Shown here piece by piece: positions 1 to 37,414 of a stretch of 37,414 bases of DNA. The translations under genes were made by a program, and so were the position numbers. How positions within the stretch are numbered: position 1 is the first letter of the stretch; each line of letters starts with the position of its first letter. Origin of the DNA: Tabrizicola soli (GTDB lineage: Bacteria > Pseudomonadota > Alphaproteobacteria > Rhodobacterales > Rhodobacteraceae). Location of the stretch: positions 1 to 37,414 of the forward strand of contig NZ_JAEACP010000031.1 in assembly GCF_015999335.1 (NCBI RefSeq), read 5' to 3'. The notes below the pieces were generated by a model, which saw only the letters and a list, made by a program, of their open reading frames with translations, made no database searches and was not told the origin of the DNA.

Positions 1-111
1 CTCGGCCCCCACCGGGAAATCGGCGGTGATCGCATCCTCCTGATAGTCGCGCGCGCCCTGGCTTATCCCCGAGGCGACGTCATAGCGCGGCTCACGCGAT
101 CGCCATATCAT
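1..111 (-). CDS. PP2C-family Ser/Thr phosphatase, N-terminal 37 codons only
   Basis: Partial gene running off the left edge. From an ATG at 111, preceded by GGAG, the minus strand reads MIWRSREPRYDVASGISQG and then ARDYQEDAI. A Gly, then Arg, then Glu-Asp arrangement near the N-terminus is the first conserved motif of PP2C/SpoIIE-type phosphatases, whose Asp helps hold the two catalytic metal ions. The start overlaps the FHA gene stop by 20 bp, so the two are probably translationally coupled. Family knowledge: kinase, FHA and PP2C genes often sit together as a reversible phosphorylation module, sometimes beside type VI secretion genes. Only 37 residues are visible, so the rest of the fold is inferred. 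Confidence 0.72.
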   Translation of the reverse strand, partial: MIWRSREPRYDVASGISQGARDYQEDAITADFPVGAE

Positions 112-940
112 GCCCGTCTCCTCCAGCCCCGCAGACCGTCCAGTTGAAGTCAGGCGTGCACAGCACCTTGAGCAGAAGCGAGGTCTCGCCGATCTGAAGC
201 TCGTCCCCGTCGCCCAAGGCTTCGGTCGCGAGCAGCGGCCTGCCGTTCAGCCGCACCAGGTTCGACTTGCCGCCATGGGCGAGATGGAAGCGATGCGTCG
301 CCGGATCATAGACGATCGCCGCATGGTTCTGCCGCGAGATCGCCATGTCGCCGAAGTCCAGCGCAACCGTCTGGTCCGAGCCGCGGCCGATCTGGTTCGT
401 CCCCTGCGACAGCGCGAAGGCTACCCCCTTGCCGGGCCCCTCCTTCACCACCAGCCAGCCGGTCGGGAACATCACCAGCCCTTGCCCCGGCGCGGCTGGC
501 GCAACCTCTGCCGCGGGCGCGTCCGGTTCCTCGAACAGCGGCACGACCCCGGCCGCCTGGGTGTCGAAACCCAGGATGCGGGTCTTGGTCCGGGTCGAGC
601 GTCGGCGCGCGGGCTCGGTCGGGGACGGCGGGGCGGCGGGCTTTTCGGGTCGGAGATCGCCTTCCTCCAGATCCCAGATATTGACGGACGAGGCCTGCGC
701 GCCATCGGGCAGTGAAACCTTCTGCTTCACCACCCGGCTGGGGCGTGCCGACGGAAGGTCTGCCTCGGCGGGGGGCGGCGGCGCGGGCGGCGGCGGGGCG
801 ACCGCGGCAAGTTGCTCGCGCAGGCGCTTCAGCTCAAGCTCGGCAAGGGCGGCCATGACGGGATCCGGCCCGGACTCGGCCACCGGGGCGGGTTTGGCGG
901 GTGCTTCCGCCCTTCTGAAAAAGGAACGCAGGAACTTCAA
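92..940 (-). CDS. FHA-domain phosphothreonine-binding protein
   Basis: Cytoplasmic adaptor predicted to bind phosphothreonine peptides, probably of the adjacent kinase. The C-terminal third carries an FHA fold: NQIGRGSDQ (Gly-Arg pair), AISRQNHAAI (Ser-Arg-x-x-His pTyr/pThr pocket) and NLVRLNG (conserved Asn). The N-terminal 170 residues are Pro/Ala/Arg-rich and look disordered. I chose the TTG at 940 because AGGGGAG lies six bases upstream. An in-frame ATG at 997, overlapping the kinase stop, is the alternative and would add 19 residues. The gene sits between the kinase and the PP2C gene on the same strand, so the three form one operon-like unit. Confidence 0.85.
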   Translation of the reverse strand: MKFLRSFFRRAEAPAKPAPVAESGPDPVMAALAELELKRLREQLAAVAPPPPAPPPPAEADLPSARPSRVVKQKVSLPDGAQASSVNIWDLEEGDLRPEKPAAPPSPTEPARRRSTRTKTRILGFDTQAAGVVPLFEEPDAPAAEVAPAAPGQGLVMFPTGWLVVKEGPGKGVAFALSQGTNQIGRGSDQTVALDFGDMAISRQNHAAIVYDPATHRFHLAHGGKSNLVRLNGRPLLATEALGDGDELQIGETSLLLKVLCTPDFNWTVCGAGGDGHDMAIA

Positions 941-986
941 GCTGTTCTCCCCTGGTTCTGGACTCGCCGCCAGGTGCCGTATTCCT

Positions 987-2756
987 TCATCCGTCACCCT
1001 TCAGCTGGAATGATGCCTCCACCGTGCTGCCCCTACGCTGGACCGTGAAGCCAAAAGTTGCAACACCGCCAGTCAGTTCTCGTTGAAGTATACTGGCTAG
1101 GGCGCCGGTTGTCCCCATCGTCTCGCCCGTCGCGCGATACAGCAGAAGGACATCGCCGACCTCCAGATCGGTCGCCGTCCCCGCGGGCACGGCGGCAACC
1201 ATGGTCTGGGTGCCGGTCGGGGTCTCGACCATCTGGAAGGCCAGGCCATCGGCCAGTCGCAGCTCGACGACCACCGGCAGGGCTTCCATCTTGCGCACGA
1301 TATCGGCACCGGGCGTCGCCTCATAGCCGATGATCGCCTTCAGCCCGCCTAGCGTCGCCAGGTCCACGCCCTGCGACAGCATCGCGGGCAGGTCGGCGCC
1401 GTCCTGGACCGGCTGGCCGTTCACCTCGACGATGCGCTGGCCCGGCTGCATCCAGAGCGGCGAGGCAGACAGGACCCCGGCCACCAGGCTCGGGTCGGCC
1501 GGATCGGCGAGGAACGGCAGCCGCACCACGCGCGCCAGCACATAGGGGGCATCGGCCGCAACGACGGGCAGTGGCGCGGCTTGCGCCACGGCGGACTGGG
1601 GCGGCGAGGCCCGGCCCAGCACCTGCGACAGCGCGACGGCCAGAACCAGCAGCGCCACGCCGGTGACCAGCAAGAGACTGCTCTGCGACCGGCCGGCGGC
1701 TGCGGCCGGAGCCGCGACGGGGACTGCCGCCACGGTCGCGGCGGGGGCTGCCGCAGGGGCCTCGCCCTGCGCCTCGGCCACGGGCGCAGGGGCGGTGGGG
1801 GCGCGGAATGGCAGCGGGGCGGTCGCCTCCTCGCGCAGCATTGCCTGCCATTCCGCCGCGCTCTGGAGCCGGTCGCGTGGGAAGATCGACATCGCCTTGT
1901 CGATCGCCGCCAGGAACCCGGCGGGATAGCCCGCGATCCGCCCCGAGAGCGGTTGGTGCGGATCGGCCTCGCGGTTGGCGATGGCCGACAGCCGTTCCTG
2001 CGACGAGCGCGGCGTCTCGCCCGTGATCAGATGGTAGAAGCTGGCCGCCAGCGCATAAAGGTCGCTGCAGGGGGCCTGCTTGCTGCCGGCGATGTAGAAC
2101 TCCTGCGGCGAGTAACCGTCCTTGACCACCCGCAGCCCCGACAGGGCCCGGCTTTTCCGCGTCATCTCCTTGCGCGAGGCGCCGAAGTCGATCAGCACCG
2201 GATTGCCGCTTTCCCGGTCCAGAAGGATGTTGTCCGGCGAGATGTCGCGGTGCAGCAGTCCCTGGTCGTGGACATAGCCCACGGCCTCGAGCACCTTGGC
2301 CAGGATCGTGGTGATCTCCTGCGGCGTCAGCCGGGGAACCTTGCCTTCCACCGTTTCCAGCAGGTCCGGCCCCTGAATGTAGTCCATCGCCATATAGGCG
2401 GTCTCGTTGTCCTCGAAGACCTGGTGGACCTTGACGATATAAGGGTGGTCCAGCCGCGCGAGGTTCTGCGCCTCCTGCTGGAACTGGTCCACGATGGAAC
2501 GGAATTCCTCTTGCCGCTGGCGGGTGCGGGGGCCGACCACATTGTCGACGCGGCGGCAGAAGCTGGCCGGGAAACATTCCTTGACCACCACCAGGCGCGA
2601 CAGCGAATCCCGGGCAAGATAGGTGATGCCGAAGCCCCCGCTGTTCAGGAACGACTCGACCTTGAACTGGCCGTAGAGGAGACGGGTCCCCGGCTTCAGC
2701 TCGTCGGCGAAGAGCTCCTCTTCGGTGTGGTCAATTCTTGCGGCAGCCAATGTCAT
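987..2756 (-). CDS. Membrane-anchored Ser/Thr protein kinase with C-terminal PDZ-like region
   Basis: Predicted Hanks-type kinase, 589 residues. Visible in order: glycine-rich loop NSGGFGITYLA (38-48), ATP-anchoring Lys in VVVKECFP (Lys59), catalytic loop HRDISPDN (169-176), metal-binding DFG (190-192) and a degenerate APE written SPQE (216-219), ending near residue 310. A Pro/Ala linker (about 315-357) leads to one hydrophobic helix (360-380), then about 200 residues presumably outside the membrane. That part contains a PDZ-like stretch (GQRIVEVNGQPVQDG), repeated less clearly near the C-terminus. Family knowledge: PpkA/Stk-type kinases couple an external sensor domain to cytoplasmic phosphorylation. 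The following FHA and PP2C genes are likely partners. The substrate is unknown. Confidence 0.88.
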   Translation of the reverse strand: MTLAAARIDHTEEELFADELKPGTRLLYGQFKVESFLNSGGFGITYLARDSLSRLVVVKECFPASFCRRVDNVVGPRTRQRQEEFRSIVDQFQQEAQNLARLDHPYIVKVHQVFEDNETAYMAMDYIQGPDLLETVEGKVPRLTPQEITTILAKVLEAVGYVHDQGLLHRDISPDNILLDRESGNPVLIDFGASRKEMTRKSRALSGLRVVKDGYSPQEFYIAGSKQAPCSDLYALAASFYHLITGETPRSSQERLSAIANREADPHQPLSGRIAGYPAGFLAAIDKAMSIFPRDRLQSAAEWQAMLREEATAPLPFRAPTAPAPVAEAQGEAPAAAPAATVAAVPVAAPAAAAGRSQSSLLLVTGVALLVLAVALSQVLGRASPPQSAVAQAAPLPVVAADAPYVLARVVRLPFLADPADPSLVAGVLSASPLWMQPGQRIVEVNGQPVQDGADLPAMLSQGVDLATLGGLKAIIGYEATPGADIVRKMEALPVVVELRLADGLAFQMVETPTGTQTMVAAVPAGTATDLEVGDVLLLYRATGETMGTTGALASILQRELTGGVATFGFTVQRRGSTVEASFQLKGDG

Positions 2757-2931
2757 TCATACCATCCACAATACCTGTCGGCCCGCCGGGACAGACCGCC
2801 ATACCTGAGTGATACCGGCCGAGTTGGGCCAAATCGTGAAGCCAATTCGTTCGTTTGTTGCCACATTTCAGAAAATCGAACAGATCCGGCGATTGCCCGG
2901 GGCCGCACGGCCTTGCCCTTGACGCCCTTGC

Positions 2932-3876
2932 GTGACACCAGAAGGCATGGTCGAGATCTTCCTGAAAATCCTGCCGTTCTTCGCCGTGATCGGGCTGGGT
3001 TTCCTGGCCGTGCGCCGCGGGTTCTTCAGCGAGGAGGCGACGGTCTACCTGACGCGCTTCGTGTTCTACTTCGCGCTTTCGGCCATGCTGTTCGGGTTTT
3101 CGGCGAATCTGGACGTGGCGGCGATCCTGTCCTGGCCGCTGGTCCTTGCCTATCTCCTCGGCACCTCGGTCGTCTGGCTCCTGGTGGCCGCGGTGGCGCT
3201 CTGGCGCGGGAGCAGCCGTGAGGAGGCGGTGTTCGAGGCCCATACCGGCGTCATCGGCAACGTCGGCTTCCTGGGCATCCCGATGCTGATCCTGCTTCTG
3301 GGGCCAAAGGCGGTGGGGCCGGTGCTACTGGTGCTGGCGGTGGACCTGATGGTGTTCTCCTCGATCCTGACCATGGCGATCACCGGCCTGCGCGCGGGAA
3401 GGATCAGCGCCCGGACCTTCGGCATCCTCGGCATGGGGCTGTTGCAGAACCCGATGATCGTCTCGACCGTGCTCGGCATCGGCTGGGGGGCGACTGGGCT
3501 GGCCCTGCCCGGCCCGGTGAACGAGTTCATGTCGCTTCTCGGCGCGGCCGCCACGCCCTGCGCCCTGTTCGCGATCGGCGGCTCGCTGGCCGGGCGCTCG
3601 GCCGAGCGGATGCAGGTTGCGGCCTGGCTTTCCACCGCCAAGCTGGTGCTGCACCCCGCGGCGGTGGCGGCGGCCTGCTGGGCCTTCGGCCAGGGCGGCC
3701 ATGCCGCGGGCGTGATGATCGCCGCGGCCGCCTTGCCTGTCGCAGGCAACGTGTTCATTCTGGCGCAGCATTATCGCGTTGCGCCGCAACGGGTATCCAC
3801 TGCGATCCTGCTGTCCACCGCGGCCTCGGTCGTGACGGTGACGGCGGTGATCGCCCTGATCGGCAAGGGGAGTTGA
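2932..3876 (+). CDS. AEC-family (auxin efflux carrier-like) permease
   Basis: Integral membrane protein of about 310 residues with roughly ten hydrophobic segments in the 5+5 pattern of the AEC/bile-acid-sodium-symporter superfamily. The opening FLKILPFFAVIGLGFLAVR and the central GNVGFLGIPM motif are characteristic. Bacterial members move organic acids such as malate or malonate, and the substrate here cannot be told. The start is uncertain. GTG at 2932 gives the longest frame, but ATG at 2947 places the first helix as in relatives. Neither has well-spaced Shine-Dalgarno bases. The gene is divergent from the kinase across 175 bp in which I see no other gene, and lies two bases ahead of the fghA start. 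Confidence 0.85.
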   Translation: MTPEGMVEIFLKILPFFAVIGLGFLAVRRGFFSEEATVYLTRFVFYFALSAMLFGFSANLDVAAILSWPLVLAYLLGTSVVWLLVAAVALWRGSSREEAVFEAHTGVIGNVGFLGIPMLILLLGPKAVGPVLLVLAVDLMVFSSILTMAITGLRAGRISARTFGILGMGLLQNPMIVSTVLGIGWGATGLALPGPVNEFMSLLGAAATPCALFAIGGSLAGRSAERMQVAAWLSTAKLVLHPAAVAAACWAFGQGGHAAGVMIAAAALPVAGNVFILAQHYRVAPQRVSTAILLSTAASVVTVTAVIALIGKGS

Positions 3877-3878
3877 CC

Positions 3879-4709
3879 ATGAAGACCGTATCGGAAAACC
3901 GCGCCTTCGGCGGCGTGCAGGGGGTCTATACCCATGCCTCGCAATCGACCGGGGGCGACATGACCTTCGGTCTGTTCCTGCCGGCCCAGGCCGAGGACGG
4001 GCCGGTGCCGCTTTTGTGGTTCCTCTCGGGCCTGACCTGCACGCATGAGAACGCGATGATCAAGGCCGGCGCGCAGCGCTGGGCGGCCGAGGCCGGGATC
4101 GCGCTCTGCTTTCCCGACACTTCGCCGCGCGGCGAGGGGGTGGCGAACGACGCCGACTTCGCGCTTGGCCAGGGCGCGGGTTTCTACGTCAACGCGACCC
4201 AGGCGCCCTGGGCGCTGCATTTCCGCATGTGGGACTATGTGACGGATGAGCTGCCGCGCCTGTTGTTCAACGCCTTCCCCCTGGCCGAGGAGGCGCAGGC
4301 GATCACCGGGCACTCGATGGGCGGCCACGGCGCGCTGACCATCGCGATGAGCTTTCCGGGCCGTTTCGCCAGCGTCTCGGCCTTCGCGCCGATCTGCAAC
4401 CCGACGGCGAGCGATTGGGGCCGTCCGCAATTTTCTGCCTATCTCGGACCTGACGAGTCGTCCTGGGCGGCGCATGATGCGAGTCTTCTGATGCGCAAGC
4501 GGGGATTCGACGGGCCGATATTGGTGGACCAGGGGACTGCGGACCAGTTCCTGGACAAGCTGAAGCCCGAGGCCCTGGCCGAGGCGATGGCCGCCGCCCG
4601 ACAGGGGGGCACGTTCCGGATGCAGAAGGGCTATGACCACAGCTATTTCTTCGTGTCGAGCTTCATGGAGGACCATGTCCATTTCCATGCGGACGCCCTT
4701 CTGGGCTAG
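3879..4709 (+). CDS. fghA: S-formylglutathione hydrolase
   Basis: Hydrolyses S-formylglutathione to formate and glutathione, the last step of glutathione-dependent formaldehyde detoxification in the cytoplasm. The 276-residue length fits the esterase D family. Visible: LWFLSGLTCTHENAMIK near the N-terminus (oxyanion region), nucleophile Ser in GHSMGGHGAL, the Asp region LVDQGTADQFLD, and the catalytic His in GYDHSYFF. The ATG at 3879 is preceded by AAGGGGAG at ideal spacing, overlapping the end of the permease gene. Formaldehyde produced by one-carbon or phosphonate metabolism could feed this step, but no alcohol dehydrogenase partner (frmA/adhI) is in the window. Confidence 0.95.
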   Translation: MKTVSENRAFGGVQGVYTHASQSTGGDMTFGLFLPAQAEDGPVPLLWFLSGLTCTHENAMIKAGAQRWAAEAGIALCFPDTSPRGEGVANDADFALGQGAGFYVNATQAPWALHFRMWDYVTDELPRLLFNAFPLAEEAQAITGHSMGGHGALTIAMSFPGRFASVSAFAPICNPTASDWGRPQFSAYLGPDESSWAAHDASLLMRKRGFDGPILVDQGTADQFLDKLKPEALAEAMAAARQGGTFRMQKGYDHSYFFVSSFMEDHVHFHADALLG

Positions 4710-5178
4710 GGCGATGCTGCTTTCGCTTGCCCTGGCCTGGGCCCTGCCCGCGCCGGTGGCGGCCGGGGTGGAGGATTCGGTCCTGGCCGGCGTCAACGAC
4801 GCGCGGGCCAGGGCGGGCTGCGGGCCCTTGCGGATGAACCCGAAGCTGACCGCGGCGGCGAAGTCGCATGCCAGGGCGATGGCCGAGCAGAACTTCTTCG
4901 GTCACACCGGCAAGGACGGCAGCCGGTTCTCGAACCGGATCGGGCGCCAGGGCTACAGCTACCGCGCGGCGGCCGAGAACATCGCGGCGGGGCAGAAGTC
5001 GGCCTCGCAGGTGGTGGGGAACTGGCTGAAAAGCGCGGGTCACCGGCGGAACATCCTGAACTGCCGCCTGAAGGAGACCGGGATCGCCGTGGTCTACCAG
5101 CCGGACGACGCACCGATCCGGGGGCAGCGGCAGCCGCTGCGCTACTACTGGGTCCAGGTCTTCGCGACGCCGAGATGA
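4675..5178 (+). CDS. Secreted CAP/SCP-domain protein
   Basis: Small exported protein of the cysteine-rich secretory protein/antigen 5/PR-1 (CAP) superfamily. A signal peptide is visible ([20 protein letters not shown], cleavage likely around the AAG). The mature part has the CAP signatures: [31 protein letters not shown] (metal/active-site His), AAENIAAG and the second His in SAGHRRNIL. Bacterial members have no agreed enzymatic role. The chosen ATG at 4675 follows GGAGG by only three bases and lies inside the fghA 3' end, and the ATG at 4687 is an alternative. The stop overlaps the next ATG by four bases, implying coupled translation. Confidence 0.88.
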
Positions 5179-5636
5179 CGCTTTATATCGACGCAGACGC
5201 CTGCCCGGTGAAGGCCGAGGCCGAGGCGGTCGCCACCCGCCTCGGGGTCAGGATGGTGCTGGTCTCGAACGGGGGGATCCGGCCCTCGCAGAACCCGCTG
5301 GTGGAGAGCGTCTTCGTGTCGGAGGGGCCGGACGAGGCCGACAAATGGATCGCGGCGGCCTGCGGGGCGGGGGATGTGGTGGTCACCTCGGACATCCCGC
5401 TGGCGGCGCGCTGCGTCGCGGCCGGGGCCGCGGTGGTGAAGCCGACCGGCGAGGAACTGACGGCGGCGAACGTGGGGATGGCGCTGGCGACGCGGGATCT
5501 GATGGCGGACCTGCGGGCGGCGGATCCGTTCCGGCAGGGGGGCGGCAAGAGCTTCGGCAAGGCCGACCGCAGCCGGTTCCGCGACGTTCTGGACCGGCTG
5601 CTGCGCCGGGTGTCCACGCGTGGCGGCCAGGGCTGA
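5175..5636 (+). CDS. YaiI/YqxD (DUF188) family protein
   Basis: 153-residue protein of the UPF0178 family. It has the family start [21 protein letters not shown], the Asp-rich [16 protein letters not shown] motif, and the C-terminal [14 protein letters not shown] signature. These Asp residues form a PIN-like metal-binding site, so an RNA or phosphoester hydrolase role has been suggested for the family, but none is established. It overlaps the CAP gene by ATGA. About 135 bp without a gene follow before the coiled-coil protein. Confidence 0.92.
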
Positions 5637-5772
5637 CCCAGCAATATCAAAGGTTTGCCTGCGGGCATTCATCATCTGTAAACCAATGCGCCGGGCCACA
5701 TGCCGTAATGGCTTGTCTGGTGCCCGGCCTTGTGATGTGCTGCCGCGCGAAAACCTGCGAACGGAGCCTTCG

Positions 5773-6285
5773 ATGAAGAACCTCGTGCTGGCGATCCTGG
5801 CGGCCTCGACCGCGATCCTGGGGTTCTATTCCTACCAGAGCAGCCGAAAGGTCGGCGAGTTGCAGACGGAACTCGCCGCGCGCGAAGCCGCCCTGACCGG
5901 GGTCGAGGGCGAGAAGGCCGCGATCGAGGCCGAGCTGACCGGGCTGCACCGCAGGCTTCAGGAAACCGGCGGCACGGCCGAGGCCCTGGCGGCCGATCTG
6001 GACGCTGCAAGGACCGAGTTGGAAGCCGCGAGGACCGAGCTGGAGACGGCGCGGAGCGAGATGGAGGCGGCGCGGACCGAAGCCGAGACGGCACGGAGCG
6101 AAGCCGAAGCAGCGCGGGCCGAACTGGCGGCAGCGGCGGCCGCCCAGGCGGAAGCCGCTCGGGTGGCCGCGGAAGCGGCAGCGACCGAAGCGGCCGCCGC
6201 CGAGGCCGAAGCGGCGCAGGCGGCCGCCGCTGCTGCTGCGGCCCCCGCCCCGGAACCTGCGGCCGAGCCCGCTTCGTCCCCCTGA
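5773..6285 (+). CDS. Single-pass membrane protein with Ala/Glu-rich coiled coil
   Basis: Predicted 170-residue protein: one N-terminal hydrophobic segment (NLVLAILAASTAILGFYSY), then a continuous coiled coil from about residue 25 to 155, ending in an Ala/Pro-rich tail. The centre repeats a seven-residue unit (AARTELE, AARTELE, TARSEME, AARTEAE, TARSEAE, AARAELA), a heptad register with Ala at core positions. There is a CGGAG six bases before the ATG at 5773. I recognise no family. Such proteins commonly act as membrane-tethered spacers or scaffolds, which is inference. Unequal recombination between the repeats could vary its length. Confidence 0.75.
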   Translation: MKNLVLAILAASTAILGFYSYQSSRKVGELQTELAAREAALTGVEGEKAAIEAELTGLHRRLQETGGTAEALAADLDAARTELEAARTELETARSEMEAARTEAETARSEAEAARAELAAAAAAQAEAARVAAEAAATEAAAAEAEAAQAAAAAAAAPAPEPAAEPASSP

Positions 6286-6293
6286 GCCGGAAG

Positions 6294-6325
6294 CCTGCCC
6301 GCGCCACAGCCATGTCGCGGGCAGG
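6294..6325. terminator. Perfect 10-bp stem-loop after the coiled-coil gene
   Basis: CCTGCCCGCG at 6294-6303 is repeated inverted at 6316-6325 with a 12-base loop, starting 8 bp after the preceding stop. No T-run follows, so it may be a weak or Rho-assisted terminator, or a hairpin protecting the mRNA 3' end. Confidence 0.45.
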
Positions 6326-6361
6326 ACAGACAGGCCGCGCCAGGCCGGCTCATCTGCCGGC

Positions 6362-7294
6362 ATGGCCCAAAATCAAGCCCTTGCGGGCGTGCTGTTCGCT
6401 GCGGGCGGCACGCTCATCTTCTCGGTCAACGACGTCGCGATCAAGTTCCTGTCCGGCGGCTATGCGCTGCATCAGGTGATCCTGATCCGCGCCATCGTCG
6501 CCATGGCCTTCATCCTGGCCGTGATCCATGCCTCGGAGCGCGGCTGGTCGCAGATCGCCACCAGCCGCCCGCGCGCGCATCTCTTGCGGGTGCTGATCGT
6601 GATGCTGTCGAACGTGAGCTACTTCACCGGCCTGGCGGCGATGCCGCTGGCCGATGCGGTGGCGGTGGCCTATGTCAGCCCGATCGTGGTGACGCTGCTG
6701 TCGATCGCCGTCCTGCACGAGAAGGTGGGCCCCCGGCGCTGGGCGGCGATCGGGGTGGGGATGCTGGGGGTGATCGTCATGCTGCGCCCCGGCGCCGGGG
6801 TGATCCAGCCGGCGGCGGTGCTGGTGCTGATCTCGGCCGTGCTTTACGCCAGCGGCAACCTTCTGGCGCGGCACATGGGCGGGACCGAAAGCGCGATGAC
6901 GCTGTCCTTCTATGTGCAGACCGGATTCATCGTGGTCAGCCTGTGCATGGGCCTTTGGGTCGGCGACGGGCATCTGGCGACGGAAGATCCGCTTTGGGGC
7001 TTTCTGTTCCGGCCCTGGATATGGCCGCCGCTGGCCGATTGGCCGGTCTTCCTGGCCACCGGGCTGGCGGTGGGGATCGGGGGCATGATGGTGACGCAGG
7101 CCTATCGCACCGCCGAGGCCGGTCTGATCGCGCCCTTTGAATATGTCGGGATGCCGATGGCGATCCTCTGGGGCGTGGTGGTCTTCGGCTCGTTCCCCGA
7201 TGCGACGGCCTGGGTGGGGATTGCGCTGATCTGCGGCTCGGGCCTTTATGTCATCTGGCGCGAGGCGGTGCGGAGGCAGGAGGATGCAGCCTGA
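6362..7294 (+). CDS. EamA-domain DMT-superfamily permease
   Basis: 310-residue inner-membrane protein with ten predicted helices in two EamA repeats. The first repeat begins AGGTLIFSVNDVAIKFLSGG, and the second starts near AAVLVLISAVLYASGNLLA. Conserved features are the MPLADAVAVAYVSPIVVTLLS segment before the fifth helix and the GLIAPFEYVGMPMAILWGV segment near the end. The family exports or imports metabolites such as amino acids, purines or riboflavin, and the substrate here is unknown. The stop overlaps the HAD gene start by 11 bp, so the two are co-transcribed, probably with the following reductase gene. Confidence 0.92.
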   Translation: MAQNQALAGVLFAAGGTLIFSVNDVAIKFLSGGYALHQVILIRAIVAMAFILAVIHASERGWSQIATSRPRAHLLRVLIVMLSNVSYFTGLAAMPLADAVAVAYVSPIVVTLLSIAVLHEKVGPRRWAAIGVGMLGVIVMLRPGAGVIQPAAVLVLISAVLYASGNLLARHMGGTESAMTLSFYVQTGFIVVSLCMGLWVGDGHLATEDPLWGFLFRPWIWPPLADWPVFLATGLAVGIGGMMVTQAYRTAEAGLIAPFEYVGMPMAILWGVVVFGSFPDATAWVGIALICGSGLYVIWREAVRRQEDAA

Positions 7295-7907
7295 AGCGGT
7301 GATCTTCGACATCGGCAATGTGCTGACCCGCTGGCAGCCCGAAGCCTTCTACGACCGGGTGATCGGCGAGGAAAGGCGCCGGGCGCTGTTCGGCGCGGTG
7401 GACCTGCACGGGATGAACGAGATCGTCGATGCGGGGGGCCTGTTCCGCGAGACGATCCATGACTGGGCCGGACGTCACCCGGATTGGTCCGACGAGATCC
7501 GCATGTGGTACGATCGCTGGATCGAGCTGGCGAGCCCGCGGATCGAGGGCTCGATCGCGCTCCTGCGGGCGCTGCGGGGGAAGGGTGTGCCGGTCTTCGC
7601 GCTGTCGAACTTCGGCCGCCATTCCTGGGAGGAGGCGCGGGACAAGCTGGATTTCCTGGCCGAATTCGACCGCGAATATGTTTCGGGCCGGCTGGGGGTG
7701 ACAAAGCCCGACCCGAGGATATACGCCATGGTCGAGGCCGATTGCGGGATCGCGCCGGATCGCCTGCTGTTCGCGGACGACCGGGCGGACAATGTGACGG
7801 CGGCGGCGCGGCGGGGCTGGCGGACGCATCAGTTCGAAAGCTGGCAAGGCTGGGCGCGGCGGCTGGTGGCCGAGGGATTGCTGACGGAAGGGGAAGCGGG
7901 ACTGTGA
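7284..7907 (+). CDS. HAD-superfamily hydrolase (YihX-like)
   Basis: Cytoplasmic phosphatase-like protein of 207 residues. Motif I is VIFDIGNVL (nucleophile Asp, with Gly-Asn following as in the YihX branch), motif II ALSNFG, motif III Lys in KPDPRIY and motif IV FADDRADNV. The cap lies between motifs I and II as in HAD subfamily IA. YihX-type enzymes dephosphorylate sugar phosphates such as alpha-glucose-1-phosphate, and the substrate here is not deducible. The start at 7284 follows GGAGG-type sequence and lies inside the permease gene. The stop overlaps the next start as GTGA. Confidence 0.9.
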   Translation: MQPEAVIFDIGNVLTRWQPEAFYDRVIGEERRRALFGAVDLHGMNEIVDAGGLFRETIHDWAGRHPDWSDEIRMWYDRWIELASPRIEGSIALLRALRGKGVPVFALSNFGRHSWEEARDKLDFLAEFDREYVSGRLGVTKPDPRIYAMVEADCGIAPDRLLFADDRADNVTAAARRGWRTHQFESWQGWARRLVAEGLLTEGEAGL

Positions 7908-8800
7908 CCGAGATCGTACCGAAGGAGGCCGAGGCGCTTCTGGACTGGCCGGGGCATCTGGCGGCGCTGGAGGCCGGGCACCGCCTGCCGCGCGCCGGGA
8001 TCAAGGACCTGTTCCTGCATCGCGGGGCGGACACGATCCTGGACCGGGCGGCCTGGATCGACGGGCTGGGCTCTCTGGTCAAGGTGGCGACGGTGCATCC
8101 GGGCAATGCGACGCTTGGGCTGCCGACGATCAACGGCGCGGTGACGCTGTTCGACGACGTGACCGGGGTGCTGTCGGCGATCGTGGATTTCCATCTGGTC
8201 ACCAAGTGGAAGACGGCGGGGGACTCGCTTCTGTCGGCCAGCCGGCTGGCGCGGAAGGACAGCCGGAACATCCTCTTGGTCGGGGCGGGGACGGTGGCGC
8301 GCTCGATGGTCGGGGCCTATTCCAGCCTGTTCCCGGATGCCCGCTTCACCGTCTGGAGCCGCAGCCGCGTCAGCGCCGAGGCGATGGGCCTGCCGGTGGC
8401 CGACAACCTGGAAGCGGCGGTGAAGGCGGCGGACATCATCTGCACGGCGACGATGGCGACGACCCCCGTCGTGCTGGGCGAGTGGTTGCAGCCGGGCCAG
8501 CACCTGGACCTGATCGGCGCCTACAAGGCCGGGATGCGCGAGGTCGACGACCGCGCCCTGCAGCGCGCGCGGCTGTTCGTGGACAGCCGGGACACCACGA
8601 TCGGCCATATCGGCGAGATCATGGATCCGCTGGCCTCGGGCGCGATCACCGAGGCGGATATCCTGGCGGATTTCTACGACGATCCGGCCCTGTACACGCG
8701 CGGGTCGGCGGAGGAGATCACCATCGCCAAGAACGGCGGCGGTGCGCATCTGGACCTGATGACCGCCCGTTTCATCGCCGACCGCTGGCTGGCGCGGTAG
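7904..8800 (+). CDS. Ornithine cyclodeaminase/mu-crystallin family reductase
   Basis: 298-residue NAD(P)-dependent protein starting at GTG 7904, coupled by GTGA to the HAD gene. The Rossmann motif LLVGAGTVARS (about 125-135) and the substrate-side Lys in SLVKVATVHPGN (Lys60) are clear. The segment where true ornithine cyclodeaminases carry a catalytic Asp reads IGAYKAGMREVDD, which resembles the GAFxxxMREVD form of delta1-pyrroline-2-carboxylate (or piperideine-2-carboxylate) reductases. I therefore infer an imino-acid reductase rather than a lyase, possibly for hydroxyproline or lysine breakdown. No other gene of those pathways is nearby. Confidence 0.88.
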   Translation: MTEIVPKEAEALLDWPGHLAALEAGHRLPRAGIKDLFLHRGADTILDRAAWIDGLGSLVKVATVHPGNATLGLPTINGAVTLFDDVTGVLSAIVDFHLVTKWKTAGDSLLSASRLARKDSRNILLVGAGTVARSMVGAYSSLFPDARFTVWSRSRVSAEAMGLPVADNLEAAVKAADIICTATMATTPVVLGEWLQPGQHLDLIGAYKAGMREVDDRALQRARLFVDSRDTTIGHIGEIMDPLASGAITEADILADFYDDPALYTRGSAEEITIAKNGGGAHLDLMTARFIADRWLAR

Positions 8801-8878
8801 CCGGAAGTCCCCGTCCCGGCTTGCCGGTTCGGATGGGAAGGGGGCGTTCCGTCCCGGTGCAGGCTGGTGGTGGATGCA

Positions 8879-8912
8879 GCGCCCCCGCTCCTCCGCAAGG
8901 ATGCCGGGGCGC
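8879..8912. terminator. Possible stem-loop terminator after the reductase gene
   Basis: GCGCCCC at 8879-8885 pairs with GGGGCGC at 8906-8912 across a 20-base loop, followed by GTCTTT. It lies in the 213-bp gap between the reductase and marR. The long loop and short T-run make it a weak candidate. Apart from this and the marR promoter region I see nothing in the gap. Confidence 0.3.
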
Positions 8913-8997
8913 GTCTTTGGCATGGCAAGGCGAGGGGATGCCATGCGGCGGCTGCAAGCCTGCCTTGCGCGGCGGCGCTTGCTTGATGATCCCGCTT

Positions 8998-9013
8998 ATA
9001 GTAAGCACGCTTA
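8998..9013 (+). promoter_or_regulatory. marR promoter -10 and overlapping palindromic operator
   Basis: TAAGCACGCTTA (9002-9013) is a 12-bp palindrome (5-bp arms TAAGC/GCTTA) ending one base before the marR ATG. TATAGT at 8998-9003 is a plausible -10 box, which would place transcription start at about 9010, giving an essentially leaderless mRNA. No Shine-Dalgarno sequence precedes the ATG. A MarR dimer on this palindrome would block its own promoter, which is inferred from family behaviour. Confidence 0.5.
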
Positions 9014-9493
9014 ATGAATCATCGCATCGAAAAGCTCGGCTCCCTGCTGCAGGACGCCGCCCGCAGGATCTGGACGAGGTTCGAGCAGCGGACCGCAGCG
9101 CACGGCCTGTCGGCGGCGCAATGGCGGCTTCTGGGCCATCTTCTGCGCGAAGGCCCCTCGACGCAGACCGCGCTGGCCGCGCTGCTGGAGATCGAGCCGA
9201 TCAGCGTCTCGCGGCTGATCGACCGCATGGAACAGGGCGGCTGGCTGCGGCGCGAGGCGCATCCCGAGGACCGCCGGGCCCGGATCGTGGTGGCCACGGA
9301 CAAGGCCCGCGCGGTCGCGCCCGAGGCGAAGGAAATCGTCGCCGCACTCTATGACGAGGCGCTGGCCGGGCTGACCGACGACGACCGGCGCGTGCTGCAG
9401 GCGGCGCTGCTGCAGATCATCGAAAACCTGAAGGCCACGGATCCCGGCAAGGGATCCGAGATGTCCTCCGCAAGGCTTGAGACCCAGACATGA
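9014..9493 (+). CDS. MarR-family transcriptional regulator
   Basis: 159-residue winged-helix repressor. The recognition region is TALAALLEIEPISVSRLIDRMEQGG and the wing contains REAHPEDRRARIV, the typical MarR Asp-x-Arg signature. The N-terminal helix starts RIEKLGSLLQDAARRIWTRF. It probably represses the downstream efflux genes and responds to a lipophilic compound. Its stop overlaps the emrA-like start by ATGA, making a marR-emrA-emrB operon. The start at 9014 directly abuts a palindrome and lacks a ribosome binding site. Confidence 0.93.
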   Translation: MNHRIEKLGSLLQDAARRIWTRFEQRTAAHGLSAAQWRLLGHLLREGPSTQTALAALLEIEPISVSRLIDRMEQGGWLRREAHPEDRRARIVVATDKARAVAPEAKEIVAALYDEALAGLTDDDRRVLQAALLQIIENLKATDPGKGSEMSSARLETQT

Positions 9494-10596
9494 ACGCCCG
9501 CGCCACCGCTGCCGAACCCGCTGTCGCCGTTCCGGCCTCCGCATCCGTCCCTGCCGCAAAGCCCGCCCGGCCCTTGCGCAAGGCGCTTCTGATGCTGTCG
9601 CTTCCCCTCTTGCTGGCGGCGGGCGCGGGGGGCTGGTGGCTTTCCGGCGCCGACCGGGAAAGCACCGAGAACGCCTATCTGCACCAGGCGCGGATCTCGA
9701 TCGCACCGACGGTCGGCGGTCGCGTGGTGGCGGTGAACGTGCGCGAGTTGCAGCCGGTCAAGGCGGGGGACCTGCTGTTCCAGGTCGATCCGCAGCCCTA
9801 TGCGCTTGCCGTCGCCCAGGCCGAGGCTGCGGTGAATGCGGCGCGGTTGCAGGTCGGGCAGTTGCGGGCGGCGCTGGCCCAGGCCGAGGCGCAGGCCGCG
9901 CTGGCCGGCGACGATGCGCGCTATCAGGCGGACGAGCTTGCCCGGCAGGAGGCACTTGCGGGCAAGGGGGTGACCTCGGGCAGCGCGCTGGACGAGACCC
10001 GCCATCTCAGCCGCCAGGCCCGCGAAAGGGCCGAGGTGGCGCGGCTGACCGCCGAGGCCGCCCGCGCGGCGCTGGGTGGCGCTGCCACGGCCGCGACCGA
10101 CGACCATCCGGCGGTCCGCGCCGCCCTGGCCGAGCTGGAGCGCGCCCGCTACAATCTCTCGGTGACCCGCGTCACCGCGCCTGCGGACGGGCTGGTCTAT
10201 CAGGCGGCCTCGTTCCATCCCGGGGTGATGCTGGCGGCGGGCCAGCCGGTCTTTGCCCTGGTCGAGACCGGCGATGCCTGGGTCGAGGCGAATTTCAAGG
10301 AAACCCAACTGGCCGGGATCACCAAGGGGCAGGCCGCCGAAGTCGTCTTCGACGCCGCCCCCGGCCGGACCTTCAGCGGCACGGTCGAGGCCATCGGCGC
10401 GGGCACGGGGGCAGAATTCTCGCTGCTGCCGGCGCAGAACGCCACCGGCAACTGGGTGAAGGTGACGCAGCGCGTGCCGGTGCGGATCCGGCTGGACGAT
10501 GCCGAAGACGCGGCGGCGCTGGCCTCGGGTCTGAGCGCCGAGGTCACGGTCGACACCTCCGGGCCGGGCGACACCCGGCTGGCGGCGGTGAACTGA
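9490..10596 (+). CDS. EmrA/HlyD-type membrane fusion protein
   Basis: Periplasmic adaptor of a tripartite multidrug efflux pump, 368 residues. A cytoplasmic N-terminus is followed by one membrane helix (ALLMLSLPLLLAAGAGGWW, about 35-53). Then come the half-motif ENAYLHQARISIAPTVGGRVVAV (lipoyl-like domain), an Ala-rich alpha-hairpin (about 115-205), and the second lipoyl half RVTAPADGLVY. The beta-barrel VEANFKETQLAGI is typical of EmrA. Coupled to marR by ATGA, with the MFS pump gene 7 bp downstream. The outer-membrane partner is not in the window. Confidence 0.93.
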   Translation: MNARATAAEPAVAVPASASVPAAKPARPLRKALLMLSLPLLLAAGAGGWWLSGADRESTENAYLHQARISIAPTVGGRVVAVNVRELQPVKAGDLLFQVDPQPYALAVAQAEAAVNAARLQVGQLRAALAQAEAQAALAGDDARYQADELARQEALAGKGVTSGSALDETRHLSRQARERAEVARLTAEAARAALGGAATAATDDHPAVRAALAELERARYNLSVTRVTAPADGLVYQAASFHPGVMLAAGQPVFALVETGDAWVEANFKETQLAGITKGQAAEVVFDAAPGRTFSGTVEAIGAGTGAEFSLLPAQNATGNWVKVTQRVPVRIRLDDAEDAAALASGLSAEVTVDTSGPGDTRLAAVN

Positions 10597-10603
10597 GGCC
10601 GCG

Positions 10604-12136
10604 ATGTCGGAGGTGCCCGAAGCCGCGCCCGCCGGCCCTGCCGGTTCGGGGCCCATGATCGCGGTCAGGCATCGCGGGCTGATCACGCTGTCGATCATGG
10701 CGGCGACGATCATGCAGGTGCTGGACACCACCATCGCCAATGTCGCGCTGCCGTCGATGACCGGCGACCTCGGCGCGTCGCAGGACACGATCAACTGGGT
10801 TCTGACGAGCTATATCGTCGCCTCGGCCATCGTCACGCCGATGACTGGCTGGCTGGCCGACCGCCTGGGCAAGCGCGAGCTGTTCCTGATCTCCATCGTC
10901 GGCTTCGTGGCCACCTCGATGGCCTGCGGCATGGCCTGGAGCCTGCCGTCCATGGTCGCCTTCCGCCTGCTGCAGGGCGTCTTCGGCGCGGCCATCGTGC
11001 CCCTGTCGCAGACCTTCCTCCTCGACATCAACCCGCGCGAGAAGGCGGGGCAGGCGATGGCGATGTGGGGCGCGGGGATCATGGTCGGCCCGATCATCGG
11101 CCCGACGCTGGGCGGCTGGCTGACCGAAAGCTACAACTGGCGCTGGGTCTTCCTGATCAACCTGCCGGTGGGTGCGCTGGCGCTGCTGGGCTGTCTTGCC
11201 TACCTGCCGAAGCTGCCGCGCAAGAGGCGCAGCTTCGACATGATCGGCTTCGCGCTGCTGTCGCTGGCCATCGGGTCCTTGCAGCTGATGCTGGACCGGG
11301 GCGGCGAGGTGGACTGGTTCGCGGCGATGGAGACCTGGATCTACCTGCTGGTCTCGATCTCGGGCTTCTGGATGTTCTGCGTCCACATCCTGACCCGCGA
11401 GCACCCGTTCCTCGATCCGCAGATGTTCCGCGACCGGAACTTCCGCATCGGGCTGGTCTTCATCTTCGTGGTCGGGATCATCCTCTTGGCGAGCCTCGCG
11501 CTGCTGCCGCCGATGCTGTCGCGCATCCTTGGCTATCCGGTGATCACCACCGGCGTGGTCATGGCCCCGCGCGGGGTGGGGACGATGATCTCGATGCTGA
11601 TCGTGGGGCGGCTGGTGCGCGTCGTCGACCCGCGCGCGCTGGTGCTGGCGGGCCTGACGCTGACCGCGCTGTCGCTTTACGAGATGACGGGCTTCACGCC
11701 GCAGATGGACAGCTGGCCGATCATCCGCAGCGGGGTGGTGCAGGGCCTGGGGCTGGGGCTGGTCTTCGTGCCCCTGTCCACCATCGCCTTCGCCACGCTG
11801 GAGCCGCGCTTCCGCGCCGATGCGACCAGCCTCTTCAGCCTGGTGCGCAACATCGGGTCCTCTATCGGGATTTCCATCGTGACGGCGGCGATGACGCGCA
11901 ACGTCCAGATCAACCATGCCGAGCTTGGCGCCTTCATCCATCCCTACAATCCGCTGCTGGCGCAGGCGAATCCGGCGGCGATCACCGCAGACCCGGCGGC
12001 GCTGCAGATGCTGGACGGGCTGGTGAACCTGCAGGCGGCGATGATCTCCTACATCGACGACTTCCAATTGATGATGTGGGTCACGCTTTGCGCCATGCCG
12101 CTGGCGCTGATCCTGCGCCGCCCGGCCCGGAGGTGA
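10604..12136 (+). CDS. EmrB/QacA-type MFS multidrug exporter (DHA2)
   Basis: 510-residue proton-driven drug exporter with 14 predicted helices. Diagnostic are the first-helix motif MQVLDTTIANVALPSMTGDL, the motif A region GWLADRLGKRELF and the DHA2 motif GAGIMVGPIIGPTLGGWL. It would export hydrophobic drugs together with the preceding EmrA-like adaptor. A hydrophilic C-terminal tail is nearly absent (RRPARR). The gene ends 59 bp from the convergent phnM gene, and I see no clear terminator in that gap. Confidence 0.94.
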   Translation: MSEVPEAAPAGPAGSGPMIAVRHRGLITLSIMAATIMQVLDTTIANVALPSMTGDLGASQDTINWVLTSYIVASAIVTPMTGWLADRLGKRELFLISIVGFVATSMACGMAWSLPSMVAFRLLQGVFGAAIVPLSQTFLLDINPREKAGQAMAMWGAGIMVGPIIGPTLGGWLTESYNWRWVFLINLPVGALALLGCLAYLPKLPRKRRSFDMIGFALLSLAIGSLQLMLDRGGEVDWFAAMETWIYLLVSISGFWMFCVHILTREHPFLDPQMFRDRNFRIGLVFIFVVGIILLASLALLPPMLSRILGYPVITTGVVMAPRGVGTMISMLIVGRLVRVVDPRALVLAGLTLTALSLYEMTGFTPQMDSWPIIRSGVVQGLGLGLVFVPLSTIAFATLEPRFRADATSLFSLVRNIGSSIGISIVTAAMTRNVQINHAELGAFIHPYNPLLAQANPAAITADPAALQMLDGLVNLQAAMISYIDDFQLMMWVTLCAMPLALILRRPARR

Positions 12137-12195
12137 TCGCTGGGCCCCCATCTGCGCTTTGACGGCTGCTGCGATCTGCGTGCGTCAGCGGCAGG

Positions 12196-13341
12196 CTAGG
12201 CCACGCGGCGTCCCTGGACCCAGAGACCACGCACCGCTCCGGCAATCCCGATCCTGGAAACCCGGGCCAGGTCCGCCCGCGCCCCCAGCGCGATCTTGCC
12301 CCGATCCGGCAGCCCCACGGCTTCGGCAGGGGCCGAGGTGACGGTCGCAATTCCTCGGGCGGTATCGCCCCACAGATCCCCCAGCCTCAGCGCGGCCGAA
12401 AGGAGCGACGACGGCACGTAGTCGGAGGAGACGATGTCCAGAAGCCCGGCCTCGGCCAGCTCGGAAGCGGCGACATTGCCGGAGTGGCTGCCGCCCCGGA
12501 TCAGGTTGGGGGCACCCATCATCACCTTGATGCCGTGGTCGTTGCAGGCCCGGGCGGCGTCGACGGTGGTGGGGAACTCGGCGAAGTGCACTCCGTGCCC
12601 TGCCGAACGGGCGACATGGCTGGGGTCGGTGTCGTCATGGCTGGCCAGGACCGCGCCGTAGCGGCGGGCGGCGGCAACGGCGGCCGCTTCGTGGGCGGTT
12701 CCGTGGCGGGCCGAAAGCGCCCTTTGCGTCGCCACATGGGTCTCGAATTCGGCCTCGCTGATGCCATGCTTGCCCATGACATACTTGCGCAGCTGGGTCA
12801 GGTCGCGGAACTGCCGCTCGCCTGGGGTATGGTCCATCAGGCTGACGATCCCGATCCGGTCTTCGGGACCGAACTTGTCCAGTTCCTCGACCAGGGTTTC
12901 CGAACAGACCTCGGCCCGCAAGTGCAGGAAATGGCTGATCTTCAGCGCCCCCTCGGCCCGAAGGCCCAGAATCTCGTCCGCCAGGGCGCGGGCATATTCG
13001 CCGTAGTTGGCCTTGGCGTTCGATATAACGGACCCCACGCGCAGGGCGTCGAAGACCGTGGTGATCCCGACGCTGGCCAGTTCCGCATCATGCGCGATGA
13101 TCGCGGCGGCATGGGGCCAGTCGACCTTGGGACGGGGCTCGATGTGGCGTTCCAGGTTGTCGGTGTGCAGCTCGATCAGGCCGGGCAGCAAGAGGTCTCC
13201 GCCCAGGTCCTCGGCCCCGGCCGGCAGGGCCCGGCCCGCCGCGATATCCGCAATCCGGCCGTCCACGATGCGCAGCTGTCCGCGCAGGGTCCCGCCCGGC
13301 AGGACCAGGGTGGCATTGGCAAGGATGGTTTCGCTGGTCAT
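12196..13341 (-). CDS. phnM: Alpha-D-ribose 1-methylphosphonate 5-triphosphate diphosphatase
   Basis: Amidohydrolase-superfamily enzyme that removes pyrophosphate from ribose 1-alkylphosphonate 5-triphosphate, giving the substrate of PhnJ. It has 381 residues, against 378 in E. coli. Visible metal ligands are the HTDN of GLIELHTDNLERHIEPRPK (His59, Asp61) and the ASHDDTDPSH motif. GAPNLIRGGSHSGNVAA and IVSSDYVPSSLL are further family signatures. It is separated from the phnG-N operon by the oppositely oriented DUF1045 gene, with a Pho-box-like array in its upstream region. A second, more divergent PhnM-like protein is at 25081-26301. Confidence 0.95.
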   Translation of the reverse strand: MTSETILANATLVLPGGTLRGQLRIVDGRIADIAAGRALPAGAEDLGGDLLLPGLIELHTDNLERHIEPRPKVDWPHAAAIIAHDAELASVGITTVFDALRVGSVISNAKANYGEYARALADEILGLRAEGALKISHFLHLRAEVCSETLVEELDKFGPEDRIGIVSLMDHTPGERQFRDLTQLRKYVMGKHGISEAEFETHVATQRALSARHGTAHEAAAVAAARRYGAVLASHDDTDPSHVARSAGHGVHFAEFPTTVDAARACNDHGIKVMMGAPNLIRGGSHSGNVAASELAEAGLLDIVSSDYVPSSLLSAALRLGDLWGDTARGIATVTSAPAEAVGLPDRGKIALGARADLARVSRIGIAGAVRGLWVQGRRVA

Positions 13342-13384
13342 CTCGTCCTCTTTGATCTTGCGGTCGGCGTCGTGCTGGCCTCTG

Positions 13385-13413
13385 GTGACACGGGCCCGTC
13401 ACATCGGTGTGAC
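13385..13413. promoter_or_regulatory. Pho-box-like repeats between phnM and the DUF1045 gene
   Basis: Three heptamers at exact 11-bp intervals on the plus strand: GTGACAC (13385), CCGTCAC (13396) and GTGTGAC (13407). They resemble the PhoB half-site CTGTCAT, and the middle one matches best. The array sits in the 95-bp divergent promoter region and could serve both genes. The matches are imperfect, and PhoB control of phn genes is established knowledge in other bacteria. Confidence 0.45.
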
Positions 13414-13436
13414 AAATCCCGGTTACCCCGTCCGCC

Positions 13437-14117
13437 ATGGATCAGATGCAGCGCTACGCCGTCTATTTCGCCCCGCGCGCGGGCGCTTTCGCGACCCTTG
13501 CCAACGCCTGGCTGGGCCGGGATCCGGTCACCGGGAGTGACCTGCCGCAGCCGGTTCTGCCCGGCATCGCCGACCCGCGCGCCATCACCACCGAGCCGCG
13601 GCGTTACGGGTTCCACGGCACGATCCGCGCGCCCTTCCGTCCGGTCGATGGCCTCGACGGGCCCCAGCTTCGCGGCCGGGTGGCCGGGCTGGCCGCGCGG
13701 CTGGCGCCCGTCGTCTGCGAGGGGCTGCGGGTCGAGATCCTGCACGGCTTCCTGGCCCTCACCCCGCTGGGCTGCGAGGCGGCGCTGCTGGAGCTTGGTG
13801 CGAAGGTGGTCGAGGGCACCGACGACCTGCGCGCGCTGCTGAACGAAGCCGAGATCGCCCGCCGCCGGCCGGAGCGCCTGTCCCCCCGCCAGCGCGAGCT
13901 TCTGCACCGCTGGGGCTATCCCTTCGTGATGGAGGAGTTCCGCTTCCACCTGACCCTGACCGACCGCCTGGGCGCGCCAGAGCCGATTCGCAAGGCGCTG
14001 GCGGCTTTCTTCGGCCCGGTCCTGCCGCAGCCCTTCGTGATCGAGGACCTGTGCCTGTTCGGCGAGGATTCGTCCGGCCGCTTCCATCTGCTGCACCGCT
14101 ATCCCCTTGCCGGCTGA
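13437..14117 (+). CDS. DUF1045 phosphonate-operon protein, 2H phosphoesterase-like
   Basis: 226-residue cytoplasmic protein of the DUF1045 family, which is found almost only in phn clusters. Two His-x-Thr motifs, FHGTIRAP (about residue 60) and FHLTLTDR (about residue 175), are the signature of 2H phosphoesterases, which open cyclic phosphodiesters. In the C-P lyase pathway PhnJ releases 5-phosphoribosyl 1,2-cyclic phosphate, which PhnP opens in E. coli. No phnP is visible in this 37-kb window. I infer that this protein does the PhnP step. Divergent from phnM; its 3' end overlaps phnN convergently by 19 bp. Confidence 0.88.
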   Translation: MDQMQRYAVYFAPRAGAFATLANAWLGRDPVTGSDLPQPVLPGIADPRAITTEPRRYGFHGTIRAPFRPVDGLDGPQLRGRVAGLAARLAPVVCEGLRVEILHGFLALTPLGCEAALLELGAKVVEGTDDLRALLNEAEIARRRPERLSPRQRELLHRWGYPFVMEEFRFHLTLTDRLGAPEPIRKALAAFFGPVLPQPFVIEDLCLFGEDSSGRFHLLHRYPLAG

Positions 14118-14623
14118 AGCGCGGCCAGCAGGCGCGCGATGCCGACTTCGGGCGTGGTGTCGTTGACCACGGTCCGAAACGCGATTCCCTCGGGCATCGC
14201 GAAGGCGGCGCGGGCCAGGCGGGCGGTGATGTCCTCGGCTGTCTCGCGGCCACGGGCGGCCAGGCGGAGGGCGAGGACGATGTCCGGCGCGGTGATCAGG
14301 ATCACCCGCAAACCCGGAAAGACCACGGAAGCCCGCGGCAGGGCGGCGCGGCTGCCGTTGAAGACCACGTCGCCCGAGAGATCGACCTGGGCCTTCGGTA
14401 TCCCGTAGTGCAGGCCATGCGCCTCCCAGGTCAGGGCGAAGTCGCCACGCGCGGCGCGGTGGGCGAAGTCCTCGGGGGTGACGCCCTCGAATTCCTCGCC
14501 TCCGGCTTCGGTCGGGCGGGTGATGACCCGGCGGACCAGGTGCAGGTCGGGACGGGCGGCCAGCGCGCCCCGGATCAGCGTATCCTTGCCCGCGCCCGAG
14601 GGGCCGACGATTGCGGTGATCAT
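14099..14623 (-). CDS. phnN: Ribose 1,5-bisphosphokinase
   Basis: Phosphorylates ribose 1,5-bisphosphate to PRPP, the last step that recycles the ribose carrier of the C-P lyase pathway. It has 174 residues (E. coli 185), with P-loop IVGPSGAGKDTL at the N-terminus, and VRRVITRPTEAGGEEFEGVT like guanylate kinase relatives. The frame stays open far upstream, but the ATG at 14623 is right because it overlaps the phnL stop as ATGA and puts the P-loop at residue 7. Last gene of the phnGHIJKLN operon. Its 3' end overlaps the convergent DUF1045 gene by 19 bp. Confidence 0.93.
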   Translation of the reverse strand: MITAIVGPSGAGKDTLIRGALAARPDLHLVRRVITRPTEAGGEEFEGVTPEDFAHRAARGDFALTWEAHGLHYGIPKAQVDLSGDVVFNGSRAALPRASVVFPGLRVILITAPDIVLALRLAARGRETAEDITARLARAAFAMPEGIAFRTVVNDTTPEVGIARLLAALQPARG

Positions 14624-15303
14624 GCGGCGGCCTTCGGGGTGAAGCCGGTCACGTCGACCAGCCGGTCGCAGACCCGGGACCGGGCGGCCTCGTCGTGGAA
14701 GATGCCCAGGATGGCCGCCCCGCGCGCCTTGGCCTCTTCGATCAGGGCCAGCACCACCTCGCGGTTGGCGGCGTCGAGGCTGGCGGTGGGTTCGTCGAGA
14801 AGAAGCGCCGGATAGGCATGGGCGAAGCCGCGGGCGATGTTGACCCGCTGCTGCTCGCCGCCCGAGAAGGTGGTGGGCGAGAGGGTCCAGAGGCGTTCCG
14901 GAATGTTCAGCCGCTTCAGGAGCGTTGCCGCCCGATCCCGCGCCTCGCCTGCCGGGGTCCCCAGGGCGAGCAGCGGCTCGGCCACCACGTCCAGCGTCGG
15001 CACGCGGGGGACGACGCGGAGGAACTGGCTGACATAGCCCAGCGTCTCGCGCCGGAGTGCGATGATCTGGCGCGGTTCGGCTGTGGCGATGTCCAGGTCC
15101 CCGACGCGCAGGCTGCCCCCGGCGGTCAGGTAGTTGCCGTAGACCATCCGCATCAACGTGGATTTCCCTGCGCCCGACTGGCCGGTCAGCCCGACGCATT
15201 CGCCGGGGCCGAGGGTCAGCGTTGCGCCGCCCATGACCGGGATCACTGCGCCGCCCTGGTTGTGCAAGGTGAAGTTCTTCGACAGGTTCTCGATACGGAT
15301 CAT
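14620..15303 (-). CDS. phnL: C-P lyase complex ABC-type subunit PhnL
   Basis: 227-residue ATPase-like protein of the C-P lyase machinery (E. coli 226). Walker A GLTGQSGAGKSTLM (about residues 37-50), signature TFSGGEQQRVNIARGF and Walker B ALLLDEPTASLD are intact. Family knowledge: PhnK and PhnL are ABC-type ATPases without membrane partners. They bind the PhnGHIJ core, and PhnL with PhnG, PhnH and PhnI is needed to attach the phosphonate to the ribose of a nucleotide triphosphate. Lies 4 bp downstream of phnK and overlaps phnN by ATGA. Confidence 0.95.
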   Translation of the reverse strand: MIRIENLSKNFTLHNQGGAVIPVMGGATLTLGPGECVGLTGQSGAGKSTLMRMVYGNYLTAGGSLRVGDLDIATAEPRQIIALRRETLGYVSQFLRVVPRVPTLDVVAEPLLALGTPAGEARDRAATLLKRLNIPERLWTLSPTTFSGGEQQRVNIARGFAHAYPALLLDEPTASLDAANREVVLALIEEAKARGAAILGIFHDEAARSRVCDRLVDVTGFTPKAAA

Positions 15304-15307
15304 GGGC

Positions 15308-16111
15308 TTACACCTGCAGGACAGAGGAAACGAGCAGCTGGGTATAGGCGTGCTGCGGGTCGTCCAGCACCTGATCGGTCAGGCCCTGCTCCACCACGCG
15401 GCCGCCCTTCATCACCATCAGACGGTGCGCAAGCAGACGGACCACGGCAAGGTCATGGGTCACGATCACCACCGACAGGCCGAGGTCCCGCACCAGCCCG
15501 CGCAGCAGGTCCAGAAGGCGGGCCTGCACGCTGACGTCGAGGCCGCCGGTGGGTTCATCCATGAACACCAGTCGCGGCGAGGTCACCAGATTGCGCGCGA
15601 TCTGCAACCGCTGCTGCATGCCCCCCGAGAAGGCCGAGGGCCGGTCGTCGATCCGGTCGGCCGCGATCTCGACCCGGCCCAGCCAGTCGACCGCCCTGCC
15701 GCGGATCTGTCCGTAGTGCCGTGCGCCGACGGCCATCAGCCGCTCGCCCACGTTGCCGCCCGCGCTGACCCCCATCCGCAACCCGTCGCGCGGATTCTGG
15801 TGGACATAGGCCCAGTCGGTGCGCGACAGGCGCCGCCGGTCGGTCTCGGACATCGCCAGCACGTCGCGCCCGTCATAGCTGATCCGCCCGAGGTCCGGGC
15901 AGTGGTGGCCCGCCAGGCAGGAAAGCAGCGTCGACTTGCCCGAGCCGCTTTCGCCGACGATCCCCAGCACCTCGCCGGGGTAGAGCTCGAAGGAGACATC
16001 CGCGCAGCCGATGCGGGGGCCGTAGCGTTTCGTAAGGTTTTCGACCGTCAGGAGCGGCTGGTCGGGGGCGCGGGTTCTCTGCGGGAATTCGAACGGGTCT
16101 TGCAGGGTCAT
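15308..16111 (-). CDS. phnK: C-P lyase complex ABC-type subunit PhnK
   Basis: 267-residue ABC-type ATPase that docks on PhnJ in the core complex. Walker A GIVGESGSGKSTLL, Q-loop AYVHQNPRDGLRM (the RDGLR segment is typical of PhnK), signature AFSGGMQQRLQIARNL and Walker B LVFMDEPTGGLDVS are all present. The N-terminus carries about 20 extra residues relative to E. coli PhnK. The frame extends upstream, but ATG 16111 overlaps the phnJ stop by four bases and is the coupled start. Confidence 0.95.
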   Translation of the reverse strand: MTLQDPFEFPQRTRAPDQPLLTVENLTKRYGPRIGCADVSFELYPGEVLGIVGESGSGKSTLLSCLAGHHCPDLGRISYDGRDVLAMSETDRRRLSRTDWAYVHQNPRDGLRMGVSAGGNVGERLMAVGARHYGQIRGRAVDWLGRVEIAADRIDDRPSAFSGGMQQRLQIARNLVTSPRLVFMDEPTGGLDVSVQARLLDLLRGLVRDLGLSVVIVTHDLAVVRLLAHRLMVMKGGRVVEQGLTDQVLDDPQHAYTQLLVSSVLQV

Positions 16112-16971
16112 GCGGCTTCTCCCAGGCGGCCGACATGGCCCTTTGCCCGCCGTCCGGCGCAGAAATCGGTGTCGGAGCAGACGAACATCCGCCCGCCGGT
16201 ATCGTCGGTGATCACCTCGTCGAGGTAGCTGTGCTTCGCCCCGCAAAGGTCGCAGTCATGCGGCGCCTTGGTGGCGTGGAACGGGTGATCCTCGAAATCC
16301 AGGCTCACCGCTTCGGTCCAGGGCGGCAGGGCGTAGATCCGCTGCTCGCGCCCCGCGCCGAAGAGCTGGATCGCCGGGTTGCCCGAGAGCTTCGGATTGT
16401 CGAACCGGGGGATCGGCGAGGGGTCCATCACATAGCGTCCCTCGACCTTGACCGGATAGGCGTAGGAGGTCGCGATCTGGCCGTGCCGGGCGATGTCCTC
16501 GTAGAGCTTGACGTGCATGAGGCCGTATTCCTCCAGCTCATGCATCTTCCGCGTCTCGGTCTCGCGCGGTTCCAGGAAGCGCAGGGGCTCGGGGATCGGA
16601 ACCTGGTAGACCAGGATCTGGCCTTCGGCCAGCGGCGTCTCGGGGATGCGGTGACGGGTCTGGATCACGGTGGCCTCGGCGGTGGCTTCGGTCACCCCGA
16701 CCCCGGCGGTGCGCTGGAAGAAGCGGCGGATCGAGACCGCGTTGGTGGTGTCGTCCGCGCCCTGGTCGATGACCTTCAGCCGGTCCCCGGGCACCAGGCA
16801 GGCCGCCGTCACCTGCACCCCGCCGGTGCCCCAGCCATAGGGCATCGGCATCTCGCGGCTCGCGAAGGGGACCTGGTAGCCCGGCACCGCGATCCCCTTC
16901 AGGATCGCCCGCCGGATCATCCGCTTGGTCTGTTCGTCGAGATAGGCGAAGTTGTAAGCCTGATCGGTCAT
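16108..16971 (-). CDS. phnJ: Carbon-phosphorus lyase, radical SAM subunit
   Basis: Catalytic subunit that breaks the C-P bond by radical SAM chemistry, releasing the alkane and ribose cyclic phosphate. It has 287 residues (E. coli 281). The four essential cysteines are present near the C-terminus: CDLC (Cys240, Cys243), then MFVC (Cys265) and TDFC (Cys271). The first three correspond to iron-sulfur ligands and the last to the catalytic thiyl Cys of the E. coli enzyme. GYQVPFASREMPMPYGWGTGG is the conserved N-terminal signature. ATG 16971 overlaps the phnI stop by ATGA, and the upstream open frame is not used. Nothing suggests inactivation. Confidence 0.97.
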   Translation of the reverse strand: MTDQAYNFAYLDEQTKRMIRRAILKGIAVPGYQVPFASREMPMPYGWGTGGVQVTAACLVPGDRLKVIDQGADDTTNAVSIRRFFQRTAGVGVTEATAEATVIQTRHRIPETPLAEGQILVYQVPIPEPLRFLEPRETETRKMHELEEYGLMHVKLYEDIARHGQIATSYAYPVKVEGRYVMDPSPIPRFDNPKLSGNPAIQLFGAGREQRIYALPPWTEAVSLDFEDHPFHATKAPHDCDLCGAKHSYLDEVITDDTGGRMFVCSDTDFCAGRRAKGHVGRLGEAA

Positions 16972-18059
16972 TCCGCAGCCTCTTGCATGGGATCCGCCTC
17001 GGCCCGCAGCCGCCGGACCAGCTCCAGCTCGGCCTGGAAGTCGACGTAATGCGGCAGCTTGATATGTTCCAGGAAGCCGGTGGCCTGGATATTGTCGCAA
17101 TGCATCAGGACGAATTCCTCGTCCTGCGCCGGCGCGCCGGTGTCATCCTCGCCCAGTTCCCGCCAGCGCAGGGCGCGGTCGACGAGGCTCATCGCGATGG
17201 CCTTGCGCTCCGACTGGCCGAAGACCAGGCCATAGCCCCGGGTGAACTGCGGCGGCTCGGTGCGGCTGCCCTTGAACTGGTTTACCGTCTCGCATTCGGT
17301 CAGCTCGACCTCGCCGACCTCGACCGCGAAGCCCAACTCGGGGATCTCGACCTCGACCGCGACCTTGCCGATCCGCAGCTCGCCCACGAAGGCATGGGTC
17401 CGGCCATAGCCGCGCTGGGTGGAATAGGCCAGGCCGAGGACGAAGCCCTCGTCCCCCCGCGCCAGCGCCTGCAGCCGCAGCGCCCGGTCGGCCGGAAGCT
17501 CCATCGGCTCGCGCGTCAGGTCGGGGGGCGAGATGTCGTCGGGCGCGGCCGCCTCGATCAGCCCGTCACGGTTCAGGAAGCCGGTGACATGCGGGACGCG
17601 GGACGCGGGCGGCGCATCGTCGGCGGCGGCCCGAGCGACCGCAGGCTCGCCCTCGGCCATCAGCGCGAAGTCCAGCAGCCGATGGGTATAGTCGAAGGTC
17701 GGCCCCAGCACCTGACCGCCGGGCAGGTCCTTGAAGGTTGCCGAAATCCGCCGGTCCACCGCCATCGCGCCGGTCTCTACCGGCAGCGAGCCCGCCAGGC
17801 GCGGCAGCGTGGTGCGATAGGCGCGGATCAGGAAGACCGCCTCGATCAGGTCGCCGCGCGCCTGCTTGATCGCCAGCGCCGCGAGGTCGGGGTCGTAGAG
17901 CGAACCCTCGGACATTACCCGGTTGACGGCCAGCTTCATCTGCTCGCGGATCTGGGCGATGGTCAGTTCGGGCACCGCAGGGTTGCCCCGGCGTTCCTCG
18001 GCCAGCCATTGGTGCGCATTGTCGATGGCGCGCTCGCCACCCTTGACGGCTACATACAT
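16968..18059 (-). CDS. phnI: C-P lyase core subunit PhnI
   Basis: 363-residue core subunit (E. coli 354). PhnI has nucleosidase activity, exchanging the base of a purine nucleoside triphosphate for the phosphonate with PhnG, PhnH and PhnL. Family features are the opening MYVAVKGGERAIDNAH, then FDYTHRLLDFALM, and the C-terminal half LAYSTQRGYGRTHAFVGE and HCDNIQATGFLEHIKLPHYVDFQAEL, the most conserved stretch. ATG 18059 shares one base with the phnH stop (TGATG junction), and the stop overlaps phnJ by ATGA. Confidence 0.96.
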   Translation of the reverse strand: MYVAVKGGERAIDNAHQWLAEERRGNPAVPELTIAQIREQMKLAVNRVMSEGSLYDPDLAALAIKQARGDLIEAVFLIRAYRTTLPRLAGSLPVETGAMAVDRRISATFKDLPGGQVLGPTFDYTHRLLDFALMAEGEPAVARAAADDAPPASRVPHVTGFLNRDGLIEAAAPDDISPPDLTREPMELPADRALRLQALARGDEGFVLGLAYSTQRGYGRTHAFVGELRIGKVAVEVEIPELGFAVEVGEVELTECETVNQFKGSRTEPPQFTRGYGLVFGQSERKAIAMSLVDRALRWRELGEDDTGAPAQDEEFVLMHCDNIQATGFLEHIKLPHYVDFQAELELVRRLRAEADPMQEAAE

Positions 18060-18628
18060 CAGATCGCCTCCACGCGGGTGGACCGGGGCAGGCCGGCGAT
18101 GCGGTCGCCGGCGGTGAAGAGCGTGTCGAAGCCCAGCGGGAACAGCGCCCGGTTGGCGCGGAAAGCCGCGGTTTCGGGCAGGTTCAGCCAGGCGGCCGTC
18201 TCGATCCCCGGCCCGGTCAGGCAGGGGCCGTGCGGAGCAAGCCGGTCGCATTCGACGATCAGCGTGGCCGAGCGGTCGGGATAGTCGGGCTGGCCGATCC
18301 GGAAGCGGCTGACGGGGTGCAGCGCCGACCAGGTGCCGAGGGCGAAGTCGGCGTCCTCGGCCGAGGCCAGCGGCGCGCCGGTGTGAAAGGCCACCCAGTC
18401 GCGCACCACCGGGCAGTCGGCGTCCCCGGCAAGGTGCAGGCGCGTCGTCGGGTCGGCCAGGACCAGCAGCGCGACGCCGGCCGCAATGGACAGCGGCGCC
18501 GGGGGCTGGGCGCCCGCGATCTTGCGGATCGTACCGGGGCGCGCCATCGCCTCCAGTATCTCGCGAAAGGCGCGGGCGGACTGGACGGAGGCCTCCGTGA
18601 AGCCGCCTTCAAGCGCGTGAGCGGTCAT
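18059..18628 (-). CDS. phnH: C-P lyase core subunit PhnH
   Basis: 189-residue subunit (E. coli 194) of the PhnGHIJ core, related to the PLP-transferase fold but without cofactor. Typical stretches are FTEASVQSARAFREILEAMARPGTIRK written across residues 9-35, then LLVLADPTTRLHLAGD, FALGTW, and LTGPGIE near residue 140, where the family has a conserved GPGI motif. Needed with PhnG, PhnI and PhnL for the transferase step. Overlaps phnG by ATGA upstream and phnI by one base downstream. Confidence 0.95.
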   Translation of the reverse strand: MTAHALEGGFTEASVQSARAFREILEAMARPGTIRKIAGAQPPAPLSIAAGVALLVLADPTTRLHLAGDADCPVVRDWVAFHTGAPLASAEDADFALGTWSALHPVSRFRIGQPDYPDRSATLIVECDRLAPHGPCLTGPGIETAAWLNLPETAAFRANRALFPLGFDTLFTAGDRIAGLPRSTRVEAI

Positions 18629-19068
18629 TTGTCCTCTCCCCGAACCATGGTGAAGAAATCGACCCTGGTGCCTGCGGCCTTTGCGGCCCGATCGGAGCGG
18701 GCGGCAGTGGCCTCGGCGGAAAGCGGCGCAACGATGCGTGCGGCCAGGTCCGGCGCGGCTTCCGTCTGCATCAAAGCATCGACGGCCGCAGCCCGCAGCG
18801 CATGGCCCCTGTCGCGGCCCTGGACCCAGGCGTGCCCCACCTCTCCCGAGGCGAGCCGGACCGAGGCACGGGTCACGGTCATTTCACCGAGGTTGAAGGC
18901 CGCGCCGGTGGCCCCGACCCGCCCTCGAACCATCACCGCGCCGATCTCGGGCTGGCGGAGGACGGTGTGCGGCGGAAGCTCCGGCATGAGTGCGGCCAGC
19001 CGGGCGGGAGGGGCCTTGGCTAGCGTGGCCATCCAGGTCTTGCGGGCCGGGGGCGAAGCGTCGGTCAT
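18625..19068 (-). CDS. phnG: C-P lyase core subunit PhnG
   Basis: 147-residue subunit (E. coli 150) that packs with PhnI in the core complex. Recognisable segments are RKTWMATLAKAPPARLAAL, LRQPEIGAVMVRGRVGATGAAFNLGEMTVTRASVRL across residues 37-72, and GHAWVQGRDRGHALRAAAVDAL, in which the GRD motif is conserved. The ATG at 19068 matches the family length. An in-frame ATG at 19119 would add 17 residues and start within the putative PhnF operator, so I reject it. First gene of the phnGHIJKLN operon. Confidence 0.93.
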   Translation of the reverse strand: MTDASPPARKTWMATLAKAPPARLAALMPELPPHTVLRQPEIGAVMVRGRVGATGAAFNLGEMTVTRASVRLASGEVGHAWVQGRDRGHALRAAAVDALMQTEAAPDLAARIVAPLSAEATAARSDRAAKAAGTRVDFFTMVRGEDK

Positions 19069-19103
19069 CTGAATCTCGACAAGTTGAGGGGTTGTCCAGT
19101 GTT

Positions 19104-19119
19104 CTATACAACTATACAA
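19104..19119. promoter_or_regulatory. Putative PhnF operator, two tandem CTATACAA repeats
   Basis: CTATACAA occurs twice head-to-tail (19104-19111 and 19112-19119). On the minus strand this reads TTGTATAGTTGTATAG followed by AACA, very like the HutC/PhnF-subfamily operator half-site TTGTATA. The repeats lie 36 bp upstream of phnG and 67 bp upstream of phnF, so PhnF could repress both. I see no convincing Pho box in this gap. Confidence 0.6.
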
Positions 19120-19185
19120 ATCATACTCGACGGGCGGCCCCCGGCCAACCGGAGAGTTGTGAATTTTTCATGACGGGATAAGCCC

Positions 19186-19896
19186 TTGAAAGAAGCCATC
19201 TGGTCCGCCATCGCGACCGCCCTGACCAAAGAGATCGCCGCCGGACACTACCGTCCCGGCGACCGTCTGCCGACCGAGGCGGTGCTGGCGGCACGCTTCG
19301 GGGTGAACCGGCACACGGTCCGCCATGCGCTGGCTTCCCTGGCCGAGCGCGGATTGCTGCATTCCCGCCAGGGCGCGGGGGTCTTCGTGGCGCAGCAGCC
19401 CACGGACTATCCGCTGGGTCGCCGGGTGCGGTTCCATCAGAACGTGCTGGCGGCGGGGCGGACCCCCTCGCGCAGGATCAGCCGGGCCGAGACGCGGCCT
19501 TGCGATGTCGAGGAAGCGCGGGCGCTGCGGCTGACGGTGGGCGAGCCGGTGCAGGTGGTGGAGGGGGTCTCGCTGGCCGATGGACAGCCGATCGCGGCTT
19601 TCCGGTCGGTCTTTCCGGCCGCCCGGTTTCCTGACCTCCCGGCCTCGGTTCGCGAGACGGGATCGATCACCCGGTCGCTCGCGGCCGCGGGCCTGACCGA
19701 CTACACCCGGGCCGAGACCCGGTTGACGGCGCAGCTCGCCGATCCGGTGCTGGCGGTGGCGCTTTCCGTGCGGCCCGGCGCGCCGGTGATGCGGACAGTC
19801 GCGGTGAACGTCGACCCCGGCGGCGTGCCGGTCGAGTTGGGCATGACCTGGTTCGCGGGCGAGCGGGTCACGCTGACGGTGGCGGATCAGCCCTGA
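19186..19896 (+). CDS. phnF: GntR/HutC-family phosphonate regulator
   Basis: 236-residue repressor (E. coli PhnF 241). The N-terminal winged helix LPTEAVLAARFGVNRHTVRHALASLAERGLL is followed by the UTRA effector domain (about 85-230) with YPLGRRVRFHQNVLAAGRTPSRR as linker, which is PhnF-like. The only possible start in this frame is the TTG at 19186, because an in-frame stop lies at 19171. Its ribosome binding site is weak, suggesting low expression. Divergent from phnG, convergent with the acyltransferase gene, which it overlaps by 10 bp. Tandem operator-like repeats lie in the phnF-phnG gap. Confidence 0.92.
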   Translation: MKEAIWSAIATALTKEIAAGHYRPGDRLPTEAVLAARFGVNRHTVRHALASLAERGLLHSRQGAGVFVAQQPTDYPLGRRVRFHQNVLAAGRTPSRRISRAETRPCDVEEARALRLTVGEPVQVVEGVSLADGQPIAAFRSVFPAARFPDLPASVRETGSITRSLAAAGLTDYTRAETRLTAQLADPVLAVALSVRPGAPVMRTVAVNVDPGGVPVELGMTWFAGERVTLTVADQP

Positions 19897-20561
19897 TATT
19901 TGTCGAGGAATTCCTCGGCCTTCAGCGCGCGGAAATCCATCAGCGCAGAGCGGAGGCGGTCGTGGCGCCAGTCCCACCAGGCGAGCGCCATCAGGCGGTC
20001 GGCAGTGCGGGCGTCAAAGCGGGGACGGAGCGGCTGGGCCGGGATGCCGGCCATGATCATGTAGGGGGGCACGTCCTTGGTGACGACCGCGCCCGAGGCG
20101 ACGATGGCCCCGACGCCGACGGTCACTTCGGGTTTCACGATCACTCCGTGACCCAGCCAGGTATCCGGTCCGATCACGGTGCGGCGGCTGGCGCGGTGGG
20201 CCATGAAGGCGGCATCGTCGGGGATGTCGTCCCAGTAGTTGGTCGAGCGGTAGAGGAAGTGGTGCAGGCTCGCGGTCTCCAGCGGGTGGTCGGTCGGGCC
20301 GATCCGGGTCATCGCGGCGATGTTGGCGAACTTGCCGACGGTGGTGTTGGCGATGTCGGAGAGGCGGTCGCAGTAGGAATAGGCTTCGAAGGTGGAATTG
20401 AGGATGCGGGAGCCTTCGCCGACCTCGGTCCAGGAGGCGAAGGTGGAGTTCACGATCAGGCAGCCGGGATGGATCACCGCGCCGTCGGGAGAGAGGCGGT
20501 GTCCACGCGTGGACACCTGACCGGAGGAAGTCTTTTCAATGGGTTGGTCTCGGCCGGTCAT
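19887..20561 (-). CDS. Phosphonate-locus hexapeptide-repeat acyltransferase
   Basis: 224-residue left-handed beta-helix protein of the xenobiotic/DapH-like acetyltransferase group that is regularly found in phn clusters. Hexapeptide turns are visible (VNSTFASWTEVGEGSRI, LNSTFEAYSYCDRLSDIANT, TVGKFANIAAMTRIG) and the active-site His region is PTDHPLETASLHHFLYR. The C-terminal coil VTVGVGAIVASGAVVTKDVPPYMIMAGIPAQ spans about residues 145-175. It may acetylate an aminophosphonate or serve another protective step. The actual acceptor is unknown. Overlaps phnF tail-to-tail by 10 bp. Confidence 0.9.
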   Translation of the reverse strand: MTGRDQPIEKTSSGQVSTRGHRLSPDGAVIHPGCLIVNSTFASWTEVGEGSRILNSTFEAYSYCDRLSDIANTTVGKFANIAAMTRIGPTDHPLETASLHHFLYRSTNYWDDIPDDAAFMAHRASRRTVIGPDTWLGHGVIVKPEVTVGVGAIVASGAVVTKDVPPYMIMAGIPAQPLRPRFDARTADRLMALAWWDWRHDRLRSALMDFRALKAEEFLDKYQG

Positions 20562-20668
20562 CTTTGGGTAACTTTCGGGCGGAGTGCCGGGCAGGGGTGG
20601 TTTTCAGAATGAGCGCCTGCGGCGCGCGCCTTTCGTCTCGTCGGCCCCCCCTCGGACTTTGGCGGGTT

Positions 20669-20706
20669 CACCCCCAAACGCCCAGGATACTTGCGCCAGC
20701 ATGAGA
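20669..20706. repeat. Possible dispersed intergenic element of Rhodobacterales type
   Basis: In the 162-bp gap after the phnE2 stop, a short block centred on AGGATACTTGCGCCAGCATG loosely resembles the GAGTATTTTTGGCCAGATGAAA element that I recall as frequent between genes in this order. It occurs once here, so the call rests on recollection. Confidence 0.25.
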
Positions 20707-20723
20707 GACGGGCGGGCATGGGT

Positions 20724-22046
20724 TCAGCTGCCCTTGATCAGCTTGCGCCGCAGCCAGCCGGAGAGGCTGTCCATCAGCATGACCATCAGCACGATGAGGA
20801 CCATGTAGTAGGCGACTTCCTCCCAGTCCTTCTGGGTGATGATCGCCTGGGTCAGGAGAAGCCCGATGCCGCCGCCGACGATGGCGCCGATCACGGTGGC
20901 GCTGCGGGTATTCGATTCCAGGTAGTAGAGGATCTGGCTGAGAAGCACCGGCGTCACCTGGGGGATCACTCCGAAACGGGCGCGTTGCAGGCTGTTCGCG
21001 CCGGTGGACTGGATGCCTTCGACCTGCTTCTCGTCGATGTTCTCCAGCGCCTCGGAGAAGGTCTTGCCGAAGGTGCCGGTATCGGTCAGCGCAATGGCGA
21101 TGGCGCCGGTCATCGGACCGGGGCCGAAGGCGCGCGACAGGATGATGGTCCAGATCAGCCCGTCCACGCCGCGGATGAAGTCGAAGACGCGGCGGGCGGC
21201 AAAGCGCAGGGGGCCGAGCGGGCTGAAGTTGCGGGCGGCGAGGAAGCCGAGCGGCAGGGCGACCAGCGCGGCCGTCATGGTGCCGAGGAAGGCCATCAGG
21301 ATCGTCTCGAAGATCGCCCAGGCGACATCGCCATGCCGCCACATCTTGTTGGTCCAGAATTCGGAGACCATGTAGCCGAGGTTGCTGCGGGCCGGGTCGA
21401 TCCGGTCGCCGGTGGCGGCCAGCGCGATCAACTCGCCCCAGGACTTGCCGTAGAACGGACTGTCGAGGGTGAAGAACCAGAGTTCCCAGCCCGGTTCGTA
21501 GCGGAAGGTTTCCACCTTGGAGCGGGAATAGCTGAAACGCCCTTGGTCGGTGGTGACCGAGACCTTGTTCTCGGCCACCGAGATCCAGTCGGGGATGGGC
21601 TGCGGCGCGGTCAGGACAGGCTTGCCGCCCTGGGGCCGGATGTCGATGGTGCCATAGCCCGGCACGGCATAGCGCGCGCCGGCATCGTCGTAGGTGACGA
21701 TATGGCCGTCCCCGAGGTCGATGGTGGTCACCGTCCCGTCGCTGGTGACCCAATCGGGCAGCATCCCGCCGGGATAGGTGCCCTTGTTCTCGCCCTCGAT
21801 GGCGATGGTGACGGCATCCGTCCGGTTGTCGCGGGTGACATGGGTCTTGTGCGACCAGAAATCGCCCAGAAGGATCGCGGCATTGTCGAAGCGGGCGCGT
21901 TGGACAAGGCCCGCGAGGTCGAAGCTGATGGCCGCATAGATCAGGTAGACGAGGATCGCGGCGGGGATGGCGAAGGCCAGGCGGGTCCGGGCCGCGAAGC
22001 GGCGGGTCACCGTGCCGGCGAGGCCGGGTGCATGCATGGCGGTCAT
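20724..22046 (-). CDS. phnE: Phosphonate ABC transporter permease with large periplasmic insert (PhnE2)
   Basis: 440-residue inner-membrane permease, far longer than a usual PhnE (about 260-280). After the first helix (FAIPAAILVYLIYAAISFDL, about 30-48) comes a polar domain of about 180 residues rich in Asp, Gly and Thr, presumably periplasmic. The C-terminal 200 residues are the standard permease core with the ABC-docking EAA-type loop SEALENIDEKQVEGIQSTGANSLQRARFGVIPQVTP (about residues 340-375). It probably pairs with the shorter PhnE (22218-23096). Last gene of phnC-phnD-phnE-phnE2, separated from phnE by a strong palindromic element. Confidence 0.93.
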   Translation of the reverse strand: MTAMHAPGLAGTVTRRFAARTRLAFAIPAAILVYLIYAAISFDLAGLVQRARFDNAAILLGDFWSHKTHVTRDNRTDAVTIAIEGENKGTYPGGMLPDWVTSDGTVTTIDLGDGHIVTYDDAGARYAVPGYGTIDIRPQGGKPVLTAPQPIPDWISVAENKVSVTTDQGRFSYSRSKVETFRYEPGWELWFFTLDSPFYGKSWGELIALAATGDRIDPARSNLGYMVSEFWTNKMWRHGDVAWAIFETILMAFLGTMTAALVALPLGFLAARNFSPLGPLRFAARRVFDFIRGVDGLIWTIILSRAFGPGPMTGAIAIALTDTGTFGKTFSEALENIDEKQVEGIQSTGANSLQRARFGVIPQVTPVLLSQILYYLESNTRSATVIGAIVGGGIGLLLTQAIITQKDWEEVAYYMVLIVLMVMLMDSLSGWLRRKLIKGS

Positions 22047-22074
22047 CGGGGGGCCCCCTGGTCAGGCGTGTGTG

Positions 22075-22195
22075 CCCCCCCTCCCCATCCCTCCCCCACG
22101 CGGGGGGAGGGAGGCGCGGGGCGGGAGGGGCTGCGCGCGGGTTGGACCGGGTGGCTCCCCTCCCCCTTTGTGGGGAGGGGATGGGGGTGGGGGGC
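22075..22195. repeat. GC-rich palindromic REP-like element between phnE and phnE2
   Basis: About 120 bp that folds into a branched palindrome. Outer arms at 22075-22092 and about 22177-22194 are C-rich and G-rich complements. An inner hairpin has CCCCTCCCC (22157-22165) against GGGGAGGGG (22172-22180) with a 6-base loop, and a second pairs CCTCCCCC with GGGGGAGG around 22090-22111. It fills most of the 171-bp gap inside the transporter operon. GC-rich bi-hairpin elements of this kind are usually dispersed genomic repeats that also affect mRNA stability. Confidence 0.7.
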
Positions 22196-22217
22196 TGCGT
22201 CAGAAGTGGTGCGCATG

Positions 22218-23096
22218 TCAGTTCCCTTTCACCAGCTTCTGCCGGTAGCGGTCGGAGACCTGGTCGATCACGACGATGGTCACGAACAGAAGCGCGAAGA
22301 TGGCGACGACCTCGTCATAGCGGCCCTGACCCCACTGCATCGCGAGTTTCAGGTCATGGCCGATGCCGCCCTCGCCGACGAAGCCGAGGATCGCGCTGGC
22401 GCGGACGTTGATCTCGAAGCGGAGGAGCGCGTAGCTCAGCCAGTTGGGCGCGACCTGGGGGATGACGCCCAGCCACATGCGCTGCGACCAGTTGGCGCCC
22501 ACGGAGGCGAGGCCTTCCACCGGCTTCAGGTCGGCATTCTCGGCCACTTCGGAGAAGAGCTTGCCGAGCGCGCCGCCGGTATGCAGCGCGATGGCGATGA
22601 CGGCGGGGACCGGGCCGCCGCCGAGGATGTAGATCAAGACCAGCGCGATGACGATCTCGGGGATGGCGCGCAGGGCGTCCATCGTGCGGCGGAACAGGGG
22701 GATCAGGCGCGGCCAGCGGGCCAGGCCCCGGGTGGCGAGCAGCGACAGCGACATCGCCGCCAGCGCGCCCAGCAGCGTGGCGACGGCGGCGATGTTGATC
22801 GTCTCGACCAGGGCGGGGATGTGGTCCCAAAAGATCGCCGGCAGAAGCGCCCGCTTTTCCCATGCTTCCGAGAGGACCTCGGCGGGGAAGGCGAAGATCT
22901 GGTGCAGCCCGTCGAGGAAGCCGCCGGCATTGCGGTCTTCGGCGAGCCTCCAGCCCGAGGCCATGAGGGCGATGAAGACCAGGAGGAGGATGCCGCCATA
23001 CATCCGCTTGCGGCGCACCAGTTCGAGATAGGCCGCGCGTGGATCGGCAAGGTTCGGGCGTTGGCCCTGTTCGGGGCCGAAGGCGGCGTCAACCAT
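22218..23096 (-). CDS. phnE: Phosphonate ABC transporter permease PhnE (PhnE1)
   Basis: 292-residue permease. An N-terminal cytoplasmic tail (to about residue 32) leads to a first helix (YGGILLLVFIALMASGW), then a PhnE core with about five more helices. The docking loop FSEVAENADLKPVEGLASVGANWSQRMWLGVIPQVAPN (about residues 180-217) contains the EAA-type Gly. GFVGEGGIGHDLKLAMQWGQ is another PhnE signature. Forms the membrane channel with the longer PhnE2. Lies downstream of phnD, from which a terminator-like hairpin separates it. Confidence 0.94.
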   Translation of the reverse strand: MVDAAFGPEQGQRPNLADPRAAYLELVRRKRMYGGILLLVFIALMASGWRLAEDRNAGGFLDGLHQIFAFPAEVLSEAWEKRALLPAIFWDHIPALVETINIAAVATLLGALAAMSLSLLATRGLARWPRLIPLFRRTMDALRAIPEIVIALVLIYILGGGPVPAVIAIALHTGGALGKLFSEVAENADLKPVEGLASVGANWSQRMWLGVIPQVAPNWLSYALLRFEINVRASAILGFVGEGGIGHDLKLAMQWGQGRYDEVVAIFALLFVTIVVIDQVSDRYRQKLVKGN

Positions 23097-23110
23097 CTGA
23101 TGATCCGTTC

Positions 23111-23154
23111 AAGAGGAAAAGGCCGGACCCAGCGGGGAGCGTCGGGGTCCGGCC
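23111..23154 (-). terminator. Intercistronic stem-loop with T-run between phnD and phnE
   Basis: A perfect 10-bp inverted repeat, GGCCGGACCC (23121-23130) and GGGTCCGGCC (23145-23154), with a 14-base loop, starts 11 bp after the phnD stop. On the minus (transcribed) strand it is followed by TTTTCCTCTT. This looks like a partial intrinsic terminator that would give more binding protein than permease. Confidence 0.7.
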
Positions 23155-23165
23155 GGCAGGATGGC

Positions 23166-24062
23166 TCAGGTGCCTTCCTGCATCTTGCGGGCGGCGAGGA
23201 TTCCGTCATAGGCCGAGTGCTCGACCGGAACGAAATCCTTGGCCTCGCCCGCGGCGACCGCATAGGCGCATTCGGGGTCGGTTTCCCAGAGGTCGGCGGT
23301 AAGCTGGGTCACCTTGTCCTTGACCTCCTGCGGCAGGGCCTTGCGCACCACCATCGGGCCTTCCGGGATCAGGGCCGAACGCCAGATCTCGACCAGGTTC
23401 GACATGTCGACCAGGCCCGCATCGGCGGCCTTGCGGAAGGCGCCCGAGTTGTAGCCGTCTTCCCAGTTGCCCAGGCCGTCGGCCCAGGCCACGCCCGCGT
23501 CGAAGTCGCCGTTCGCGACGCCGACGATGGTCTGCTCGTGCCCGCCGGACATCTTCACCTCGCCGAAGTAGGACGTCAGGTCGCCGTATGTCGCGGCCAG
23601 TTCGGCGCCGGGGACGAGGTAGCCCGAGGTGGAGTTCGGGTCGGCGAAGGCGAAGACCTTGCCCTTGGCCTCGTCCATCGAGGTGATGCCGGTGTCCTTG
23701 CGGGTGAAGCCGATCGAGTAGTAGCCGGTCGAGCCGTCGACATTCTGCTTGGTGAGCTTGACTTCCACCGCTTCGGGGTCGGTCAGGTAGACTTTGGCGT
23801 AGCCCGAGGCGCCGAGCCAGGCATAGTCGAGCGTGCCCCCGAGAAGGCCCTGGATGACGCCGTCGTAGTCGGCGGGGGTGAAGAGCTTGACCGGGACGCC
23901 AAGCTCGGCCTCCAGTCTGGCGCGGAAGCATTCGTTCGAGGTCAGGCGGTCCTGGGCGTTCTCGCCGCCGAGGATGCCGATATTGAACCCGGTGATCTCC
24001 TGGGCTGCGGCCGAGGTGGCCGTCAGCGCGACGAGGGCGGTTGCAGTCAGCAGCTTTTGCAT
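23166..24062 (-). CDS. phnD: Phosphonate-binding periplasmic protein
   Basis: 298-residue solute-binding protein. The signal peptide LLTATALVALTATSAAA is cut near AQEITG. The mature part has PhnD hallmarks: FNIGILGGENAQDRL, then LFTPADYDGVIQGLLGGTLDYAWLGASGYAKVY (about 60-92), FADPNSTSGYLVPGAEL (phosphonate pocket Ser/Thr-Ser) and SGGHEQTIVGVANGDFDAGVAW. It delivers phosphonates to PhnE/PhnE2. Encoded between phnC and phnE. A second, diverged PhnD-like protein is at 28562-29428. Confidence 0.95.
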   Translation of the reverse strand: MQKLLTATALVALTATSAAAQEITGFNIGILGGENAQDRLTSNECFRARLEAELGVPVKLFTPADYDGVIQGLLGGTLDYAWLGASGYAKVYLTDPEAVEVKLTKQNVDGSTGYYSIGFTRKDTGITSMDEAKGKVFAFADPNSTSGYLVPGAELAATYGDLTSYFGEVKMSGGHEQTIVGVANGDFDAGVAWADGLGNWEDGYNSGAFRKAADAGLVDMSNLVEIWRSALIPEGPMVVRKALPQEVKDKVTQLTADLWETDPECAYAVAAGEAKDFVPVEHSAYDGILAARKMQEGT

Positions 24063-24089
24063 GGTTTCTCCGTGGGTTGGTCGTTCAGG

Positions 24090-24908
24090 TCACGACAGCA
24101 TCAGGTCCGCATAGCTGCGGTCCGGGCTGGTGTCGGCGGGGATGGCGGTCGAGGTCGCGGCTTCGTTGAAGCTGGCGTCGGCGCCGTAGATCTCGCGGGC
24201 GATGCCGGTGGACAGCTGCGCGGGCGTGCCGTCGAAGACGATGCGACCGTCGCGCATGCCGATCACGCGGTCGCAGTAGCGGCGGGCGGTGTCGAGGGTG
24301 TGGAGGTTGGCGATGACCATGCGGCCGTCCTCGACGTTGATGCGCTTCAGCGTGTCCATCACCACCTGGGCGTTCATCGGGTCGAGCGAGGCGATGGGCT
24401 CGTCGGCCAGGATGATCTTCGGGTCCTGCATCAACGCACGGGCGATGGCGACGCGCTGCTGCTGGCCGCCCGACAGCGCCTCGGCGCGTTTCGGGGCCTG
24501 TTCGGCGATGCCGAGGCGGTCGAGGATCTCCAGCGCCTTCAGGATGTCGGCGCGGGGCCAGAGGTTGAACAGGGTCTGGAGCGTGGAGCGGCGGTTCAGG
24601 ATGCCGTGCAGCACGTTGGAGGCGACGTCCATCCGGGGCACCAGGTTGAACTGCTGGAAGATCATCGCGCAGTGCGATTGCCAGGCGCGGGCTTCCGCGC
24701 CCTTCAGGGACAGCACGTCGCGGCCATCGACGCGGATTTCCCCCGCAGTCGCGTCCAGAAGCCGGTTCATCATGCGCAGGAAAGTGGACTTTCCCGCACC
24801 CGAGCGGCCGATGATGCCGACGAAGGCCGGGCGGTCGATCCGGAAGCTGATGTTGTCGACGGCGGCCTTCCGGCCGAACATCCGCGTCACGCCCTGCACG
24901 TCCAGCAT
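24090..24908 (-). CDS. phnC: Phosphonate ABC transporter ATPase
   Basis: 272-residue ATPase subunit (E. coli PhnC 262). Walker [22 protein letters not shown]-loop [19 protein letters not shown] with the PhnC-type LVPR, signature [18 protein letters not shown] and Walker [14 protein letters not shown] are intact. A C-terminal extension of about 25 residues after [10 protein letters not shown] has no obvious motif. First gene of phnC-phnD-phnE-phnE2. A Pho-box-like array begins 45 bp upstream. Confidence 0.96.
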
Positions 24909-24952
24909 CGGTGGTCCCTCGCTTTGGTCTGGGAAGGTCCTAGCGGGCGGAT

Positions 24953-24992
24953 GTGACAGGCTGTCGAAGTCTGAATGAAGCTTGAGTGACGG
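24953..24992 (-). promoter_or_regulatory. Pho-box-like array upstream of phnC
   Basis: Read on the minus strand, four heptamers sit at exact 11-bp steps: CCGTCAC, GCTTCAT, ACTTCGA, CTGTCAC (plus-strand 24992 down to 24953). The last matches the PhoB half-site CTGTCAT at six of seven positions and the first at five. The array ends 45 bp from the phnC ATG, a usual place for activation. Confidence 0.65.
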
Positions 24993-25026
24993 TGCCTGCC
25001 ACCTGACATGGCGCGGCCAGGCACAG

Positions 25027-25051
25027 GCCCCGGGCCCTTCAGGGCGGGGGC
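25027..25051. terminator. GC-rich hairpin downstream of the second phnM-like gene
   Basis: GCCCC plus GCCCT (25027-25038) pair with AGGGC plus GGGGC (25041-25051) around a 2-base loop with a small bulge, 30 bp past the stop at 25081. No T-run follows on the minus strand, so terminator function is uncertain. Confidence 0.35.
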
Positions 25052-25080
25052 GGCGAGCGCCAGGCGGATTTCGTGGAAGA

Positions 25081-26301
25081 TCAGCGCGATGCCGGGGGCA
25101 GGGCAGAATAGCCGGGGCGCCCGGAAACCCAGGTGCGCAGGGGAGCTGGGGCCTGGGCCTCGGGCCAGTCGAGGAGGATGAGGTCGGCGCGCTGGCCGGG
25201 GGCGATGCGGCCCCGGTCGGTCAGGCCCATGGCACGGGCCGGATTCAGCGAGACGAGCTTCCAGAGCGCGGGCAGCGGTGCGACGCGATCGGCATGCAGC
25301 CGCACCATCGCCCCCAGCATCGCGGGGTAGAAGTAGTCCGAGGCAAGGATGTCGCAGAGACCCCGCGCGATCATCTGCGCAGCACCGGGGCTGCCCAGAT
25401 GACTGCCGCCGCGCATGGCGTTCGGCGCACCGAGGACGATGGGGTCGCCGGCATCGCGCGCGGCAAGGAAGACGCGGTCATGCATGGGGAACTCGGCCAC
25501 CGTCGCGCCGAGGCTGCGATAGTAGGCGCGGGTTTCTGCCTGGCTGTCGTCATGGGACAGCATCGGGGCCCCCTGCGCCCGGGCCAGCGCGGCCATCCGG
25601 GCGATATGGCCCGGAACTTCTGCCCGGCGGTCCCAGACCCTGGTCAGCAGCGCCACGTAGCCCTCGGGCGAGATTTGGGCGCGGCGGGCCTGCTCGGCGA
25701 TCTTCTTCACGAAGCGCGGGGCATCGAAGGGCGTGACCGGATAGTCGGGGACCTGGTCGAAGGGCCGATCCTGGACCGGCACGTCCGGGTGCAGGAGCAT
25801 CGAGGTCGTATGGTCGTTGAACGCCAGCGCCGGCCGGTCGGGACCGGCCAGGGCCTGGGCGATCAGGGGTTCCGCCTCGGGGCAGAAGGTCTCCCACCGC
25901 AGTTGCAGGCGGTTCTCGGCGGTCAGGCGCGGGCGAAGGCGCTCCAGCGCGCGGACAACCTGCCAGCCGGTATCGACGCTGCGAAGGCCCGGCTCCCAGG
26001 AGAGGGTCAGGGCATGGTAGGCGGTGGCGATGCCGTTCGAAGCAAGCTGGCGGTCGGTCTCCAGAAGCGCGGTTTCGACGGGTGCCATCACCGCGGGGCG
26101 CGGCATGAGCTGACGCTCGAAGGCATCGCCGTGGATGTCGACGAAGGCGGGAGCGAGGATGCGGCCGCGGGCAGGAATCACGGTGGCCCCGTCGCGGGCC
26201 CCGTCGATCCCGGTTATCCGCCCGGATTCGATGCGGACCGAAGCCGTCTCGATCCGCTCGTCCAGGATGACGCGGGCGCCTTCGATCAGTTCGGCGCTCA
26301 T
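25081..26301 (-). CDS. PhnM-like amidohydrolase (second copy)
   Basis: 406-residue amidohydrolase, paralogous to PhnM. Metal motif is [13 protein letters not shown] (His57, Asp59) where PhnM has [41 protein letters not shown] and [12 protein letters not shown] match PhnM motifs in order. Extra residues in the middle (about 130-200) and divergence elsewhere suggest a related but not identical substrate. ATG 26301 overlaps the methyltransferase stop by ATGA, so it is the last gene of the phnD2-phnC2-phnE3 cassette. It could hydrolyse a ribosyl-phosphonate triphosphate or a different cyclic amide. Confidence 0.88.
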
Positions 26302-26966
26302 CCCAGGCGCTCCGCCAGAAGGTGCCAGTGCCAGGAGCCGGGCCTTTCATGCGGCCGGTCGAAGAGGGTGAGGATCTCGAAGCCCCACATCAGCGACAGA
26401 AGGTCGGGCGCGGCGCAGAAGTAGTGCGGGTGGATCTTGTCGCCTTCACCCTCGAAGACCCAGGTGTTGCGGCTGATCTCGCGGCCCTTGGCCTTGGCCT
26501 GCTCCACCGGAAGGCGGCGAGCGGACAGCATGGTGGCCATGAACGTGCCCCCCGGGCGGGTGACGCGGGCGACTTCGGCCAGTGCGCGGCGGACGACGCT
26601 TTCGTCGCCGTGGTAGATCACGTTCCACGCGAGCACATGGTCGAAGCTGGCGGTCTCGAAGGGCAGGTCGGTCATCGGGGCCCGCACGGCGTCGATGGCC
26701 AGACCCCTGGCGAAGGCGGCTGCGGCAACGGCGGCGGTGGCAGCCTCGGAAGCGTCGAGCGCGGTGACCTGGTGGCCGGCTTGCGCGAAGGCAAGCGCAT
26801 GGCGGCCGATCCCCGCGCCGAGGTCCAGGATGCGCGAACCGGGGAGGAGGGTGTTGGAGTGGTCGATGGCCCAGGGCTCGGGCAAGGCCCAGGGCGAGGT
26901 GCCGTCGGCCTTCTGCCACTCGGTGTTCCAGTAGAGATGCGCGGTGTCGGTGAGCATGTGGTTCAT
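26298..26966 (-). CDS. Class I SAM-dependent methyltransferase in phosphonate cassette
   Basis: 222-residue cytoplasmic methyltransferase. Motif I RILDLGAGIGRHAL (about 45-58), motif II acidic end VTALDAS, and the motif IV region SFDHVLAWNVIYH (TehB/UbiE-like) are clear, followed by RPGGTFMATML. YWNTEWQKADGTSPWALPEP at the N-terminus and [21 protein letters not shown] at the C-terminus may shape the acceptor site. The acceptor is unknown. It is coupled by ATGA to both the permease before and the PhnM-like enzyme after, so its substrate is likely the transported compound or a derivative of it. The frame is open for hundreds of codons upstream, but 26966 is the coupled start. Confidence 0.9.
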   Translation of the reverse strand: MNHMLTDTAHLYWNTEWQKADGTSPWALPEPWAIDHSNTLLPGSRILDLGAGIGRHALAFAQAGHQVTALDASEAATAAVAAAAFARGLAIDAVRAPMTDLPFETASFDHVLAWNVIYHGDESVVRRALAEVARVTRPGGTFMATMLSARRLPVEQAKAKGREISRNTWVFEGEGDKIHPHYFCAAPDLLSLMWGFEILTLFDRPHERPGSWHWHLLAERLG

Positions 26967-27757
26967 ATCAATTTCCTGCGAATCCAGCCCGACCCCTGTT
27001 CGACGGCGACGACCAGGAGGAGCATGAGAAGGATGATCGCCAGCGCCTCGTCGTAGTTGAAGAGATCGAAGGCGACCTTGAGGTCCACCCCGATGCCACC
27101 GGCCCCGACGAGGCCCAGGGCAGCGGAGCCGCGCACGGATTTCTCCAGCGCAAAAAGCGAGGTGGCGGTGAAGGAGGGAAGGCAGGCCGGGAGGACGGCC
27201 GAGCCGATGATGCCGAGGCGGCTGGCCCCGATGGCGCGCAGCGCGTCTTGCGGGCCGGGGTCGGTTTCCTCCATCGCCTCGGCGAAGAAGCGCCCCGCGA
27301 AGCCGATCTTGTCGACCATGATCGCCATGACCCCGGCGGCCGGACCGAGGCCGACGATGATGATGAAGATGATCGCCCAGACCAGGTCCGGCACCGTGCG
27401 GAACAGCGCGATGAGGGCGCGGGCGGCGTGGCGGACCAGCGGGTGCGGCGAGAGGCGGTCGGTGGCGAGGATGGCGAAGGGAAGCGCGAGAAGAAGGCCG
27501 AGGAAGCAGCCGGCTACGGCCATCTGCAACGTCTCGAGGAGCTTCCAGGCGATGGGCGCGATCCGGGTGAAGTCCGGCGGGACCATCTGGGTCAGCATCC
27601 CCGAGGGGGCGAAAAGCCGGGCGAAGCCGCTGCCCAGTTTCTCGGGCGCGGGGGCGGTGGCGGCAAGCGAAGTGACGACCAGCGCCAGCACGGAAAGGAG
27701 GGCCGCATATTCGACGAGGCTGCGGTGCCGGAAGCGGGCGGGGGCAAGCGCGGTCAT
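26963..27757 (-). CDS. Phosphonate-type ABC transporter permease, second system
   Basis: 264-residue PhnE-like permease with about six helices. First helix YAALLSVLALVVTSLAAT, PhnE-type docking loop FFAEAMEETDPGPQDALRAIGASRLGIIGSAVLPACLP (about residues 160-197), and GLVGAGGIGVDLKVAFDLFNYDEAL near the C-terminus. Overlaps phnC2 and the methyltransferase by ATGA on each side. A single permease gene suggests a homodimeric channel, unlike the PhnE/PhnE2 pair of the other system. Confidence 0.92.
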   Translation of the reverse strand: MTALAPARFRHRSLVEYAALLSVLALVVTSLAATAPAPEKLGSGFARLFAPSGMLTQMVPPDFTRIAPIAWKLLETLQMAVAGCFLGLLLALPFAILATDRLSPHPLVRHAARALIALFRTVPDLVWAIIFIIIVGLGPAAGVMAIMVDKIGFAGRFFAEAMEETDPGPQDALRAIGASRLGIIGSAVLPACLPSFTATSLFALEKSVRGSAALGLVGAGGIGVDLKVAFDLFNYDEALAIILLMLLLVVAVEQGSGWIRRKLI

Positions 27758-28554
27758 GCGGCCTCCGCGTGGTCGAAGAACCGGCGCAGGCTGGTGGGGT
27801 TGGCGCGGCTGGTGGGCAGGTCCAGGGCGATCCGGCCGTTGGCCAGGCCGAGAATGCGGTCGGAAAAGCGCAGGGTGTGTTCGAGCCGGTGCGAGATGAC
27901 GAGAAGCGAGAGACCCTCTTCCCGGACGAGATCGAGGAGGAGGGACATGACCTCTTCCCCGGTCTGGGGATCAAGGCTGGCGTCGGGCTCATCGGCCAGG
28001 ATGAAGGCGGGGCGCTGCATCAGCATCCGGGCGATGGCGACGCGCTGCTGCTGGCCGCCCGACAGGCTGTCGACGCGGAGGAGCGCCCGGTCGGCCAGGC
28101 CCACGCGGGCCAGGCATTCCATCGCCTCGCCGCGCACCGGCGCCGGGGCCAGCGACTGCGCCCAGGCGTGGGGGCCGGACATCCGGGCCTGCACGCCGTG
28201 GATCACGTTCGACAGGGCCGAAAGGCGGGGAACGAGGTTATGTCGCTGCCAGACGATGCCGACCTCGGCCCGCAGGCGGCGCAACGCGCGCGGCGCCAGC
28301 ATGGGCACGTCGCGGCCGAGCATGCGGATCTCGCCGGAGGTCGGCTCGACCAGGCGGACGAGACAGCGCAGGAGGGTGGATTTGCCCGATCCGTTCGCCC
28401 CGATCAGCGCCGTTGCCTGGCCGGGTGACAGGGTGAAGTCCAGGCCCCGCAGCACCTGACGGCCGGGGAAGGCCTTGGTCAGGCCGGCTACGGCAAGGAC
28501 CGGCTCTGCGCGCGCAGAGCCGGCCAGCGCCTGCGGGGGAAGGGGCGCGTTCAT
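27754..28554 (-). CDS. Phosphonate-type ABC transporter ATPase, second system
   Basis: 266-residue PhnC-like ATPase. Walker A LIGANGSGKSTLLRCLVRL, Q-loop GIVWQRHNLVPRLSALSNVI, signature [18 protein letters not shown] and Walker B FILADEPDASLDP are intact. The ATG at 28554 lies 7 bp after the phnD2 stop, and upstream codons in the frame overlap that gene and are not used. The first 25 residues are a Pro/Ala leader absent from the other PhnC, and its DNA contains a perfect 24-bp palindrome. Confidence 0.92.
   Translation of the reverse strand: MNAPLPPQALAGSARAEPVLAVAGLTKAFPGRQVLRGLDFTLSPGQATALIGANGSGKSTLLRCLVRLVEPTSGEIRMLGRDVPMLAPRALRRLRAEVGIVWQRHNLVPRLSALSNVIHGVQARMSGPHAWAQSLAPAPVRGEAMECLARVGLADRALLRVDSLSGGQQQRVAIARMLMQRPAFILADEPDASLDPQTGEEVMSLLLDLVREEGLSLLVISHRLEHTLRFSDRILGLANGRIALDLPTSRANPTSLRRFFDHAEAA
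28500..28523. repeat. Perfect 24-bp palindrome inside the 5' end of the second phnC
   Basis: CCGGCTCTGCGC followed directly by its exact reverse complement, covering codons about 11-18 of phnC2. A hairpin of 10 or more pairs would form in the mRNA 31 bases after the start codon. Confidence 0.8.
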
Positions 28555-28561
28555 GCCCGGA

Positions 28562-29428
28562 TCACTCGCCGACGAATTCGGTGAACTCGGTGATGCCGAT
28601 GTTCTCGAACATCCTGCGCACCACGTCGTAGTCGGCATCCGTCACCGTGGGGTTGAACGTGCCGCCGATATACTTGGCGTTCTCCTCGGTCGAGGTCAGC
28701 GCCGCCAGGATTTCGGCGCCGTGGTCGGCGAAGGTCTGGCGGACGGTTTCCACCACCTCGGGCGAGACCTTGGCCGAGGCGAGCAGGATGTCGTCCGGCA
28801 GTTGCGGACCTTTCACCAGGACGCGGAACTTCTGGTCCGGGAATTTCCCGGCGATGCTGTCGAGATGGGTGCGGTTCAGGCCGATCCCGGCGATCTCGCC
28901 CTTGATCAGCGCCTCGACCGCGACGTTGCGGTTCAGGAACACCGGCTGGTAGTCCACCGCATAGGTCAGCCCTTGCCCGGCCAGCAGGTCCACCGGGCCC
29001 AGGTGCTGCGAGGTCGAGCCGATCTCGCCGAACGAGACCATCTGGCCTTTCAGGTCGGCGGGCATCTTCACCGGGCTGTCCTCCAGCACGACGACCGTGG
29101 AGTAGTAATCCGGGCGCACCCAGGTCACGACCGGCCGGGCATCGAGGCGCGCGTTGAAGACGACATATTCTGCCGGGCCGGTCAGAACGAAATCGACCTG
29201 GTCCGCCGCCATCGCCTCGACTGCCACGGTGCGGCCCGAGACCGGGAAGAACTCGACCTTCAGCCCCGAGGCGGCTTCGAACGCTTCCTTGAACGGCCCC
29301 ATCTCGCGCTGCATCGCTTCCATCCCGTCGATGTCGGTGACGGCGAAGCGGATGGTCTCCTGAGCGGTGGAAGCGGTTGCGGAGGCGATCGCAATGGCCA
29401 GAAGGCCCGAGGCGAGGAGGTGTTTCAT
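28562..29428 (-). CDS. PhnD-like phosphonate-binding protein, second system
   Basis: 288-residue periplasmic binding protein with signal peptide HLLASGLLAIAIASATASTA (cleavage near AQE). The family stretch is VEFFPVSGRTVAVEAMAADQVDFVLTGPAEYVVFNAR (about 60-95), with GSTSQHLGP where PhnD has its Ser/Thr pocket. ENAKYIGGTFNPTVTDADYDVVRRMFE is the family's C-terminal region. Sequence is clearly different from the PhnD at 23166-24062, so ligand preference probably differs (another phosphonate, or phosphite/methylphosphonate). First gene of a five-gene cassette, with a Pho-box-like site 72 bp upstream. Confidence 0.9.
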   Translation of the reverse strand: MKHLLASGLLAIAIASATASTAQETIRFAVTDIDGMEAMQREMGPFKEAFEAASGLKVEFFPVSGRTVAVEAMAADQVDFVLTGPAEYVVFNARLDARPVVTWVRPDYYSTVVVLEDSPVKMPADLKGQMVSFGEIGSTSQHLGPVDLLAGQGLTYAVDYQPVFLNRNVAVEALIKGEIAGIGLNRTHLDSIAGKFPDQKFRVLVKGPQLPDDILLASAKVSPEVVETVRQTFADHGAEILAALTSTEENAKYIGGTFNPTVTDADYDVVRRMFENIGITEFTEFVGE

Positions 29429-29499
29429 GAGGATGACGTCCTTTCAGGTGAACTGAGCGGACGGCTAGCAGTCAAAGACTACAGTGGCGCGATGGAGAG

Positions 29500-29517
29500 A
29501 TCACAGGACTGCGACAG
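29500..29517 (-). promoter_or_regulatory. Pho-box-like site upstream of the second phosphonate cassette
   Basis: On the minus strand CTGTCGC, four bases, then CTGTGAT: two half-sites 11 bp apart, matching CTGTCAT at five and six of seven positions. It ends 72 bp before the phnD2 ATG. Confidence 0.6.
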
Positions 29518-29736
29518 CCCGGTCGTTTCCGGGTGGACACGGGCGTCGGCGGGCGGAGAGATGCGCCGTCTTCGCCGAATCAAGCAAGATTGTTGCTTGT
29601 ATGGGCTGCCCGTCCGGAGAGGTCGACCGGAACCTGCGCTGCGAAGCAGAGGTGTGTTCCGCGTCAGCTGTCCGGAGAAATGTTCCGGATCGAAGCGGCG
29701 GCCCTGCAGGTATCTGTCATTTCGGGAATTTTCTGT

Positions 29737-29753
29737 TGGTCGGAGCGAGAGGA
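29737..29753 (-). repeat. Attachment-site core: 3' end of a tRNA-Pro gene
   Basis: On the minus strand TCCTCTCGCTCCGACCA is the last base of the T-loop, the T-stem 3' strand (CCTCT), acceptor 3' strand (CGCTCCG), discriminator A and CCA of a bacterial tRNA-Pro. The bases before it do not continue a T-loop, so only the 3' 17 bases are present. This is the expected att duplicate left by a tRNA-targeting integrase, whose gene starts 130 bp away. The intact tRNA should lie at the other, unseen end of the island. Confidence 0.75.
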
Positions 29754-29825
29754 ACATAACCCTGTTATTCGCAACCCGCTGATCATGCACAAGGTATTGA
29801 CGAACAAACACTTATCACGAAGAAC

Positions 29826-29848
29826 TGTTCCGGACTGGTGTTCCGGAC
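29826..29848. repeat. Tandem TGTTCCGGAC repeats before the integrase gene
   Basis: TGTTCCGGAC occurs at 29826-29835 and 29839-29848, 13 bp apart, with a further TGTTCCGGA at 29681-29689 on the other side of the attachment core. They could be arm-type integrase sites or operators. Confidence 0.5.
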
Positions 29849-29882
29849 GGGTGTGCCGGGAAGAGCTGATCGGGAGCTTCTC

Positions 29883-31691
29883 TTGCGTGACGCAACCTAT
29901 CTCACGAGGCGCGACGGCGTCTACTACGCGCGTATTGATGTGCCTCTGGATCTGGTGACGGTCCTGAAGACACGAACCAAGAAGCGATCGCTCAAGACCA
30001 AGGACAAGGTCGAAGCCAAGCGGCTGGTCTGGCCAGTGATCACAGAATGGCAGAGGGAGTTTGACGAGATACGCGCGCGTCGGTCGCTCGTGGATGCGGA
30101 TCGACAGTTCGCTGTCTGGGAGCATTACACCGCCGCGCTCGATCGTGACGAGGCGGAACGAGCGGCGATACCTGGGCAAGCTGATCTGGATCGCATCAAG
30201 GCGGACCTGCTTTTGCGTGTCGAGAAAGGGCAGATCACCGGCACGACCCCATTGTCGATAATTGATGCCACACTCGAATTGAAGCACGCGCAGACCGTAG
30301 CCAAGCTCTCTGCGAACGCACGCCGCGCGAAACTCGCCGAGCTGAAGAAGCATCTGTCCGTCGGCGAGACGGCCCTGATCGCACACGAAGTTGAGGATTA
30401 CCTTAAGCGTAACGGCCTCTTCGTCGAACGCTCTAGTCTGGATTGGATCAGTCTCGCACGGCACTTGATGCGCGCAGAGGTGGAGGCTCTTGAACGCTCG
30501 CTAGAGCGCGATCTTGGCGATTTTACCGGCCAGCCGCGTGACCCCTTGGTTAAGCCGCCGACCCTCGACAGAAGAGGGGCGTCCGCCGTGGCGGCACCCG
30601 GAGAAAGCATCGCCGAGGCTGTGGCAGCTTTCAGAAAAGAGAATCCGCGTAACGTCAGCAAGAGCCGGATCGAAGAGGCATGCCGGGACATCTCTATCTT
30701 CATCGATACCGTGGGTCCCGGCTTCCCAGTGGCGAACATCTCGAAAAAACAGGTTCGGGAGTGGAAGGCGCTTCTGATGGAGTATCCTGTGCGGGCCACG
30801 GAGGTGACCGAGTTCCGTGGGATGACCATGGCGCAGACGGTCGAGGCGAACAGGGAGAAGAAGAGGCCGGTCCTCTCAGACAGGACCGTGAACCGTTACC
30901 TCTCAAGTCTGTCAGCCTTCTGTTCCTGGGCAGAGGCTAACGGCTACATCAGCGCAAACCCGTGCTCGGGGATGGCCTTGCCCAAGGAGCGCCGGACGAA
31001 AACGCTACCCTTTTCGACCGATCAGTTGAACATCCTGTTCAAATCGCCGCTCTTCATGGGGGCGCAAAGCGACACCGAGTGGAGGAACATCGCGAAGCCC
31101 GGTGACGTCAGAATCCGCGACCATCGGTTCTGGGTTCCCCTGATCATGCTGTTCTCCGGCGCCCGCCCGGGGGAGATCGGCCAGCTCGCAGTAAGCGACG
31201 TGCGCCAGGAGCATGGCCACTGGATCATGCACATCACGACCGAGGGCGAAGCGCACGCCGAGGGGAAATCGGTCAAGACAGCTGGTTCGATGCGCGTTCT
31301 TCCCATTCACCCCCAACTCATGAAGCTCGGGTTTCTGGATTATCATGCTGAGCGAGCAGCCGCCGGTGACAAGCAGCTATTCCCAGGTGCCAAGCGCAAC
31401 GAGCGTGGTCAGATGATGTCCGACTACTCGCGGGAGTTCGGCAAGTATCTCACTCGCATCGGCCTGAAGGCAGGGCGAGGTCTGTCGCTCTACTCGTTCA
31501 GGCATGGGGCCGCCGATGCGCTTCGTCGTGCGGGGTATCTTGATAATCAGTTCGGCTTCATCCTCGGGCATACAGAAGGCTCGATGACTGGCCGCTACGG
31601 AATCATGCCTCAAGGTATGCTAGAGCAACGGATCGAACTGGTGAATGCCATCGGCTACCCAGGTCTCGAAACCGATCACTTGATCAGCTGA
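29883..31691 (+). CDS. Tyrosine recombinase (island integrase) with DUF6538-like N-terminus
   Basis: 602-residue site-specific recombinase that would integrate and excise the island at tRNA-Pro. The N-terminus DATYLTRRDGVYYARIDVP is the DUF6538-type start of many alphaproteobacterial integrases. A core-binding SAM-like domain lies around 250-370. The catalytic part has the first Arg in FSGARPGEIGQL (about 428), SLYSFRHGAADAL (Arg about 540), His in LGHTEG (about 561) and the nucleophile Tyr in GRYG (about 571). I chose TTG 29883 because GGGAG lies six bases upstream, and GTG 29838 is the alternative. Codon use is less GC-biased than in the phn genes. Confidence 0.92.
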   Translation: MRDATYLTRRDGVYYARIDVPLDLVTVLKTRTKKRSLKTKDKVEAKRLVWPVITEWQREFDEIRARRSLVDADRQFAVWEHYTAALDRDEAERAAIPGQADLDRIKADLLLRVEKGQITGTTPLSIIDATLELKHAQTVAKLSANARRAKLAELKKHLSVGETALIAHEVEDYLKRNGLFVERSSLDWISLARHLMRAEVEALERSLERDLGDFTGQPRDPLVKPPTLDRRGASAVAAPGESIAEAVAAFRKENPRNVSKSRIEEACRDISIFIDTVGPGFPVANISKKQVREWKALLMEYPVRATEVTEFRGMTMAQTVEANREKKRPVLSDRTVNRYLSSLSAFCSWAEANGYISANPCSGMALPKERRTKTLPFSTDQLNILFKSPLFMGAQSDTEWRNIAKPGDVRIRDHRFWVPLIMLFSGARPGEIGQLAVSDVRQEHGHWIMHITTEGEAHAEGKSVKTAGSMRVLPIHPQLMKLGFLDYHAERAAAGDKQLFPGAKRNERGQMMSDYSREFGKYLTRIGLKAGRGLSLYSFRHGAADALRRAGYLDNQFGFILGHTEGSMTGRYGIMPQGMLEQRIELVNAIGYPGLETDHLIS

Positions 31692-31709
31692 CGCTCCCGA
31701 CAGCTGATC
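31682..31709. terminator. Stem-loop at the integrase stop codon
   Basis: GATCAGCTG (31682-31690) and CAGCTGATC (31701-31709) form a perfect 9-bp stem with a 10-base loop, followed by TTCTC. The stem includes part of the integrase stop codon. It lies between convergent genes, so it could terminate either strand, though the T-run is poor. Confidence 0.5.
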
Positions 31710-31769
31710 TTCTCGCGGTCACATCAGAAAAATTTCCTCGTTCGTCGAATCCAGGATTGCCGCGCTCTC

Positions 31770-32975
31770 CTATTGGCTGGTCGACCCTCGGATACTGATC
31801 AGACGCGCCGAGGATGGGTCATAACGATAGTCGGTGATCGACCGATCCTTGATGCGCTTCACAGCTTCATCAATGACGAACAGAGGCACCATGAACCATT
31901 CCTTCGGCACGACCGGTCGTCCGAAGCGATCCCGGATCTCGATGTCGCACCTAGCTGGCTCGAAGATGCGATGGATCAGGTTTTCGAGTTTTGTTCTGTT
32001 GATGTTGAACAGTTCGTAGGTCGCAACAAGTTCAACATCTGCCATGAGGAAGGTTGGTTGCAGCCGCGCACCAGCGATCCGCTGTTTCACGCTCATGTTC
32101 GTCACGCCAATCTTGTGAATGACCTCGCGGTGTTGGGCGACCATTGGGTGATCGGACTTGCTTCTCAGCACATAGATGGTGCCGCTCGCCTCATCTCCGT
32201 CCTCTGGCCGGTCTGCAAAGAGGGGGCCAGCGACTGGCTCGGTGATCCGCCTTCCAGCTTCGTCCTTGTTCAGCGCCCGCTGAAGCGATCGCATGAGCAT
32301 ATTGCTCTCGGTGCCGTTGTCGAAGATCACCCGCAGCCGCGCATCGGTTCTTCCCTGAGCAGTGATTTCAATCTCGCCCATCTCGGCGACATAGGCTTTC
32401 TGCCCGCCAACGATGAAAAACCGGCCGGGCGCGATCTCGGCCTTTAGCTCAAAGGGACGGGTTTCCCGGATTCCTTCATCGAGGTCCTTCTGGACCTGCT
32501 CGAACAACGGCTTGAAAGTCGCGAAGTCCTCGCAGCGCGTCCGGTTCGCCACCTCCTCTGCCGCCTGCTTTTCCGCTGCCGGTCGGACATGCCGGAGTTC
32601 CGTTATCCCGGGACACTCAGCCTCGACTCCGAGCGCCGCCAACAGGGCATCGTCGTCAAGTTCCTCGTCCTCCCCCGTGGCAGTAGCAGTCACTGGGTCT
32701 CCGAGTAGGCCCTGATGATCGAGCGGGGCCACTACGGAACGGCATTCGGGCAGTGCCTTGATCCGGTCCAGGCGCACGGCATAGAGGCGCTCGAAGATGT
32801 CTCGGTCCTCCCCATGCTGTGGGATACGGCCGTGCTCTTCAACGAAGCACTGAATGTCCTCGAACCCAGCGATAATCCGCTCTTCTTGCGGGGTCCGACT
32901 GCTGGTCTTCTTCGACCCGACCTCTACCCCCAACTCGGAGAGAAGGGCGTCGTCTTCATCGGTGAAGTCAGCCAT
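31770..32975 (-). CDS. GIY-YIG nuclease-like protein of the defence-like operon
   Basis: 401-residue protein, last gene of the island operon. The C-terminal part is a GIY-YIG/MUG113-type domain: GTIYVLRSKSD (about 262-272), HKIGVTNMSVKQRI with Lys-Ile-Gly for YIG and the conserved Arg, and TKLENLIHRIF with the metal-binding Glu and a His. It may be the DNA-cutting component. The N-terminal region duplicates a short acidic motif, DDALLSELGVEV (8-19) and DDALLAALGVEA (108-119), separated by a helical stretch (FVEEHGRIPQHGEDRDIFERL) like those in helicase-associated domains. ATG 32975 overlaps the helicase stop by 8 bp. Confidence 0.85.
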   Translation of the reverse strand: MADFTDEDDALLSELGVEVGSKKTSSRTPQEERIIAGFEDIQCFVEEHGRIPQHGEDRDIFERLYAVRLDRIKALPECRSVVAPLDHQGLLGDPVTATATGEDEELDDDALLAALGVEAECPGITELRHVRPAAEKQAAEEVANRTRCEDFATFKPLFEQVQKDLDEGIRETRPFELKAEIAPGRFFIVGGQKAYVAEMGEIEITAQGRTDARLRVIFDNGTESNMLMRSLQRALNKDEAGRRITEPVAGPLFADRPEDGDEASGTIYVLRSKSDHPMVAQHREVIHKIGVTNMSVKQRIAGARLQPTFLMADVELVATYELFNINRTKLENLIHRIFEPARCDIEIRDRFGRPVVPKEWFMVPLFVIDEAVKRIKDRSITDYRYDPSSARLISIRGSTSQ

Positions 32976-35019
32976 TGGCGGCCTCGGCTTTCATCCGGGC
33001 AAGGAATGCCACGCCCTCCGCCATTCGCCGCTCCCACGCATCCTGTGAGGTGATCGACGGCAGGCGTCCGCGCTCCAGCTTGAATTTCACTGCCCGTCGG
33101 GCGAAGTCCCGTGCTTCTTCTGGTGTCAGCTTGACCTTCTTGGATGCGATCACGACCGCGACCTGTTTCAGACTGTCCTCGCTCATGGTTTTGGCCAGGA
33201 TCGAATAAGCTTCGCCGAACGGGTTGATCCGATCGATCAGGTCGATGTCCAGATCGCGGACGTTCATGAACCTCCGCACCCCGTCGATTAGGGCCGTGTT
33301 GGCCGATCGCTCGCCGTCATCGGTGCCGGTGGCGAGGCGTTTCGCCTCCTGCGTGAGGTTCAGCGCTGCGATGGCGTGCTGGCGGACAGCCTCTTGATCG
33401 TGGTCGTCAAGCTCGGGAAATCTCTCCTTCACGATCTTCCCCATCCGGACCTGGGTCAGTTCCTCAGGCACCAGCTCCTCGCGATCGAAGAGGCCGCGTT
33501 CTATCGCTGATTTGTCCTGCACGAAGGCCGTGATCACTTCGTTCAAATCCTGGCTGCATATCCGCACGGCTTCCCTGCTCCTTGGCTCGACCAGTCCCTT
33601 GATCTCGATCTGGAAGGTGCCGGTCTCCTCGTTAAAGCCAACGTTGCACTTGTTCTGGTCATACCCCGTGTCGCCGTAGTCAAACCCCGGCTGCGCGCTG
33701 CTGGTCTGCGTCTTCGGTTTGAACTCGAACTTCGGGGCCAGGACCTGTTCCATCAACAGGCTTGCCGCGATCGCCTTCAGCGTGTCGTTAACTGCTTCAG
33801 TCACCAGCCCCTGCGAGGCATCCGGTTCAGCAATGAGATTGGTAAACCGGGCATTGGTCTTGCCCGGCGCATCGCGCGTGGCTCGGCCGATGATCTGGAC
33901 CACCTCGGTCAGGCTGGCGCGATAGCCGACCGTGAGGGCGTGTTCGCACCAGATCCAGTCGAAACCCTCCTTCGCCATGCCTAGTGCGATGATGATGTCT
34001 ACATGGTCGCGGTTCATCTTCTGAGCTGGATCCTTCAGCGCGGATGAGACCCTGTCGCGCCGCGGCCCCTCGTCATCGACCAGATCAGCAATCCGCAGCA
34101 CCCGACCCTCGGGTGTCCGGACCAGCTGGAAGCCGGTCGCCTCGTCTACCCCTTGCCATTCGCCTAGGGACTCGATGATCTCCTCCACCTCCTTGTGCTT
34201 GTCCTTCGTGCTCTCGCGCGAGTTGACGGATGGGATGTGCAGGATGGTCTTCTCGGCCGGGTCAAGCACCTTCAGGATGTCGTCGACATAGGGGCCATTG
34301 TAGAAGAAATACCCGATGTCCAGCGCCTTGAGATGCTCATACCCGTTCAGCTGCTCGTAGTAGGTGTAGGTCACCGTCTCGAATTTGCTCTCGTCCTGCG
34401 GCATCAGGACGGCCTCGGCGTCGCCGCGGAAATAGCTGCCGGTCATAGCGACGACATGCACCCGGTCCCGATCGATGAAGGCGCCCAGGTGCGCACCCAG
34501 CTTGTTGTCGGGGTTGGCGCTGACATGATGGAACTCGTCCACTGCGATTAGCCGGTCATCAAAGGCTTCGACACCGAACCGGTCCACTGCGAAGCGGAAG
34601 GTTGAATGGGTGCAGACCAGCACGCGGTCCCTACTCTCCAGAAACGCACCGACCGAGTTCACCTTGCCGCCGTCGGTGCCGGGCGAGTTGCAGAGGTTCC
34701 ACTTCGGCTCCACGTTCCAGTCGGCCCAGAAGCCGAACTTTGACAGCGGCTCGTCGGCGAAGCTGGACCCGATCGACTTCTCCGGCACCACGATGATCGC
34801 CTGCTTCAGGCCCTGGTTGTGCAGCTTGTCCAGCGCGATGAACATCAGCGCGCGACTCTTACCGCTGGCCGGGGGTGACTTGATCAGGAGGTATTGCTCG
34901 CCCCGCTTCTCATACGCCCGTTCCTGCATGACGCGCATGCCGAGTTCGTTCGCCCTGGTCGAGGTGCCATTGCGTGCATAGGTGACAGAGACCGATGGGA
35001 CATGAAGGCGTTCAGTCAT
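32968..35019 (-). CDS. DEAD/DEAH-box superfamily 2 helicase
   Basis: 683-residue SF2 helicase/translocase. Walker A SPPASGKSRAL (Lys54), motif II DEFH (161-164, a DEAH variant), motif III AMTGSY (191-196) and motif VI QIIGRATR (375-382) are present. A C-terminal half of about 280 residues is mostly helical with no nuclease motif I recognise. AAGGA eight bases before ATG 35019 is a good ribosome binding site. It overlaps the GIY-YIG gene downstream by 8 bp and the small upstream frame by 8 bp. Its role is probably DNA translocation in a restriction-like complex. Confidence 0.9.
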   Translation of the reverse strand: MTERLHVPSVSVTYARNGTSTRANELGMRVMQERAYEKRGEQYLLIKSPPASGKSRALMFIALDKLHNQGLKQAIIVVPEKSIGSSFADEPLSKFGFWADWNVEPKWNLCNSPGTDGGKVNSVGAFLESRDRVLVCTHSTFRFAVDRFGVEAFDDRLIAVDEFHHVSANPDNKLGAHLGAFIDRDRVHVVAMTGSYFRGDAEAVLMPQDESKFETVTYTYYEQLNGYEHLKALDIGYFFYNGPYVDDILKVLDPAEKTILHIPSVNSRESTKDKHKEVEEIIESLGEWQGVDEATGFQLVRTPEGRVLRIADLVDDEGPRRDRVSSALKDPAQKMNRDHVDIIIALGMAKEGFDWIWCEHALTVGYRASLTEVVQIIGRATRDAPGKTNARFTNLIAEPDASQGLVTEAVNDTLKAIAASLLMEQVLAPKFEFKPKTQTSSAQPGFDYGDTGYDQNKCNVGFNEETGTFQIEIKGLVEPRSREAVRICSQDLNEVITAFVQDKSAIERGLFDREELVPEELTQVRMGKIVKERFPELDDHDQEAVRQHAIAALNLTQEAKRLATGTDDGERSANTALIDGVRRFMNVRDLDIDLIDRINPFGEAYSILAKTMSEDSLKQVAVVIASKKVKLTPEEARDFARRAVKFKLERGRLPSITSQDAWERRMAEGVAFLARMKAEAANG

Positions 35020-35197
35020 GGTAGATTTCCTTGGCGCCCATGGCGTAAATCAAGACCCAATCAAGACCTCCGGCCACTATCATGGCCATGTAAGACTTTG
35101 ATTCATAATTGCTTTCTCTTGAAGTGCGCACTTTCCACCCCTCATCGATCAAAACCCGATCAAAACTTTCCCGGCCGTCATGCCCAGAAGGGAACAT
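35012..35197 (-). CDS. Possible 61-residue protein between ATP-binding and helicase genes
   Basis: Unrecognised small frame. In favour: GAGGG six bases before ATG 35197, a 20-bp overlap with the preceding gene's end, and an 8-bp overlap of its stop with the helicase start (ATGACTGA), the same junction style as the rest of the operon. The product repeats a hydrophobic motif 33 residues apart, FDRVLID (12-18) and LDWVLIY (45-51). Against: the underlying DNA repeats could instead be regulatory, and no family is known to me. If not coding, this is a 158-bp intergenic region. Confidence 0.45.
   Translation of the reverse strand: MFPSGHDGRESFDRVLIDEGWKVRTSRESNYESKSYMAMIVAGGLDWVLIYAMGAKEIYHD
35049..35166. 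repeat. Two pairs of ATCAARAC repeats, 11-bp spacing
   Basis: ATCAAGAC at 35049 and 35060, and ATCAAAAC at 35148 and 35159. Within each pair the spacing is 11 bp, and the pairs are 99 bp apart (nine helical steps of 11, also 33 codons). The pairs lie between the AlbA_2-type and helicase genes. Confidence 0.7.
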
Positions 35198-36635
35198 AGC
35201 CTGCCCTCGGATGTGTCGGGTCTGCCGGCCGGATCAGCCCGGCTTTCTGGCACTGCCCGATGATCACCGAAGCCTGCGAGGCGTTCTTCGGGTCGATCCC
35301 GAAGCGTTCGCACAGGGTTGAATTCTTCATGCGCTGGCCGCTGACGAACTTCAAAGCTGCATGCTGGTAGCAGGCCCTGATCCTTTCCTCCGGTGTCATC
35401 TCGGCAAACCGACGCGGGGCGAAAAGCACTGCCCGCACGGCATCGCCTTCGGTCCGGAAGTCCGGTGGCGGCAATTGGTGCAGCTCAACTGCAAAAATCA
35501 CCTTGTCGATGCCCGTTCCCTGCTCCTCGCACAGGCGCATGCGCCGCATGAGAGAGGCCAGCGCCTCGTTGCGGGAGCGGGGGGGCAGGTCGAGGAACCG
35601 GTCCGGGCTCACCAGAGGCTGCCCCGGATTCGTGATCTCCATCCTGTCCGCGAACAACTCGATCAACGGGCCCGCCCCGCCGACCGTCATATCCTGGTGG
35701 ATCAGCGCGTTCGCCACCAGTTCACGGATGGCGATCGACGGGTAAAGCGGCCGATCCTCACGGAACGCCTTGCCGATGTGCTCGTTTCGCGGAAGCAGAC
35801 CGTCGATGTAGTCGACCAGCCCCTTGAAACCAGCGGCATAGCCGCGCTGCCCATCCTGCCGGTGCGTGACAGTATTGGCTCGGCTCATCCCGTCATAAGC
35901 GACGAAGCGCACGGCCTTGCGCGCGATCGCAGGTGCGAAGTCGCTCAGTCGCTTAGCAAACAGGACTGCGCCCAGGTTGGTGATGTTCCAGTGGCCGCCT
36001 GCGTCCTGCTGCACCAGGCGATCGGCCAGCAGTCTGTCGAAGATGCCAGCACGGTTGTCTGGCAAGGGTTGCGCCGTCAGGTCGAAGTAGCTGGCATAGT
36101 CAAGCCGCGCAAGAACCTGGTCGCCCGTCAGGAACTGAGCAGCAATCCCGGTTTCCCAGGCGTAGGGCTGCAGTTTTGCCCAAAGGGCCCGCAGACGTTC
36201 TGGATGCTCAGACAGCCGTGGCGTTGCACTGCCGATGCGAATGTAAGCACTCCGGTCGAACTCCACCGGCGCGGTCATGGCTGCAGGGATCGTCAGCAGG
36301 ATCAGCCGCGTGCCGTGATAGTCGACCGTCTCGAACTTGAAATCGATCGCCGGCTGCAGACGCTGTGCAAGCCAGAGGTCCAGCGGCTGGCCATTCTCCT
36401 TGCGTGTGCCGGGTTCGAACGTGGTCCCGATTGCAGAATGGTCGCCATCGCGGACGCCCCATACGACATAACCGAAATGTTGATCCGCCACGCGCGCAGA
36501 GTTCGAGAGGGCCGAGATCAGCTTGCCGATCATCTGCCCGTCCGGATTGTTCTCCTTGAACTCAGCCCAGGGTGCCTCGGCAGGCAGCTTCCGCAGGTCG
36601 TTGATGATGGCCAGGGTGCGCGGGTCTGTAGTCAT
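35178..36635 (-). CDS. AlbA_2/Schlafen-type ATP-binding protein
   Basis: 485-residue protein. The N-terminal AlbA_2 (Schlafen-like, divergent AAA-4) domain runs from WAEFKENN (23-30) through GYVVWGVRDGDHSAIGTTF (55-73) to YIRIGSATPRLSEHPERL (131-148). The second half is a GHKL-type ATP-binding fold: ELVANALIHQD (305-315), DRMEITNPG (330-338) and EEQGTGIDKVI (370-380) correspond to the N, G1 and G2 boxes. A winged-helix-like C-terminus follows. Proteins of this build occur in phage-defence loci and as regulators. It overlaps the methyltransferase stop by ATGA and the small downstream frame by 20 bp. Confidence 0.88.
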   Translation of the reverse strand: MTTDPRTLAIINDLRKLPAEAPWAEFKENNPDGQMIGKLISALSNSARVADQHFGYVVWGVRDGDHSAIGTTFEPGTRKENGQPLDLWLAQRLQPAIDFKFETVDYHGTRLILLTIPAAMTAPVEFDRSAYIRIGSATPRLSEHPERLRALWAKLQPYAWETGIAAQFLTGDQVLARLDYASYFDLTAQPLPDNRAGIFDRLLADRLVQQDAGGHWNITNLGAVLFAKRLSDFAPAIARKAVRFVAYDGMSRANTVTHRQDGQRGYAAGFKGLVDYIDGLLPRNEHIGKAFREDRPLYPSIAIRELVANALIHQDMTVGGAGPLIELFADRMEITNPGQPLVSPDRFLDLPPRSRNEALASLMRRMRLCEEQGTGIDKVIFAVELHQLPPPDFRTEGDAVRAVLFAPRRFAEMTPEERIRACYQHAALKFVSGQRMKNSTLCERFGIDPKNASQASVIIGQCQKAGLIRPADPTHPRAGYVPFWA

Positions 36636-37303
36636 GACTTGGCCAGCTTACCGCGTGCAGACGGCGAGGTCGTCATCTTCGTATACATATCGAACAACTT
36701 CTCCAGCCGTTCGGTGTCGTTCTTGAAGCGGCGGCCGATGTAGATGCGTTCGAGGACCTCGTCGTTGCGGTCGTGGGCAGCGCGCAGGTTTTCGGGCATC
36801 TTCTCGGGGTCGTAGAGGTCGGCGATGGTGGCGGGGAAATGTGCCTCGCGGGCGAGGAGGATATCTTCGGCGCAGGCGGTCAGATCGGCCTTGTTCTTTT
36901 CAGTCAGGGTGGGGACGGGGAAGGTGTTCCAGCCGAGGGTATTGGAGTATCGGTAGTCGGTCTTCAGCTTGCCGCAGACAGTGCCGATCCAGACCAGGTG
37001 CAGGCGCGAGGCTATCAGCGCCATGTTCCAAAGTGGGGCATCATAGAGGGCAAAAGCCAAATCAGTGATGATTGATCCAGGCGGCAGCAGACCAACCGGA
37101 AGGTATTGGCGGGTTTCAGAGGAGACCTTCGGAACGATAATACAGGTTTCCGTCCCGGTCTGTTTCACTTCTTCGAATCTGTGTGGCCAGGCTGCGCCTT
37201 GCTTTGTCCCATCCTTGGGACTCAGCGATCTTGCTTTCGCTACAGAGGCGAAGCGTTTGGAGAAGTCTGCAACTTGGGCAGCATAGTTAGGCTCCAGACC
37301 CAT
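36632..37303 (-). pseudogene. MmeI-like DNA methyltransferase, 3' part only, cut by an IS element
   Basis: C-terminal portion of a class I N6-adenine DNA methyltransferase of the MmeI-like group. Visible are the target-recognition stretch CIIVPKVSSETRQYLPVGLL, then SIITDLAFALYDAPLWNMAL, SRLHLVWIGTVCGKLKTDYR, YSNTLGWNTFPVP and the helical end DLYDPEKMPENLRAAHD with ERIYIGRRFKNDTERLEKLF. The SAM-binding and NPPY motifs are absent because an IS5-family element starts immediately upstream. The border at about 37303 is estimated. The missing 5' part may survive beyond the IS. First gene of the defence-like operon; its stop overlaps the next ATG by ATGA. Confidence 0.85.
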
Positions 37304-37414
37304 TGATTTCGGGCGGTTCGCGTGATTCAGGCCTCGCAAGGAGACCTGACCGATGAGCAACCTCTACTGGCTGTCCGAGGCGCAAATGGAGCGCCTGAAG
37401 CCATTCTTTCCGAA
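37304..37414 (+). mobile_element. Left end of an IS5-family insertion sequence
   Basis: The transposase start at 37353 identifies the element, and homology to the methyltransferase ends near 37303. The exact left terminus and any target duplication cannot be fixed because the right end is outside the window. Confidence 0.7.
37353..37414 (+). CDS. IS5-family transposase, first 20 codons
   Basis: Partial frame running off the right edge. It starts at ATG 37353, nine bases after AAGGAG. The product begins MSNLYWLSEAQMERLKPFFP, the conserved opening of IS5-family (IS427-like) transposases, whose N-terminal helix is part of the DNA-binding region. The catalytic DDE residues are not in the window, so activity cannot be judged. 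Confidence 0.85.
   Translation, partial: MSNLYWLSEAQMERLKPFFP

Follow-up and report, generated by a model that had tools for sequence, protein, structure and literature searches.

A probably inactivated split Type IIG-like restriction operon with exchangeable cargo in Tabrizicola soli

The operon at one end of contig NZ_JAEACP010000031.1 of Tabrizicola soli (37,414 nucleotides, analysed in full length and called the window here) raises the question of whether its genes form a single anti-phage system and, if so, whether this system is new and still intact. An earlier note, made from the letters alone, described four genes and possibly a small fifth as a modification-guided system with a methyltransferase, an AlbA_2 ATPase, a helicase and a GIY-YIG protein. 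The list of open reading frames (ORFs) and Pfam scans gave an MmeI-like fragment, the AlbA_2 protein, the helicase and the GIY-YIG protein, in this order, on the minus strand: the four families and the common strand held, the intact methyltransferase and the fifth gene did not. The operon is real, yet neither new nor intact. Its features and neighbours are as follows.

29838..31691, plus strand: island integrase, a tyrosine recombinase with DUF6538 (Pfam PF20172 7.8e-19, PF00589 9.4e-09)
31770..32975, minus strand: GIY-YIG nuclease (YeeC-like; T5orf172/MUG113), 401 aa (Pfam PF13455 6.4e-15, PF10544 9.6e-13)
32968..35019, minus strand: SF2 helicase/translocase (YeeB-like), 683 aa (Pfam DEAD 4.7e-06, ResIII 7.5e-05)
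35049..35066, minus strand: second box of the paired direct repeat, with three mismatches, upstream of the helicase
35148..35165, minus strand: first box, TTTTGATCGGGTTTTGAT, two TTTTGAT units 11 bp apart, immediately past the AlbA_2 stop
35178..36635, minus strand: AlbA_2 (Schlafen-like) and HATPase_c_4 protein of 485 aa, carried as cargo in the accessory slot (Pfam PF04326 5.2e-15, PF13749 2.9e-23)
36632..37282, minus strand: C-terminal remnant (TRD and C domain) of an MmeI-like methyltransferase (Pfam PF20466 9.7e-54, PF20467 1.2e-18)
37288..37414, plus strand: end of a multi-copy IS5-type element, with the transposase start codon at 37353

The gene overlaps described before were recovered (8, 8, 20 and 4 bp, counting the small ORF), as was the neighbouring DUF6538/tyrosine-recombinase gene. 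The GC content drops from about 0.69 to about 0.60 beginning at about 29 kb, and the window is the entire contig, which stops with this end piece of the IS5-type element. The supposed fifth gene (61 aa, 35012-35197) was rejected: it has no family match and is a by-product of non-coding DNA carrying two copies of the repeat. Its resemblance to ORFs in loci L102 (E 0.002) and L082 (E 0.043) is due to shared DNA repeats.

Judged by domain content and gene order, the core of the operon (an MmeI-like methyltransferase without nuclease motif, an SF2 helicase and a GIY-YIG protein) belongs to the OspHL35III / DnmA-YeeB-YeeC class. The truncated remnant in the window carries MmeI_TRD and MmeI_C domains, and a separate SF2 helicase and a GIY-YIG (T5orf172) protein are encoded downstream, on the same strand and in the order of the class. 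Loss of the PD-ExK nuclease motif was scored on relatives, the N-terminus of the window's own methyltransferase being missing: equivalents of D70, E80 and K82, which we take to be the nuclease residues of MmeI and which were placed by alignment to PDB 5hr4, are kept in none of 76 full-length relatives (D, E/D and K are absent from the respective positions in 76/76). Against this, two of the 76 have a loose D-x(6-16)-[ED]-h-K pattern within their first 110 residues. The DPACGSGNFL motif is retained in all 76, and all five domains of the Type IIL single-chain MmeI are present in each of the five full-length relatives scanned. MmeI holds the nuclease within the methyltransferase chain, whereas in the relatives cutting is assigned to separate proteins.

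The three core families recur in the same order across many genomes, which upholds the earlier idea of a single conserved modification-based unit, although AlbA_2, counted as its fourth member, proved exchangeable. Methyltransferase, slot, helicase and GIY-YIG gene follow one another in all 92 loci (out of 97) that hold the methyltransferase end, and in 93/95 loci the start of the GIY-YIG gene is no more than 20 bp away from the helicase stop. Absence of the GIY-YIG gene from all related loci had been named as grounds against one system; the gene is present in 95 of the 97, and the two loci without it (L099 and L113) stop 0 and 46 bases past the helicase. Rather than a distinct effector, as had been suggested, the GIY-YIG protein is a defining part of the published class.

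OspHL35III-type Type IIG-like systems were published by Blow et al. 2016 (PMC4752239), with several hundred members claimed in REBASE; the portions of that account used here make no mention of a cargo slot, of scars or of repeats, and the window differs further in its truncated methyltransferase. DnmA-YeeB-YeeC of Bacillus subtilis and relatives is reported with the same three families and order, with DnmA lacking an REase motif and the system judged a relic in B. subtilis (PMC9973331, PMC7261158). Counting against the restriction reading given below, single deletions of dnmA, yeeB or yeeC in B. subtilis reportedly left sensitivity to the three phages tested unchanged (PMC9973331), and loss of dnmA reportedly did not affect plasmid uptake (PMC7261158). 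Vibrio crassostreae deleted for dnmA or yeeB is reportedly more sensitive to some phages (as related in PMC9973331). The portions of both papers used here give the neighbouring gene just as an unspecified 'uncharacterized protein' and describe no accessory slot. New in this work are the slot, the scars and the paired repeat arrays beside AlbA_2 genes.

The loose likeness to Hma drawn in the earlier note did not survive comparison. Hma is described as combining a helicase with an m5C methyltransferase and an ATPase of DUF499 type (PMC8565338, PMC12839542), and the locus too has a helicase, a methylase and an ATPase, as do DUF499-centred BREX-related systems. The families of the latter two differ, however: MmeI-type TRD/C domains were found in place of the m5C methyltransferase HmaB, and AlbA_2 with HATPase_c_4 in place of the DUF499-type ATPase HmaC. 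No PADLOC match was named Hma, and on the features tested the chance that the locus is a member of that system is virtually nil. PADLOC gave no match to BREX PglZ or BrxC among the six window proteins scanned, and placed the methyltransferase remnant with Type IIG (1.2e-69; DrmMI merely 7.7e-08). Type I systems with embedded accessory genes, such as PrrC and RhuM (PMC3710099) or DarTG2 and its repressor RptR (PMC12255303), likewise carry foreign genes inside the operon, but the separate HsdS of such systems was not found among the operon's proteins, the TRD residing in the methyltransferase.

The methyltransferase belongs to the family named before, but is a fragment of a gene. Its homology ends at 37282, a position that corresponds to residue 710 of 926, and about the last 215 residues are left; the N-terminal part of about 700 residues is missing. 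A search of the genome's own assembly with a full-length relative found none of the remaining pieces. The adjoining end of the IS5-type element has 14 other copies (127-137 bp, 98-100% identity), of which at least 11 lie where a contig ends, and a 77% copy of the element on contig 11 encodes DUF4096 and DDE_Tnp_1. This element, probably together with a deletion, is likely to have taken away the catalytic part of the methyltransferase, so that the system in this genome is probably dead; against inactivation, the missing part might sit in an assembly gap.

The slot between methyltransferase and helicase holds an insert of more than 60 bp in 55 of the 92 scoreable loci and none in 37 (54/90 with inserts once two duplicate contigs are removed), the five of 97 loci without a methyltransferase end being left out of the count. 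A Pfam scan of 63 of the 84 slot ORFs (same strand, mostly at least 94 aa) and of the window's AlbA_2 protein gave about eleven named families, plus unnamed ones, among them the toxin and nuclease families YhcG, BrnT, YafQ, PIN, zeta, PDDEXK_4 and GmrSD_N. With the slot empty or filled by so many other families, AlbA_2 was rejected as a core member, and what had been read as a component of the system is exchangeable cargo. Matches to AlkZ, MarR and PaaX (two members each) are not separate cargo families but parts of the 563-aa AlbA_2 protein of L073 and presumably of its cluster-mate L106. On a quick helicase tree with long-branch warnings (L080 and L088 dropped as duplicates of L024 and L025; cargo labels set by hand, a single one even at loci with two cargo genes), AlbA_2 occupies seven rows with six changes, four of them forced by well-supported branches, and YhcG five rows with five changes. 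Some slots contain scars, left-over fragments of core genes, which point to recombination between whole systems; slot and scars together suggest that defence operons acquire or exchange extra genes through recombination with others of their kind. A weak methyltransferase-end match at L075 (E 0.007), far from the slot, was disregarded.

Proteins 77-80% identical to the window's AlbA_2 occupy the same slot in L082, L095, L102 and L118. Other relatives occur elsewhere: flanked by hsdS and hsdR in two type I loci, and in further cases between hsdM and hsdS or with a DUF1156 protein on one side and a PLD anti-phage protein on the other.

Many of these genes are accompanied by paired repeats. For the boxes of the window, 100 shuffles yielded no match, and two boxes 98-106 bp apart lie upstream of the helicase in 7/98 loci, window included. 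Paired 10-11-bp direct-repeat arrays, unmatched in any of 60 shuffles, were found beside the AlbA_2 gene in 19 of the 29 loci tested: downstream of the stop in 15, before the start in four others (L181, L184, L185 and L186), and never on both sides. The 58 tests, each with 60 shuffles, would be expected to give about one false positive against the 19 arrays found. The array sequence differs between distant AlbA_2 subfamilies. In ten loci neither side of the gene shows a clear array, L172 and L180 being borderline; the hsdS-AlbA_2-hsdR loci L174 and L187 belong to these ten. At L183 it is hsdS that comes after the array, while hsdR lies upstream, so the gene after the array is not always a restriction gene.

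The boxes also occur outside these operons. Both are present with other cargo at L079 (PIN/DUF2281) and L100 (YhcG), and genome and plasmid searches gave no support for AlbA_2 acting on them in trans: no AlbA_2 relative was found in the genome behind L100 at E 1e-10, that of L079 has two (29-30%), and two plasmid records (L165 and L166) have none. A strict two-box pattern had zero matches in 385 genomes and missed the window too, because its second box has mismatches. A role as a host chromosomal regulator site found no support, the exact box occurring in 1 of 240 genomes of the host's class, the window's own. Among IMG/VR contigs, the exact 20-mer was found in 16 (0 for the reversed control) and a relaxed pattern in 34, these 16 included, with 10/34 lying within ORFs of at least 60 aa; the flanking genes (31 of 46 ORFs examined) had no shared function. 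A 30-base box query matched 17 annotated phage and 48 plasmid records, many at chance-level E-values. Plasmids L163 and L164 carry AlbA_2 and boxes without a following helicase of the operon's family, with recombinase genes at most 3 kb away, and other plasmids carry boxes without AlbA_2.

We think it likely that the locus is an inactivated, split Type IIG-like member with exchangeable cargo, in which AlbA_2 would control the restriction half. In intact relatives, the MmeI-like protein, its own nuclease centre lost, would recognise and methylate a short asymmetric site; at unmodified sites it would recruit the helicase, which may translocate along the DNA, and the GIY-YIG protein, which would cut. 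The paired 11-bp repeats behind AlbA_2 are a candidate operator that AlbA_2 may bind, and it would in this way control helicase and GIY-YIG protein separately from the modification half. Dedicated repressors that bind direct repeats have a precedent in RptR of DarTG2, described as binding TAGCTA repeats within the promoter that heads its island (PMC12255303), whereas the TTTTGAT repeats here lie between two halves of an operon. Only tentatively do we extend this to AlbA_2/HATPase proteins as portable controllers of split Type IIG, type I and DUF1156/PLD systems, each with its own co-evolving 10-11-bp operator array. Such a controller would in most cases occupy the seam ahead of the restriction gene and switch cutting apart from marking, and phages carrying the same box may titrate or mimic its control. 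This extension is strengthened by the four loci in which an upstream array stands in for a downstream one. Binding of the arrays by AlbA_2 has to be set against the ten loci without a clear array, the boxes without AlbA_2 at L079 and L100 and in unrelated IMG/VR contigs, and the lack of a helix-turn-helix match in the AlbA_2 proteins of the window (Pfam, E 1) and of L171 (0.01); in its favour, the distant AlbA_2 protein of L073 has C-terminal winged-helix matches.

AlbA_2 could also be a guard effector, a Schlafen-like RNase held inactive by the complex and, like PrrC, freed upon phage inhibition. The protein carries the SLFN_AlbA_2 domain of bacterial Schlafens, next to BREX, Schlafen RNases are said to be backup effectors (PMC12839542), PrrC and RhuM are reported as embedded in R-M loci (PMC3710099), and the same slot holds the toxin and nuclease families named above. 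A guard would, however, leave the paired repeats and their subfamily-specific sequence unaccounted for, and the AlbA_2 frame is intact although the methyltransferase has been cut off, so we regard this as possible but doubtful. If the boxes were instead sites of a site-specific recombinase or mobile element, AlbA_2 and boxes would form a mobile cassette uninvolved in regulation, as L163 and L164, with their nearby recombinase genes, and the boxes carried by IMG/VR contigs and by AlbA_2-free plasmids might suggest. This is unlikely, as window-type loci have no array at the other end of the AlbA_2 unit, the slot scars are core-gene fragments and not boxes, and the repeats vary by AlbA_2 subfamily and lie on either side of the gene. 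Finally, the remaining genes may have been co-opted after loss of the methyltransferase, for example in DNA repair or gene regulation, with the operon under selection: the reading frames of the AlbA_2, helicase and GIY-YIG genes remain open and retain invariant motifs, and the IS could drive transcription into them. A recent insertion would likewise leave the frames intact, and the near-identical IS copies fit recent activity; we consider co-option decidedly improbable.

Control of the restriction half by AlbA_2 would bear on the long-standing question of how a cutting enzyme is kept silent until the cell's own DNA is marked. C proteins provide such restraint in some Type II systems. If the portable-controller proposal is true, a single transferable family would answer the question across several types of system, with the repeat arrays as a sequence handle for predicting AlbA_2 targets. 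The window is a natural case of methyltransferase loss in which the frames of helicase and nuclease are intact, in keeping with a Type I-like scheme where cutting depends on the methyltransferase.

The helicase family is present in 17/385 genomes of the host's class, its own among them, and the motifs PASGKS, DEFHH, TGS and QIIGR-x-TR are identical in 98/98 sequences, window included. The predicted model of the helicase is poor (pLDDT 62), and PADLOC gave it a weak match to PbeA (1.7e-05). In the GIY-YIG protein, the domain spans about residues 265-375 of 401, and G265, Y268, K288, G290, R299 and E331 are identical in 93/93 aligned sequences, window included; its modest model (pLDDT 76, pTM 0.38) had no match in the PDB at E <= 0.001. 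The duplicated acidic motif seen before (D-D-x-L-x-x-x-L, residues 8-15 and 108-115) is conserved, its four fixed positions being kept in 85-92 of 93 aligned sequences in the first place and 75-92 of 93 in the second, window included. The C-terminal end of the helicase and the N-terminal end of the GIY-YIG protein may be homologous, a likeness that is suggestive only.

The operon proposed in the earlier note is real, and lies in a window that is one entire contig of 37,414 bases from a genome of 57 contigs. It comprises genes for a GIY-YIG protein, a helicase, an AlbA_2 protein and the end of a methyltransferase, all on the minus strand:

31770-37282, minus strand: operon genes for GIY-YIG protein (T5orf172/MUG113), SF2 helicase, AlbA_2/HATPase_c_4 protein and the 3' end of an MmeI-family methyltransferase
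Adjoining the operon, plus strand: tyrosine recombinase with DUF6538 (family search)

Where the island begins, GC content drops from about 0.69 to 0.60. The stretch 27754-29428, left of the island, carries ORFs which, by eye, we take to encode an ABC transporter ATPase-like and a phosphonate-type periplasmic binding protein-like product.

The core of the operon belongs to a published class. OspHL35III, as described in the excerpted text of Blow et al. 2016 (PMC4752239), matches the core found here, and dnmA-yeeB-yeeC is the name used for the same core in the excerpts of the B. subtilis papers (PMC9973331, PMC7261158). According to these excerpts, single deletions of the three B. subtilis genes left three phages unaffected (PMC9973331) and loss of dnmA left plasmid uptake unaffected (PMC7261158); in Vibrio crassostreae, loss of dnmA or yeeB led to higher sensitivity to some phages (study cited in PMC9973331). 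The anti-phage purpose assigned in the earlier note is right in outline, but the core had already been published, AlbA_2 is cargo and the copy in the window is broken. What is new is the slot between methyltransferase and helicase, the scars (partial core-gene copies) within it and the repeats beside AlbA_2, for none of which a description was found in the accessible text of the open-licence literature searched.

The helicase search was positive in 17 of 385 genomes of the taxonomic class, own genome counted. A GTDB scan yielded at least 549 confirmed relatives, the best 80 of which were used; the matches listed include Pseudomonadota, Bacillota, Bryobacterales, Desulfuromonadales, Bacteroidetes and Akkermansiaceae. 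The order methyltransferase, optional insert, helicase, GIY-YIG was found in 92 of 97 loci, i.e., those holding the methyltransferase end, and the GIY-YIG gene in 95 of 97. Of the 76 full-length methyltransferases, every one has an intact motif I and not one keeps a residue equivalent to MmeI D70, E80 or K82, positions located through alignment to 5hr4. The GIY-YIG residues Y268, R299 and E331 are identical in 93/93 sequences of the alignment, and the main motifs of the helicase are invariant in 98/98 (window counted in both). One genome (G257) has two copies of the system, L038 and L034; the helicase of one copy is 76% identical and belongs to the main clade, that of the other is deep-branching at 51%.

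The window methyltransferase is, judged by its sequence, a remnant. Its homology covers residues 710-913 of a full-length relative of 926 residues and ends at 37282; from 37288 to the contig end (37414) follows the edge of a repeated element, including a transposase frame start. The element has 14 other copies of 127-137 bp with 98-100% identity, at least 11 of them at contig ends. Another contig has a copy with 77% identity, whose DUF4096 and DDE_Tnp_1 proteins match the layout of IS5-type elements. This highly repeated element interrupts the assembly at many contigs. No further piece was found when the own genome was queried with the full-length relative, so the catalytic part has probably been deleted or lies within an assembly gap. 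With the MmeI_Mtase profile, just two partial matches turned up elsewhere in this genome, both in long ORFs and one of them barely above the family cut-off.

The seam between methyltransferase and helicase holds an insert longer than 60 bp in 55 of the 92 scoreable loci and none such in 37; with two duplicate contigs removed, the figure is 54/90. Where the insert has a same-strand ORF (54 loci), a 4-bp overlap between a cargo ORF and the methyltransferase stop is seen in 37. At the other junction, the GIY-YIG start lies at most 20 bp from the helicase stop in 93/95, the exceptions being L027 and L078. A Pfam scan of 64 slot proteins (63 of the 84 slot ORFs plus the AlbA_2 protein of the window) returned AlbA_2 (7), RhuM (6), YhcG/DUF1016 (5), BrnT (4) and NgoFVII-type PLD (2), with one member each for PDDEXK_4, GmrSD_N, YafQ, RelB, PIN, zeta and DUF559; the remainder had no Pfam match or fell into unnamed clusters. 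On a quick helicase tree (n=96) with hand-assigned cargo labels, the label changes required are 6 for AlbA_2 (7 rows), 5 for YhcG (5 rows) and 2 for RhuM (5 rows); cargo is thus gained and lost. AlbA_2, one of the four clear genes of the earlier note, is cargo in a slot that in many relatives holds other families or nothing. Intact relatives that bear AlbA_2 include the Sulfitobacter and Actibacterium plasmid loci L176 and L168, from marine hosts.

Partial core-gene copies occur within the slot in 5 of 97 loci. In L032, a 75-aa ORF between two cargo genes is a decayed helicase start fused to a methyltransferase end. A helicase-start copy precedes AlbA_2 in L102 and L118, and also on plasmids L167 and L168. 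In L035 and L096 the copy is a short piece of the methyltransferase end, of 13 residues only in L096. Tandem recombination between whole systems, with loss of the middle, would explain this most simply and would leave both cargo genes and a scar.

The possible small fifth gene of the earlier note is not a gene: this 61-aa ORF between AlbA_2 and helicase overlies two TTTTGATCGGGTTTTGAT-type boxes, 99 bp apart. The spacer from AlbA_2 to the helicase measures 158 bp. L079, L082, L095, L100, L102 and L118 have the same array ahead of the helicase, at a box spacing of 98-106 bp. The 400 bp preceding the helicase contain a box (up to 4 mismatches) in 8/97 loci, versus 0/97 for an equal stretch within the helicase gene. 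In close AlbA_2 loci the array stands directly behind the stop codon in 10/10 (window counted), and it follows AlbA_2 on plasmids L163 and L164 though no helicase of this family comes next. Distant AlbA_2 genes have arrays of different sequence in the same place (L171, L173, L183), and 10-11-bp tandem repeats follow AlbA_2 in L073 and L106. The repeats of one AlbA_2 subfamily are of TTTTGAT type, those of another of TATGTGA type. On the Desulfosarcina plasmid L173, genes for an anti-phage DUF1156 protein and an anti-phage PLD protein flank the AlbA_2 relative, which has an array of its own behind it; a TIR gene comes next. Altogether, arrays behind the AlbA_2 stop beat all 60 shuffles in 15/29 loci. 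Of the remaining 14, four (L181, L184, L185, L186) have a paired 11-bp repeat array before the AlbA_2 start instead, and none of the 29 has arrays on both sides.

This pattern fits an AlbA_2 protein that would bind its own repeats and, in window-type operons, govern the downstream restriction half. Against it stand the ten of 29 loci where no clear array was found on either side (L172 and L180 are borderline), among them L174 and L187 with AlbA_2 between hsdS and hsdR, as well as L183, where hsdM and hsdS flank AlbA_2 and hsdR lies upstream. L079 and L100 also count against it, since they have boxes but cargo other than AlbA_2, and in one of these two genomes no AlbA_2 relative was found. A further point against is that the family search gave no helix-turn-helix match in the AlbA_2 protein of the window, although the distant protein of L073 has winged-helix matches.

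Boxes also occur outside the defence loci. The exact 20-mer was found in 16 IMG/VR contigs (reversed pattern as control: 0) and the 18-mer in 1/240 genomes of the taxonomic class, the window's own. A relaxed pattern gave 34 sites on unrelated viral contigs in IMG/VR (L128-L143, L145-L162), 24 of them outside ORFs of at least 60 aa, with no common function among neighbouring genes. Plasmids L165 and L166 carry box pairs without AlbA_2. On the Erythrobacter plasmid L165, where no AlbA_2 relative was found, the pair lies at 4999 and 5087, 88 bp apart and about 200 bp upstream of the start of a C-5 cytosine methyltransferase.

The helicase C-terminus (32971-33168) and the GIY-YIG N-terminus (32676-32918) have an F-x-x-E-x-GR-x-P-like stretch in common; hhalign of the two ends gave E 6e-4 in one comparison, and four control stretches gave 0.02 or worse. 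From sequence likeness, this stretch is perhaps a common docking module. The middle domain of the GIY-YIG protein (32241-32465, residues ~171-245) shows weak likeness to small SH3/KOW-like barrels such as those of eIF5A and EF-P domain I (best E 0.004) and might be a reader domain.
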